A stretch of 64,000 bases of DNA from Oscillatoriales cyanobacterium M59_W2019_021 (GTDB lineage Bacteria > Cyanobacteriota > Cyanobacteriia > Cyanobacteriales > Geitlerinemataceae): the NCBI GenBank assembly GCA_015295945.1, contig DVED01000130.1, positions 1 through 64,000 of the forward strand, read 5' to 3'. Positions 1 to 64,000 of the stretch are shown here, one piece after another. The notes beneath the pieces are model-generated. The model searched no databases. It was not told where the DNA came from and was given only the letters and a program-made list of their open reading frames with translations. Made by a program: the position numbers and the translations under genes. Position 1 is the stretch's first letter, and the number at the start of each line of letters is the position of its first letter.

Positions 1-13
1 AATTCTAAAAATA

Positions 14-766
14 ATGAACAAACTTCCCCACATCACGACCTTTTTTTGGGTCATGAAAATCTGTGCTACCACCCTTGGAGAAACCGCCGGCGACCTTTTA
101 TCGATGACGCTCAATGTAGGCTATGCCGTAAGTTCTCTAATCTTAATCGGCGTGTTTTTAGCCACTCTCGTCACTCAATTGGTCTCGAAAAGCTATAACC
201 CTTTACTGTATTGGACGGTTATCCTTTCGACCAGTACCGCTGGAACCACGATGTCCGATTATATGGATCGCACGTTAGGGTTGGGTTATGCAACGGGAAG
301 TACGATTTTAGTGACCCTTCTCTTGGTTATGTTGGCATTCTGGCGATTCAGTGTTGGGTCGTTATCGGTGACGAATATCAAAACCCCTAAAGTCGAGTTG
401 CTGTATTGGACGACTATTCTATTTTCCAATACGTTGGGGACTGCTTTAGGCGATTTTCTTGCCGATAGTTCCGGTCTGGGGTTTGCCGGAGGAGCGCTGC
501 TGATTTCGGGTTTGCTCGCTCTAGTCTTGGCAGCGCATTATTATACTCAAATTTCCGGAGTTTTGTTATTTTGGATTGCCTTTGTCCTCACCCGACCTTT
601 TGGTGCCACGCTGGGGGATTTTTTGACAAAACCTCACGAAAAAGGGGGACTCGGTTTTGGGACGATCGGCTCTTCTATTGTCCTCGTTTCAATTCTGGGA
701 GTTTGTATCGCCTTTACTCATTTCAAGCACAGCCGCTTACTCGCTAGAAGTGCTAAGGAAGGATGA
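14..766 (+). CDS. COG4705-like multi-pass membrane protein with four internal repeats
   Basis: ORF; hydrophobic; repeated motif (TTLGETAGDLL / STAGTTMSDYM / NTLGTALGDFL / RPFGATLGDFL), each followed by a GLGY/GLGF-type segment. Confidence 0.8.
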   Translation: MNKLPHITTFFWVMKICATTLGETAGDLLSMTLNVGYAVSSLILIGVFLATLVTQLVSKSYNPLLYWTVILSTSTAGTTMSDYMDRTLGLGYATGSTILVTLLLVMLAFWRFSVGSLSVTNIKTPKVELLYWTTILFSNTLGTALGDFLADSSGLGFAGGALLISGLLALVLAAHYYTQISGVLLFWIAFVLTRPFGATLGDFLTKPHEKGGLGFGTIGSSIVLVSILGVCIAFTHFKHSRLLARSAKEG

Positions 767-973
767 CGTCGCCACCGCAACTTGGGTGTTTGACATGGCG
801 AATGGGTGTAGAATTTACATGATTCTTATCGATTCAGACACGAGCTTTCCCAAGGATCGTGCGTTTTTCTACAAGAATTCGTTCTGACGGCTAACCGCTA
901 ATATACATCTCAAAAAAATAAACTCAAAGTTTATGTTTCGAGCTATACTTTCATCGTACCGATCGATTTTCTC

Positions 974-1465
974 ATGAGTAGTATTGAAGATTATCTCGAA
1001 CGCTACCCCCAGCAAAGCCAAACATTCATCGGCATCAAGTTCGAGCAATTTCAGGAATTAGTCCAAAAAGTGGAAATCCTTCATCAACCCAAACAACTGG
1101 CACGCCCGAGATTAATTCGAGTTGAAGGAGGTCGCGATCGAAAACTCTCGGTCAAGCAAGAGGTGCTTCTAACGTTAGTTTATTTGCACCAATCTCTCAC
1201 CTTTCGACTTCTGGGGATGCAATTTGAAGTGAGTGAGTCTACCGCTCGCGATATTTTTAATGACTGGGTGGAGACCTTGGGTGAAATCTTGCCCGCAAGT
1301 TTGATGGAGAAAATCACAAAAAAAGACAGGGAGCAGGAATGGATTGAAGAGGCTTTAACCGAACTGGAATCGATCGTAGAAAAGTCCAAACAACATCGGG
1401 GAGGTCTATTAGCTAGATGGATCGATCGCAGGCAATTTCACGGTGAAACAACTCCCTACCCCTAG
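974..1465 (+). pseudogene. IS5-type transposase N-terminal fragment (HTH_Tnp_4-like), lacking the DDE domain
   Basis: KLSVKQEVLLTLVYLHQSLTFRLLGMQFEVSESTARDIFNDW is typical of the N-terminus of these transposases; no catalytic domain follows and the last ~20 codons read antisense into the kinase gene. Confidence 0.75.
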
Positions 1466-2653
1466 CTGACTGGTAACCGCGATCGATCCGCCGTGGTTTT
1501 GCGCGATCGCTCTGGCGATTGCCAGTCCCAAACCCGATCCGCCCGATCGATACGATCGCGACGAATCGGCTTGCCAAAAGCGATCGAACACCCGTTCGAG
1601 ATTCTCGGGTGCGATGCCAATTCCCGTATCTTTAACGCGGACGAGAATGTGTTTTTCCACCCGAGCGCAATCCATCTCAACTTTCCCACCTTCAGGGGTG
1701 TAGCAAAGTGCGTTAACGAGCAAATTGGCGAACAGTTGTTTGAGTTGCGCCACATCTCCCCGTAAATAAATAGGCTTGCCTGGAAAGAGACTTAGTTGGA
1801 TCGATTTTGTCTGCGCTTGTTGTTGATAGAGTTGCAAAAGACCGCTCAATAGATCGGTCAGGTCGAAAATAGTCCGATCGAGTTCCAAATCCCGATCGGT
1901 TCGCGCTAAAAATAACAAATCCTCAGTGAGACGGAGCATCTGAGCGGTGGCATTGGCGATCGCTTCAAATTTTTGAATACCATTAATTGAGATCTCTTCT
2001 GGATATTTCAACGCCACCTGTACGTTCGCATCGATCGCCATCAGAGGATTCCGCAGTTCGTGAGAGGCATCCGCTGTAAACTGCTTGAGTCGATCGAAGC
2101 TTTGCTCCACCGGTTGCATTGCCTGACGAGTTAAGATCGCCCCACCCATCCCGCCGAGCAGCAAGGCAACGATCGCGCCACTACCTAACCCCCAGTCTAG
2201 TTTTCTCAGCGTTTCCTCAAAGTCCTCGAGAGATTGGCTGGCTCTAACATAGCCGACCAGACGATGGTCTTCTTGGCTCGTCAAGGGTAGCGTCATTCCG
2301 CGAATCGGCGGCGTACCCGCCTGCGTCTGGACGATTTTCTTCCTCGCTAAGGGCAATGTTAAGACATAGCGCCCCTGTTTGCCGATCGATCTCCCGCGAG
2401 CGTCAAACCATTCTAATGCTTGATCGCCATCGAGCGATGACTGCACGGAGAAGTCATTCTCCAACACGAGATCGCCATCCTCTAGTTCCAAGCTGGCAGC
2501 CGCACTCTCTCCCAAGGCGACGAGCTTTTCAGTGAACTGTTGGCTGAGAATGTGGGTAAAAACCACGCGAACGGCGATCGCCGAGACGCTTAAAATCGAG
2601 GCGAATACCAACACGTAAGACCGTAATAATCGATCGCGCAGGACTTGAAACAC
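1409..2653 (-). CDS. Sensor histidine kinase (RppB-like)
   Basis: H-box ASHELRNPL, N-box, G-boxes GIGIAPE and GGSGLGLAIA; N-terminal TM segments; directly follows the response regulator. Confidence 0.9.
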   Translation of the reverse strand: MFQVLRDRLLRSYVLVFASILSVSAIAVRVVFTHILSQQFTEKLVALGESAAASLELEDGDLVLENDFSVQSSLDGDQALEWFDARGRSIGKQGRYVLTLPLARKKIVQTQAGTPPIRGMTLPLTSQEDHRLVGYVRASQSLEDFEETLRKLDWGLGSGAIVALLLGGMGGAILTRQAMQPVEQSFDRLKQFTADASHELRNPLMAIDANVQVALKYPEEISINGIQKFEAIANATAQMLRLTEDLLFLARTDRDLELDRTIFDLTDLLSGLLQLYQQQAQTKSIQLSLFPGKPIYLRGDVAQLKQLFANLLVNALCYTPEGGKVEMDCARVEKHILVRVKDTGIGIAPENLERVFDRFWQADSSRSYRSGGSGLGLAIARAIAQNHGGSIAVTSQLGVGSCFTVKLPAIDPSS

Positions 2654-2655
2654 GG

Positions 2656-3339
2656 TTAGAAAACAGAGGTCTTTCTCAGACGATAGCCAATTCCATAGAC
2701 TGTTTCAATCGAGTCTTCCGATCCGCCGACCGCCTTGAGCTTGCGTCGCAGGTTGGTGATATGGGTTTTAATCGTTCCCTCTCCGGAAAATCGATCGAGT
2801 TCCCACAGCTTATCGAGCAGATCTGCACGGGAAAAAACGCGATCGGGATTTCTCAACAGACATTCTAAAATCCGATACTCTTTCGGCGTGAGCGATAAGT
2901 TTCGATCGGCATAAGTCACAATACAAGTGCTTGGGTCGAGTTGCAGCTTGCCATGCGCGAGCACTGAAGGTTTGGTATCCCCACTGCGGCGAGATAACGC
3001 TCGAATGCGTGCTGCCAATTCCTCTAACTTAAAGGGTTTGACCAAATAGTCGTCGGCTCCCGCATCCAAACCGACGACCTTATCGGTGGTGGTGTCTCGT
3101 GCCGTTAGCATCAAAATCAGTGCCGAACTGCCAGCCGTTCGCAACCGCTGGCACAAGGTAATGCCATCGAGTCGGGGCAGCATCAGATCCAGTAAGATGA
3201 GGTCGTATTGCACTGTCATGGCACAGTCCCAACCTTCTATACCGTCTCGAGCCAGGTCGATCGTATGGTTTTGGTGTCGCAGATCTTCGGCTAAAGGGCA
3301 GGAAATGCGATCGTCATCTTCCACCAATAAAATTCTCAT
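2656..3339 (-). CDS. OmpR-family response regulator (RppA-like)
   Basis: Receiver domain (LLVEDD, DLMLPRLDG, KPF) plus winged-helix C-terminus. Confidence 0.93.
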   Translation of the reverse strand: MRILLVEDDDRISCPLAEDLRHQNHTIDLARDGIEGWDCAMTVQYDLILLDLMLPRLDGITLCQRLRTAGSSALILMLTARDTTTDKVVGLDAGADDYLVKPFKLEELAARIRALSRRSGDTKPSVLAHGKLQLDPSTCIVTYADRNLSLTPKEYRILECLLRNPDRVFSRADLLDKLWELDRFSGEGTIKTHITNLRRKLKAVGGSEDSIETVYGIGYRLRKTSVF

Positions 3340-3433
3340 AGCAATCGGAATGCAATGGGTCTTTCTTTAACTATCATCCTTCCCAACTTTGGCGACAACC
3401 GATCGGCGATCGATGTTGAGAAGAAAAGCGGGT

Positions 3434-3871
3434 CTATTCTCGTTGAAAATTCGGTTCAAAATGAAAGACTTGCTTCCAGATCGTCGCCAATTGATATTGG
3501 GAAATTTCAGTCCCGAAGAAAACCCGAAGATGTCCGTGACAAAAACGGTAAGCATATCCCGATTTTATCAGGTAATACGACCATTGCATTTCCAAATCGG
3601 GAAGACCGTAGGTGAGAATTGCCACGCGATATTCAGACCGATCGTCCATATCTTGGAAACTCGTCCGTAAGTAACCCATTTCATCGGTTCCGCATCGTTC
3701 GCTAACTTCCTCTATTCCCTCATGATACGTTTCAACGCGATCCGTGCAGACACTCACATCCACCCCATACACCTCCTGAAACAGTACCCGTAAAAATGTC
3801 GTCGCACCCGCATCGGATTCGGGATTCGCTGCCAAAAATGGGCGATCGAGTTTCAAGACCCACCCTGTCAT
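3434..3871 (-). CDS. Hypothetical protein
   Basis: 145-aa ORF with plausible composition; no family recognised. Confidence 0.5.
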   Translation of the reverse strand: MTGWVLKLDRPFLAANPESDAGATTFLRVLFQEVYGVDVSVCTDRVETYHEGIEEVSERCGTDEMGYLRTSFQDMDDRSEYRVAILTYGLPDLEMQWSYYLIKSGYAYRFCHGHLRVFFGTEISQYQLATIWKQVFHFEPNFQRE

Positions 3872-4008
3872 ATTGTTAGCCGTTGTCTTCTCGTCTTTTT
3901 TGTGCCTGTCGGTGTCGTCAGGTGATAAACTAAGATTCTATAGACTTTTCGGGCGATCGCCGCTCGGGAAGGTCTATCCGCTTCGAGAAACGATCGGGAA
4001 CTATCGCG

Positions 4009-4125
4009 ATGCTCGAAATTTTCACCAACCGCCCCTACTGGATTTTTCAAGATACCGTCACGCTGGCAATCTCCGCCCTGTTTTTCTGGCAAGTGTGGGT
4101 AGCGATGCAAGCGATTAAGAAATAG
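4009..4125 (+). CDS. Small single-TM protein, 38 aa (MLEIFTNRPYWIFQDTVTLAISALFFWQVWVAMQAIKK)
   Basis: Read by eye; below the size cutoff of the ORF track; ATG..TAG ends 5 nt before the cobA start. Confidence 0.5.
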   Translation: MLEIFTNRPYWIFQDTVTLAISALFFWQVWVAMQAIKK

Positions 4126-4130
4126 TACCG

Positions 4131-4871
4131 ATGACGACCCCACAGGGCAAAGTTTATCTCGTCGGTGCCGGACCCGGAGATCTCGACTACCTCACCGTTC
4201 GCGGACGGCAACTCCTCTCCCATGCGGAGGTTTTGGTCTACGATGCTCTAGCTGACGATCGTCTGTTGCAGTGGGTGAAGCCACAGTGTCAGCAAGTGGA
4301 TGTCGGCAAGCGGGGGGGCAAACCCAGTCCGCCGCAATCGGAAATTAACGACATTTTGGTGCGATACTGCCAGCAAGGTCAGCAAGTGGTTCGCCTTAAA
4401 AGCGGCGATCCTTTTATCTTCGGTCGCTGCACGTCGGAAATCCAAGCACTTGTCGAAGCCGATTGTCCCTTTGAAGTCGTACCGGGCATTTCCTCGGCAC
4501 TGGCGGCTCCTCTCCTGGCAGGCATTCCCCTCACCGATCCCGTCCTCAGTCGCGGTTTTGCTGTCGTTAGCGGTCACGATCCCCTGGCACTGGATTGGGA
4601 AGCCTTGGTGCGGATGGAAACTGTGGTGGTGTTGATGGGGGGCGCTCAGTTACTCGAAATCGTTCGGTTGCTGCAACGCTACGGCAAATCGTCGCAAACG
4701 CCCGTTGCCGTTATTCGTTGGGCGGGTCGTCCCCAACAACAAGTGTGGACGGGAACGCTAGAAAATATCGTCCGCCGCACGGCGAACGAATCTCTATCTC
4801 CCACGGTTATTGTTATTGGAGAAGTGGTGGGCTTGCGGGAGTTTTTGCAGTGCGCGAACGTTAACTCATGA
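4131..4871 (+). CDS. cobA: Uroporphyrinogen-III C-methyltransferase
   Basis: VYLVGAGPGDLDYLTVRG, VRLKSGDPFIFGR, PGISSALAAP motifs of SUMT. Confidence 0.93.
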   Translation: MTTPQGKVYLVGAGPGDLDYLTVRGRQLLSHAEVLVYDALADDRLLQWVKPQCQQVDVGKRGGKPSPPQSEINDILVRYCQQGQQVVRLKSGDPFIFGRCTSEIQALVEADCPFEVVPGISSALAAPLLAGIPLTDPVLSRGFAVVSGHDPLALDWEALVRMETVVVLMGGAQLLEIVRLLQRYGKSSQTPVAVIRWAGRPQQQVWTGTLENIVRRTANESLSPTVIVIGEVVGLREFLQCANVNS

Positions 4872-5776
4872 ATCACTCAATCTTCACTCTCATTATCGAA
4901 CCGCTGCAATATGGATTTATGCAGCGATCGCTGGTTATTGCCATCCTCGTCGGTTTGGTGTGTGCGATCGTGGGGAGTTATTTAATCGTCCGGCGGTTGG
5001 CATTACTGGGAGATGCCATCAGCCATTCGGTATTGCCGGGATTGGCGATCGCCTTTATTTTAGGCATTAATATCTTTGTCGGAGCTTTCATTGCCGGAAT
5101 CCTCAGCACCGTTATTATTACGTGGATTTGGTCGCGATCGAATATTAAAGAAGATGCGGCAATGGGGATCGTTTTCTCGGCTTTCTTCGCCTTGGGAGTC
5201 ACTTTAATTACGATCGTCCAGAAAGAAAATAAAATCGACCTCAATCACTTTTTGTTCGGCAATATTTTAGGCGTCACCGCTGAAGAGGTTATCGAAACCG
5301 CTATTTTAGCGATCGTCGTTCTGGTGACGGTTATTTTATTATACAAAGAGCTCCTATTCTACAGCTTCGATCCCCTCGGCGCCCAAGCAGCGGGTTTACC
5401 CGTCAATTTGCTCAACTTCGGTTTGATGGTTTTGATTTCCCTAACCGTCGTTGCCAGCCTCAAAGCCGTCGGCGTTATCCTGGTTTTATCCCTACTCATT
5501 ACCCCCGGTGCGACGGCTTATCTTCTCGTTCCGCGTTTCTATCAAGTGATGTCGATCGGTTCGATAATTGGCATTATTTCCAGTATTAGCGGAATGTATT
5601 TGAGTTACTACTATAATTTACCGTCCGGACCGGCGATCGTCTTAGTGGTTTCCAGTTTATTTACCTTAGCCTTGTTATTCAGTCCCAGTCAGGGAGTTCT
5701 CACCCATCGAAAATCCACTTCAGAAAAATCGGCAATTTGGCGAGAACTCAAACAGTTACTCAAAGCCAAGCCGTAG
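4868..5776 (+). CDS. mntB: Manganese/zinc ABC transporter permease (ABC-3 family)
   Basis: ABC-3 permease signature (GDAISHSVLPGLAIAF); overlaps the cobA stop by 4 nt. Confidence 0.85.
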   Translation: MNHSIFTLIIEPLQYGFMQRSLVIAILVGLVCAIVGSYLIVRRLALLGDAISHSVLPGLAIAFILGINIFVGAFIAGILSTVIITWIWSRSNIKEDAAMGIVFSAFFALGVTLITIVQKENKIDLNHFLFGNILGVTAEEVIETAILAIVVLVTVILLYKELLFYSFDPLGAQAAGLPVNLLNFGLMVLISLTVVASLKAVGVILVLSLLITPGATAYLLVPRFYQVMSIGSIIGIISSISGMYLSYYYNLPSGPAIVLVVSSLFTLALLFSPSQGVLTHRKSTSEKSAIWRELKQLLKAKP

Positions 5777-5788
5777 AAACTTTCATTA

Positions 5789-6643
5789 TCAGTTTGATCG
5801 TAAATCTCTGATTTCTTCAACACTCAATCCCGTTGTTTGGCTAATCGTTTCATCATCTAGAATATCTAGCAATTGTCGGGCGATCGATCTCTTGGCATTT
5901 TTCTCCCCTTCTTCCCGTCCTTCTTCCCGTCCTTCTTCCCGTCCTAAAGCGATCGCCCCCTGTTGGTCGTAAATAAACTGTTCTCGCCGTTCTAAATCCT
6001 CAATTTCGTCCCGCGTCAAGTTGGCTTCGTTGGCAATTTCAAAGGCATGATGAATTTCGGGAATGCTATCCATAGTGTTTGGAACTTGAGTGAGCGATCG
6101 CGCAAACTTAAGAAAATAAATCCATTTCTCGGTTAAAGTTTCTAACTGAGAAGCTTCTTTTTTAAATTTAGGAAGTTCGACAAACACTAAATCGAGTTCG
6201 CCATCGGCATAGATAACGTTCTTCGTTCTTTCTTTATACACAAACCGAGAAGTGTAGTCCTCAAATTGAGGAAACATTACAAAGTCAGTAATCGTCAGTG
6301 CGATGACGGGTTTTAGCATTCGGTAGCCTTCGCCAGATTGAAGCTGAAAGGCATAGGTTTTAGCAGCATTATACAACACTCGCTTGTCGAACGACAGGAC
6401 ATTCAATACCTGCATTTCGATAATCACCAACGTGCCATCGTTGAGTTTGGCTTTCACATCGAGATAGGTATCTTTTAATCCCCATATTTTGGGCGGTAAG
6501 TTGGGATTGAGAATTTCGAGATCTTCAATAATGGGCTGGGCATTGTAAATGAGAGCGTTGAGAAAGCTGATGAGAATGTCTTTACTTTCTGAAGACCCAA
6601 AAATTTTCTTAAAGGCATAGTCTGTTTTCGGATTAATAAACAT
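5789..6643 (-). CDS. Rpn family recombination-promoting nuclease/putative transposase (PD-(D/E)XK)
   Basis: FINPKTDYAFKKIFG N-terminus; VIIEMQV catalytic motif; GREEGREEGREEG C-terminal linker. Confidence 0.88.
   Translation of the reverse strand: MFINPKTDYAFKKIFGSSESKDILISFLNALIYNAQPIIEDLEILNPNLPPKIWGLKDTYLDVKAKLNDGTLVIIEMQVLNVLSFDKRVLYNAAKTYAFQLQSGEGYRMLKPVIALTITDFVMFPQFEDYTSRFVYKERTKNVIYADGELDLVFVELPKFKKEASQLETLTEKWIYFLKFARSLTQVPNTMDSIPEIHHAFEIANEANLTRDEIEDLERREQFIYDQQGAIALGREEGREEGREEGEKNAKRSIARQLLDILDDETISQTTGLSVEEIRDLRSN
5909..5944 (-). repeat. Three perfect 12-bp tandem copies (TTCTTCCCGTCC) inside the Rpn-family gene
   Basis: Direct reading; encodes (GREE)n. Confidence 0.9.
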
Positions 6644-6961
6644 AGGATTGAATGGGTTGTCGCTCCCTGAACTTGTTTTTTGTACGTTAAATTATTAAAG
6701 CTAACGCACACAGCCTGATCGTACCACACCGTGAAAACCCTGTAAACTCGTTCAATAAATGACTTTATTCTCAATAACTAAATCCAGTAAATCCTCGATT
6801 GCTAGCGATTAAACCCGGACTCGCCGGAATTGACGGCAAGGGGTTTCACCCCTTGTTAATTAACCAACAGCATCATGCCATTCGCCCCTACAATTTGATG
6901 GAATTGAATGTACCTCACGGACTTAAAAATTGCTATAAACTTCATAGTGAGTTGAACGATC

Positions 6962-6982
6962 GGGCGGGTATTTTACCCGCCC
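6962..6982. repeat. Perfect 9-bp inverted repeat GGGCGGGTA-TTT-TACCCGCCC just 3' of acs
   Basis: Direct reading; lies 7 nt from the acs stop; possible terminator or dispersed palindromic repeat. Confidence 0.6.
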
Positions 6983-6989
6983 TCATCTC

Positions 6990-8957
6990 CTACGCGCCGC
7001 CGCGCAACTTATCCAACACGCTGCGATCTTGCAGTGTGGACGTATCTCCAGTAATCTCCTCTCCGGCGGCTAAATTCCGCAACAGGCGGCGCATGATTTT
7101 GCCCGATCGAGTTTTAGGTAAATCGTCGCTGAAGCGGATTTCTCCGGGACGGGCGATCGCCCCAATTTCTTCCACGACGTGCTTTTTCAATTCCTTCGCC
7201 AATTCTTCGCTAGGCGTATACTCCCCTTCCAAACTGACGAATGCCACCACTTCTTCCCCTTTCAACTCGTCGGGTTTGCCCACCACTGCCGCTTCTGCCA
7301 CTGCCGGGTGCGATACCAACGCCGACTCGATTTCCATGGTTCCCAAACGGTGTCCGGCAACGCTAATCACGTCATCGACGCGACCCATCACCCAGAAATA
7401 ACCGTCCTCGTCCTGTCGGGCTCCATCTCCGGCAAAGTAGAAATACTGCCCGTCTTTAGGGGGAATGTGTTCCCAATAGCTGCGGCGGAAGCGATCGAAA
7501 TCGCCGTAAACCGTCCGCATCATACTCGGCCAAGGATACTTAATTGTCAAGTATCCGCCTTCGTTAACTCCGACGGGATTGCCGTCAAGATCCACCACTT
7601 CGGCAATAATTCCGGGGAACGGACGAGTTGCCGAACCGGGTTTGGTGGGGGTTGCCCCCGGTAGCGGGGTAATCATAAATCCGCCCGTTTCCGTTTGCCA
7701 CCAGGTATCGACAATGGGACAGCGTTCGCCGCCGATGACTTGGTGATACCACATCCAAGCTTCCGGGTTGATGGGTTCGCCGACGGTTCCCAGCAGTCGC
7801 AGGGAGGAGAGATCTCGCGCTTTCGGGAGTTGGTCTCCGGCTTTCATAAAGGCGCGAATTGCCGTGGGGGCAGTGTAGAAAATGGTGACGCCGTATTTTT
7901 CTACCACATCCCAGAAGCAACCGGGGTTAGAAGGACGGGGAGCGCCTTCGTACATTAAAGAGGTGGCACCGTTGGACAGCGGACCGTAGACGATGTAGCT
8001 GTGTCCGGTAATCCAACCGACATCGGCAGTACACCAGTAGACATCGGTGTCTTTGAGATCGAACGTCCATTGGGTGGTGACGTGGGTGTAGAGGTTGTAA
8101 CCGCCGGTGGTGTGGACGACGCCTTTGGGTTTGCCGGTACTGCCGGAGGTGTAGAGGATGAAGAGGAGATCTTCGCTGTCCATGGGTTCGGCGGGACAGT
8201 CGGCGGAAACGGTGGGTTGCAATTCGTGCCACCAGACATCGCGTCCCGCTTCCATGTGGATGTCTTGTCCGGTGCGTTTGACGACGAGGACGTTGGTTAC
8301 GGTGGGCACGCCTTCAACGAGGGCTTTGTCTACTTCGTCTTTGAGATGAACGATGTTATCTTTGCGCCAACCGCCATCGGCAGTAATCACCAGTTTGACT
8401 TCTCCGTCTTGGAGACGCTGGCGGAGAGCATCGGCACTGAACCCGCCAAAGACGACGCTATGCACTGCCCCAATTCTGGCACAGGCGAGCATGGCGATCG
8501 CCGCTTCGGGGATCATGGGCATATAAATCCCCACTCGATCGCCCTTTTGCGCTCCCAATTGTTTGAGAACGTTTGCCATCTGACACACTTCTCGGTGGAG
8601 TTGAGCGTAAGTGAGGGTGCGAGAGTCTCCCGGTTCGCCTTCCCAAATCAGGGCGGCTTTATTTTTACGCCAGGTGGTTAAGTGGCGATCAAGGCAGTTG
8701 TAAGAAATGTTAAGCTTGCCGCCGACGAACCACTGGGCGACGGGAGGCTGCCAGTCGAGAACGGTGTCCCATTTCTGGAACCAGTGCAGTTCGGTCTCGG
8801 CAAGTTCTTCCCAGAAACTTTCGGGATCGGCAGCGGCGCGATCGTACAGTTGTTGGTATGCCTCCATGCTGGAGATTTTCGCATTTTGCGAAAACTCTGG
8901 AGACGGCGGAAACGTCCGTTTTTCTTGCAGAATGGATTCGATTGTTGAAGATGACAT
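6990..8957 (-). CDS. acs: Acetyl-CoA synthetase
   Basis: [43 protein letters not shown] motifs. Confidence 0.97.
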
Positions 8958-9515
8958 AGTTTTGGGTGTAACGTTGGTTACTATTCAAAACCATTTTGAC
9001 CCCAGAGGCGATCGATCGGATCTCGGCAGGGATCGATTCTCGAAAGATCGCTAAAAGTGAGCTAGGATACAGTTTTCCGGCGATGGATATAAATCTAAAG
9101 AAAATATAAAGCTTTTCCGCACTTTGCAAATTTTTGACTAGTATAGTTACAGATTAATAAACCGCTAGCCACAAATCTTATAAAAGGCTGGCATGTAGAA
9201 GATAAAATTCTCAGCCCGATCTGAAACCAGGCCGGGCTAATTTTATATTTGTCCTTTGTCATCGGCCATGTGTCATTGCCACCTGCAACCCGCGAGTCTA
9301 GGAGTTTGAAGGCAGGGAAGAGAGAGGAGATGAGGGGAAGGGGGTAGAAACGGTTCTTGCCAAGGACAAATGACGCATGACGAATGACCAACATTCCCAC
9401 AACCAATATGAAAAACTTAACTGAGATATTTGTTATTTAATAAAAAATTATATTAAATTCGTGTAACAATAGAGGTTATAAAAACATAACGGTATAATGA
9501 TCGAGGTTTGAGATT

Positions 9516-11243
9516 ATGGTAGTAGCGACAGCACCCGCACAGAAGCGTCTCACCACCCAAACCGTCGAGATTGCGGAAGACACCACCACGATTCGGTGTT
9601 TGGATTGGGATCGCGATCGCTTCGATATTGAATTTGGCTTGCAAAACGGGACGACGTACAACTCGTTTATCGTTCGCGGCGAAAAAACGGCACTGGTAGA
9701 CACCTCCCACGAGAAATTCCGCCACCTCTACTTAGATGCCCTGCAAAATGCCGTCGATGTCAAAACCATCGACTACTTAATAATCAGTCATACCGAACCC
9801 GATCACAGCGGATTGGTCAAAGATGTCCTGAAACTCGCCCCCCAAGTTACCGTCGTCGGGGCAAAAGTTGCCATCCAATTCTTAGAAGATCTGGTTCACC
9901 ATCCCTTCAATAAATTAATCGTTAAAAACGGCGATGTTTTGGATCTCGGCAACGGTCACGAAATCGAATTTGTCAATGCCCCGAACTTACATTGGCCCGA
10001 TACCATTTTCAGTTACGATCGCAAAACCCAGGTGATGTTTACCTGCGATGCTTTCGGAATGCACTACTGTTCCGACGCGACTTATGACGAAGATCTCGCC
10101 AAAATCGAGCCGGATTTTCGCTTCTATTACGAATGTTTGATGGCACCCAATGCCCGTTCCGTGTTGTCGGCAATGAAGCGGATGGATGCCTTGGGAGATT
10201 TGACTACCATCGCTACCGGTCACGGTCCGCTGCTGCACTACAATGTGAAAGAACTGACGGGACGCTACCGAAAGTGGAGTCAGGCACAAGCGAAAGCCGA
10301 AACCTTAGTTGCGGTTTTCTACGTTGCCGACTACGGGTATAGCGATCGCCTCTCCCAAGCCATCGCTCGCGGTATTACTAAGACAGGCGTTGCCGTGGAA
10401 ATGATGGATCTCAAATCTGCCGACCCTCAAGAAGTGAACGAATTAGTGAGTTCTGCTGCCGGGTTGGTAGTGGGGACACCTCCGGCATCGGGTGCCGTGG
10501 CGACGGCAATTTTAGACGCTTTGGGAACGATTCTGGCGGCGGCGAAAGACAAACAGGCGATCGGTATTTTTGAAGCCTACGGCGACGACGACGAACCGAT
10601 CGATACCTTGGTTGGCAAATTCCGCGATGTGGGATTGAAAACTGGATTTGCCCCCATTCGCATCGAATCTACCCCCGACGAACAGACCTACCAACTTTGC
10701 GAAGAAGCAGGGACGGACTTGGGACAATTGCTGTCTCAAAAAGATGCAATTAAGAAGATGAAATCCCTGGATAACGACCTCGATAAAGCCTTGGGACGGA
10801 TTAGTGGCGGACTGTATATTATCACTGCTAAAAAAGGCGATCTCAGCAGTGGGATGCTGGCATCTTGGGTGTCCCAAGCCAGTTTCCAACCCTTGGGATT
10901 GACCATTGCCGTTGCTAAAGATCGAGCGATCGAATCGTTAATGCAAGTGGGCGATCGGTTTGTGCTAAATGTATTAGAAGAAGGCAACTATCAAGGCTTG
11001 ATGAAACACTTCCTCAAACGATTCCCCCCCGGTGCCGATCGGTTTGAAGGCGTCAACACTCAACCCGCCATCAACGGTTCCCCCATTTTAACCGATGCCC
11101 TTGCCTATATGGAATGCACCGTCGTCAGTCGGATGGAATGCGCCGATCACTGGATCGTGTACAGCAGCGTCGATTCCGGTCGCGTTTCCAAACCCGATGC
11201 CCTCACCGCCGTCCACCATCGCAAAGTGGGGAATCATTATTAA
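9516..11243 (+). CDS. flv3: Diflavin flavoprotein Flv3 (canonical di-iron ligands)
   Basis: Beta-lactamase-like + flavodoxin + flavin reductase domains; HTEPDH, LHWPD, CDAFGMH, GHGP ligands intact. Confidence 0.88.
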   Translation: MVVATAPAQKRLTTQTVEIAEDTTTIRCLDWDRDRFDIEFGLQNGTTYNSFIVRGEKTALVDTSHEKFRHLYLDALQNAVDVKTIDYLIISHTEPDHSGLVKDVLKLAPQVTVVGAKVAIQFLEDLVHHPFNKLIVKNGDVLDLGNGHEIEFVNAPNLHWPDTIFSYDRKTQVMFTCDAFGMHYCSDATYDEDLAKIEPDFRFYYECLMAPNARSVLSAMKRMDALGDLTTIATGHGPLLHYNVKELTGRYRKWSQAQAKAETLVAVFYVADYGYSDRLSQAIARGITKTGVAVEMMDLKSADPQEVNELVSSAAGLVVGTPPASGAVATAILDALGTILAAAKDKQAIGIFEAYGDDDEPIDTLVGKFRDVGLKTGFAPIRIESTPDEQTYQLCEEAGTDLGQLLSQKDAIKKMKSLDNDLDKALGRISGGLYIITAKKGDLSSGMLASWVSQASFQPLGLTIAVAKDRAIESLMQVGDRFVLNVLEEGNYQGLMKHFLKRFPPGADRFEGVNTQPAINGSPILTDALAYMECTVVSRMECADHWIVYSSVDSGRVSKPDALTAVHHRKVGNHY

Positions 11244-11376
11244 TTGTCATTGGTCATTGGTCAATTAGAAGTGACTCTAGATGGGGCGAGTTTGCAAAGG
11301 TTTTGGGTAAACTTGCCCCTTTCGATCTCGAATATCAATACGAACCCCAAACTCCAAACCCCAAAAATTAACAATC

Positions 11377-13107
11377 ATGCCTGAAACTGCAACGCCTGCG
11401 ATACCGACAAAACCGAGAGACGTACAAGTCGTTCAAATTGCCGCCGAAACCTTGCTGATCCGATCGCGCAGTTGGGGGCGGTTGCGGTTTGAAATCGAAT
11501 ATGCTTTACAGCGGGGAACTACGGCAAACTCCTATCTCATTCAAGCTAATAAAATCGCCCTTTTCGATCCGCCTGGGGAATCGTTTACCGAAAAATTTAT
11601 TGCCGAGTTACAGCAGCGAACAGATGTTACTAAAATCGATTACGTTATTCTCGGTCACGTCAACCCCAACCGATCGGAAACGCTGAAAAAGCTATTAGAA
11701 ATTGCCCCGCAAATCACCTTTGTCTGTTCCAATCCCGGTGCGATTTCCCTGCGATCGCTTCTGCCGGAAACCGGATTAAAAATCAAAGTCATGCGCGGGG
11801 ACGAAACCCTCAATCTCGGTCAGGGACATCGTCTCATTTTCACCCCCATTCCCACACCGCGTTGGCCCGACGGACTAGCAACTTACGATAGCAAAACCCA
11901 AATTTTATTCTCCGATAAATTCTTCGGGGCGCATGTTTGCGGCGACCAAATTTTTGATGAGGGTTGGACGGTTTATAACGAAGATCGACGCTATTATTTC
12001 GATAGTTTGATGGCGTCTCAAGCCGCGCAAGTGGGAACCGTTCTCGATCGCCTCGAAGCTTTACCTCCCGTTGCCTTTTACGCTCCCGGTCACGGTCCGC
12101 TGGTGCGTTACGGAATGCACGAACTGACGGGAAACTATCGCAAATGGAGCCAAGAACAAGCCAACCAAACGATTTCTGTGGCGCTGATCTACGCTTCGGC
12201 TTATGGTAACACGGCGGTGGTGGGACAGGCGATTGCCTCCGGGTTGACCAAGGCAGGAATCCGAGTGGAATCGATTAATTGCGAAGTGGCGACGCCGGAA
12301 GAAATTCAAGCTGCCGTAGAAAAATGTGCCGGATTTATTATCGGCTCTCCCACCCTCGGCGGTCACGCACCCACCCAAATCCAAACTGCGTTGGGAATCG
12401 TCCTTTCTACTGCTGATAAAAGCAAACCTTGCGGCGTTTTTGGTTCCTTTGGTTGGAGCGGAGAGGCGATCGATTTATTAGAAAATAAGTTGAAAAACGC
12501 CGGATATCAACTGAGTTTTGAGCCAATTCGGGTGAAATTCAAGCCCACCGATGTCACCTTGAAAATGTGCGAAGAAGTCGGCGTCGATTTCGCCCAAGCG
12601 TTGAAACGATCGAAGAAATTCCGTCCGGCTACCCAACCTGCCAATAATACCGAACAAGCGGTCGGACGCATCATCGGTTCTCTGTGCGTACTCACGGCAA
12701 AACAAGGCGAGATTAGTAGCGGAATGCTCGCGTCTTGGGTGTCGCAAGCGACCTTCAACCCGCCGGGATTAACCGTTGCCGTTGCCAAAGATCGCGCGGT
12801 AGAATCACTAACCCACATCGGCGATTCCTTTGCCCTGAATATTTTGCAGGAAGGCAAACAACTGCGGAAGCATTTTATGAAAAAGTTTGCGCCTGGAGAA
12901 GATCGGTTTGCGGGTGTGGAAATTGAGGAAGCCGATAATGGCTGTCCGGTTCTCAAAGAAGCTTTAGCCTATTTAGAATGTACCGTTCGCGATCGGATGG
13001 AATGCGGCGATCATTGGGTGGTTTACGCGACGATCGATCGGGGTCAAGTGAACGATCCGACGGGTCAAACTGCCGTTCACCACCGTAAATCGGGAAATTA
13101 TTATTAA
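11377..13107 (+). CDS. flv1: Diflavin flavoprotein Flv1 (non-canonical metal site)
   Basis: Paralogue of the upstream gene; the ligand segment reads HVNPNR instead of HTEPDH, RWPD instead of HWPD, and DKFFGAH instead of CDAFGMH. Confidence 0.82.
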   Translation: MPETATPAIPTKPRDVQVVQIAAETLLIRSRSWGRLRFEIEYALQRGTTANSYLIQANKIALFDPPGESFTEKFIAELQQRTDVTKIDYVILGHVNPNRSETLKKLLEIAPQITFVCSNPGAISLRSLLPETGLKIKVMRGDETLNLGQGHRLIFTPIPTPRWPDGLATYDSKTQILFSDKFFGAHVCGDQIFDEGWTVYNEDRRYYFDSLMASQAAQVGTVLDRLEALPPVAFYAPGHGPLVRYGMHELTGNYRKWSQEQANQTISVALIYASAYGNTAVVGQAIASGLTKAGIRVESINCEVATPEEIQAAVEKCAGFIIGSPTLGGHAPTQIQTALGIVLSTADKSKPCGVFGSFGWSGEAIDLLENKLKNAGYQLSFEPIRVKFKPTDVTLKMCEEVGVDFAQALKRSKKFRPATQPANNTEQAVGRIIGSLCVLTAKQGEISSGMLASWVSQATFNPPGLTVAVAKDRAVESLTHIGDSFALNILQEGKQLRKHFMKKFAPGEDRFAGVEIEEADNGCPVLKEALAYLECTVRDRMECGDHWVVYATIDRGQVNDPTGQTAVHHRKSGNYY

Positions 13108-13137
13108 CGTCCGTGCAGCCTTCGCCCAGCCGCCACT

Positions 13138-13914
13138 TTAAGCAGCTGCCGAGAAGAAATTCACTTGTCCGCCGTAGGCACGGTACATATTTTCAGTTTT
13201 GAGAACGGACGGGCGATCGCCGCTGGCAATCACTTCGCGGTTTAGTAAAATTAAGTCGTCGAAGTGAGTAATCGAATCGCCTAAATCGTGATTCACGACT
13301 AGTACGATTTTCCCTTCCTCAGCGAGTTCTCTAAAAATCTCGAACAGCACTTGTTCGGTTTTTTGGTCAACGCCAACAAACGGTTCGTCGAAACAGAAAA
13401 TCTCCGCTTGTTGGGCTAGCGATCGAGCTAAAAAGACCCGTTGTTGCTGCCCCCCAGAAAGCGCCCCAATGCGGCGATCGCGATAGTCTCCCATGCCCAC
13501 GCGATCGAGGGCTTCGGCGGCGATCCGACGGCTAACCCCCGAAAAGCGGCGGAACCACCCAGTTTTTCGCACCCTCCCCATCATCACCACATCCCATACC
13601 GTTGCCGGGAACGTCCAGTCAATTTGCGATCGTTGGGGAACGTATGCCACCCGATCCAAGCAATCCATCAACGGTTTGCCTTCGTACGTCACCACGCCGC
13701 TTTCGGCGGGAATCAAGCCCAACATTCCTTTAATCAAGGTGCTTTTCCCCGCACCGTTGGGTCCGATAATCCCCGTCATCCGTCCGGGAGCGATGGTTAA
13801 GTTGGTATCGCGCAAAGCTTCTACCGATCGGTAGCGGACGCCTAGATGGCTGATGCGAATCGAGGGGGTTGTGGGAAAGGGGAGGGTTTTGGCAGTCTTG
13901 GGAAAAGCGTTCAT
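13138..13914 (-). CDS. mntA: Metal ABC transporter ATP-binding protein (start moved to 13914 from ORF 13138..14058)
   Basis: Walker A GPNGAGKST, signature LSGGQQQR, Walker B IFCFDEP. Confidence 0.88.
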   Translation of the reverse strand: MNAFPKTAKTLPFPTTPSIRISHLGVRYRSVEALRDTNLTIAPGRMTGIIGPNGAGKSTLIKGMLGLIPAESGVVTYEGKPLMDCLDRVAYVPQRSQIDWTFPATVWDVVMMGRVRKTGWFRRFSGVSRRIAAEALDRVGMGDYRDRRIGALSGGQQQRVFLARSLAQQAEIFCFDEPFVGVDQKTEQVLFEIFRELAEEGKIVLVVNHDLGDSITHFDDLILLNREVIASGDRPSVLKTENMYRAYGGQVNFFSAAA

Positions 13915-14144
13915 AATTGGCTGCAAGGCGAGGTGAGTGCGAGAACAAAATCGATTTTGTCTCGATTTTCGGGCATTTGGGGTTGGCAACTCATGTACCC
14001 TAGGGCGTGTTTTTCGAGTCCGGAGCGCGGTTTGTTTTACCGAATTCCATCGCCCCAAATCTTCCAGATGAGGGAGGATCTCGAGAGAACACGAAGCTCT
14101 TTCCTAGTCCAAATGCTTTGCCCCTACTAGTTTAGCGCAAAATA

Positions 14145-14183
14145 TGAAACAATTATGATAGCTAAATGAAAGAATTATGAAAA
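14145..14183 (+). promoter_or_regulatory. Four TGA(A/T)A(N) hexamers at exact 11-bp spacing upstream of mntC
   Basis: TGAAAC(14145) TGATAG(14156) TGAAAG(14167) TGAAAA(14178); alternate copies extend to TGAAA[C/G]AATTATGA. Confidence 0.55.
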
Positions 14184-14205
14184 ACCGAACCAAGAGAGGA
14201 CGATC

Positions 14206-15141
14206 GTGAAAACCCTGACAAACTGGGGAATCTTAACGGGTCTGGCAATTGTATTAAGTGGGTGCAATCCCCAAGCAACTCGCGAAGGGGAAACCGCATT
14301 ACCCCGCGTTGTCTCCACCAGTACCATCATCGCCGATTTCGCCGAGGATGTCGGGGGCGATCGCATCGAACATACCGGAATCTTGCAACCGGGGGCAGAT
14401 CCCCACGTCTACGAACCCGTTCCCGAGGACAGCATCGCTTTAGAAAAAGCCGATCTGATTTTCTACAACGGTTACAACCTCGAACCTGGTTTGATTAAAC
14501 TGATGAAAACCGCAGGCAGCAATGCGAAGCAAGTTGCCGTCGGGGAAGTCGTCAAACCTTTAGATTTTGAATATCAGGGTCAAAAACAACCCGATCCTCA
14601 TGTTTGGGGCGATGTCAAAAATGCGATCGCCATGGTCGAAGTTATCCGAGATTCGCTAATTCAATTAGCACCAGAAAATAAAGAAATTTTAACTCAAAAT
14701 GCCGCAACTGAGATCGAGAAATTGCAACGCTTAGATACGTGGATACAAGAGCAAATTAGCACAATTCCAGCCGCTCGCCGCCAACTGATTACCACTCACG
14801 ATGCCTTTCAATACTACGCCAATGCCTACGGTTTAAAAGTTGCCGGAACCCTCATCGGTATCAGTACCGAAGAACAACCTAGCGCCCAAACCGTGCAGAA
14901 GTTAGTTGAGGAAGTTAAAGCTACAAAAGTTCCGGCAATTTTCGCCGAAACCACTATCAATCCCCAACTGATTAAAACCGTTGCCGAAGAAGCTAAAATT
15001 AAACTTGCCGATACTCAACTCTATTCCGACTCTATCGGCGCACCGGGTAGCGAAGGAGATTCTTATCTTAAGATGATGGTTTCTAATACCAAGGCGATCG
15101 TGGAAGCCTTAGGGGGAAAAGTTAGCGATTTCCCCCTATAA
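14206..15141 (+). CDS. mntC: Metal (Mn/Zn) ABC transporter substrate-binding lipoprotein
   Basis: Lipobox-like LSGC; GADPHVYEPVPEDS and HVWGDVKNA signatures of the ZnuA/MntC family. Confidence 0.9.
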   Translation: MKTLTNWGILTGLAIVLSGCNPQATREGETALPRVVSTSTIIADFAEDVGGDRIEHTGILQPGADPHVYEPVPEDSIALEKADLIFYNGYNLEPGLIKLMKTAGSNAKQVAVGEVVKPLDFEYQGQKQPDPHVWGDVKNAIAMVEVIRDSLIQLAPENKEILTQNAATEIEKLQRLDTWIQEQISTIPAARRQLITTHDAFQYYANAYGLKVAGTLIGISTEEQPSAQTVQKLVEEVKATKVPAIFAETTINPQLIKTVAEEAKIKLADTQLYSDSIGAPGSEGDSYLKMMVSNTKAIVEALGGKVSDFPL

Positions 15142-15174
15142 AAAAGTCTGAATTTTACAAAATTCAGACTTTTT
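15141..15174 (+). terminator. Intrinsic terminator, perfect 16-bp inverted repeat AAAAAGTCTGAATTTT-AC-AAAATTCAGACTTTTT
   Basis: Starts at the last base of the mntC stop codon. Confidence 0.85.
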
Positions 15175-15519
15175 AAAATCTAATTCTGGGCTGGTTACAC
15201 CTGTGCTAAATCAGCCAAACCGATCGCACTAAAACTCACATTTTGTAAGGTGATCGACAGTTCTCCGGCTGTAATTTGGGTATCGTCACAAACTTGAGTA
15301 ATAGTCAACCTCTCGTTCCCTTAATGCTCCCATTCTCAATAAAATAGGGCAAATTGAGGCAGAATTTGAAATTAGGTCATCTTCGCGACACCAATTTTGT
15401 GAAAGCATCTATCCCCTCATCCCCCAACCGCTTCTCCCAACAAAAAACTGCGAAGCTTCCTCTATCTTCCCTCCTCATAGGGGAATTGAGGGGGATGGGA
15501 GAAGGGGTGCAATAGGGTG

Positions 15520-16206
15520 TCAATTACTGGGTAACATTGCCGAGGGACAGAGATCGGCAAGCTGACAGCGATCGCACGCGGGTTTGCGGGCATCGCAGAC
15601 CGCCCGACCGTGGTAAATCAACCGAATCGACCAATTTTCCCAATCTTCCACGGGTAACAACGGCATCAAATCCCGTTCCACCTTCACCGGATCGGTATGT
15701 TCCGTCAGCCCCAAACGCCGACTCAACCGCTTGACGTGGGTATCCACCGTTACCCCGGCGTTAATGCCATAAGCGTGTGCCAGCACCACATTTGCCGTTT
15801 TCCGCGCCACTCCCGGCAACTCCAGCAATTGCTCCATCCGTTTTGGCACTTCGCCGCCATACTTCTCGGTAATCATCCGACACGCACCCTGGATATTTTT
15901 CGCTTTGTTGCGATAAAATCCAGTCGATCGAATTAAATCTTCCAACTCCGCCAAATCCGCACCCGCAAAGGCGGCGGCATCGGGGAACCGTTGGAATAAG
16001 GCGGGGGTCACTTTATTCACCCGATCGTCCGTACATTGTGCCGAGAGAATGGTAGCCACCAACAACTGTACGGGAGTATCGTAGGTTAAGCTGCAAGTTG
16101 CATCGGGATACAACCGTTTGAGGCGGGTTAAAACTTCCAGCGCTCGAATTTTGTGCGATCGTTTGGGCATTAGTTGATTGCTAGTGGCTAGTGGCAAATC
16201 ACACAT
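15520..16206 (-). CDS. nth: Endonuclease III
   Basis: HhH ELPGVARKTANVVL; VDTHVKRLSRRLG; Fe-S cysteine cluster CDARKPACDRCQLADLC. Confidence 0.96.
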   Translation of the reverse strand: MCDLPLATSNQLMPKRSHKIRALEVLTRLKRLYPDATCSLTYDTPVQLLVATILSAQCTDDRVNKVTPALFQRFPDAAAFAGADLAELEDLIRSTGFYRNKAKNIQGACRMITEKYGGEVPKRMEQLLELPGVARKTANVVLAHAYGINAGVTVDTHVKRLSRRLGLTEHTDPVKVERDLMPLLPVEDWENWSIRLIYHGRAVCDARKPACDRCQLADLCPSAMLPSN

Positions 16207-16250
16207 AATGGCTTATGGGTCGGAGTTCGTTGTCCGAGAATTTTTTGAAT

Positions 16251-16661
16251 TTAGGTTTGGGGTTGGAGTTTTCCGGGATTGGTATACCAGTTGGGTTTGG
16301 GAGGTGGGGTAGAGTGGTGGCGTTCGATATGTTGGCGAATGGGGATATTGTCGTAGTCTCGAATACTTCCGGCTCCCATTCCCAGTAAACTTTCGTTACC
16401 GAATAAGTCCCACAAAAAGAGATGCTGTTCGTCAGTGAGAGGAATTTCTTCGAGTTTGGCGATGTAGAATACAGCTAACACATCGATTTCTTGGCGTTTT
16501 TGGCTCCATTGATACATCAACTTGAAGGGAATTCCTGCTTCAATAATTCGATCGAGCGCTTCGTCTGGAGTTAACCCGCGTTTGCTGACTAAATTGAGGC
16601 AAGCTGCTAAAATCCAGCAATCTTTGGGTAGGATTTGCAGTCTGTAGGAATTGCTATTCAT
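16251..16661 (-). CDS. Hypothetical protein (start moved to 16661)
   Basis: MNSNSYRLQILPKDCWILAACLNLVSKRGL...; starts inside the end of the upstream gene (8-nt overlap). Confidence 0.55.
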   Translation of the reverse strand: MNSNSYRLQILPKDCWILAACLNLVSKRGLTPDEALDRIIEAGIPFKLMYQWSQKRQEIDVLAVFYIAKLEEIPLTDEQHLFLWDLFGNESLLGMGAGSIRDYDNIPIRQHIERHHSTPPPKPNWYTNPGKLQPQT

Positions 16662-16926
16662 CAGTTTTATCCTCTTCACAAGTCCAATAGATTCCGCCCG
16701 TACAATCGTTGTGATGTTGAGCGCGGCGTTCGTATTGATCGCAACGTTCCTGAGCAGAAGCAAACTGCTCCAAAAAGGTTTGACCAGGAACGTAAAATGG
16801 TCTTTCTGGATTAGATTCGAGGAATTTTTGATAATCTTCCCAGTTTATCTCGGGCTTTTCTGGATCTCGTAGCAGGGCTGAAACTTTAAAGAAACCTTCT
16901 CTGAAAGTTGCCCCTTCGTAAGTCAA
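16654..16926 (-). CDS. Hypothetical protein, coupled to the following gene
   Basis: 90-aa ORF; its ATGAATAG tail overlaps the next start. Confidence 0.5.
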   Translation of the reverse strand: MTYEGATFREGFFKVSALLRDPEKPEINWEDYQKFLESNPERPFYVPGQTFLEQFASAQERCDQYERRAQHHNDCTGGIYWTCEEDKTDE

Positions 16927-16957
16927 TCGTCAACTTTAATCGAGCTATTTCTCAGAG

Positions 16958-18049
16958 CTACCGATTCAATTGCTGTACCCACTCCAAATTCACCGTATCT
17001 CGCACGATCAAAAACATTCCCAAACCTAGCAAAATTAACAATCCCGACTGCATGACGCCATCTTGAATGTGAACGGGAATGGGTTTGCCGCGCAATCCTT
17101 CGACAATCAAAAAGACCAACTGTCCGCCATCGAGAGCGGGGAGGGGCAAAATATTAATAATTGCCAAGTTGATGCTAATAATGGCGGCAAAGGCGAGCAA
17201 ATTCAAGGCATCGCTTTCGGCAACTTTTGCCCCTTGTTCGACAATTTTCACCGGACCGCCCAGTTGGCTAGCCGTATCGCCGAAATTCGTGACCAGTCGA
17301 TAAAAACCATTTACGGTTCCGAGAAAGATATCCTGAAAGCGTTCCGAGGCGAGGCTGAAAATCTCGAAGGTGTTGCGGGGACGGCGATAGATGGGGTCGC
17401 CATTGGGAGCCAGTTGTACGCCGATGCGTCCTTTGCCGTCGGAGTCGCTTTTGGGGGTGACCGTGAGGGTGGAAATACTTCCTTGACGATCAATCTGGAA
17501 TTTTAACGGGCGATCGGGATGTTGTTCGATCGTCTCCTTGAGTTTGAGCATCGATCCTTCTGCGGCAGGCAGGGGTTCCCCATCGATGGCAAGGACGATA
17601 TCTCCGGATTTGAGTCCCCCCTGGGCGGCAGGAGAGTCCAGGGAAACCACTTGGGGAATGGCGACGCCGGGTTGGTAGTCGAAGCCTTCGGGGATGCCTG
17701 CCCCGCCGATTTGCAGTGCCAAGACGAAGTAGGCAAAGATTAAGTTGGCGATGACTCCGGCACTGACAACGATAACGCGATCGAGAACGGGACGGTTGCG
17801 CAACAAGTCGGGATCGTCGTCGGCAAACTTGCTGTCGGGATCGTCGTCGGGAAAGCCGACGAATCCGCCCAAGGGAAAGGCTCGGAGAGCGTACTCGGTT
17901 TCGGGTCCTTGGTATTTGAGCAAAATCGGACCGAAACCGATGGAGAAACGGTTGACGTGAATGCCTTGGAGGCGGGCTGCGAGGAAGTGACCGAGTTCGT
18001 GAACGACGATGAGAAGGGCTAAAACTGCGATTGCTGCCAGTACGGACAT
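16958..18049 (-). CDS. rseP: RIP metalloprotease RseP (site-2 protease with PDZ)
   Basis: HELGH, PDZ segment, PALDGGQLVF. Confidence 0.94.
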   Translation of the reverse strand: MSVLAAIAVLALLIVVHELGHFLAARLQGIHVNRFSIGFGPILLKYQGPETEYALRAFPLGGFVGFPDDDPDSKFADDDPDLLRNRPVLDRVIVVSAGVIANLIFAYFVLALQIGGAGIPEGFDYQPGVAIPQVVSLDSPAAQGGLKSGDIVLAIDGEPLPAAEGSMLKLKETIEQHPDRPLKFQIDRQGSISTLTVTPKSDSDGKGRIGVQLAPNGDPIYRRPRNTFEIFSLASERFQDIFLGTVNGFYRLVTNFGDTASQLGGPVKIVEQGAKVAESDALNLLAFAAIISINLAIINILPLPALDGGQLVFLIVEGLRGKPIPVHIQDGVMQSGLLILLGLGMFLIVRDTVNLEWVQQLNR

Positions 18050-18280
18050 GAATCCATCCAGTGCGTTTGATTAAGTTTTCTTTCCATTCTAGCTTGGAAT
18101 GATAAGCCCTAACCGCAAGGTAGAGGAAGTTTCCGATTCGAGTTTTGGGGTGATGGAAGTCATGCACGATCGCCCCAAATTGTCAACTGAGTGAAAACTC
18201 GTGCTACTACAGAAGTAAGGTGGCAAAACCCTCACAGGAGCTTTGCCAACTGCCAACTCAATCTTCAGACAATTGATGTC

Positions 18281-19216
18281 ATGACTCAACCCACTTATGA
18301 AGGGTATTGTCGGGAGACGCCCAAGGTTTTTAAAGTTAGAGATAAACGATTGGGAACCGCGAATATTTATCCGCAACCCGCTCGATCGATTCTCAGTCCG
18401 GCTACGGGTTATATCGGGGGATATGATTTTACCTTAAATCCCTATCGAGGTTGTCAGTATGGTTGCAGTTATTGCTATGCTGCCGCATTTAGTCCGAACT
18501 CGAAGATGCGGCAAGATTGGGGAAATTGGGTCATTGTCAAGGAAAATGCCGTGGAGCTTTTAGAGAAAGAGCTACAGCGATGGTATCAAAAAAATCGAAA
18601 TACCCAACAGAAAACGCCCAGTATTTATATGAGTAGCGTTACCGATCCGTATCAACCGATCGAGTCGAAGTTTCAGTTAACCCGCCAACTGTTAGAAGTG
18701 ATGGTTGAATATCAACCGCGTTTGGTAATTCAAACCCGAAGTCCGGCGATCGTGAGAGATTTTGACCTGTTTCAGCGCTTTCAATTTTTGCGCGTGAATA
18801 TGAGTATTCCGACGGGAAGCGAGGCTGTAAGAAAGGATTTTGAACCGCGATCTCCCAGTATTCAAGCGCGACTGAATGCCTTGTCCAAACTTCGCAATTT
18901 TATCGATCCTCAAAAAGGCTATATGCCCAAAATTTCGATTACGATAACGCCTTTGCTACCCACTTTTCCAGAACACGAACTAGAGTTTATTAAAAAGTTA
19001 AGGGTTGCCGATCGCATCGTTTTCCAAAATTTTCATACTTCGACGAATCGATCGCTCGTTGCCAGCACCCGATCGGAAGCGATCGAACTTCAAAAAAAAT
19101 ATCGTTGGTGGTACGAGTCAGCCGATCAAAACGATCGAGCCTTTAAAGAAAAGTTAGAGTTTGCTTTGCCCAAAGTAGAAATAAAAGAAGGAAAAGAAGG
19201 ATTTTCTTATGAATAA
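18281..19216 (+). CDS. SPL-family-like radical SAM protein
   Basis: NPYRGCQYGCSYCYA (CxxxCxxC), SVTDPYQPIE; start at 18281 (MTQPTYEG). Confidence 0.85.
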   Translation: MTQPTYEGYCRETPKVFKVRDKRLGTANIYPQPARSILSPATGYIGGYDFTLNPYRGCQYGCSYCYAAAFSPNSKMRQDWGNWVIVKENAVELLEKELQRWYQKNRNTQQKTPSIYMSSVTDPYQPIESKFQLTRQLLEVMVEYQPRLVIQTRSPAIVRDFDLFQRFQFLRVNMSIPTGSEAVRKDFEPRSPSIQARLNALSKLRNFIDPQKGYMPKISITITPLLPTFPEHELEFIKKLRVADRIVFQNFHTSTNRSLVASTRSEAIELQKKYRWWYESADQNDRAFKEKLEFALPKVEIKEGKEGFSYE

Positions 19217-20483
19217 TATTCTCGCGAATTGGTGGCGATCTTATCAGTTTGAGAAAGCGTTAAGTCAGGACGATCGCCATCAAGCCCAGCAAATTCTCCA
19301 AAAAATATTGAGTTCGGGCGCTCGATTATCTCACTTAGAACGACTTTTTCAAGAAAACCAGAAACTCGTTCAAACGAACCAAGAATTAAAACAGCGACAA
19401 AAACATCTTTTAACCGTTCGTCGAACTCTTGCTAACTCGAACTTTCTGCCGAGCGACTCCGAACTGATTCGAGATATTTCAGACAAATTTAAAATCGAAC
19501 GAATCGAGCAAAATTTAATTCAATGTACGGGCATCGATCGCCGCATATTTTCACCTTTAGAAGCGATTATCTCTGACTTTTTAGAAAAAGAACTTCTAGG
19601 TATTCAAGAACCATCAAGAACAGCAAACTTTCGCACAGCTTTACAAGACCTATATGGATTAAAACGAGGTCTCGATCCAAATTATAGTTCTCAACTATCT
19701 CCCCATCTTTATTTAATAAAATATTTTTTAGAAAATGTCTATTGTACGTATTTGGCATGGTTTTTCGTTTACCAACAAGGTTTACTACCCTCGCGCATCG
19801 CGATTTTAGATGTCGCTGCCGGACCGGGAACGGTAGCTTACGGACTCTCTCTCTTTTTGCAAAGCTGTTGCCAGCGAATGTTCTTACCCGATCTTCATAT
19901 CTCGTATTCGTCTTTGGAAAAGCAAAAAACATTTCAATATCGAGGTCTGCAAGTGTGGCGTCGCTATGCAGATTCTCAAACAACGCCAATCCCTTTCTAT
20001 TTTCAGTTTTTAACCCAAGATATCTTTGAATACGCCAAAAATTCGAGCAAGATCGCTCGCAAATTTTTTGATTTTGTCGTCATCTCCCATTGCTTTTTTG
20101 CCGATCTTGCCCATCGCCGTCAAGCTTTTCAAATTTATCAGCAGATTTTTGAAAAGCACCTCAAACCGGATGGCTGTGTTTTCCTCATCATCCAGAGTCG
20201 CAAACTGTATAAATTTTACAATCTCCGCCCAGAGCAAATTCAATGCGATCGAGAAGAACGGCTGGTACGAGAATTTTTAAACGAAATGGGATTGCGCTTA
20301 AAAAACTATATTTATATCAGTTCTACAGGAAGCCGAACGTTTCGCAAAAAAGAATTTTATCAATTTGCCAAATCGCGACTGCCGAAGTACGAGTCGATGA
20401 GAACAATTCACCATCAATATTTGGGTATCAAACGCGATTTACACTATGCCGTTGATGATTACATTATTCTCGCCCAACGATAG
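19209..20483 (+). CDS. Methyltransferase-like protein, partner of the radical SAM gene
   Basis: SAM-binding-like ILDVAAGPGTVAYGLSLFLQ; FDFVVISHCFFADL; KPDGCVFLII; 8-nt overlap with the upstream gene. Confidence 0.6.
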   Translation: MNNILANWWRSYQFEKALSQDDRHQAQQILQKILSSGARLSHLERLFQENQKLVQTNQELKQRQKHLLTVRRTLANSNFLPSDSELIRDISDKFKIERIEQNLIQCTGIDRRIFSPLEAIISDFLEKELLGIQEPSRTANFRTALQDLYGLKRGLDPNYSSQLSPHLYLIKYFLENVYCTYLAWFFVYQQGLLPSRIAILDVAAGPGTVAYGLSLFLQSCCQRMFLPDLHISYSSLEKQKTFQYRGLQVWRRYADSQTTPIPFYFQFLTQDIFEYAKNSSKIARKFFDFVVISHCFFADLAHRRQAFQIYQQIFEKHLKPDGCVFLIIQSRKLYKFYNLRPEQIQCDREERLVREFLNEMGLRLKNYIYISSTGSRTFRKKEFYQFAKSRLPKYESMRTIHHQYLGIKRDLHYAVDDYIILAQR

Positions 20484-20614
20484 AAGGACTCCCAAATTCA
20501 TGCCCCCAAGCTAAAATCGCAGACCGATCCCGCGATCGACTGTTAAGATTACTTCATACGGACGGCGATCGAATCGTTACATCCTCAACTCCACTCTTCG
20601 CATACTCCAACTGG

Positions 20615-22420
20615 ATGACTGGCGCATCTTCCCCAAGACTAACTCCCCGACGGCGGGAAAACGACTGGCGATTGTTTCTGCGACTGGTTCCCTACGCCCG
20701 TCGCCACCGCCGCTTGCTGCTGACCGTTGCCTGCCTGCTGGTTCCCCTGTCAGTTGCCGGGGCGATTCAACCGATTCTCATCGGACAGGCAATCTCGTTA
20801 ATCCGCCAAGAACCCACCTTCTTTTTACTCGAAGGCAAAACCCTCTCGACGGGGTTATCGATCCTGGCGGGTTTGCTGCTAGCCACCATCGTCATCCGCC
20901 TGGGATTGGAATCGACGCAGTTATTTTTAGTCCAAAAAGTCGGGCAGCGAATGACGGCGGATATTCGCGACGATTTATTCGCCCATGTCATGTCGCTGTC
21001 GTCGCGATTTTTCGATCGCACGCCTGTGGGACGCTTGATTACCCGCCTGACCAGCGATGTCGAAGCGTTGGGAGATGTCTTCGCTACGGGGGCAATTGGT
21101 ATCCTCAGCGATCTCGCTTCGATCGCCATGAACCTCATTGTCGCCTTCACCCTCCAGTGGCAATTAGCATTAATGCTGCTGTTGATGCTGATTCCCGTTA
21201 CTGCAACGGTGATTTACTTTCAGCAACAGTACCGCATCGCCAACTACCGTTCTCGCGAAGAACTGTCGAGTTTGAATGCGATGTTGCAAGAAAATATCGT
21301 CGGGATTAACGTGGTGCAGTTGTTTCGGCGGGAACAATTTAACGCCGAATCGTTCCGCCAGATCAACCAGCGTTACATCAAAGCGGTGGATGGTACGATT
21401 TTTTACGACTCCATGGTTTCGGCTATTTTAGAATGGATTTCGCTGGTGGCGATCGCCGGCGTCCTCTGGTTGGGCGGCACTCAGGTGATGAACGAAACCA
21501 TGACCTTTGGAACCCTGGCAACCTTTATCCTCTTTGCCCAGCGGGTGTTCGATCCCCTGCGCCAATTTGCCGAAAAATTCACCTCGCTGCAATCTGGATT
21601 TACTGCCGTCGAACGCATCAGCGACCTCCTCGACGAACCGATCGAAATTCGCGACGCCCAAACCCCCGCCCACCTCGACCCGCAAACGGCAGCCGGAGAA
21701 ATCCGCTTCGAGAATGTTTCGTTTGCCTACAAACCCGACGAATACGTTCTCGAAAACCTCGACTTCACCATTCGTCCCGGCGAAAAAGTGGCGTTGGTGG
21801 GTCCGACGGGGGCGGGGAAAAGCTCGATTATCCGCTTGCTGTGCCGCCTGTACGAACCGACACGGGGTCGGATTACCATCGATGGGGTGGATATTCGGGA
21901 GATTCCCCAGGCTCAATTGCGCCGCTATGTGGGGGTGATTTTGCAGGATGGTTTCCTGTTTGCCGGGGATGTCAAGAGCAATATCGCCCTGGGAGAAACC
22001 TACTCCATGGAACAAATCCGCAACGCTGCCGCCCAAACGAATGTCGATCGACTCATCGAACAGTTACCTCAAGGATACGATACCCAACTGCGAGAACGGG
22101 GAACGAACCTGTCGGGGGGACAGAAGCAATTGTTAGCCTTTGCCCGTGCTGCCATTCGCGATCCGCGCATTTTGGTGTTGGACGAGGCGACGGCGAGTTT
22201 GGATGTGGGGACGGAATCGCTGATCCAGGAAGCCCTCGAGCGACTGTTGGGCGATCGCACGGCAATTATTATCGCTCACCGCCTCTCGACAATTCGCAAT
22301 GTCGATCGCATTCTCGTCCTCAAACGGGGTCAACTGGTCGAATCGGGAAATCACGAAGAACTCCTCCAACAAGGCGGACTTTATGCCAGTTTGTACCAGT
22401 TGCAGATGTTGGGAACGTGA
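20615..22420 (+). CDS. ABC transporter, fused TMD-NBD (MsbA-like exporter)
   Basis: Walker A GPTGAGKSS, LSGGQKQLLAFARA, Walker B ILVLDEATASLD. Confidence 0.93.
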   Translation: MTGASSPRLTPRRRENDWRLFLRLVPYARRHRRLLLTVACLLVPLSVAGAIQPILIGQAISLIRQEPTFFLLEGKTLSTGLSILAGLLLATIVIRLGLESTQLFLVQKVGQRMTADIRDDLFAHVMSLSSRFFDRTPVGRLITRLTSDVEALGDVFATGAIGILSDLASIAMNLIVAFTLQWQLALMLLLMLIPVTATVIYFQQQYRIANYRSREELSSLNAMLQENIVGINVVQLFRREQFNAESFRQINQRYIKAVDGTIFYDSMVSAILEWISLVAIAGVLWLGGTQVMNETMTFGTLATFILFAQRVFDPLRQFAEKFTSLQSGFTAVERISDLLDEPIEIRDAQTPAHLDPQTAAGEIRFENVSFAYKPDEYVLENLDFTIRPGEKVALVGPTGAGKSSIIRLLCRLYEPTRGRITIDGVDIREIPQAQLRRYVGVILQDGFLFAGDVKSNIALGETYSMEQIRNAAAQTNVDRLIEQLPQGYDTQLRERGTNLSGGQKQLLAFARAAIRDPRILVLDEATASLDVGTESLIQEALERLLGDRTAIIIAHRLSTIRNVDRILVLKRGQLVESGNHEELLQQGGLYASLYQLQMLGT

Positions 22421-22539
22421 TTTTATCGATATAAACCCAACCCAGACCGGACGATCTCGGCGTTTAGCTGACGGCTGACAGCTAACTGCCGTTCGCTATA
22501 TAATCGATCTACCCTGATCGGAATGGGCTTGCCGCAGTC

Positions 22540-23832
22540 GTGATCGAAAGCCGTCGTTCCGATATCGATAGAAAAACCGCGATCGCCATGCTCAGCGTCC
22601 GAGAAGCCGAAACCCTACTGTTCGATCTGGTGCGCCCCTTGGATAACCAGCGAGATGTCGAAGTGGTGGATCTCCTCAATGCCACGGGGCGGATTTTAGC
22701 GACTCCCGTTGCCTCGAAGTTAGACTTTCCTCATTGGGATAATTCGGCCATGGATGGCTATGCCGTGCGTTACGAAGATGTCAAAACTTGTAGCGTCGAT
22801 CGCCCCGCTATCTTAGAAATTATCGAAGAAATTCCCGCCGGAACTCCACCCCAAAAAGCACTCAAATCGGGACAAGCTGCCCGCATCCTCACAGGTTCGA
22901 TGATGCCCAATGGTGGGGATACCGTCGTGATGCAGGAAAATACCCAACGCGACGGCAACCGCGTGGCGATCTCCGTTCCCCCCAAAGAAGCCGGGGATTT
23001 CGTCCGCCATCGGGGCGCATTTCACCCAGCGGGGACGACGTTAATCGAAGCGGGGGTGCGGTTGCAACCTGCCGAAATCGCCGTTTTAGCCGCCGCGCAA
23101 TGCTCGAAAGTGCGGGTGTATCGCCGATTGCGCGTGGCGGTTTTATCCACAGGAGACGAATTGACAACCCCCGATCGCCCCTTGCAACCGGGACAAATTG
23201 TAGACTCGAATCAGTACGCGCTCACATCGTTTTTGCTGCAACTGGGGATCGAACCCCTGCGGCTAGGTATTGTGGGAGACAGCCCCGACGAACTGTACGA
23301 AGCGATTTCCGATGCGATCGACTGGGGAGATGCGGTGCTGTCTACCGGTGGCGTCTCCGTCGGCGATTACGACTATGTGGAAGATGTTCTGGAAGAGTTA
23401 GGCGGCACGATTCACATTCGATCGATCGCCGTCAAACCCGGAAAACCCCTCACCGTCGCCACCGTCGGCAAGAAAAACATCCTCTATTTCGGCTTGCCGG
23501 GAAATCCCGTTTCGGCGTTAGTCGGTGCGTGGCGGTTTGTGAAACCGGTACTGCAAAGAATGGGAGGATTGTCTCGGGGTTGGGAACCCGTTTTCGTGGA
23601 CGCCGTGACGACATCGCCTCTGAAATCCGATGGCAAGCGAGAGACGTACTTATGGGGACGACTATCTTTAAACAATGGCAACTACGAGTTTGCAGTCGCC
23701 TCCGGCAGCCACAGTTCGGGCAATTTAATTAATCTAGTCCAAACCAATGGATTGGCGGTATTGCCCGTCGGAACGACGCCAATCGCCGCCGGAGAGCGAG
23801 TTTCGGTATTGCAAATAATGGGTAATGGGTAA
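22540..23832 (+). CDS. moeA: Molybdopterin molybdotransferase MoeA
   Basis: DNSAMDGYAVR, LSTGDEL, STGGVSVGDYD, GLPGNPVSAL. Confidence 0.93.
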   Translation: MIESRRSDIDRKTAIAMLSVREAETLLFDLVRPLDNQRDVEVVDLLNATGRILATPVASKLDFPHWDNSAMDGYAVRYEDVKTCSVDRPAILEIIEEIPAGTPPQKALKSGQAARILTGSMMPNGGDTVVMQENTQRDGNRVAISVPPKEAGDFVRHRGAFHPAGTTLIEAGVRLQPAEIAVLAAAQCSKVRVYRRLRVAVLSTGDELTTPDRPLQPGQIVDSNQYALTSFLLQLGIEPLRLGIVGDSPDELYEAISDAIDWGDAVLSTGGVSVGDYDYVEDVLEELGGTIHIRSIAVKPGKPLTVATVGKKNILYFGLPGNPVSALVGAWRFVKPVLQRMGGLSRGWEPVFVDAVTTSPLKSDGKRETYLWGRLSLNNGNYEFAVASGSHSSGNLINLVQTNGLAVLPVGTTPIAAGERVSVLQIMGNG

Positions 23833-23847
23833 TGGGTAATGGGTAAT
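23820..23847 (+). repeat. Four heptamer repeats (GGGTAAT)4 overlapping the moeA stop codon
   Basis: GGG runs at exact 7-nt period (23820, 23827, 23834, 23841). Confidence 0.95.
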
Positions 23848-23903
23848 TGGTCACTGTCCCCTTACTTCCTTACCCCCTGCTCCCCCAGCTCCCCCTGCTT
23901 TCT

Positions 23904-25931
23904 TCACCTCACCTCCTCAACCCCAACCCGAGAAACTGCCGGACGACCGATGCCTGCGGTAAGATCGTAACTCGTTGCCAACAATCCCAGCCACAGAGCG
24001 GGATATCGAGGTTCCAGCCACGGCTGAATCCACCGTCCGAATTGCGGCAGCCAACCCAGCAGCCAACCGGCGAGCGCCTGCCAAGTAAAGGTAAAATAAC
24101 TTCCCAACCACCGCAACAGATCTCGAGATCCGGCGAGTTCCCAAATCCACCATAAAAGTGAGGGATTTTGCCAAGCGGCTTTGAGCGCGAGACGGTTGAA
24201 CATTCCCCAACTGGTGCGATCTTTAATAAACGTATCGGCGACTTCTGGGGGTTCGTTGGCGAGTAACCCAAAGAAGGTATTTAATATGGCGTTGATGCGT
24301 TGGGGGGCAACGAATTTCCCGGTAGGAACCATCATCCCTTTAGAAAACAGCCAAGTAACGGCAATATTGCTTTGATAGGCGCGAATGCGATCGAGATGTT
24401 CTGCCTTCAGCAAATCGTGTTTGAGTGCCGTATCTAATAACTCCGTCAGCCGCGCCATATTGCGAACCAAAGAGCCAAATCCGGTGAAAACTAACGGCGA
24501 TTGTAACGAAGCCGCATCGCCAATGGCTAACAGCCGATCGATCGCCACTCTTCGTTCTTGACTGTTGCCGCTAAAGTGACCGGGAATATACCCAAAAGTT
24601 GCTTTTTTCCACTCCAACTTTTCCACGTCGCAGCGTCGATATTCGGGCAAAATAGCGAAAAAGTCCTCGTACATTTCCAGTAGAGAACCGGGATTTTCGG
24701 GATGAATTTGGTGGTAGTGAAACAGATAAAACGTTAACTCGTTGCCTTCACCGGGAAATAACTCCCAAATCAGTTGCCGACCTCGCGAAATATCGCCGTG
24801 GGAGTTCAACACGTCGCCGTATTGGGAATCCCAAACCCCCGGCTCGAATCCGCCAGAAATCACTGCCCCAACGGTGGGACAAACGCTATCGAATGCCCGT
24901 CCTCCGTTCAACTGCCAAGAGATCGGCGAGGCAGATCCCATGGCATCGACCAACAACCGACCGGAGGCAGATTTCTCCGTTTGGGTGGGTAAATGTCGGG
25001 CTTGAATTGTCACCTGAGTCTCGCTAACATCGGCGCGGATAAATTCCGTTTCATCCCAAATTTCTCCCCCCGCCGATCGCAATTTTTCCCCACACATTCG
25101 CAGTAATTTTTCGGCATTGATCGCCACATTCAACACTTTGGGCGTATGCAGCACCTTAGCTTTACACTGAGGCGGATTGTTGGCATCGAAGAACTTATTA
25201 AATCCGTCGATATATTCCGCCGCAATTAAACTTTCAAATTCTGCCTGGGTAAACAATCCTAAATCGATTAAACTTTGAAACTCCGTTCGCGAAATATTCC
25301 ATTCCCGATTCATCCGTCCAAACGGCAATCGTTCCAACAACAAAACCCGATATCCCCGTCTTGCCATCACCGCCGCGTGAATGACGCCTAATGCTCCGCC
25401 GATATAAATGAGATCGTAAGTTTGTGAGGTTTTTTCGGCCGAGGAAGAAGCTGAAGAAAATACGACTTGCTGCGGTGTTTGGGGATGACGAACCCCATCG
25501 CGCCACCGCTTTTCCCACCAATACGCGCGAGTTAAATCGTATTCACCGTTGGGGATTTTTTGAAAGTATTTAACAGTAAGGGGATAGTCTGATTTGAGGG
25601 CATCGAAAATGGATTGTTGGGATAAATCGATGTCGGGGGGAACGGGGTAACGGTTGGGAAACCGATTTCTGATGGCGATTTCTAAGTCAGAAAAAATCGC
25701 TTTTTCTCCGGAAATTGGACGCTCGCCCCAACGAAACACTTTGAGATACGTCGTGCGTTGTAACGACCACACAAAAATCGACAGTTCTTCTTCATCTGGG
25801 GGAAAACACAGTTGTAACCCATCGGGGGTGGGCGATTTCTTGCCTTGAGGCGGCATCCATTCCCCTTGCAGCCAAGTGCGAACGGCGGCAGTGTGTGGCG
25901 TGGGAATTTCCAGGTAAAGAAGTTGTTTCAT
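23904..25931 (-). CDS. cruA: CruA/CruP-type lycopene cyclase (FAD-dependent)
   Basis: Rossmann-like YDLIYIGGALGVIHAAVMARRGYRVLLLERLPFGRMNREWNIS; long cyanobacterial architecture; CruA versus CruP not certain. Confidence 0.75.
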   Translation of the reverse strand: MKQLLYLEIPTPHTAAVRTWLQGEWMPPQGKKSPTPDGLQLCFPPDEEELSIFVWSLQRTTYLKVFRWGERPISGEKAIFSDLEIAIRNRFPNRYPVPPDIDLSQQSIFDALKSDYPLTVKYFQKIPNGEYDLTRAYWWEKRWRDGVRHPQTPQQVVFSSASSSAEKTSQTYDLIYIGGALGVIHAAVMARRGYRVLLLERLPFGRMNREWNISRTEFQSLIDLGLFTQAEFESLIAAEYIDGFNKFFDANNPPQCKAKVLHTPKVLNVAINAEKLLRMCGEKLRSAGGEIWDETEFIRADVSETQVTIQARHLPTQTEKSASGRLLVDAMGSASPISWQLNGGRAFDSVCPTVGAVISGGFEPGVWDSQYGDVLNSHGDISRGRQLIWELFPGEGNELTFYLFHYHQIHPENPGSLLEMYEDFFAILPEYRRCDVEKLEWKKATFGYIPGHFSGNSQERRVAIDRLLAIGDAASLQSPLVFTGFGSLVRNMARLTELLDTALKHDLLKAEHLDRIRAYQSNIAVTWLFSKGMMVPTGKFVAPQRINAILNTFFGLLANEPPEVADTFIKDRTSWGMFNRLALKAAWQNPSLLWWIWELAGSRDLLRWLGSYFTFTWQALAGWLLGWLPQFGRWIQPWLEPRYPALWLGLLATSYDLTAGIGRPAVSRVGVEEVR

Positions 25932-26105
25932 GGGTGAGTTCGGTGATGAAGAGATGAGAATAGAGCGATCGCATTTCTCGGTGATTGGGAATGCCGGGAA
26001 ACCCTCGGGGCAATTCTCCTGTGGAGAAACTTGGCGAATGAGACTTCCCCAACCAGATTAAGATAGATTGCATCTAAACCCAAATAGCAATCGCGTTGGC
26101 GCAGT

Positions 26106-26138
26106 CCGTCCTTTGGACGTAGCGACTCCTGTTAGGAG
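26106..26138. repeat. Double mini-hairpin element CGTCC-TTT-GGACG / ACTCC-TGTTA-GGAGT
   Basis: Two adjacent perfect 5-bp inverted repeats in an intergenic region; resembles dispersed cyanobacterial palindromic repeats. Confidence 0.6.
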
Positions 26139-26264
26139 TGTCGATCGCGGGCGCTTGGAGAAAAAAGTAAGATATAATGCCGGATACTCAAAATTTCACT
26201 GCATTACAATTTTGGTTTCATTCACAAAATTCATCCCATTCTAGATACAACCTCAAAATCTACT

Positions 26265-26504
26265 ATGAATTATTCCATTCCTAAGACCCTACCCGAAATG
26301 GTCGAGCTATTGGAACAACCCGTCAATGAGGAATTGGTCGCTACGGCGATCGCGGCAGTGGTGGGGATGGCTCGACATCGGGGTCAAACCCTCGCCGACT
26401 TGACTGCCGAAGTTTTAAAAGACGATTTTATCCTCGATCGCACCCAACGAGACTGGCTCAGCACTGTCGTTGCCGAAGCCTGGGACAGTTTGCCCGATTG
26501 CTGA
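26265..26504 (+). CDS. Conserved-looking hypothetical protein, 79 aa
   Basis: ORF with good composition; no family recognised. Confidence 0.55.
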   Translation: MNYSIPKTLPEMVELLEQPVNEELVATAIAAVVGMARHRGQTLADLTAEVLKDDFILDRTQRDWLSTVVAEAWDSLPDC

Positions 26505-26579
26505 GTAGCGGTGGTGAACGTCGAAACTGGCGATTGGGGTAGGTCTTTCTAGTGACCAGCGACCCAACCCCCAAACCCG

Positions 26580-26915
26580 TTAAAAATAAAATCGCAGATG
26601 GATGCGCGAATTCAGTTTTTCTTCAACCTGCTCTCCCAATTGTAAGTGTCGCTCCGCGATTTGCCCGACATCGCTGGGTTTGACTTGACAGTACCAAGTT
26701 TCCTCGGTGGTTTCATCTGCCCCGATCCGGACTGTGGGACCGGAACTGCACTGTCCCTGACAATCGCACGCCTCGATGGTGTAACCCGTTACCCCCGCCT
26801 CTTGAAACGCTTTTAACGTCTCTGCCGAACCCTGCGCCAAACAGGAGCGATGCTGGCACACCCACACCGTTTTCGCTGGGGGAACAATGGGGCGATCGAA
26901 CTGAGTGTTTGCCAT
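26580..26915 (-). CDS. Thioredoxin-like [2Fe-2S] ferredoxin domain protein (start moved to 26915)
   Basis: VCQHRSCLAQGS...ACDCQGQCSSGPTVRI cysteine pattern. Confidence 0.85.
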   Translation of the reverse strand: MANTQFDRPIVPPAKTVWVCQHRSCLAQGSAETLKAFQEAGVTGYTIEACDCQGQCSSGPTVRIGADETTEETWYCQVKPSDVGQIAERHLQLGEQVEEKLNSRIHLRFYF

Positions 26916-27031
26916 GGGCGAATCTACTTTACGATCGGGCGGTTTCAATTGTAACAATTCCCAACCCGGACTTCTAAGGTTTGCAGGCAGAGCGGTAAAA
27001 TTTGTGGAGAACTAGACTACTGAGGCAAGCA

Positions 27032-27496
27032 ATGCCCAAAACCGTGGCAGATGTCATGAGTCGCAACCCGATGGTGGTGCGACCGGAAACCCCCATCCAA
27101 GAAGCGATTCAAATCGTTGCCGAACGTCGAATCAGCGGCTTACCCGTGGTGAATGCCGAAGGTCAATTGGTAGGAATCCTCTCCGAAACCGACCTGATGT
27201 GGCGGGAAACAGGCGTTCGGGAACCCGCTTATATCACCATTCTCGACAGCGTGATTTACCTGGAAAATCCCGCCCGGTACGAGCGCGAGTTGCATAAGGC
27301 ATTAGGCGCAACCGTGGGCGAAGTCATGTCCAAACCTCCGATCGTGACCACCACCCCGGACACCCCCCTGCAAGACGCCGCGCGAGTGCTGCACGAGAAA
27401 AAATTACACCGACTTCCCGTCCTCGATGCCTCCGGTCAAGTCATCGGGATTTTGACGCGCGGCGACATCGTACGAGCGCTAGCTGCCAGTGAATAG
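27032..27496 (+). CDS. Tandem CBS domain protein
   Basis: VADVMSRNPMVVRPETPIQEAIQIVAERRISGLPVV ... VGEVMSKPPIVTTTPDTPLQDAARVL. Confidence 0.92.
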   Translation: MPKTVADVMSRNPMVVRPETPIQEAIQIVAERRISGLPVVNAEGQLVGILSETDLMWRETGVREPAYITILDSVIYLENPARYERELHKALGATVGEVMSKPPIVTTTPDTPLQDAARVLHEKKLHRLPVLDASGQVIGILTRGDIVRALAASE

Positions 27497-27555
27497 CTGG
27501 TGGCGAGTGGCTAGTCGGTTTTCACCCATTACCCATTACCAATTACCCATAATTA

Positions 27556-28221
27556 ATGACCATTACCCCCGAATCAGTGCGACAATCGATCGAATCTGAC
27601 GATTATGGCGAGCGCCTCAGCGGCGTGACGAAACTCGGTCATCTCGATCCAGAGGTCGCTTTTCCCCTGGTGCAAAGTCTCGTTAACGATCCCAATCCTC
27701 GGGTTCGCTACTCGGCAGTCAGCAAACTCGCCACATTAGGCACGCAGGATTTAGCCGTAACGTTGGAACTGCTGCGCGATCGCCTCTACAACGATTCGGA
27801 ATTGGACGTGAAAGCCGCCGCCGCCGATGCGTTAGGCGCATTAAAGATTCGCGATGCCTTCGACGATCTCGAGAAAGCATACCATCAGACCTCTGACTGG
27901 ATCTTGCGTTTGAGTATCGTTGCCGCCTTGGGAGAAATGGGGGAGCCTCGTGCCTTCGATATCCTCCAAGATGCCTTACAATCGGATGAAGACTTAATCG
28001 TCGGGGCAGCCATTGGCGCACTTGGCGAATTCGGGGACGATCGCGCCATTGACTTACTGTTACCGCTAATCGACTACGATGATTGGCAAATTCGCTTTCG
28101 CCTCGCTCAAGCGTTGGGACGCTTCCAGGGAGAAAGCGTTACCCAAGCGTTACAAAAACTTGCCGCCGACCCCTCCGAACCCGTTTCTCAAGAAGCTCAA
28201 CGGTTTTTAGTCAGCGGTTAG
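27556..28221 (+). CDS. HEAT-repeat protein, NblB/phycobilin lyase-like
   Basis: HEAT repeats (VRYSAVSKLATLG, VKAAAADALGAL, LRLSIVAALGEMG); resembles NblB-type proteins. Confidence 0.75.
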   Translation: MTITPESVRQSIESDDYGERLSGVTKLGHLDPEVAFPLVQSLVNDPNPRVRYSAVSKLATLGTQDLAVTLELLRDRLYNDSELDVKAAAADALGALKIRDAFDDLEKAYHQTSDWILRLSIVAALGEMGEPRAFDILQDALQSDEDLIVGAAIGALGEFGDDRAIDLLLPLIDYDDWQIRFRLAQALGRFQGESVTQALQKLAADPSEPVSQEAQRFLVSG

Positions 28222-28325
28222 GGATTAGCAGTAGGTGTGTCGAGCGCGAGCAAAATGCACCAGAATGGTTAGCTCTGATCGCGCGTAGATTTCTCTTCGA
28301 TTGCCCGTTGTTCGACCTCACAACT

Positions 28326-29195
28326 ATGAACCAAATTGTAGGGTTGATAAGCCATGCTTGGGTTGGATCGCTCGGGATGAGTTTCATCCTCTTGCACGCC
28401 CTGCAACCTAGATTGACGCTGCCACACTCGAAGCTTCAATCTGCTTTACCCATTACAGTCGCCCAAAATGTTAATTTTGAAAGACATTTTCGAGACTTAG
28501 GTGTTGAGGGTTCGATTATCATTTACGACTCGAAGGACGATCGTTTTTTTCAATATAACCCACAACGCAATACCACCAGTTTTCCATCGGCTTCTACCTT
28601 TAAGATTCTCAACTCCCTCATTGCCTTAGAAACTGGAGTCATTGCCGATGAAATTGCCATTCTCACTTGGGACGGAATTCACAGAGAGCTTCCCGAATGG
28701 AACCGAGACTTGAATCTGAAAGAAGCGATGAAGCTTTCTGCTGTCTGGTTTTATCAAGTGCTAGCTCGCCGAGTGGGATACGAGCGAATGCAACAATGGG
28801 TGGCAAGTGCGGAATATGGCAACCAAAATATTGGAGAAGAGGAGGATATCGATCGATTTTGGTTAAATGGGGAATTACGCATCACACCTCAAGAGCAAAT
28901 TCAATTTCTCCGCCGTCTCTATGAGAATGAATTACCCTTTTCCGAACGATCGCTCTCGATTGTTAAAGACATTCTCATCAACGAAAAAACTCCGGATTAT
29001 ATCATTCGAGGAAAAACGGGTTGGTACGGTTTTGGAGACCCGTCGATCGCGAATGTGGGTTGGTATGTCGGTTATGTGGAAACGAGCGAGAATGTTTACT
29101 TTTTTGCCACGAACATCGATATTCGCAATCCTCAAGATGCTGCCGCGCGAATCGAATTAACCCGTCGCTGTTTTCAATCCATGGGAGTTCTGTAA
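28326..29195 (+). CDS. Class D (OXA-type) beta-lactamase or penicillin-binding relative
   Basis: SxxK (STFK), SxV (SAV), YGN, KTG motifs in correct order; start taken at 28326. Confidence 0.88.
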   Translation: MNQIVGLISHAWVGSLGMSFILLHALQPRLTLPHSKLQSALPITVAQNVNFERHFRDLGVEGSIIIYDSKDDRFFQYNPQRNTTSFPSASTFKILNSLIALETGVIADEIAILTWDGIHRELPEWNRDLNLKEAMKLSAVWFYQVLARRVGYERMQQWVASAEYGNQNIGEEEDIDRFWLNGELRITPQEQIQFLRRLYENELPFSERSLSIVKDILINEKTPDYIIRGKTGWYGFGDPSIANVGWYVGYVETSENVYFFATNIDIRNPQDAAARIELTRRCFQSMGVL

Positions 29196-29314
29196 ATTAG
29201 GGTTAGGGTGTGTTCTGGAACGAAATGCACCCTCTGGGTCAGTGGTGGGTTCGGGGCGATCGTCAATAACTAATAAATCCTTTCTGCATTCTGCCTGTCT
29301 CGCTCGCCGATCGA

Positions 29315-29740
29315 CTAACCTTTTTCAATAAAGTTAAGCAGAATTTTTTGATGGGGAATTCCCATCGGTCGAACTTCCCCAGCATTTTTAGAGTATCGCT
29401 CCCCTTTTTTAATTTCATCGATCGTCCACAAATCCATATCCCATCCTTCGTTGAGAACTAAATTTTCCAGTCCGACGGTTAAAGGTGCGTGGAATACATG
29501 ACGCACGGATTCGGACGTTTCATAGATTTCAAACAGTTCTGCTGACGGCATTTCGTAGCCGATTTCTTCGAGAATTTCCCGTTTTACCGCTACTTCCGGA
29601 CTTTCTCCCGGTTCGATGTGACCGCCAAAAAACGTCCAATATCCGGGATAGACAATGTTGGGAATGTTATCCCGAAGTTGCATGAGAAATAGAGCTTCGC
29701 GATATAAAATAGCAACGGCAGCGTGATAAATTTTTGTCAT
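29315..29740 (-). CDS. NUDIX hydrolase (start at 29740)
   Basis: GGHIEPGESPEVAVKREILEEIGYE Nudix box. Confidence 0.93.
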   Translation of the reverse strand: MTKIYHAAVAILYREALFLMQLRDNIPNIVYPGYWTFFGGHIEPGESPEVAVKREILEEIGYEMPSAELFEIYETSESVRHVFHAPLTVGLENLVLNEGWDMDLWTIDEIKKGERYSKNAGEVRPMGIPHQKILLNFIEKG

Positions 29741-29841
29741 GGGTAATTGATAATAGGTAATAGGTGATAGGTAATGGGTAATTAACCAACCCCAAACCCC
29801 AAACTCCCAACCCCAAATGACCAGTGACAAATGACAAATGA

Positions 29842-30393
29842 CTAATCCAATTGTTTTCGTTCTTCGAGATAAACTTCGCCAAAATCTTGTTGACCGATGG
29901 GGATGCTTTCGGAGCGGACGATCGCTTTAATTGTCAAGAGATCTCCAGGATTGGGTAAGGGAAGATCGCGCATCACCCAAATTTTACCCGTTTTATCTTG
30001 AATTTGATACGCACCGCTCTCTAAAAACGGGGCTTGTTGAGTCACCGTTCCTTTAACATTCACGCTATCTCCCACTTTGGGATTTTTAACGATTTGGGAA
30101 ATGGGGGTAGTATGCACCGGAATGCCAACGGTGGATGAGATTTCCGCGCAACTGGCGAGAAAGGTAGCACTCAAAATTCCCGGCAACAAGACTAAAATTC
30201 GAGAAATCGGAGGGCGATCGGGTGGTAGGGTGATAAAGGGAATGCGTCGCGCGATCGCGCCAAACCCAGATACATCGGGGAAATTGGCGGCAAAAGATAG
30301 CAAAGACCGCGACACGGGTAACGTATTTCTGCAATGCCATGCGGGATTGCCAAACCCTTCCCGCATTCTTGTAATCCGATCGAGTCTTTTCAT
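29842..30393 (-). CDS. OB-fold-like lipoprotein
   Basis: SATFLASC lipobox-like segment; [32 protein letters not shown]-fold pattern. Confidence 0.65.
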
Positions 30394-30401
30394 CCAGCCT
30401 C

Positions 30402-31274
30402 ATGAACGCCAAAACTGCTTCTATCTTAGACGGTAAAGCTCTCGCCAACCAAATTCAAACGGAACTGAAATCGCGCATTCTCGGCTTGCAAGACCGGATG
30501 GGTCGCCCTCCCGGTTTGGCAGTCATTCGGGTGGGAGACGACCCCGCCAGTGCCGTCTACGTGCGCAATAAGGAGAGATCGTGCGATCAGGTGGGGATTG
30601 CCTCTTTGGGTCGCCACTTTCCCGCTACGGCATCTTTTGAAGAAATCGCTGCCGAAATCCAGAAACTCAACACAGACGATCGCGTTGACGGCATTCTCTT
30701 GCAACTCCCCTTACCCGACCCTCTCGACGCCGTTTCTCTGCTGCTGCAAATCGACCCCAACAAAGACGCCGACGGCTTGCATCCGACGAACATGGGACGG
30801 CTGATGCGGGGAGAACCGGGGTTCCGCAGTTGCACCCCCGCCGGAGTGATGCGCTTGTTGCAAGCTTACGATATCGATCCGCGAGGAAAACAGGCGGTTG
30901 TCGTCGGTCGCAGTATTTTGGTCGGCAAACCCATGGCGTTGATGTTACTCGAAGCTGATGCTACGGTCACGATCGCGCATTCGCGATCGCCCGATTTAGG
31001 CAGCATTACCCGTACCGCCGATATTTTAGTCTCCGCCGTCGGTCGTCCGGGGTTAATTTCGGCGGAAATGGTCAAACCCGGTGCGGCAGTGGTGGATGTG
31101 GCGATCGTCCGTACCGAAGACGCAGAGGGAAAAGCCCGATTGGTCGGCGATATCGATGCCGAATCCGTCCGCCCAGTCGCCGGATATCTCACCCCCGTCC
31201 CCGGCGGCGTCGGTCCGATGACCGTTGCTATGTTGTTACACAACACCGTCTCCCGCTACGAGTCGTTGACTTAA
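30402..31274 (+). CDS. folD: Methylenetetrahydrofolate dehydrogenase/cyclohydrolase
   Basis: [42 protein letters not shown]. Confidence 0.97.
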
Positions 31275-31392
31275 GGAGTTCGGGAGGAGAAGAGAGCAGG
31301 GGAAGCAGGGGGGATCAGGGGGACACAGAGACACGGAGATCGTGAATGCGAAAGCGCAACTAGCCAAACCCCAAACCCCAAAACCCAAACCC

Positions 31393-31860
31393 CTAATATT
31401 GCTTCATCGCTCGATCGATATCGCGTTTGGCTTGTTTTTGTTTGAGAGATTCGCGTTTGTCGAAAAGTTTCTTCCCTTTCCCCAGTCCGATACTCACTTT
31501 AACCCGACCGTTTTTGAAATACATTTTCAACGGAACCAGGGTTAATCCTTTTTCTTCCACTTTGCCGATGAGTTTGCGGATTTCTTGGCGGTGGAGTAAC
31601 AGCTTGCGGGTGCGGCGGGGATCGTGGTTGAAGAATTGACTAGCTTGTTCGTAGGGGGAAACGTGCACGTTGAGCAACCACACTTCGCCATTGCGGACTA
31701 AGGCGTATCCGTCCCGCAGGTTAACTTTCCCGAGGCGGATGGATTTGACTTCCGTGCCTTTGAGTTCGATTCCTGCTTCGTAGGTTTCCAGGATTTCGTA
31801 ACGAAAACGCGCTTGTCGGTTGTCGCTGATAATTTTGATGCCTTCGCTTTTTTCTGCCAT
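31393..31860 (-). CDS. smpB: SsrA-binding protein SmpB
   Basis: [45 protein letters not shown]. Confidence 0.97.
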
Positions 31861-32057
31861 AGTTTCGCGTGGTGATGTCGGTTGGGGGTGTTCTCGGTTG
31901 TTCCGTCTAACCGGGGAACTCTATTTTATAGCGATTTTCAAGAAGGCGATCGACAGATCGATCCTGACTCTACGGGGAAAACAACAACATTTCCGGAATC
32001 AAAACCTGACATCGTGTAGTCTCTTTTCGGAATTATCGAGAGTTACTTTATTCAGTC

Positions 32058-32200
32058 ATGAGTTCTATCAATCACGAGACGATTGGTCACGCTTTGCGTT
32101 TGCTCAGTCAGGGACTATATCCTTATGCAGAGGAAAAAGTAAAAAAGAAGCGGAAAAGCAGGCAGCATTAGCAGCTTTGAAAAACTTACAAAGCAATTAA
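32058..32200 (+). pseudogene. Chimeric relic: Swt1/HEPN-like N-terminal fragment abutting a dsRBD (RNase III-like) C-terminal fragment
   Basis: Frame a: MSSINHETIGHALRLLSQGLYPYAEEKVKK; frame b: GKSKKEAEKQAALAALKNLQSN*. Confidence 0.4.
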
Positions 32201-32785
32201 TCAAGCCTCATCTTCGTAAACAGGCGGCCAAAGCTCGGAAATAGACAATTCCCAACCCGGCAGTAATTCCGGTAAGGTTAAAATATCTCCATTTCCTAGC
32301 TTGATCGGCTCGCCTGTCGATCGATAAACCGCGACCGTTTCCCGATCGGGATCGACGAGCAATCCGACGATCGCGCCTAATTCGATAAACTTCAACAGTT
32401 TCTTTTGTAAAGGGGAAATTCTGTCGCTTTGAGATTTAATTTCAACGACGAGATCGGGAACCATTTCCCCAAAATAGCGAACGCTGCGTTTGAGGCGATC
32501 GGCACGAACGAAGGAAACATCTGGCGCTTTCAGATTGGTATCCGGTAAAATAAAGCCACCCGCCGAGTCAAAAACCCGTCCCAACCGACGGGGATAAACC
32601 CAATTTCCGAGCAACCGAATCAATAACGATCCCACTTCACTAGAGATCATATCTGACGGACCCATAACGATAATTTTGCCATCCTCCAGTTCGAGTTGAT
32701 AATCGCGACCCAATGCCTTGAAGGTTGCTTGTAACTCTTCTAAATCTTTGACCGTCATCAGCGACATATTCTCAAGTCTCCTCAA
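32201..32785 (-). CDS. Uma2 family endonuclease (DUF820)
   Basis: PDVSFVRADR, PDLVVEIKSQSD, ALVDPDRE-like LLVDPDRETVAVY. Confidence 0.9.
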   Translation of the reverse strand: MRRLENMSLMTVKDLEELQATFKALGRDYQLELEDGKIIVMGPSDMISSEVGSLLIRLLGNWVYPRRLGRVFDSAGGFILPDTNLKAPDVSFVRADRLKRSVRYFGEMVPDLVVEIKSQSDRISPLQKKLLKFIELGAIVGLLVDPDRETVAVYRSTGEPIKLGNGDILTLPELLPGWELSISELWPPVYEDEA

Positions 32786-32909
32786 CGGAATAGAGTTTGA
32801 TTATACCGAATTCCAACGATCGCCAAGTGCAACTTCCATTAGGAGTATCGCCTCGTCCCCTTTCTCGATAAGCTAGACATGACCATCGGAACGGGGAGGC
32901 TTCACCACT

Positions 32910-34001
32910 ATGCCATCGGGAAACATTGCATCGGCAAGCGAATTACTCCAACGCTACGCCGCCGGAGAACGGGAATTCGAGGAAGTTCGCCTCAGTAGCG
33001 CCAATTTACAAGGCGCGATCCTTCACGGCATCGATTTGAGCGAGGCAATGTTGGGCAATGCCGATTTGAGTCGTGCCGATTTGCGCGGTGCGGATCTCAG
33101 TTGGGCGGATTTAAGCGGCGCGAACTTGCAAGGCGCGGACTTGCGCGGGGCAATTCTCACCCGCGCCGATTTGAGTCGCGCGAATTTAACTCGCGCCAAT
33201 TTACGCAAAGCCGATTTGAGTTTGGCAAATTTGACCGGATCTCAGTTAAGCGAGGCGATTATGCCCGACGGACAGCTACACGATGCCACGGAGGTTGAAG
33301 AACACCCCCCAGACGAACCCGCACCGGAGTTACCCAAATTAAAGCTGTACCACCAACCCCTATCCGTCAACTCGCGCCGCGTGTGGATTGCTCTCCTGGA
33401 AAAGCAAATTCCTTTCGAGTTAGTGGCGTTAAATCTCGACGGCGATCAATTTGCCGAAGACTTTTTAGCCGTTAGTCCGTTTCATCACATCCCGGCGTTA
33501 GTGGATGACGGGTTTAGCGTCATCGAATCGCTGGCAATTTTGGATTATTTAGAAGCGAAATATCCGATGCCGTCTCTGTTACCCAAGGATGCGAAAGCGC
33601 TAGCCACGATGCGGATGGTGGAGTTGGTGACGGCAAACGAATTGTTACCCGCTATGACGCCTCTGATTCGGCAAATGATGGGGTTTATCGAGTTAGAAGC
33701 TCAAACGCGCGATCGATCGGTAGGACAAATTGGGAAAATACTGAGCTTTTTAGAAGAAAAGCTAGGAAAATCTCCGTATTTTGGCGGAGAACGCCTAACA
33801 CTGGCAGATATCGTCGCCGGAACGGCTGTTATTTGGCTTCCGGGTTTGGGAGTTTCTTTAGACGAGTATCCTGCCTTAAAACACTGGAGCGAAGCCTTAA
33901 TGCAGCGTCAAAGCTGGCAGCAAACCCAACCCACGCCGGAGCAAATCGAAGGATTTAAGACGCAAATGCGGGACTTAATGGCAAAGGCAGACCATTCGTA
34001 A
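32910..34001 (+). CDS. Pentapeptide-repeat domain fused to glutathione S-transferase
   Basis: N-terminal A(D/N)LXX repeats then KLYHQPLSVNSRRVWIALLEKQIPFELV...HIPALVDDG..ESLAILDYLEAKYP. Confidence 0.92.
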   Translation: MPSGNIASASELLQRYAAGEREFEEVRLSSANLQGAILHGIDLSEAMLGNADLSRADLRGADLSWADLSGANLQGADLRGAILTRADLSRANLTRANLRKADLSLANLTGSQLSEAIMPDGQLHDATEVEEHPPDEPAPELPKLKLYHQPLSVNSRRVWIALLEKQIPFELVALNLDGDQFAEDFLAVSPFHHIPALVDDGFSVIESLAILDYLEAKYPMPSLLPKDAKALATMRMVELVTANELLPAMTPLIRQMMGFIELEAQTRDRSVGQIGKILSFLEEKLGKSPYFGGERLTLADIVAGTAVIWLPGLGVSLDEYPALKHWSEALMQRQSWQQTQPTPEQIEGFKTQMRDLMAKADHS

Positions 34002-34565
34002 TTCCCAAATTCCCTACTATTGGCTGGATGGGGGCGATCGATCCTCAAAGCGATATATCCAGTCTGTTGACTTTGGCAGAGATCGATCGCGCAACAGACC
34101 AAAAGTCTGGAATCGGGAAGCGGAAAAGTCGATCGATCCGGTCTGTCAAGCCCCGCTGTTTTAAGTTGAATTACTGACAAAATATCAGTAGGCAGAGAAG
34201 AATTTTCCGTATAACCGCACACAATAAGGAGCGATCATTCGATCGCTTAGTCAGGGCTTTATCAAAAAGGCGATCATCTTCAGGGGGTGACGTGAACGCA
34301 GAACCGGGGTGCGAGAAAATTCAATCCTCAAGAGCCAGGACGAACTCGAAGAAGACATCGTAATTTTTGGAAAGGTTTATATGGCGAAAACTGGATAAGA
34401 ACTTTTGGTGAGTGTCAAGAATGGGTGGAACAATTTCTCAGCGTCTTTCGCAATAAGCGACCCTTTTATCAAAGGGGATTGAAGGCAATGAGGCTGATAC
34501 AGCCAACCTTCTAGCCTCCTTGTCGCCCCCTGAAGGTTAGCTGTTAGCGAGTTACGAATCTGTTA

Positions 34566-34598
34566 AAAAGAGAGCGCGGATTATCCGAGCTCTCTTTT
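34566..34598. terminator. Hairpin AAAAGAGAGC-G-CGGA-TTA-TCCG-A-GCTCTCTTTT, likely bidirectional terminator
   Basis: Direct reading; immediately 3' of the minus-strand ATPase gene. Confidence 0.8.
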
Positions 34599-34607
34599 AG
34601 ATTGAGA

Positions 34608-35717
34608 TCAACTCAAGCGCTGACGAATCCAGAGGGTAAAGAGGGGGAGCGCTAATTGATATCCTAATTCCGACCCATATATTAAGCCTTTGTGCTGGAG
34701 TCCGGCAATCGCCCCTTGCAAACTTCCACCTCGGGATAAATAATGCTTTTGAATGTATTCGCGGCTTTGCGGTTTTTCGGTGGGATCTAGAGCTAAGGAT
34801 TCTAACAGTTGTGCCTGAGATGCCGGAAGTAAGATTAATAACGATTCAAATACGGTGGAAAGATCGCTGAGTAATTCTTGGATGGCTCGCTCGATTTCGG
34901 TATTCCCAATTAGCCCGTTTGAAGTCCGAACCCGGCACAAGCGGCGCACCAGTGCCGAGGCATCACCGATATGTCCCCGCACGGCGTTTAAAAATCGCTC
35001 CAAGGATTGCGATCGCGGATCGAAAGTCAATCCCTCGCTATGCAACACATCCCGCGCCCAAGCGGCAACTACATCGTCGGACAAGGGGGTCAGTTTGACC
35101 ACTTCTAAGCCGATCTCTTCATCTTCGGCTCGATCGCTGGTTTCTGCCAGGGTGGCTACCAAGACGTAACTGACTGCCGTTTGTCGCTTAATTTGGCGAC
35201 GCAGACAGGTTTCCCATTGATGATTGCGATCCCACGCGCGAATGTGAGGAAAGCCGTGTAAGATAACGATCGCTTGGCGATCGACGGATTCGGCAAGCCG
35301 TTGCGGCACTTGTAACAACAGTTCATAAGCCTGCCACAGTTCTTCGGGTTGGGAACTTGCCCGAAGTCGGCAGTGCAAGGTGACGCGACTGCCTTCCCGA
35401 AGGACGAAAAATTGAGAAGCCTCTGTGGCGATCCATTCTCGCAAAAAGGAGATCGCCCCTTGGCTTTTAACGGCTAAACTGATGCCTTCGCACAACAGTT
35501 GCACGAATCGCCGTCCGTCGGTGGCGCGGATGCAATCGACTTCGATCGTCTTTGCCCCCACTTCTCGGACAGCCCGCCGTATCAGCGTTCGCCGTCCGCT
35601 ACCGGGAACTCCCGCAATCAGCAAGTCACGATCGCTGGCAAGGGCGCGAGTAATCTGCTGGAAATGGGCTTGTCGCCCGAACGATTCCAAAGGGGCAGAT
35701 AACTCGGAAAAGTCCAT
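34608..35717 (-). CDS. AAA/STAND-like ATPase with degenerate P-loop
   Basis: LLIAGVPGSGRRTLIRRAV; downstream AIVILHGF Walker B-like; C-terminal winged-helix-like region. Confidence 0.65.
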   Translation of the reverse strand: MDFSELSAPLESFGRQAHFQQITRALASDRDLLIAGVPGSGRRTLIRRAVREVGAKTIEVDCIRATDGRRFVQLLCEGISLAVKSQGAISFLREWIATEASQFFVLREGSRVTLHCRLRASSQPEELWQAYELLLQVPQRLAESVDRQAIVILHGFPHIRAWDRNHQWETCLRRQIKRQTAVSYVLVATLAETSDRAEDEEIGLEVVKLTPLSDDVVAAWARDVLHSEGLTFDPRSQSLERFLNAVRGHIGDASALVRRLCRVRTSNGLIGNTEIERAIQELLSDLSTVFESLLILLPASQAQLLESLALDPTEKPQSREYIQKHYLSRGGSLQGAIAGLQHKGLIYGSELGYQLALPLFTLWIRQRLS

Positions 35718-36189
35718 AGGATCGGTCTCGGTTGGGTTTGACTGCCTGCCGATCGTACCATTGTTGGGGATCGCGGTTAAACGTTATTCGTCATGAGTCA
35801 TGGGTTATCGGTCATTTGGGGAGTGGCTAGTGGCTAGTTGCTAGTTGCTCCGCCCGCATCGCCCGACTCCAATGGGGCAAAAGATTACAGTTTTTCGGGA
35901 CTGTGAGCCGGCTGAAACCCAGGGACAACATTATCGGGTCAATCAGTCTCGTAGGCTGTATGAGCGCTGGCTTGGTCTATTTGTAATAAATCAAAAAAAA
36001 ATACATTTTATGATATCAGTTATAGGGTGTGTTGAGTTTTGAGATTGGGGATTGGGGATTTGGGGTCGATCGTCACATTGGGGTTATAGAATTCCAATAA
36101 CCGATAACCAATTGGGAGCGATCGACACACCCGACGATCGCTATAAAATAGAGACAAATTCATTCAACTTCTGGAAACATTAGTCTGTG

Positions 36190-36636
36190 CTATAAGCCAA
36201 ACTCTTGAAGGGCGGGAACGAAGTTTTTATTTTCGTGGCTGGGGCGGCTGAGTTTAATCAGAACAAACCGTTGGAGAGGTGTGAGATTTTTCCACCGATC
36301 GATCGGGATCTTGACCTCGCAGCTTTCCGCTTTTTCCAGAACGTCGGCGGGAATGCGATCTCCCGACAGCCAAGGGGGATGGGGATCGATGGGTAAATCC
36401 TTTGCCGTTTCTCCAGTTCGTTCTCGGAGCGTGTCGCACAGAAACTGGCGATAGGCTGGAATTTCGCTTGCAGTTTCGCAAGGCATCTCGACGAGGATTT
36501 GGCGATCGCGATCGCTAAATTGATGCCACTGCTGCAATTTTAGTTTAATTCCGCAAGTATCCAGCTTATAGCGCACTTGCATGGGAATACAACGCAGAGA
36601 TTTGATGAAATCGGCTTCAAATTGAAAGAAAGTCAT
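36190..36636 (-). CDS. Nitrate reductase associated protein (start at 36636)
   Basis: FQFEADFIKSLRCIPMQVRYKLDTCGIKLKLQQWHQFS; family resemblance. Confidence 0.8.
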   Translation of the reverse strand: MTFFQFEADFIKSLRCIPMQVRYKLDTCGIKLKLQQWHQFSDRDRQILVEMPCETASEIPAYRQFLCDTLRERTGETAKDLPIDPHPPWLSGDRIPADVLEKAESCEVKIPIDRWKNLTPLQRFVLIKLSRPSHENKNFVPALQEFGL

Positions 36637-36784
36637 GGGACGAGACCCTCGGGAATGGGGGTCAAGAGTGAGTTCCATGAAAATTATAGAGCAAATCCCA
36701 AAACCTCGACTTTCCTCCCGACCTCTGCCGTTTGCGATAAAGTTGGATGAATTGGGTTAAGCTGCTGCGACGAATTGGAGGAAG

Positions 36785-37441
36785 ATGCTACAGCGCGTTT
36801 TGGAACCGGAAGTGATGGATACCTGGGAAGAGTCAGTTGCCTACGATGCGATGGACTTCCTGGAGGTAAATACCGCCTTTGTCGAGGAAGCGGTGGCACT
36901 GGGATCTCCCGAGGCGCGGGTGTTGGACGCGGGAACCGGTCCGGCACGGATTCCGGTATTGATGGGTGAGCGTCGTCCCCAGTGGCAGATTGTCGGCATT
37001 GACTTGTCGGCAAATATGCTGAAATTGGGCACTCACCACATTCGGGAAGCGGGGTTAGAAGACCGAATCCAACTGCAACTCGTCGATGCCAAACAAATGC
37101 CGTTCGAGGACAACTTTTTCGATTTGGTGGTGTCGAATAGTATCGTCCACCATCTCCCCAATCCTTTACCCTTTTTCCAGGAAATCCAGCGAGTTTTGAA
37201 ACCCAATGGCGGGTTATTTTTACGAGATTTGCAGCGTCCGCCGGATCTGGAAACGGTCGATCGACTGGTTGCCAGTATCGGCACGGACTACGACGCGCAC
37301 CAAACCCAACTTTTCCGGGATTCGCTGATTGCCGCCTTTACCGTGGAAGAAGTGCGAGAAATGCTGGATGCGGCGGGATTAGACGGTGTTGAGGTCTATT
37401 CTTCGAGCGATCGACACTGGACGGCGAAGCGGTCTTCTTAA
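36785..37441 (+). CDS. Class I SAM-dependent methyltransferase
   Basis: RVLDAGTGPARIPVLM, IVGIDLSANML, FFDLVVSNSIVHHL. Confidence 0.93.
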   Translation: MLQRVLEPEVMDTWEESVAYDAMDFLEVNTAFVEEAVALGSPEARVLDAGTGPARIPVLMGERRPQWQIVGIDLSANMLKLGTHHIREAGLEDRIQLQLVDAKQMPFEDNFFDLVVSNSIVHHLPNPLPFFQEIQRVLKPNGGLFLRDLQRPPDLETVDRLVASIGTDYDAHQTQLFRDSLIAAFTVEEVREMLDAAGLDGVEVYSSSDRHWTAKRSS

Positions 37442-37621
37442 GCAATAAGTAATAAGTAATAAGTAATAAGTTTGTCATTTGTCATTTTTATCCCTCTGCT
37501 TCCCCTGCTCCCCCAGTTCACCTCCACTCTCTATTCTGAACTCCTGAACTCCTAGTTTTATACGGATCTCAACACCTTGACATCGTAATATGTAATTAAC
37601 CATCTTCATAAAAGTATAAAA

Positions 37622-38878
37622 TTGCGTTTAACTGTAACTGACCCGATCGAATTTATGAAATTGTCGAGTATGTCTCGCAACTGGCGACTTTTGAGGAAAG
37701 TCGTTCTTCCGTTGCTCTGTTTGCTATCATTCGCGATCGCATTACTACTTGATAGCTTTACCCCGGCATTCGGGGATGACAGCAGCATCCCAGAAATCCA
37801 GATTCCCCGCCAGGAAATTCGCGGCGTATGGATGACCAAAAATGACTTTGATATCCTCAAAGATCGCGATAAAGTGCAAGAAGCGGTAGAGCATTTGCGG
37901 CGACTCAACTTTAATACAATTTACCCCGTCGTTTGGAATTCCGGCTATACTCAATATCCCAGTGCCGTCGCTCAACAACACGGCATTCCTTTTTTCTATT
38001 ACGGTTCCCAAGGACAAGATATTCTCGCCGACTTAATCGATCGCGCCCACGCTCAAAACTTATTAGTCATTCCCTGGTTTGAGTTTGGGTTTATGGTTCC
38101 GCAAACCTCCGAACTTGCCCTCAACTATCCCGACTGGCTAACGCAAAAAAAAGATGGAACTCAAACTTCAGTCAGCGCTGCTGGAGAAGTGGCTTGGTTG
38201 AATCCCTTTCATCCAGACGTACAGAATTTTATTCGAGATTTAGTTGTCGAAGTAGTCGGCAGATACGACGTCGATGGCATTCAATTCGACGACCATATGA
38301 GCTTACCTCGAGAATTTGGCTACGACGAGTACACGGTTAATTTATACCATCAAGAAACGCAGAAAAACCCACCCGACAATCCTAACGATCCCGACTGGGT
38401 GCGCTGGCGAGCCGATAAAATTACGGCATTTATGGAACAACTCGATCGCGCGGTGAAAGAGCGAAAACCCCACGCAATCTTCTCCGTCGCTCCCAATTAC
38501 TACGATTTCGCCTATAAGTTACAATTGCAAGATTGGCTAACTTGGGTGCGCCGGGATATTGCCGACGAGCTGATTGTCCAAATTTATCGTTCCGATTTAG
38601 ACTCGTTTACGCAAAAGCTCTCGCTGCCCGAAGTGGGAGAAGCGCATCAAAAAATTCCAACAGGCGTGGGAATTATGACGGGATTGAGAAATCGCCCCGT
38701 CCCAATGCAGCAAATTAAAGATCAAGCTCGAGCCGCTCAAAATTTAGGTTTGGGAACGGCATTTTTCTACTACGAAAGTCTTTGGGATTACGCACCAGAA
38801 TCGGAGTCAGAAGCCGATCGACAATCGGAATTTCAAGCCTTGTTCCCTGCTCCTGCCGTGCGCGTCGCGCGGAATTAA
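37622..38878 (+). CDS. Glycosyl hydrolase-like 10 (GHL10/DUF187) family protein
   Basis: EIRGVWMTKNDFDIL, LNFNTIYPVVWNSGYTQYPS, YDVDGIQFDDHM. Confidence 0.88.
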   Translation: MRLTVTDPIEFMKLSSMSRNWRLLRKVVLPLLCLLSFAIALLLDSFTPAFGDDSSIPEIQIPRQEIRGVWMTKNDFDILKDRDKVQEAVEHLRRLNFNTIYPVVWNSGYTQYPSAVAQQHGIPFFYYGSQGQDILADLIDRAHAQNLLVIPWFEFGFMVPQTSELALNYPDWLTQKKDGTQTSVSAAGEVAWLNPFHPDVQNFIRDLVVEVVGRYDVDGIQFDDHMSLPREFGYDEYTVNLYHQETQKNPPDNPNDPDWVRWRADKITAFMEQLDRAVKERKPHAIFSVAPNYYDFAYKLQLQDWLTWVRRDIADELIVQIYRSDLDSFTQKLSLPEVGEAHQKIPTGVGIMTGLRNRPVPMQQIKDQARAAQNLGLGTAFFYYESLWDYAPESESEADRQSEFQALFPAPAVRVARN

Positions 38879-38896
38879 TCAAATCCCTAATCGAAG

Positions 38897-38920
38897 TTTT
38901 TTACACTAGGTTGTAAAAAA
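38897..38920 (+). terminator. Hairpin TTTTTTACA-CTAGGT-TGTAAAAAA
   Basis: 9-bp perfect stem directly 3' of the GHL10 gene. Confidence 0.6.
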
Positions 38921-39023
38921 CCTCGAGGGGAAATCTGATAGAGTGGTTTCCTGATTTTTGGGAGTGGTTTTGAGTGAATTGGCTCTCCTGTACTTGCGGT
39001 GATAATCAGAGCTTATGTTTCGT

Positions 39024-39093
39024 AGGGTGGGTTAGGCACGGGGATGATTTCTAGGAAAAACCAATCTGTTTGAATCCGTGCCGTAACCCACCA
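39024..39093. repeat. Cyanobacterial intergenic palindrome GGGTGGGTTAGGCACGG...CCGTGCCGTAACCCACC
   Basis: Long imperfect inverted repeat with the familiar TAGGGTGGG...CCCACC termini. Confidence 0.7.
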
Positions 39094-39212
39094 CCCGATG
39101 TTTGTTACACAACATACATTTGACCCCACAGTGTTGGGAGAGTCAAAATTTTTCTTTCGATCGAACTCACCCCCAAAAATGGATCGCATCCTCACGACAA
39201 GCGCTATACAGA

Positions 39213-39647
39213 CTATCCTAAAGTGACCGAAAGCGCGTTGCTAGACTGAGGCGAACAGTGCGGGTTCAGGGGTCGAGTTGCCATCCGCCGTGCCGTCATG
39301 ATGTCGGCAATCCACCCTACCAAATCGCTGCTTTCCAGCGTTGGATACGTATGCTTCAGCTTCATCCCCAACCGACTCGCCCCCCATCGCAACCATCCCC
39401 GCAAGCGAGGCAACTCCCACACCGTCAAGCGTCGCTGCCGCAAAATCTCTGCCAAGGTAAACGGCTCGAAATCCCTTGCAGCTTCTGCCAAACTTGGCGG
39501 TAGCGATTCCCCAAACTCAACTTCTAGAAAGCGAAGGAGGCGCAATAACAACACCCAAACTTCTTTCTGCGGAATCAGTTTTTCCAACCGTTCCGGGTCG
39601 ATTTGCGAACCCCATTTTCTGAGCACGAACGCAATATCCAAAATCAT
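39213..39647 (-). pseudogene. C-terminal part of a lasso-cluster nucleotidyltransferase family protein (NTP_transf_5-like)
   Basis: LDIAFVLRKWGSQIDPERLEKLIPQKEVWVLLLRLLRFLEVEFGESLPPSL matches the C-terminal helical part of that family; N-terminal catalytic half absent. Confidence 0.55.
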
Positions 39648-39649
39648 CG

Positions 39650-40938
39650 AGGCGATCGTAGCAATCGGAAGATTCGTAGAACCCGTAGTCTACCGAAACT
39701 GACTTGGCGTGAACCAAACCGCTGATATGGTCTTGGACTAACTCCGATTGGGCAGTGCGAATCCATTCCCCCAACCCTTGCAGCACTTCCCCTAACACCA
39801 AAATGCCCGCCATCAATCCGGCGGGAATCAAGAGGGTTTGAATGCTGTCCCAGGAAATGCCCGCACCCATCGCGGCGGTGAGGCTATCGACGACTTCGCG
39901 AGTTAGGTAAACGGTGGCAACGGGGAGAAATCCTTGGATGAAGAGTAAGATTAACCAAGCGCTCGTCCAAGGAGCGGCGGCATCCCAAACCAAGCGAAAG
40001 GTTTTGGGAAGGTCGGAAAAACGAGAAGCAGCGCGACTGAATTTGGCAGAGAGAGCGGATATTCTAGGCATGGCAGGGAGCGGGGGCGATCGCATCGGAA
40101 CGAGTTTCACCACATCGGGTAGCGCGGCGAGATTTCGCTGACGTTTCAAAGCAGAAATTGGCACTTTCTCGAATAAACGAGAGCATTGTTGTAAGTGATC
40201 CTTGTTGAACTCGGGAGCGTTGAGTAAGGTCACCGCGCGAGAATTGCGAACCAATTCGACGAAACTATCTTGGGGATTGAGGGGAACGATTTCCGGATGG
40301 GTTCCCATCTCCAGGACGTAGAGATGTTTGAGGGGGAGGGGGGTTTGCAGGAAACCGTCACTGAGTTGGTGTGCCAGTTTGGGACTTTGGTGGTGCAGGA
40401 GGGGTAAATTGTCGATATCGTGACCGATCGCCGTTGCCGCGTCGGGTAGCAGCTTCACTTGGGGAAAACTGGGAATCACCATCGGTTGTTCTTCCGAAAG
40501 GTCGATCGCCATTACATCGTCGGTTAACAAGCTGTAACCTTGGGAATGGAAGGCATCCGCCATCGTCGATTTGCCGCCGCCGGAGTGGGTCATAAACGCC
40601 ACCGCCACGCCGTCAATGGCAACGCTGCTGGCGTGGAGAACCAGAAATCCCCGCTGCCGCAGCAACATGGAAAACAACGGACCGAGAATTACCGGACGGA
40701 GAACTCCTTCATCCAAACCCGGTTCGGGATCGACGACGATTTCGCACCCTTCCCGGACGAGTAACAGTCCCACTCCTTCGACGCTACCTAAAAAATAATC
40801 CCCCCCATTACTGCGGCGATCGAGATTGTCCAATTTCCCCAGGCGAACCACTACGTCAGCGGGTCGATCGCACGGCGGCAGTTCGGGAAGTGGGAACTCG
40901 CAGTGGATGCTTAAATTGTAGGCGTGATAGGCGTACAT
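39650..40938 (-). pseudogene. HPr kinase-like lasso-peptide kinase continuous with a truncated ABC-transporter TMD
   Basis: P-loop THSGGGKSTMADAFHSQGYSLLTDDVMAID; from ~40071 an ABC exporter TMD begins (MPRISALSAKFS...LVWDAAAPWTSAWLI) and ends at YESSDCYDRL without an NBD. Confidence 0.75.
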
Positions 40939-41064
40939 CTTGAGTCATGTATAGAGTTTATCGATATCGGCGGCGATCGCGCTCTGTAGGAGGAAGAGTC
41001 GGAAGAGACACGTCTTGCTCCGCATTTCTTCCGACTCTCTCATTCAGTTTCCGGAATTTATTCC

Positions 41065-41499
41065 TTATCTGCTTCCGTAAGAGGGCATGGGGACGTAACG
41101 CTGCAAGTCACTGAGATAACCGATCGCCACTTTTCCTCGGTGTTCCACCCAAGCGTGAGCTTCCAGTTCTCCGGTTTCGCCTTTGGCGACGCCGATTCGC
41201 AGTTCGCAGGGATGACCGTGTTGTTTCATCATCGTCTGGGCGACTAAGGCGCGAGCCAGACATTTGACGCCACCGGGCATATAGCGAGTGCCAGTCTCGA
41301 TCGCCCAAACGATTTTGCCGATCGAAAGAGGCTCTGAATGTTTGGGAGGGGCTTGGCTGAGTCGATCGACGATTTTTTGTAGGGTGCGAAAGGGAAGGAA
41401 TCGCAAGCCCAATCGAACGAGACAGAGGAAAAGGAAAGTGTTGAAAAGAAGTTGGCGATCGCGAATTTTTTGGCGAATTCGAGCGATCGATCGCCTCAT
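41065..41499 (-). CDS. Lasso peptide biosynthesis B2 protein (transglutaminase-like leader protease)
   Basis: YMPGGVKCLARALVAQTMMKQHGHPCELRIGV...LEAHAWVEHRG: Cys/His geometry of the B2 family. Confidence 0.88.
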   Translation of the reverse strand: MRRSIARIRQKIRDRQLLFNTFLFLCLVRLGLRFLPFRTLQKIVDRLSQAPPKHSEPLSIGKIVWAIETGTRYMPGGVKCLARALVAQTMMKQHGHPCELRIGVAKGETGELEAHAWVEHRGKVAIGYLSDLQRYVPMPSYGSR

Positions 41500-41762
41500 T
41501 ACTTCACCTCAATGAGTTGCGCGGCGAATAAATCTTGGAGGAGGGCAAACAAATCTTGCTGGCAGCGATCGAGGGTAACATCGTACTCCGAAGCGATAGC
41601 TTCCACCAGCCCGCCGACAGTTTGGGGTTCCTGAATCCGGTTCCAAACCCACGCTCCCACAGCATTCAAGCCATAGTAAATGCCGGATTTGAGATTGAGG
41701 ATAACCGATTCTTCAGCATTTTTCTGGAATTTTAGTAAAAAAAACGAGTAATTAGATAGTAA
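41499..41762 (-). pseudogene. Lasso peptide biosynthesis PqqD-like B1 protein (RRE), no usable start codon
   Basis: Minus strand LLKFQKNAEESVILNLKSGIYYGLNAVGAWVWNRIQEPQTVGGLVEAIASEYDVTLDRCQQDLFALLQDLFAAQLIEVK*; stop overlaps the B2 start (TAATG); in-frame stop at 41763-41765 with no ATG/GTG/TTG before the core. Confidence 0.8.
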
Positions 41763-42117
41763 TTAAGTGAATATACGTAGCAGATTTGACGGATGCCAAA
41801 ACATGAGGGGCTTGCTAGTTGCAATCGTCCCCAACCTTCTACTTTAGTTTTTATTCCTAAAAATCCGCATATCAACTCACTCTTTTTTTTAAAAAAGACC
41901 GCCAAAACCTCGGATATTGGTGATTTCAAATTGTCAAATCTTGAAGCTTAGAGGATTTGAAAGCGGGTGGAGCGGGATTTGTAGCGCCCAGAACGAAAAT
42001 CGATAATTATACGGAGAGACCTCGATCGCCCTCGAGCGATATAGAGATTGAAGAAAAATAGATCGAGGGCAAAATGGCAAACCCAGGTGGTCGATCGGGT
42101 TCCTTGTCAATTCTGAG

Positions 42118-42273
42118 ATGTTTCATGAAACCCAGGCTTGGCTGGAAGCCGATTGGATGTCGGATTGGGGTAAATGCAATTGGGGGACGGAAGGGATTCC
42201 CGCAAGACAACCCGTGCGATGCATTCCCGGTCGAGGTATTGCGATCGCTCGGGACGATCGCACGGTAGAGTGA
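42118..42273 (+). CDS. Small ORF, 51 aa (MFHETQAWLEADWMSDWGKCNWGTEGIPARQPVRCIPGRGIAIARDDRTVE)
   Basis: Read by eye; below the ORF-track cutoff; 29 bp upstream of rpiA. Confidence 0.3.
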   Translation: MFHETQAWLEADWMSDWGKCNWGTEGIPARQPVRCIPGRGIAIARDDRTVE

Positions 42274-42302
42274 ACACTGGAGTGAATTAAGGAGTCAGCA
42301 TC

Positions 42303-43013
42303 ATGAGTGCAGAACAAGACCCGGTTAAATTAATGAAGCAACAAGTCGGTCAAGCGGCTGCCGATTTGGTAAAGTCGGGATCGATCGTCGGATTGGGAAC
42401 GGGTTCGACCACGGCTTACGCGATCGAATATTTGGGCAAACGCTTGCAATCGGGGGATCTCAAAGATATCAAAGGCATTCCCACCTCGTTCCAAGCCTCG
42501 GTTTTAGCCAAAGAATACGGCATTCCCCTCACCACCCTCGATGAAGTTGATCGCATCGATATCGCCATCGACGGTGCCGATGAAGTCGATCCTCAGAAAA
42601 ACTTAATTAAAGGCGGCGGTGCGGCACACACCCGCGAAAAAATCGTCGATGCTCTTGCCGAACAGTTTGTCGTGGTGGTCGATGGGTCGAAATTGGTCGA
42701 TCGATTGGGTTCGACGTTCCTGCTTCCTGTGGAAGTGCTGCCGATGGCGATGACTCCAGTGATGCGGGCGATCGAAAAATTAGGCGGCAAACCCCAACTG
42801 CGGATGGGGGTCAAAAAAGCCGGTCCCGTTGTCACCGACGAAGGCAACCTCGTCATCGATGTCAAATTCGACAGCATCGACAATCCCGGCGAACTGGAAA
42901 AAACCCTGAATAATATTCCCGGCGTCTTGGAAAATGGTTTATTCGTCGGCGTTGCCGATGTCGTTCTGATCGGGGAAATTCAAGACGGCAAACCGATCGT
43001 TCGCCAGATGTAA
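42303..43013 (+). CDS. rpiA: Ribose-5-phosphate isomerase A
   Basis: [36 protein letters not shown]. Confidence 0.97.
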
Positions 43014-43137
43014 TCGGTCTTGACGCAAACGAAACTTGGGATCGAACTGAGGTAGGGAAAGAGATATGGGGTGAGGGAGTTTTCCCTGTTCCCCATTCCC
43101 TCTTTTTTAGAGATATCTAATGGCTAAATGCTAACTG

Positions 43138-43827
43138 CTAATTCCGATCGCGGCAACGTTGCAAAACCCGTTCGGCTGCCAACTCGGAAGACGCAGGATT
43201 TTGTCCCGAAATTAACAAACCGTCTTCCTCGACATGGGGGGCAAAATCCGCTTCCGCTTTGAAGTTGCTTCCCAAGTCTCGCAATCGCGTTTCCAGCAGA
43301 AACGGAACCACCGATTCTAACTGAACGGCACGTTCTTCAGAATCGGTAAACGCCGTAATCGTACGACCTTTTACCAACGGTTCGCCGGATGCCGATTTGA
43401 CCGCAACCAGTGCGGCAGGTGCGTGACAGACAGCGGCAATGACTTTTCCATCGCGATCGAACGCTTCCAAGGTTTGCGTCAACTCGACACTATTGGGAAA
43501 ATCCCACATCGTCCCGTGTCCCCCCGATAAGAAGATCGCATCGTAATCTTCTGCATTAATATCGGCGATTGCCACCGTATTTTGCAAGCGGGTTTTCGCC
43601 TCTTCATCCGCCATAAACCGTTGGGTGGATTCCGTTTGCGACTCGGGTAAATGACTCTTGGGATCGAGAGGCGGTTCGCCCCCTTTTATCGATGCCAGGG
43701 TAACTTCCGCACCCGCATCCACAAAAACATAATACGGACTTGCCAATTCTTCCAACCAAAATCCAGTTTTTTGTCCGGTTTCTCCCAGACGATCGTGGGA
43801 GGTAATCACAATTAAAATACGCGACAT
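43138..43827 (-). CDS. Type 1 glutamine amidotransferase-like (DJ-1/PfpI) protein
   Basis: IFLSGGHGTMWDF, IAAVCHAPAAL; start at 43827. Confidence 0.92.
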   Translation of the reverse strand: MSRILIVITSHDRLGETGQKTGFWLEELASPYYVFVDAGAEVTLASIKGGEPPLDPKSHLPESQTESTQRFMADEEAKTRLQNTVAIADINAEDYDAIFLSGGHGTMWDFPNSVELTQTLEAFDRDGKVIAAVCHAPAALVAVKSASGEPLVKGRTITAFTDSEERAVQLESVVPFLLETRLRDLGSNFKAEADFAPHVEEDGLLISGQNPASSELAAERVLQRCRDRN

Positions 43828-44104
43828 TATTCTTAAGGAGTTCAAGAGTAGGGACGAATGGCATTCGCCCTTTTGGGACTGGCTACGCCTACAGGAGAAA
43901 GAGATCGGGGGGAGCAGGGAGATAAGAACAGAGACCAATGGGTAATTGGGAATCGGTAATTGGTAGAAAACCACTGGGAAACCTCGAAAAATGCAGATCG
44001 CGAACCCGATCGCCACAAATTCTCGTCATTTCAGCAATCGTCGATCGCTCTTCTTGGCAATTAATCGAGGTTCCCACTTATTACTTATTACTTATTACTT
44101 AAAA

Positions 44105-45574
44105 TTACCGTCCGCCAACAGTAATCTCGTCCACTTTGATGTGGGGTTGCCCGACGGTGACGTAAACGCTACCGCTGATGGAACCGCAGAACCCGGCTGC
44201 CAAGCCTAAATCCTTAGAACACATGGAAATTTTGTTCATGATATCCTTAGCTTCGCCGATGAGAATTGCCCCTTTCAACGGCTTGGTAATTTTGCCGTTT
44301 TCGATGAGGTACGCTTCATCAACGCCGAAGTTAAATTCCCCCGTCGGTCCGACGCTGCCGCCGCCCATTTTCTTGCAGTAAATGCCTTTTTCGATCGAGT
44401 TAAATAAATCCTCGATCTCGTAATCTCCCGGTGCGATATAGGTATTCCGCATCCGCGAGGCGGCGGCGTAGGTGTACCCTTGGCGGCGTCCGCTTCCGGT
44501 GCGGGGATGTCCGGTGCGTAACGAACCCGCCCGATCGGCGAGGAAGTTTTTCAAGATCCCTTTTTCAATTAATAGCGTCCGCTGGGCGGGCATGCCTTCG
44601 TCGTCCATATCGATGGTTCCGAAAGCATTTTCCGACAATCCTTCATCCCAAGCTGTCAAACTTTCGTGGGCGATTTTTTCCCCTTTCTTATCGATAAACG
44701 GCGTGGTTTCTCGTTCGATTTGCGTCGTTTCCAACAAGTGTCCGCAGGCTTCGTGGAAAATCACCCCGCCGAAGGAATTCGCCATAATAATTGGATAAGT
44801 TCCCGACTCCACGTAATCGGCATAGAGCATTTTACCTGCCGACTCCGCCACCTCTTCGGCAAAAGATTCGTAGTCCCAAGTCCGCAGAAATGCCGGATTG
44901 CTGGTATCTCCCGCTCGCTGACCGATGGACGATCGATGTTCTCCATCGGCACACAGCAAATTGCATCCCACCGATTGCGTCAGGCGAATATCGCGGGCAA
45001 AAACACCGTCGCTGGAGGCAACTAAGACTTCTTGCCAATCGCGGAAATAGACAGCACGGCGGGATTGCACGTGGCTGGCTTTGCGCTCCAATGCGGCATT
45101 TGCCCCCAACAGCACGTCCCCCATTTCCCGCATGGAACTGCTGTCGGCTAACCATCCCTCTTTCCCCTTGCGGGAAGCGTAGTCTCGCATCAGTTCTAAA
45201 TTCACCGGAGGCGTGAAGGCATTGGCAGAGGGCAAATTGAATCCCAGAATCGACAAACCCTTTTCTAGCGCGGCTTTGAGTCCGTTAAACGAGAGATCGT
45301 TGGTGCTGACGTAGCAATCGGCTTTGCCGCGAAACACGCGCACCCCCGCACCCGTAGACAACCGGGGAGTAATGCTGGTGATGCGATCATCTTCTGCCAA
45401 ACAACTGATATAGTTAACGCGCTCGAGGAAAAATTCGATAAAATCGGCTCCAGCAGCCCGTCCGAGTCCCAAAAGCGTTGCCAGGGGAGCCTCCCAGCCC
45501 GTATCGAAGCGATCGGTACTCAAGGTATAGTTTAAGCTCGGAATTTCTTGGGTCAGTATTGCAGTTGGCGACAT
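44105..45574 (-). CDS. tldD: TldD/PmbA family metalloprotease
   Basis: [19 protein letters not shown] HExxxH motif. Confidence 0.9.
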
Positions 45575-45805
45575 AGACTCGTTGGTATCGGTAACGCTCT
45601 CCTAATAAGTGTAGCGCAGTCCCCCCGCGCCGAGAGGGTGCAAAGCAAGGGAGCGATCCGTCGGTACGGCGATCTCGATTGCTGTCACCCGAGGCTTAAA
45701 GCAGCGGAAGGAAACGGCTCGATCGAACAATTTCCCCACTGACTTTGCGATGGAATTTAATATTGCTATAGCAGTCGCCACTCCGATGAGGACAAATTTG
45801 GGTAG

Positions 45806-45870
45806 GGGCGTAGCATTTGCTCGGGTATTCTTGTCCGCTAACCGATAAAGTTTATGCAAATGCTACGCCC
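45806..45870. repeat. Inverted repeat GGGCGTAGCATTTGC...GCAAATGCTACGCCC
   Basis: Perfect 15-nt arms 35 nt apart; MITE-like intergenic palindrome. Confidence 0.85.
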
Positions 45871-45928
45871 AGTCTACGCCATAAATTTAGCCGATCGGCG
45901 ATCGCCCCAAAAGCGATGGCGTACAATA

Positions 45929-46669
45929 ATGAACGATCCGATTTTCGCTACAACCATGACCCTCGCTCGACCTCCGATAACTGCAATTCCCCTATTGGAA
46001 AATGGCGATCGTCTCACCCGTACCGAGTTTGAACGTCGCTACCATGCCATGCCCCACTGCAAAAAAGCCGAACTGATTGAAGGACAAGTTTATATGGCAT
46101 CCCCCGTTCGCGCCCGCAAACGCAGTCAACCTCACGCTGCCGTCATGGGTTGGTTATTTAATTACTGTCAAGCAACACCCGGTGTCGAACTGATGGATAA
46201 CCCGACGGTGCGCTTAGATGCCGATAACGAACCGCAACCGGATGCCTGCTTGCGGATTGAGGAAGGGGCGGGAGGGCAATCGCGCATTTCCGAGGATGAC
46301 TACATCGAAGGGGCGCCGGAATTAATTGTAGAAGTGGCAGCCAGTACTGCTTCTTACGATCTGCATCAGAAAAAGCAAGTGTATCGTCGCAATGGGGTGC
46401 GGGAATATTTGGTGTGGCGAGTTCTCGATGGCGCGATCGATTGGTTTGTTTTGGAAGAAGAAATCTATGTCAATTTACCCGTCGATGCCGATGGACTGTT
46501 GCGAAGTCGCGTGTTTCCGGGGTTGTGGTTGGCAGTTGCGGATTTGTTAGGGGGAAATTGGGCGCAAGTGGTGGCTCAGTTGAGTCTGGGATTGGCATCT
46601 GCCGAACATCGAGAATTTCAACAATCTTTAGCCGCAAAGCGATCGACAGATTCGACCGATCGAGCTTAA
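45929..46669 (+). CDS. Uma2 family endonuclease
   Basis: PQPDACLRIEEG, PELIVEVAASTASYDLHQKKQVYRRNGVREYLVW. Confidence 0.93.
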   Translation: MNDPIFATTMTLARPPITAIPLLENGDRLTRTEFERRYHAMPHCKKAELIEGQVYMASPVRARKRSQPHAAVMGWLFNYCQATPGVELMDNPTVRLDADNEPQPDACLRIEEGAGGQSRISEDDYIEGAPELIVEVAASTASYDLHQKKQVYRRNGVREYLVWRVLDGAIDWFVLEEEIYVNLPVDADGLLRSRVFPGLWLAVADLLGGNWAQVVAQLSLGLASAEHREFQQSLAAKRSTDSTDRA

Positions 46670-46707
46670 AATCCAAGAGTCAGCCGCCCTTATCCCGGAC
46701 GATCCCA

Positions 46708-47700
46708 TCAAACCGGTAAATCCCGGCGAGGATTGAACGTTTCGATTTCCCGAAGCTTTTGGTACAACTCCCGTTCTCGAGGACTCACCTCAGCAGGAAC
46801 CGCGATCTCCACTTCCACCAACTGATCGCCCCGTTTTCCCCGTGCCGATAGATACCCTTTCCCCGACAGACGCAATCGCTGACCGGATTGCACCCCCGGC
46901 GGCAAGTTCATTTTCACCCAACCATCCAAGGTCGGCACTTCCACCGTTCCCCCCAACACCGCTTCGCTGGGAGAAATGGGTAACTGGCAGAAGACATCGA
47001 TGCCTTCGATGTGGAAAAAGGGATGGGAAGCAACGGTGATTTTCAGGTACAAATCGCCCCCATTCGCGCCTTGACCTTTGAGGCGAATTCGCTGTCCGTC
47101 GATGACTCCCGTGGGTAAATTGACCTCTAACGATCGCCCGTCCTCCAACCGAATCCGCTCCCGACCCCCCAAGTAAGCTTTTTCTAAGGGTAATGTCAGG
47201 CGAGCTTCCAGATCTCGCGGGACTGATCCTGGGGGAACCCTATAGGCGGTTTTGGTGGTTCTGGGGCGGAAGGCATCGGGAGAATCGACCCGGAGTCGAG
47301 ACCCTGGCGGCGGCGGTGGTCGATCGACCACCGTCGTTCGCCGATTCAACAAATCGTCCAGAAAACTTTCAAAAGTGGCGTACTGCTCGAACTGGGCATT
47401 CGACGATGCACCGTTGCGGACGTTGACGCGAACATTTCCCGGTCTCGGTGCGGCAGTGCGCCCGGCTTTTTTCTGCCGCCAAAATCGACTGAATCGATCG
47501 TACTGTTCCCGCTTGCTGGGGTCGGATAGCACCTCATACGCTTCGCCAATCTCTTTAAACTTTTCCTCGGCCGCTTTATTGCCGGGATTCAAATCGGGAT
47601 GATATTTCCGTGCGAGTCGGCGGTAAACTTGTTTGATGTCCTCTCCGGACGCATCCGGAGTCACGCCCAGCATCTGATAGTAATCCCGAAAGTTTTGCAT
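46708..47700 (-). CDS. DnaJ/CbpA-type co-chaperone
   Basis: J domain [33 protein letters not shown]-terminal DnaJ domain. Confidence 0.95.
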
Positions 47701-47779
47701 CGTTATCCGTAGTAGCTAGGGGTTTGAAGTAATAAGTAATTTTCTGCCGATTACCGATTACCCATTACCCATTACCAAC

Positions 47780-49765
47780 TTAAAACCAGTCATCATCATC
47801 GTCCCACGATTCGTCGTAAGCATTGGTTCGCGGCAACCGAGAGGAGATATTCTCCCTGGGGCGGCGTTTTTCTAGACCGTAAGTGTCGTCGTCATCTCCG
47901 GTCAAGGTGCGACGTAGGGTGGTAAAAATGTTCTCATCGTCGCCATCTAAAGAATATTCCGTGACTTCGCGATTGAGTTCGTACAGGGCATCTTGCAAGC
48001 TGGAAGTCGCCATATCCAACCCGCGATCGTCGTTACGCCGCAAACTTTCCCGCACTTCCGCAATCAAAGCCTCGATGCGGCGGCGCGTACCTTGGGCGAA
48101 TTGCAACCCGAAATCCAGGGCGGTGGTTCGCAGTTCCCGTTCTGCCCGGGTGGCGAGGGCTTCGGCACGGTTGCGCCGTTCTACCTTTTCCCGACGCAGG
48201 CGATCGATATTCGCATACTGCTCCGCTTGGCGGATGGCTTGAGCGATTTCCTGCGGAGTCAAGGCAGACGCGCCTTGAATGGTGACGCTTTGCTCTCGTC
48301 CGGTGGCTTTATCCACGGCACTGACTTGGAGAATGCCGTTGGCATCTATGTCGAAAGAGACTTGAATTTGGGGGATACCCCGAGGTGCGGGTGGAATTCC
48401 CACCAACAGAAACCGTCCCAGGGATTTATTATCCGACGCCATGTCCCGTTCCCCTTGGACGACGTGAATTTCGACTTGAGTTTGGTTGTTTTCCGAGGTG
48501 GAAAAAATGTCCGATCGCCGGACAGGAATGGTGGTATTTCGGGGAATTAGGGTTTTCATCAAACCGCCGACGGTTTCCAAACCTACCGATAGCGGCGTCA
48601 CGTCCAGTAACAGGATATCCTGTACGTCCCCTTCTAGGATACCCGCCTGAATTGCCGCGCCGATCGCCACCACTTCGTCGGGATTGACGTTTTGGTTGGG
48701 TTCTTTGTCGATGATGCTGCGGACGAGTTGCTGCACCATCGGCATCCGACTCCCACCGCCAACGAGAACCACATCGTCGATTTGGCGGGGGGTGAGTTGG
48801 GCGTCGATTAAAGCTTGCTTGACGGGTAACTTCAGGCGGCGGATCAAATCGTCGCACATGGACTCGAATTGACCTCGGGTTAGCCGGGTTTCTAGGTGCT
48901 TGGGTCCCTCTGGGGTAGCGGTGATGAAGGGGAGATTGATATCGGTAACGCCGACGCCGCTCAGTTCGATTTTCGCCTTTTCTGCGGCTTCGATTAAGCG
49001 TTGCAGTGCTTGACGATCGCGCCGTAAATCCAGCCCTTCCGCCTCCAGAAACTGTTCGGCCAGCCAATCGACTATTTTGCGATCGAAATCGTTCCCCCCC
49101 AGTTGGGAATCGCCCGAAGTGGCGCGAACTTCAAACACGCCGTCGCCGACATCCAACACCGACACGTCAAACGTACCGCCGCCTAAGTCGAACACCAGGA
49201 TGGTTTGATTATCTCTGCGATCAAGTCCGTATGCCAAAGAAGCTGCCGTCGGTTCGTTGATAATCCGCTTTACCTCCAATCCGGCAATCCGTCCGGCATC
49301 GCGGGTTGCCTGTCGTTGGGCATCGTTGAAATATGCCGGAACGGTAATCACCGCACCCGTTACGGGTTCTCCCAAATAGCGACTGGCTTCGTCTGCCAGC
49401 TTCCGCAGAACCATGGCCGAGATTTCTTCCGGCGCGAAATCTCGATTGAGGCGGGGACATTTTATCGCCGTCCTGCCGTTGGCATCTTGACGAATCGTGT
49501 AAGGCACTCGCTTAGAAGCGGGATTGAGTTCGCGGTACTGGCGACCGATAAACCGCTTCACCCCAAAAAAAGTATTTTGCGGGTTGAGAACCGATTGACG
49601 TCGCGCCATTTGCCCCACCAAGCGCTCGCCGTCTTTACTAAATGCGACAACAGAAGGCGTCGTTCTCATCCCTTCCGCATTGGCGATCGCGATCGGCTTG
49701 CCGCCCTCCATCACCGCCACCACCGAATTGGTTGTCCCCAAGTCAATACCGACTACCTTTCCCAT
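47780..49765 (-). CDS. dnaK: Molecular chaperone DnaK (Hsp70)
   Basis: [29 protein letters not shown]-type [24 protein letters not shown]; acidic C-terminal tail. Confidence 0.96.
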
Positions 49766-49907
49766 GATCTCTTACGTTCTCTCCTCGCGGATTCGATCGA
49801 ACCCCATTCTGTTCGGTAACACTACTCTATATTGTATTGACTTAACATTTATCCACAATTTTCTGGAGGAGTTCAGGAGTTACAGGAGCTCAAAACAGGA
49901 ATTGGGG

Positions 49908-49998
49908 GCTTGGGGTTTGAGGTTTGTTAATTGCTACGGGTACTTTGGCTTTCGCTCTCCCCGCGTCTCCGTGTCCCCCTTCCCCCAGTTTCCCCTGC
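49908..49998 (-). repeat. Composite intergenic repeat, copy A (inverted relative to copy B at 54446)
   Basis: Reverse complement contains CTGGGGGAAGGGGGACACGGAGA..GCGGGGAGAGCGAAAGCCAAAGTACCCGTAGCAATTAACAAACC. Confidence 0.9.
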
Positions 49999-50015
49999 TC
50001 CCTCGGTCTTCTCAC

Positions 50016-50252
50016 TCAATCGGGGCGAAAATTTTCCAAAGCTTCGTTGAGCAGATTTCTCATGTGTTCGGCGGCGAGTTTGATCTGCTGCTGGTAGTGC
50101 GCCCGATCTTCGGGATCTTCTCCGTCTTCGGTTTCTAGCAACTCCACCGACATCAAAATCGTGTTGAGGGACGTCCGAAATTCGTGAGACATCAGAGTAA
50201 AAAAGCGGGCTTTCAGCTCGCTCAGTTCTTTGGACGGTCCGCCTGGTATCAT
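50016..50252 (-). pseudogene. Histidine kinase fragment containing only the HisKA dimerisation/phosphoacceptor domain
   Basis: LKARFFTLMSHEFRTSLNTILMSVELLE...; no HATPase domain; reading frame ends where repeat copy A begins. Confidence 0.7.
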
Positions 50253-50619
50253 GTTTAACTCTTGGAGATCTAGTTAGTTCTTCTCGAAACGATGCGCTGT
50301 TGTGAAGCTCTACAGAGGAAGTACGATCGTCTCGGGATGGATCCGCCGCTCCTCTTTGGGCTGGTCTAGAACGATCTTCCGCTGGAGCCATCCCGACATG
50401 GGCAGATGGATTGCCAGCCGTCAAGAAGGCTAACGGGGAAGGAAGTCGAAATTGGCACTACCAAATTTGTCATTATACCGCTTTTCTTAGGTTAACACAG
50501 ACTAGGGGTGACGATCTCCCGATCGTCTTTACCAGCAAAGAGATTGAGATTCTCCTGTCAAATGTAACAAAATGCAACGTATAATAAAAACCAAGTCATT
50601 TTTGCACGAAGTAGGGTAA

Positions 50620-52984
<2,365 letters not shown>

Positions 52985-53082
52985 AATAGTTTAATGAGTC
53001 ATCTGTCATCGGTCATTTGTCATGGGCAAACCCGACAAACGTAAAACGACGAATGACTCTAGCGACTCTTTCAGGCGCACGC

Positions 53083-54420
53083 ATGACCACACCTCCCCCA
53101 TCTGTCGATAACAACTCCCACGTTCCCCCCTCTGATCAGGTTTCCTCGTCCTCCGTTCGTTGGATTGCCAATCCGTTTGACGAGAACGATAAAATTGCAA
53201 TTTCTAACGGCATGACCCAAAAGAGTCCAACTCGATCGAACCCGAAGCCCCTGCCGTCGGCAACGTCGCCCCCACGATCGATCCAGCCGATCCTGAGCGC
53301 CCCCCGCAAGCTGATGCAGTGGTTGCCCGACTATCCCAGTGCCGTCGTCTTCGGGTCGATCGGGGTGATGATTTTGGGATTGGCGATCGATAGCCTGTGG
53401 ATGGGACTGTTGGGCGCTTTCGTGGCGTTACTGGCATCGGTCAAAACCATTTGGCCCAGTTGGAACCAACTGTGGAAAGAGTTAGTTCCCTCCCCTTGGC
53501 GAGCGGTAATCGTCGCGTTTGTGGGCATTATGGCATCGGGAATCGGCTTGCTAGTTCTCAGCGGTTCCAACCAACAAGCCACGCGATCGATCCAAGTCAA
53601 CTGGGATGCTGTCGGAGCCTTGGGCGAAATCGTCGGTGCAGTCGGTCAAATTTTGATCGCCCTGTTAGCCGTCTACGTGGCGTGGCAGCAGTACGTCATT
53701 TCTAAAGATTTGACGATGCAACAAAATATCATTACCCAGCAACAGACGATCGACGCTTACTTCCAAGGGGTCTCCGAACTCGCCCTCAACGAAGAAGGAT
53801 TGCTGGAAGATTGGCCCCAAGAACGCGCTTTTGCCGAAGGACGTACCGCCGCTATCTTCAGCAGCGTCGATGCCGCCGGAAAAGCCAAAATCATCCGCTT
53901 TTTATCCCAATCTCGCTTGTTAACCCCCCTAAAGCGCGATCGGCGTTTGGGACGCCCGATTCTCGACGGTCAAGGCGGATACGCCGAAGATCGCGCCTAC
54001 GGAACCCGCGTCATCGATTTAGGCGTCATGCTCGCCTGTGCGGATCTGTCCGGCAACGACTTGCGGTGGACGGAAATGAGCGATGCCAATTTAGTGAAAG
54101 CCAATCTGAGCAACTGCGATTTGGTGAAAGCCAACCTGGCGCGATCGATCCTCTATGAAGCCAACTTATCGGGCGCCGATCTCAAAGGCGCGCAGTTTTT
54201 TTACGGCACTGCCGAACAGGCAACGCCTCGCAGCCGCACCCAACCCCCCGACTACACGACGGGTAAGTGTACGGGGGCTGTCATCGAAAATGCCGACTTG
54301 ACAAATGTCCAACGCTTATCAGAAGCCCAACGGTATTATTGTTGTGCCTGGGGTGGCGAGAAAACCCGAGGAACCATTCCCGGCGGTTGCGACGGCATTC
54401 CCAATAAGTTGGGAAGGTAA
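53083..54420 (+). CDS. Membrane-anchored pentapeptide-repeat protein
   Basis: Two hydrophobic segments, coiled region, then ADLSGNDLRWTEMSDANLVKANLSNCDLVKANL; start at 53083. Confidence 0.85.
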   Translation: MTTPPPSVDNNSHVPPSDQVSSSSVRWIANPFDENDKIAISNGMTQKSPTRSNPKPLPSATSPPRSIQPILSAPRKLMQWLPDYPSAVVFGSIGVMILGLAIDSLWMGLLGAFVALLASVKTIWPSWNQLWKELVPSPWRAVIVAFVGIMASGIGLLVLSGSNQQATRSIQVNWDAVGALGEIVGAVGQILIALLAVYVAWQQYVISKDLTMQQNIITQQQTIDAYFQGVSELALNEEGLLEDWPQERAFAEGRTAAIFSSVDAAGKAKIIRFLSQSRLLTPLKRDRRLGRPILDGQGGYAEDRAYGTRVIDLGVMLACADLSGNDLRWTEMSDANLVKANLSNCDLVKANLARSILYEANLSGADLKGAQFFYGTAEQATPRSRTQPPDYTTGKCTGAVIENADLTNVQRLSEAQRYYCCAWGGEKTRGTIPGGCDGIPNKLGR

Positions 54421-54445
54421 TTTGAGGAGTTGCAGGAGCTGGGGG

Positions 54446-54536
54446 AGCTGGGGGAAGGGGGACACGGAGACACGGAGAAGCGGGGAGAGTGAAAGCCAAA
54501 GTACCCGTAGCAATTAACAAACCCCAAACCCCAAAT
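54446..54536 (+). repeat. Composite intergenic repeat, copy B
   Basis: CTGGGGGAAGGGGGACACGGAGACACGGAGAAGCGGGGAGAGTGAAAGCCAAAGTACCCGTAGCAATTAACAAACCCCAAACCCC. Confidence 0.9.
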
Positions 54537-54552
54537 GACCTATGACCAATGA

Positions 54553-54585
54553 CCCAACCCCAAACCCCAAACCCCAAACCCCAAA
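54553..54585 (+). repeat. (CCCCAAA)n tract; G4-capable on the minus strand
   Basis: CCCAACCCCAAACCCCAAACCCCAAACCCCAAA, four C4 runs at 7-nt period. Confidence 0.95.
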
Positions 54586-54591
54586 TGACCT

Positions 54592-55701
54592 ATGACTAAT
54601 CAAATCAACATCGGCGTTATCGGTACGGGTTTCGGTCGTGCCGTGCATATTCCGGGATTTCAACTGCACCACCGGACGCAAGTGGTGGCGACGTACCATC
54701 GAGATTTAGCCAAAGCGCGAGAAATTGCCGGGGAGTTCGAGATTCCCCATGCTTGCCAAACGGTGGAAGAATTGGTGGCACTGCCCGAAATCGATGCCGT
54801 GAGTATTGCCACGCCACCCTTTCTACATTACGAAATGGCGAAAACGGCGATCGCCGCTGGGAAACACATTTTACTGGAAAAACCGACAACCTTAACAGCC
54901 GACGAAGCCCGAGAACTGTACCAGATGGCAACGGCGAACGGCGTTGTGGCGGCGATGGATTTCGAGTATCGCTTCGTTCCGGCGTGGCAGCGATTGGCGG
55001 AGTTGCTGGCAGAAGGCTATGTCGGTACGCCGCGTTTGGTGAAAATCGATTGGTTGATGTCGAGTCGAGCCAATTCCGATCGCCCGTGGAACTGGTACGC
55101 TCAAAAAGAGAAAGGAGGCGGGGCATTAGGCGCGTTGGGTTCTCACACCTTCGATTACATCGCTTGGCTGTTCGGCTCCGTTCGACGACTGTCGGCGAAA
55201 CTGAGTACCTCCATTACCGAACGACCCGACCCCGCTGAGGGAGGCAAACTCAAACCCGTCGATGCCGACGATACGGCTTTCGCGATGTTGGAGTTGGCGG
55301 ATAGAACGCCGGTGCAAGTGAGTATCAGTTCAGTGGCATACGGCGGACGGGGTCATTGGGTGGAGGTTTACGGCAGCAACGGTTCCCTGATTCTCGGCAG
55401 TGACAATCAAAAAGATTACGTCCACGGATTCCGACTTTGGGGAACGAAAGCCGGAGAGGCAACAACCGAACTGAGCGTTCCCCAACGGTTGGAGTTTCCC
55501 CAAACCTATGCAGACGGACGGCTCGCTCCGTTTCTGCGGACGATCGATCGATGGGTGCAAGGTATTGATGGCGGGAAGATGCTGTCACCTTCTTTGCGAG
55601 AAGGGGTATACTCCCAACTTTTGATGGATTTGACGCACGAGTCGAGTGCGACGGGAAACTGGGTAGACGTACCCGACTTAGATGCGTTTCTGGCGCTTTG
55701 A
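54592..55701 (+). CDS. Gfo/Idh/MocA family oxidoreductase
   Basis: IGVIGTGFGRAVHIPGF; GKHILLEKPTTLTADEAREL. Confidence 0.94.
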   Translation: MTNQINIGVIGTGFGRAVHIPGFQLHHRTQVVATYHRDLAKAREIAGEFEIPHACQTVEELVALPEIDAVSIATPPFLHYEMAKTAIAAGKHILLEKPTTLTADEARELYQMATANGVVAAMDFEYRFVPAWQRLAELLAEGYVGTPRLVKIDWLMSSRANSDRPWNWYAQKEKGGGALGALGSHTFDYIAWLFGSVRRLSAKLSTSITERPDPAEGGKLKPVDADDTAFAMLELADRTPVQVSISSVAYGGRGHWVEVYGSNGSLILGSDNQKDYVHGFRLWGTKAGEATTELSVPQRLEFPQTYADGRLAPFLRTIDRWVQGIDGGKMLSPSLREGVYSQLLMDLTHESSATGNWVDVPDLDAFLAL

Positions 55702-55708
55702 ATGGGGC

Positions 55709-56380
55709 TTAAGCTTCTCGGTTCTGTCTGCGTTTGAGGGTTCCCAGCGCGCCGCCAACGGCGAGTACGCCTAGAATGGTGGCAGGTTCGGGAACGGAGC
55801 GAGCGACATCGGGAACTCCCAAAGTTAACTCGGCGCGAGACACTAAGGAATCGTCGAGATATTCCATCCGGAACCGACCGCCTTTATCGTTGAAGTAGGA
55901 AATGATTTGAGTGGGACTATAGTAGTCGAATAAGTTAATCTCAACGGTTTCCTCTTGTCCGGAGGTTAAGTTGGCAAACGGCTCGGTAATGAAGTCGAAT
56001 CCGTAGTTATTTCCGCGAATTCTGACACCATCATTATCCGATCCAAATGCAGGCGTTAGCGTCAAAGAGAGGAAGGCACTGCTTAAGGTGTCGGTAATGG
56101 AACTGAGAGTATCGGAAAAATCAAAGTCCCACCAGGTCTTTTCATTTCGACCGTCACCTAAATCACCGCGTCCGGGATTCATCCGTTGAAGCAGAAAATC
56201 GCCATTGTTGAGGTATTGCCGATCGGGATCGGTAATCGGTACGAGATCGGTACTGCCGACGGCTGTAGAAGTTAGGGTTGCCGCCGATGCTGCATGGGGA
56301 ATGAGGCTACCTGCGGCGATCGATACAACGAGCGCAATAGATAGCTTTTGGAAAGAAGCCATAGGCTTAAACCTCCGCAA
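55709..56380 (-). CDS. PEP-CTERM sorting domain protein
   Basis: Signal peptide plus C-terminal VPEPATILGVLAVGGALGTLKRRQ. Confidence 0.9.
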   Translation of the reverse strand: MRRFKPMASFQKLSIALVVSIAAGSLIPHAASAATLTSTAVGSTDLVPITDPDRQYLNNGDFLLQRMNPGRGDLGDGRNEKTWWDFDFSDTLSSITDTLSSAFLSLTLTPAFGSDNDGVRIRGNNYGFDFITEPFANLTSGQEETVEINLFDYYSPTQIISYFNDKGGRFRMEYLDDSLVSRAELTLGVPDVARSVPEPATILGVLAVGGALGTLKRRQNREA

Positions 56381-57040
56381 TCGGGTTGATATGAATTTGT
56401 AGAAAAACTAGCTTGTGCCAGCGAGTGACAGGCGTGTTAATGGCATGAAAACATCCCACAGCCAGACGATCGCCGATCGCCCTCGCTTCTATAGAACACC
56501 CAATCAAAAATTTCGCTAAAATCGGTTTCGAGTCTAACACGCGGCATTTTTTTTAGCTCGCGAATTTGGGGCAATTTACAAAAGGTTAAAACAGAAAATT
56601 TGAGAATTTCAATCTACCGATCGCTTGAAACGTCAATTTTCTATAGGTTCGCATCAATTGCGCCTCAACAATCGCAGTATTTCTCATTTAAAGATTCGAC
56701 GATCGGGATGATTTTTGAGAAAAAGTACTTCTGTTTGCAGGACAAGTCTGTCTAGGATAATACAGTTTTCTTTTTTAAAGATAATCGAGATTTCCGTAAA
56801 TTTACCGAGCCGAGATGAGGACAAGACCTTAGCAAATCCGATCGATCGACCTGTCAGTGCTAGGACTCGGAGTCAGGTCAATCGCTCTCCCATCGCTCGA
56901 AATACGGGTTTGGTTAAGGCGATCTCTGGATTTCATCTCACATTTATCCGTGGAATTGCCGAACTCTGTTGCGGGTGAAGATCTGTCAAATGTCCCAATC
57001 GATCGACTGGCTGTTGCTCCCTCTCTAAAGATCGGCTGTC

Positions 57041-57964
57041 CTAACGCTCTCCAGAACTTTCATACCCAATTCGTTCCGATTCGTAGTCTGGGGGTTCGAC
57101 GTGAATTAACACCCGTACGGGACTGTATCGTACCTCTAACTCGGCTTCTACCGCTTCGGTGATTTTATGCGCGGTTTCCACATCTTCCGCCGCAACGATC
57201 AAGTGCATTTCAATGAACACCTGCCGACCCACCAACCCGCGAGAGGCGATATCGTGGCAATTGACGACGCCGGGAACCTGGAGGACGAGATCCCGAATGG
57301 TTTCCGGAGCGATCGCCATTTCATCAACCAACCACGGAATATTTTGCTGGAGCACTTCCCAACCGCTGCGAAACACCAAGATGGCAACGGGAAAGGCAAA
57401 CACCACATCCAACCACTGATAGCCCAGCCACACCCCGATTAACCCGGCAATCACGGTCATCGAGATCCAGATATCACTCATGGTGTGAAACGCATCGGCA
57501 ATCAGGATTTTACTGCCTATGCGCTCTCCCTCACGCCGTTCGTACCACGCCACACAGATATTCACCCCCAATACCACCAGCATCAACCACAAGACGGGAG
57601 GAGACATTTTGACGGTTCCAGCGGCAAACAAGAGACGATCGATCGCGCCTTTGAGGATCTCAAAGCAGGCGATCGCCAAAAAAGCCGCAATTCCCATGGC
57701 TCCGAGCGCTTCAAACTTTTGGTGACCGTAAGGATGATCGCGATCGGGGTAAGGCGATGATAGCTGGCTGGTAAATAAGCCCAAAATATTGCTCGTACTA
57801 TCGGTGACGCTGTGCAGTGCATCCGCCAACAAACTCAGCGAACCCGTCCACCAACCCAATCCCGCCTTGAGTCCCAATACGAACAGATTGAGCAGCAAGG
57901 TCAGTAATAAAACGCGGCGAACTTGAGGGCGATAGTCGGTGTTCACAACCCAATGGACAAGCAA
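57041..57964 (-). CDS. Cation diffusion facilitator family transporter
   Basis: SLSLLADALHSVTDSTSNILGL; HPYGHQKFEALGA; IADAFHTMSDIW. Confidence 0.94.
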   Translation of the reverse strand: MLVHWVVNTDYRPQVRRVLLLTLLLNLFVLGLKAGLGWWTGSLSLLADALHSVTDSTSNILGLFTSQLSSPYPDRDHPYGHQKFEALGAMGIAAFLAIACFEILKGAIDRLLFAAGTVKMSPPVLWLMLVVLGVNICVAWYERREGERIGSKILIADAFHTMSDIWISMTVIAGLIGVWLGYQWLDVVFAFPVAILVFRSGWEVLQQNIPWLVDEMAIAPETIRDLVLQVPGVVNCHDIASRGLVGRQVFIEMHLIVAAEDVETAHKITEAVEAELEVRYSPVRVLIHVEPPDYESERIGYESSGER

Positions 57965-58009
57965 CTAGATCGATTGTGACATTTTTTTCGGCACGAGATC
58001 TCAGATCGC

Positions 58010-58045
58010 AAAAGAGAGCAATCCGTTCGGATTACTCTCTTTTTT
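58010..58045 (-). terminator. Hairpin downstream of tRNA-Glu
   Basis: AAAAGAGAGCAATCCG..CGGATTACTCTCTTTTTT. Confidence 0.8.
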
Positions 58046-58047
58046 AA

Positions 58048-58120
58048 TACCCCCAAGGGAATTCGAATCCCTGTCGCCTCCGTGAAAGGGAGGTGTCCTA
58101 GGCCTCTAGACGATGGGGGC
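58048..58120 (-). tRNA. tRNA-Glu (anticodon UUC)
   Basis: Minus strand GCCCCCATCGTCTAGAGGCCTAGGACACCTCCCTTTCACGGAGGCGACAGGGATTCGAATTCCCTTGGGGGTA; cloverleaf arms recognisable. Confidence 0.95.
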
Positions 58121-58419
58121 TTGTTGTTTGAACCTTTATTAATCTAATCAATATTCCAGAAGTTGTCAACCCTCTGGGCAAAATTTTTTTTGAGCCATTC
58201 TCGTCTGGGAGGCAAAGTCCTCTCCTCCGAGGGCGATCGAGGCTGCCTCGAGATCTGGCAACGGCTAATTAGGGGAGCAAGAGGGACGTTGGACAATGAG
58301 GTGGGTTGCTGCCGTCGATTGGCGATCGCCTGAGAGCGACGCCGAAGCCAAGTGAAGGGTGGCACAATACTACTACAAGTGAACTCGATCGTTTTCATAG
58401 CCAACACGGATGAAGAAAG

Positions 58420-58744
58420 ATGCTACTAGAATTGCGACAATTGAAGATTCAACCGGGTCACCAATTACTTTTGGAAGAAGTAAGCTGGCAGCAATTTGAA
58501 AATATCTTAGCCGAATTGGGAGAGCATCGTGCTTCGAGGCTTTCATACAGTAATGGTCGATTAGAAATTATGGTTCCCCTACCCGAACACGAAAAAGCCA
58601 AGGAACTTATTGGCGATATGGTTAAAATTTTGTTGGAAGCACGACAAATTGCATTTGAGTCATTAGGTTCGACAACCAGTTTCTGGAAGAACCCAAGCGA
58701 TTCAAGCTTTTAGAAAGTGGGTGCGAGAAAATCTCGAGTCTTAA
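58420..58744 (+). pseudogene. Uma2-family gene with internal deletion and frameshift
   Basis: Intact N-terminus to FESLGSTT, then a frame-shifted C-terminus TQAIQAFRKWVRENLES*; catalytic core missing. Confidence 0.75.
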
Positions 58745-58776
58745 AGGAAAGCAAGTTGTAGTTTCTCAAGTTGTAG

Positions 58777-58844
58777 GGTGGACAAGGGCGGCGAACTCAT
58801 GAGTATATCCCCCAGGCGAGATTGTCAATCCGCCCTTGCCCACC
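58777..58844. repeat. Intergenic palindrome GGTGGACAAGGGCGG...CCGCCCTTGCCCACC
   Basis: Near-perfect 15-nt arms; same style as the 39024 element. Confidence 0.75.
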
Positions 58845-58999
58845 GTGTTTTCGGGAGGTCAAGCGTTCTTAATAAAGACTTTATAAATGGTCTCTAAGTT
58901 TATCCCCCAAGATCCATTGCCAACCCGCTATAGCCCACCGAATTTGAGGGAGCGATCGTTCTTAAGAAAGAGTTTATCAATGGTCTTTAGAGGGGAGAA
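58806..58999. repeat. Diverged tandem duplication, unit about 93-95 bp
   Basis: TATCCCCCA...CGTTCTTAATAAAGACTTTATAAATGGTCTCTA and TATCCCCCA...CGTTCTTAAGAAAGAGTTTATCAATGGTCTTTA. Confidence 0.85.
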
Positions 59000-59042
59000 A
59001 AGATAGCAACGATCGGGTGAGCGATCGACAGGTTTAATTGCC

Positions 59043-60023
59043 TTACTTCGTTTGAAAAATATTCTGCACCATCACCTTATCCAACCGATCGACTGTTCGA
59101 TCCAACGCCTCGATTTCACCCCCATCTAACTGCCAACCCAAGGCTCCGATATTCTCCTTCGCCTGTGCCACCGTTTTCGCGCCTGGAATGGGAATCGTCC
59201 CTTTACAGATACACCAATTCAGGGCAACTTGCGAGGGGGTTTTCTCTCGGTCGGCGGCGATCGCCCTCAAACAATCTAGAATGGGTTGAATTCCCGGTAT
59301 CAATTGCCGGAATAACACGCCGCGAATGCCTTTGGGTACATTGTTCTCGGAATATTTTCCGGTTAATAATCCTAATGCCAGGGGACTGTAGGCAATCAGT
59401 TGAATTCCCAATTCGTCGCAAACGTCTTTCAATCCCAGTTCGGTGACGGGATAGGTGGAAAGGAGAGAATATTGTACTTGTAAGGTAGAAATGGGAACGC
59501 CCCGATCGCGCAATTTTCGATAGACCCATTTCAACCGCTTCGATCCGTAATTCGATAAACCAACCCCTTTAACTAACCCCATTTCAGATAAGTCGGCAAG
59601 ACCGTCTAACAGCGCCCCTTCTTGCCAGGGAAAATAGTTTGCCGTAGACCAGTGCATTTGTGCCAAATCGACATTTCTTCCCAGTCGTTCTGCCGAAGCT
59701 TTGCAAGCTGCGACCATCGAGCCTCGAGTCAAACGCCACGGATACGCCGCGAGTTTGGTTGCCAAACAAAGGCGATCGCAATTTAATCCCACGTAGGCTT
59801 GGGCAAATTTTCCTAACAGTTTCTCGCTTTGTCCTTTCAGTTTTCCCGTCCCGTAAGAATCCCCGGTATCGAACAAGGTCACGCCATTGCCGACACAAAC
59901 ATCAAACACCTCTTGTAATTGGGCGTCCATGCTTTCATCGTAACCCCACAGCAGGCGGTTTCCCCACGCCCAAGTTCCGCATCCCATGGTTGGTAGAGAT
60001 AATTTCGATCGGTCATTCGTCAT
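59043..60023 (-). CDS. Aldo/keto reductase
   Basis: LFDTGDSYGTGKLKGQSEKLLG; LIAYSPLALGLLTGKY; IPIPGAKT. Confidence 0.94.
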   Translation of the reverse strand: MTNDRSKLSLPTMGCGTWAWGNRLLWGYDESMDAQLQEVFDVCVGNGVTLFDTGDSYGTGKLKGQSEKLLGKFAQAYVGLNCDRLCLATKLAAYPWRLTRGSMVAACKASAERLGRNVDLAQMHWSTANYFPWQEGALLDGLADLSEMGLVKGVGLSNYGSKRLKWVYRKLRDRGVPISTLQVQYSLLSTYPVTELGLKDVCDELGIQLIAYSPLALGLLTGKYSENNVPKGIRGVLFRQLIPGIQPILDCLRAIAADREKTPSQVALNWCICKGTIPIPGAKTVAQAKENIGALGWQLDGGEIEALDRTVDRLDKVMVQNIFQTK

Positions 60024-60512
60024 CGGTCATTTGTCATTTGTTATGAGTGGGCAACTGATGGAGCGAAATACATTAAATTAACTTATCACAATCCGGACGA
60101 GGAGACTCCGTTGATAAAATATTTTGATGATATCGAGCGCGTTACAAAACTAAATGTGTGAGAATGATGTCAATAAGGAACGCAAAGTAGGGGTTTTGGG
60201 GTATAATGAAAATCTGAGTTTGAGGGGTTATTGTGTCTAAAATTAAATGAGGGCTGAAAAATCCCGAAACTTCGTTGCTTATTGACACGTCTATTGCAAA
60301 TATCGATTTTTCGCGTCACGCTTTTCTTTCAGCCTTTATTACAAATAATTGCGACAGTATTGACAAATTATCAAACTTTATAATTATAGAGATCGGTGCG
60401 TTTCGTTCCGGTGGCACACCCTACCAACTGGGGAAGAAAAGGGTGAGGAAGTGAAGAAGTGAGGAGGTGAGGGGAAGTTAATAAGTAACAAACCCCAAAC
60501 CCTAAATGACCC

Positions 60513-61967
60513 ATGACAAACCCCAAATCTGCGATCGCCGCGTTATTGTTTTTAGGATTGCAATGGGGAGGGAGTATGGCGGTGGCGGAGTCCAAGGGAG
60601 GGGGATGCGGCGATCGCCTCGAGAGTGAAATTACCGCGATTCAGCGTCGGTATGCGCCCTCGGGACGGGAACGGTGGGGGATTTTAGCCGCCACGGTCAA
60701 CCCATCGCCAACCCTGTATCGCCAGAACGATCGCCAGTATTTTATCCCTGCCTCCAATACCAAATTGCTGACAACGGCAGCGGCATTGCACCGACTGGGG
60801 GGTTCGTTTCGCATCCGCACCTCGGTGTATCGGACGGCAGACGGGGTGCGAATTGTCGGACGCGGCGACCCTAGTATCGGACGCGAACAACTCGATCTCC
60901 TTGCCGCACAAATTGCCGAGGCGGGAATTCGTCAAATCGATCGCCTTGTTGCCGAAGATGCCTACTTTCGCGGTTCTCCCTACAATCCCCACTGGCAGTG
61001 GGAAGACGTGCAATCTGGCTACGGTACACCCGTCAACAGCCTGATTTTCGACCTCAACTCCATCCCCTTCACCCTATTTCCCCAAGCGGTGGGACAGCCG
61101 TTACGCCTGGAATGGGACGATCCGCAGGAGGACAAAATCTGGCGAGTGGAAAATCAAACCATTACCGTTGCCGAGGGAGAACCGGAGTTTATCGAAGTGG
61201 GACGGGATTTCACCCAACCGATTCTCTACCTGCGGGGTCAGTTAATCGCGGGTTCCCCCTCGGAAGCGACTGCCGTAGCGGTGACGGAACCGGGACGGCG
61301 GTTTGTCGATCAGTTTCAACAGGCGTTAGCAGCGGCGGGGGTGACGGTGGAACGTACGGAGGTGACCGCCGAACCCAGTTCTGAGGCAGGGGAAGAAATA
61401 GCAGCGATCGAATCTCCTCCTCTTTCAGAATTAGTGCAAGAAGTGAACCAAAACAGCAATAACTTGTATGCCGAGGCGTTATTGCGATCGCTCGGTGTTT
61501 TCCAAGATCCTGCCAATGGCGACTCGGCGGCGGCGGGAATAGCTGCGGTCAAAAAATCTCTCAGCGAGTTAGGCGTCGATCCCAGTAGCTACCTCCTCGA
61601 CGACGGATCGGGATTGTCTCGCCTCAATGCCATCAGTCCGGAAGCATTGGTACAGACCTTGCAAGCGGCGATACGGTCTCCCTTTGCCGCCATTTACCGG
61701 GAGTCGCTACCGTTGGCGGGGGAAACGGGAACCTTGGGAAATCGCTTTGTCGATTCCCCTTTACAAGGCAATGTGAGAGCGAAAACGGGAACGTTGGCAG
61801 GAGTTTCCGCACTGTCTGGGTATCTGTATCCCGATGGGGAAAATCCTCTATCTTTCAGTATTATTGTTGAGGCGATCGATCTCTCCGTTACTAACCAAAG
61901 ACAAGCGATTGACGAAATTGTTGGGGCGATCGATCGATGTTATAGCCGGGATGGACGAGGGAAATGA
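60513..61967 (+). CDS. dacB: D-alanyl-D-alanine carboxypeptidase/endopeptidase (peptidase S13, PBP4-type)
   Basis: PASNTKLLTTAAAL (SxxK), NQNSNNLYAEALLR (SxN), KTGTLAGVSALSGY (KTG). Confidence 0.94.
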   Translation: MTNPKSAIAALLFLGLQWGGSMAVAESKGGGCGDRLESEITAIQRRYAPSGRERWGILAATVNPSPTLYRQNDRQYFIPASNTKLLTTAAALHRLGGSFRIRTSVYRTADGVRIVGRGDPSIGREQLDLLAAQIAEAGIRQIDRLVAEDAYFRGSPYNPHWQWEDVQSGYGTPVNSLIFDLNSIPFTLFPQAVGQPLRLEWDDPQEDKIWRVENQTITVAEGEPEFIEVGRDFTQPILYLRGQLIAGSPSEATAVAVTEPGRRFVDQFQQALAAAGVTVERTEVTAEPSSEAGEEIAAIESPPLSELVQEVNQNSNNLYAEALLRSLGVFQDPANGDSAAAGIAAVKKSLSELGVDPSSYLLDDGSGLSRLNAISPEALVQTLQAAIRSPFAAIYRESLPLAGETGTLGNRFVDSPLQGNVRAKTGTLAGVSALSGYLYPDGENPLSFSIIVEAIDLSVTNQRQAIDEIVGAIDRCYSRDGRGK

Positions 61968-61992
61968 CTAACTGATCGCCGAAATTCGATCG

Positions 61993-63264
61993 TCAACACC
62001 CACCCGCATCTCGGTTCGCAGTTAAACCTCCATTACCCATTACCCATTCTTGATCGAATTGTTCTACGCAACGGACGAACAATTCCACCCCCATCGCCAG
62101 CACTGTTTCGTCGAAATCGAACCGGGGATGGTGATGGGGATAGGCGAGATCTCGTTCCGGATTGGCAGAACCGAGGAAGAAGTAGCATCCCGGTACTTCT
62201 TGGAGGAAGAACGACATATCTTCGCCTCCCATGGTTTGGCAGTTGGGGACGATGCCGAGGGGAGTTTCGATAACTTTTTCAGCGATCGATCGCACGAAAT
62301 TTGCCATGCGATCGTCGTTAATCGTCGGTGGATAATATTGACTGTACTCGAAACGATAAGCTGCCCCAAAACTGTGGCAAATTCCGGCAATCACCTGCTC
62401 GATTTTCTCTGGGAAAAAGCCGTCGAAATGGGGCTGGAAATAGCGTACCGTTCCACTTAACTGGGCAGAATCGGCAATGACGTTACACGCCGTTCCCGCG
62501 TGGAATTCTCCCACCGTCACCACCGCCGACTCAATGGGATCGACATTGCGGGAAACAATGGTTTGCAAAGCGGAGACAATTTGCGCGGCAACGACGATTG
62601 AATCGATCGTCTGTTGGGGAATCGCCCCGTGTCCCCCTTTTCCCAAAATCGTACAGCGAAACACCTCAACCGCAGCCATTAATGCTCCGCTTCGCACCCC
62701 CACCGTTCCCAGGGGAAGCTGATTCCACAGGTGCAACCCGATAATGGCATCGACATCCGGATTTTTCAACACCCCAGCTTGAATCATCGGTTTTGCTCCG
62801 CCGGGTCCTTCTTCAGCGGGTTGAAAGAGAATTTTCACCGTTCCCTTAAAGTGGCGATGTTGGGACAGATAGTACGCCGTTCCCAAGGCAATGGTGATAT
62901 GTCCGTCATGACCGCAAGCGTGCATCTTGCCGTCGTGTTGCGATTTGTACGGAACGTCGTTTTCCTCTTGGATGGGGAGGGCATCCATATCGGCGCGAAT
63001 GGCGAAGACCGATCCCGGTTGCGTTCCGGTGAGGGTGGCAACGATTCCCGTTTCGGCAATTCCGGTTTCGTGGGGAATCTGCCACTCTCGAAGTTTTTCG
63101 GCAATAAATTCAGCGGTGAGGCGTTCTTGAAATGCGAGTTCTGGTTGTTGGTGCAATTGGCGCCGCCATTGGACGAGGAGGGGTTGGAGGGCGCGAATTT
63201 CCGGGCGCAATCGATCGTGCAGAGTCGATGTAGAGAGGGGAGAGAGTAGAGAGGAGAAAGTCAT
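61993..63264 (-). CDS. M20-family amidohydrolase (IAA-amino acid hydrolase/hippurate hydrolase-like)
   Basis: RRQLHQQPELAFQE, IRADMDALPIQE, HACGHDGH, FQPAEEGPGGAK; start at 63264. Confidence 0.94.
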   Translation of the reverse strand: MTFSSLLSPLSTSTLHDRLRPEIRALQPLLVQWRRQLHQQPELAFQERLTAEFIAEKLREWQIPHETGIAETGIVATLTGTQPGSVFAIRADMDALPIQEENDVPYKSQHDGKMHACGHDGHITIALGTAYYLSQHRHFKGTVKILFQPAEEGPGGAKPMIQAGVLKNPDVDAIIGLHLWNQLPLGTVGVRSGALMAAVEVFRCTILGKGGHGAIPQQTIDSIVVAAQIVSALQTIVSRNVDPIESAVVTVGEFHAGTACNVIADSAQLSGTVRYFQPHFDGFFPEKIEQVIAGICHSFGAAYRFEYSQYYPPTINDDRMANFVRSIAEKVIETPLGIVPNCQTMGGEDMSFFLQEVPGCYFFLGSANPERDLAYPHHHPRFDFDETVLAMGVELFVRCVEQFDQEWVMGNGGLTANRDAGGC

Positions 63265-63437
63265 TCGAGTCGAGCATCCTGTCTTTTCTCCATTATGGGG
63301 CTGAGTGGGCAATTCGGATGTCTCGAGTTTGGGTAAATTCGAGTCGGGGTTCAAGTTGACGCCCCAGCATCCCCAGATCTATTCCCACCAGGAACGGAGC
63401 TAGAGAAGGAGGTCGCCCACCCGAAGACAGAGCGAGC

Positions 63438-63635
63438 TTATTCACCCTGGAAATGGGGTTCGATGCCCCATTGGTGTTTTAACAGATGTTTGTAGGTGGC
63501 TTCCCGCAACATCATTTGTTCGTAGAGCTTCAGGAGAAAGTGTTGGGCTTGCTCCCGAGTCATTTTCTCCACTTGCGTTTCAAACGATCGCAAGTTGAAT
63601 TGCTGTTCCAAGCTGAGTTCGATGGGATTGTTCAT
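63438..63635 (-). CDS. nblA: Phycobilisome degradation protein NblA
   Basis: ELSLEQQFNLRSFETQVEKMTREQAQHFLLKLYEQMMLREATYKHLLKHQWG. Confidence 0.95.
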   Translation of the reverse strand: MNNPIELSLEQQFNLRSFETQVEKMTREQAQHFLLKLYEQMMLREATYKHLLKHQWGIEPHFQGE

Positions 63636-63743
63636 GGTTTTGACTCCTTCGAGCAGAATTGGACTTCTAGCAGTGCTGCCTTCCGATCGATTCTCTGGGT
63701 TTCCAGGGGGTAAAATGAGCGATCGAAGGTTTCCACCTGCTAG

Positions 63744-63762
63744 TTGTTACAGAGTATAACAA
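63744..63762. promoter_or_regulatory. Palindrome TTGTTA-N7-TAACAA overlapping a TATACT -10-like element upstream of nblA
   Basis: Direct reading, about 110 bp 5' of the nblA ATG. Confidence 0.4.
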
Positions 63763-64000
63763 ATGTTTGACAAAACAACCATAGTTTGTATGTATCAATA
63801 ACTACACATCTCCAAATTTTCGATCCGGACACGGGTACTTTTACCAATTTGTCAATGGTAAATTTGCTCGTCACGAACGAAATGGAAGGTTATGGCAGAA
63901 GGGGGTGAAGAGGTGAGGGAGAAGAAAGCAGAGGGAGCTGGGGAAGCCGGGGAAGCTGGGGGAGAAAAGCGACTAGCAAGTCCCCAAATGACCAATGACC

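Follow-up and report, generated by a model that had tools for sequence, protein, structure and literature searches.

A probable recently pseudogenised copy of a kinase-containing lasso peptide cluster in an Oscillatoriales cyanobacterium

Introduction

The genome of Oscillatoriales cyanobacterium M59_W2019_021, available as a draft of 4.99 Mb in 212 contigs (G000), very likely contains a lasso peptide biosynthesis locus that was recently pseudogenised and that is a paralogue of an intact cluster on another contig, C144, of the same assembly. The remains of this locus lie on contig C128, in the 64,000-nucleotide stretch of DNA analysed here (the window), where five homologous blocks, B1', B2, K, D' and N', follow one another on the minus strand from 41717 to 39264. 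The blocks keep the gene order of complete relatives, and the points at which they are broken can be identified, as fits the remnant of a kinase-containing lasso cluster. An earlier note on this DNA had proposed an eroding kinase-type RiPP locus consisting of B1, B2, a kinase, the start of an exporter and the end of a nucleotidyltransferase; all of these pieces were found on the minus strand, and the proposal is supported both by the matches of the RRE and B2 profiles and by relatives that have the same genes together with cyclase and precursor.

Among the closest known systems are those of paeninodin (Paenibacillus dendritiformis), which has separate B1 and B2 proteins and an HprK-like precursor kinase, and of pseudomycoidin (psmK, psmN; Bacillus pseudomycoides), in which a kinase is accompanied by a nucleotidyltransferase-like N (PMC9266682). 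The paeninodin kinase acts ahead of B2 and C and phosphorylates the precursor at its C-terminal Ser; in pseudomycoidin, hexosylation of the phosphorylated Ser depends on PsmN (PMC9266682). Among the components of this type of cluster, the window holds the B1 RRE, B2 and the HprK-like kinase; cyclase C, precursor A and complete D and N are missing from it. It differs from paeninodin in having neither A nor C, and from pseudomycoidin in that its N is only a 127-aa C-terminal fragment.

As an object, the relic is an ordinary pseudogene. It represents the loss of one among parallel lasso clusters in a single cyanobacterium, with the sister copy kept intact, and it directs attention to a group of cyanobacterial clusters whose precursor type is matched to the clade of the kinase.

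Organization of the remnant locus

The features recognised in and beside the locus are the following:

41499-41717, minus strand: B1' (PqqD-like RRE), start codon and first 19 residues missing; PqqD and NF033536 matches, alignment with the B1 of C144
41065-41499, minus strand: B2 leader peptidase, full length, conserved residues present; NF033537 match, 6e-32
40939-41064, minus strand: gap (scar) of 126 bp between B2 and K, at the position of C and A in relatives; gene order of relatives
40099-40938, minus strand: K, HprK-like peptide kinase that retains an intact catalytic part but lacks its C-terminal tail and stop codon; identity to lasso-cluster kinases
39649-40071, minus strand: D', N-terminal ~145 residues of an ABC exporter, fused in frame to K; identity to the D of relatives
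39264-39644, minus strand: N', C-terminal 127 residues of a nucleotidyltransferase, N-terminal catalytic part deleted; identity to the N of C144
38977-39146, no strand assigned: copy of a dispersed ~165-bp repeat, adjoining the 3' end of the remnant; DNA similarity within the genome

The B1 frame matches PqqD (2e-18) and lasso_PqqD NF033536 (3e-17) in profile searches, with a score of 62.5 bits for the latter that, in this truncated protein, is below the curated cut-off of 80. B1' aligns to the B1 of C144 from residue 20 onward, with 67% identity, and retains 15 of 15 strongly conserved columns; similarity to C144 at the DNA level likewise starts at 41717. The gene was thought to be without a start codon, and this is the case: a stop lies upstream, and no ATG, GTG or TTG is present between it and the homologous part. 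The following gene, which overlaps B1' by the TAATG described before, is indeed a lasso leader peptidase (lasso_biosyn_B2 NF033537, 110.8 bits against a cut-off of 33), 71% identical to the B2 of C144 over its full length and with all 19 conserved columns kept.

The HPr-kinase-like protein with the P-loop HSGGGKST was also recognised correctly, since it is 52-56% identical, over 280 aa, to the kinases of complete clusters (56% to both the K of G132 and that of C144) and keeps 36 of 37 conserved columns. Its match to the HprK_rel_A profile is weak (33.8 bits, cut-off 200). After residue 280 the tail and the stop codon are gone and the reading continues in frame into the exporter, so that, with the stop lost, K and D form one frame of 473 aa. 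We considered a natural K-D fusion, suggested by long open frames in relatives; these were not upheld, K and D being separate genes, with a stop between them, in 30 of the 30 loci tested. D' reaches residue ~145 of the exporter, in agreement with the earlier reading of an exporter start with no ATPase domain; it is 59-63% identical to the D of relatives and about 50% identical to the D of C144, and the alignment ends at YDRL. N' lies in a different frame, the switch from D' falling within 39644-39649. The nucleotidyltransferase end is present as stated in the earlier note, which had called it a C-terminal half; it amounts to the C-terminal third, 65% identical to residues 234-360 of the N of C144, and by itself it gave no Pfam or NCBIfam match.

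The 126 bp between the stop of B2 and the start of K correspond to 2.7 kb in C144, where C and A are found. The absence of both genes, already noticed beside the remnants from the letters alone, was borne out for the window. For the cyclase, the best tblastn values in the window were E 0.002-0.03, with short and scattered matches that form no coherent remnant. For the precursor, a search of all six frames of the window for a leader of the YxxP...T(-2) type found none (best hmmsearch E 3.6; 2e-16 and 9e-16 in the intact loci), and the same model found the known precursors of C144 and C49, which were among the sequences used to build it, at about 1e-14 to 1e-16. The gap also contains a perfect 12-bp inverted repeat with a 20-nt loop (40995-41006 / 41027-41038; AGAGTCGGAAGA / TCTTCCGACTCT).

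The ~165-bp repeat beside the locus, which includes GTAGGGTGGGTTAGGCACG, belongs to a family with about 20 further members in the genome, partial or full, mostly at 80-96% identity. Insertion of this dispersed repeat was considered as the cause of the damage and rejected, because the repeat adjoins the remnant and is at none of the four lesions described below.

Relationship to complete lasso clusters

Matches to B2 or K in 40 relatives and 391 genomes of the class, together with a contig scan, gave about 50 loci. The prevailing order, found in about 27 cyanobacterial loci, is B1-B2-[P4H]-C-K(-D-N), with A mostly in the interval between C and K; the order A-C-B1-B2-K-N-D, which had been expected from the earlier note, is not the usual one in cyanobacteria, where B1-B2-C-A-K-D-N is common instead. 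The window B2 is sister to the B2 of C144 (support 98/93) and the window K is sister to the K of C144 (98/84), and in the next relatives in the K tree, G262, G132 and G144, B2 and K are in every case separated by C and A. From this placement, C and A very probably stood in that position in the ancestor of the window locus too. Two variant orders, C-K-D-B1-B2-N (L057/L096) and B1-B2-K-C-D (L090), were evaluated as a possible source of the window arrangement and discarded, given that the nearest relatives in the K tree carry C and A between B2 and K. A comparison with an empty site at rpiA was uninformative, as this site is not syntenic within the family and has other neighbours in the relatives examined.

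The cluster on C144 is intact, in the order B1-B2-C-A-K-D-N (L004 9496-16919), and contains a cupin-like gene, B1, B2, C (671 aa), a precursor of 68 aa, K, D (622 aa) and N (361 aa). The precursor begins MKSTYNAPKLIQHGNLEEITQAVGSLKFSD... and its leader is YNAPKLIQHGNLEEITQ. This cluster has the gene set and order proposed for the ancestor of the window locus. It is complete, with C and precursor; in the window both of these genes are missing, and B1, D and N are broken.

When the whole genome was searched with profiles, strong matches to Asn-synthase cyclases and to NTP_transf_5 numbered two each, and there were three B2s. A stand-alone A/C pair, for which a search of the rest of the genome had been proposed, is not what the genome contains: there are the complete cluster of C144 and a second, at least partial, one on C49, each with its own A and C. 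The C49 locus comprises B1, B2, a 2OG-oxygenase-like gene, C, two precursors (MKKQTY[KQ]KPE...GNVE[AT]ITQ...) and K at the contig end. Contig C207 opens inside another D, followed by N (L012 1-2661). We considered C49 and C207 as a single cluster and did not retain this, since the order would be plausible, yet the exporter of C207 is of the C144 type (69% identical to the D of C144), which makes the link unsure.

Probable decay of the locus

The locus from which the window copy descends would have had the order B1-B2-C-A-K-D-N. By homology with characterised enzymes, its B1 would have bound the leader of precursor A through the RRE, K would have phosphorylated the precursor, B2 would have removed the leader, C would have closed the macrolactam ring, N would have further modified the phosphorylated residue and D would have exported the product. 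Comparison with relatives shows sequence loss at four places: B1 lacks its 5' end and start codon; C and A are absent; K lacks its tail, its stop codon and the spacer, which fuses it to D; and the C-terminal part of D is missing along with the N-terminal part of N. The pathway cannot run from the window locus.

The pN/pS values between the window and C144 are 0.29 for B1, 0.31 for B2, 0.44 for K, 0.45 for D' and 0.35 for N'; B2 and K are free of stops, and N' and D' are likewise open. Since the dead N' and D' look as constrained as B2 and K, a special retention of the latter two is not indicated, and their open frames and conserved residues are no proof of function. The likeness is what one would expect had all of them been under selection until recently; recent decay explains both the open frames and the similar constraint. 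According to a simple count, 1275 nt would stay free of stops and frameshifts (P > 0.05) until neutral divergence reaches roughly 2-8%, the value depending on which indel rate is assumed. The physical breaks in B1, D and N, together with a degree of constraint in their fragments that matches that of B2 and K, favour erosion over repurposing. Two features count against decay: B2 and most of K are open with almost all conserved residues in place, and the loss of C and A has left B2 and K with nearly exact ends.

A rival reading is that B2 and K were kept working, and that they act in trans on the precursors of C144 or C49 while the rest of the locus is dead. Their conserved residues are intact, and some cyanobacteria have naturally split lasso loci (G045, G155, G039), so that such an action is possible. 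However, C144 already has its own B1, B2 and K; in the window B2 lies downstream of a start-less B1, with the TAATG overlap, and K is fused to a fragment of D and to a frameshifted tail; the dead N' and D' show the same pN/pS as B2 and K; and 1275 nt without a stop are to be expected provided that neutral divergence since the onset of decay is below ~2-8%. We regard this reading as unlikely. In the split loci, K-A-A stands apart from C-B1 in G045 and G155 (L095/L131 with L132/L134), with B2 beside K-A-A in G045, and in G039 (L103 with L136) B1-B2 and K occur without C, with N-D and C elsewhere.

Still less credible is an assembly artefact, in which several paralogous clusters would have been collapsed or joined into one chimeric contig. 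The assembly is a draft of many contigs, in which C49 is cut at a contig end and C207 begins inside D, but every piece of the window locus is a distinct third copy, unlike C144 and C49/C207; the fragment of D differs even where it overlaps C207 (72% DNA identity); the lost parts of C, N and D of the window copy are nowhere else in the assembly; and several independent lesions would be required.

A different, naturally cyclase-free cassette of the SynChlorMet (Scm) type, which also contains PqqD-like and HprK-like proteins and to which the weak TIGR04248/TIGR04249 matches in the window might point, can be set aside almost completely, because the ScmD- and ScmC-type profiles score far below their cut-offs (30.1/100 and 12.6/125 bits) and far below the lasso profiles (NF033536, 62.5 vs 30.1 bits; HprK_rel_A, 33.8 vs 12.6 bits for ScmC), a lasso B2 is present, and C and A both occur in the complete lasso clusters that are the nearest relatives.

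A possible cyanobacterial branch with long-core precursors

The branch of kinases to which the relic belongs is a more interesting lead than the relic itself. In the clade of the window's kinase, precursor cores span 30-58 residues, and of 15 loci 12 show a late GSx(D/N) and one a C-terminal Ser, whereas in the other kinase clade the cores are of 21-30 residues, with GSxD in one of 12 and a C-terminal Ser in nine of 12, the motif having been picked after inspection of the sequences and the core starts being predicted from the Thr at -2. Clade and precursor features are associated with Fisher values of 3e-4 and 8e-4, computed ignoring shared ancestry. Within its limited reach, a search of the literature turned up no account of this pairing of clade and precursor. 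Precursor genes of the long-core GSx(D/N) type lie between C and K in C144 (L004 12519-12725) and in L069, L071, L072, L075, L078, L080 and others.

It may be, and we propose it tentatively, that kinase-type lasso clusters include a distinct branch in cyanobacteria, comprising the relic and marked by a late GSx(D/N) and by predicted cores that are long (30-58 residues) and have the ring Asp near position 9; the surviving B2 and K would be a leftover of such a pathway or a helper to it in trans. In paeninodin the target of the kinase is the C-terminal Ser, which is missing in 14 of the 15 precursor loci of this clade; on this reading the kinase would act, unlike that of paeninodin, on an internal residue of the long tail. 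The pairing of kinase clade and precursor type makes the phosphorylation target of these kinases directly testable.

A 2OG-Fe(II) oxygenase-like gene, assigned by eye, is a further component of some loci: it is located between B2 and C in C49 (L005 4729-5469), L079 and L101, whereas in L087 it lies between B2 and K. Such loci may produce hydroxylated lasso peptides.
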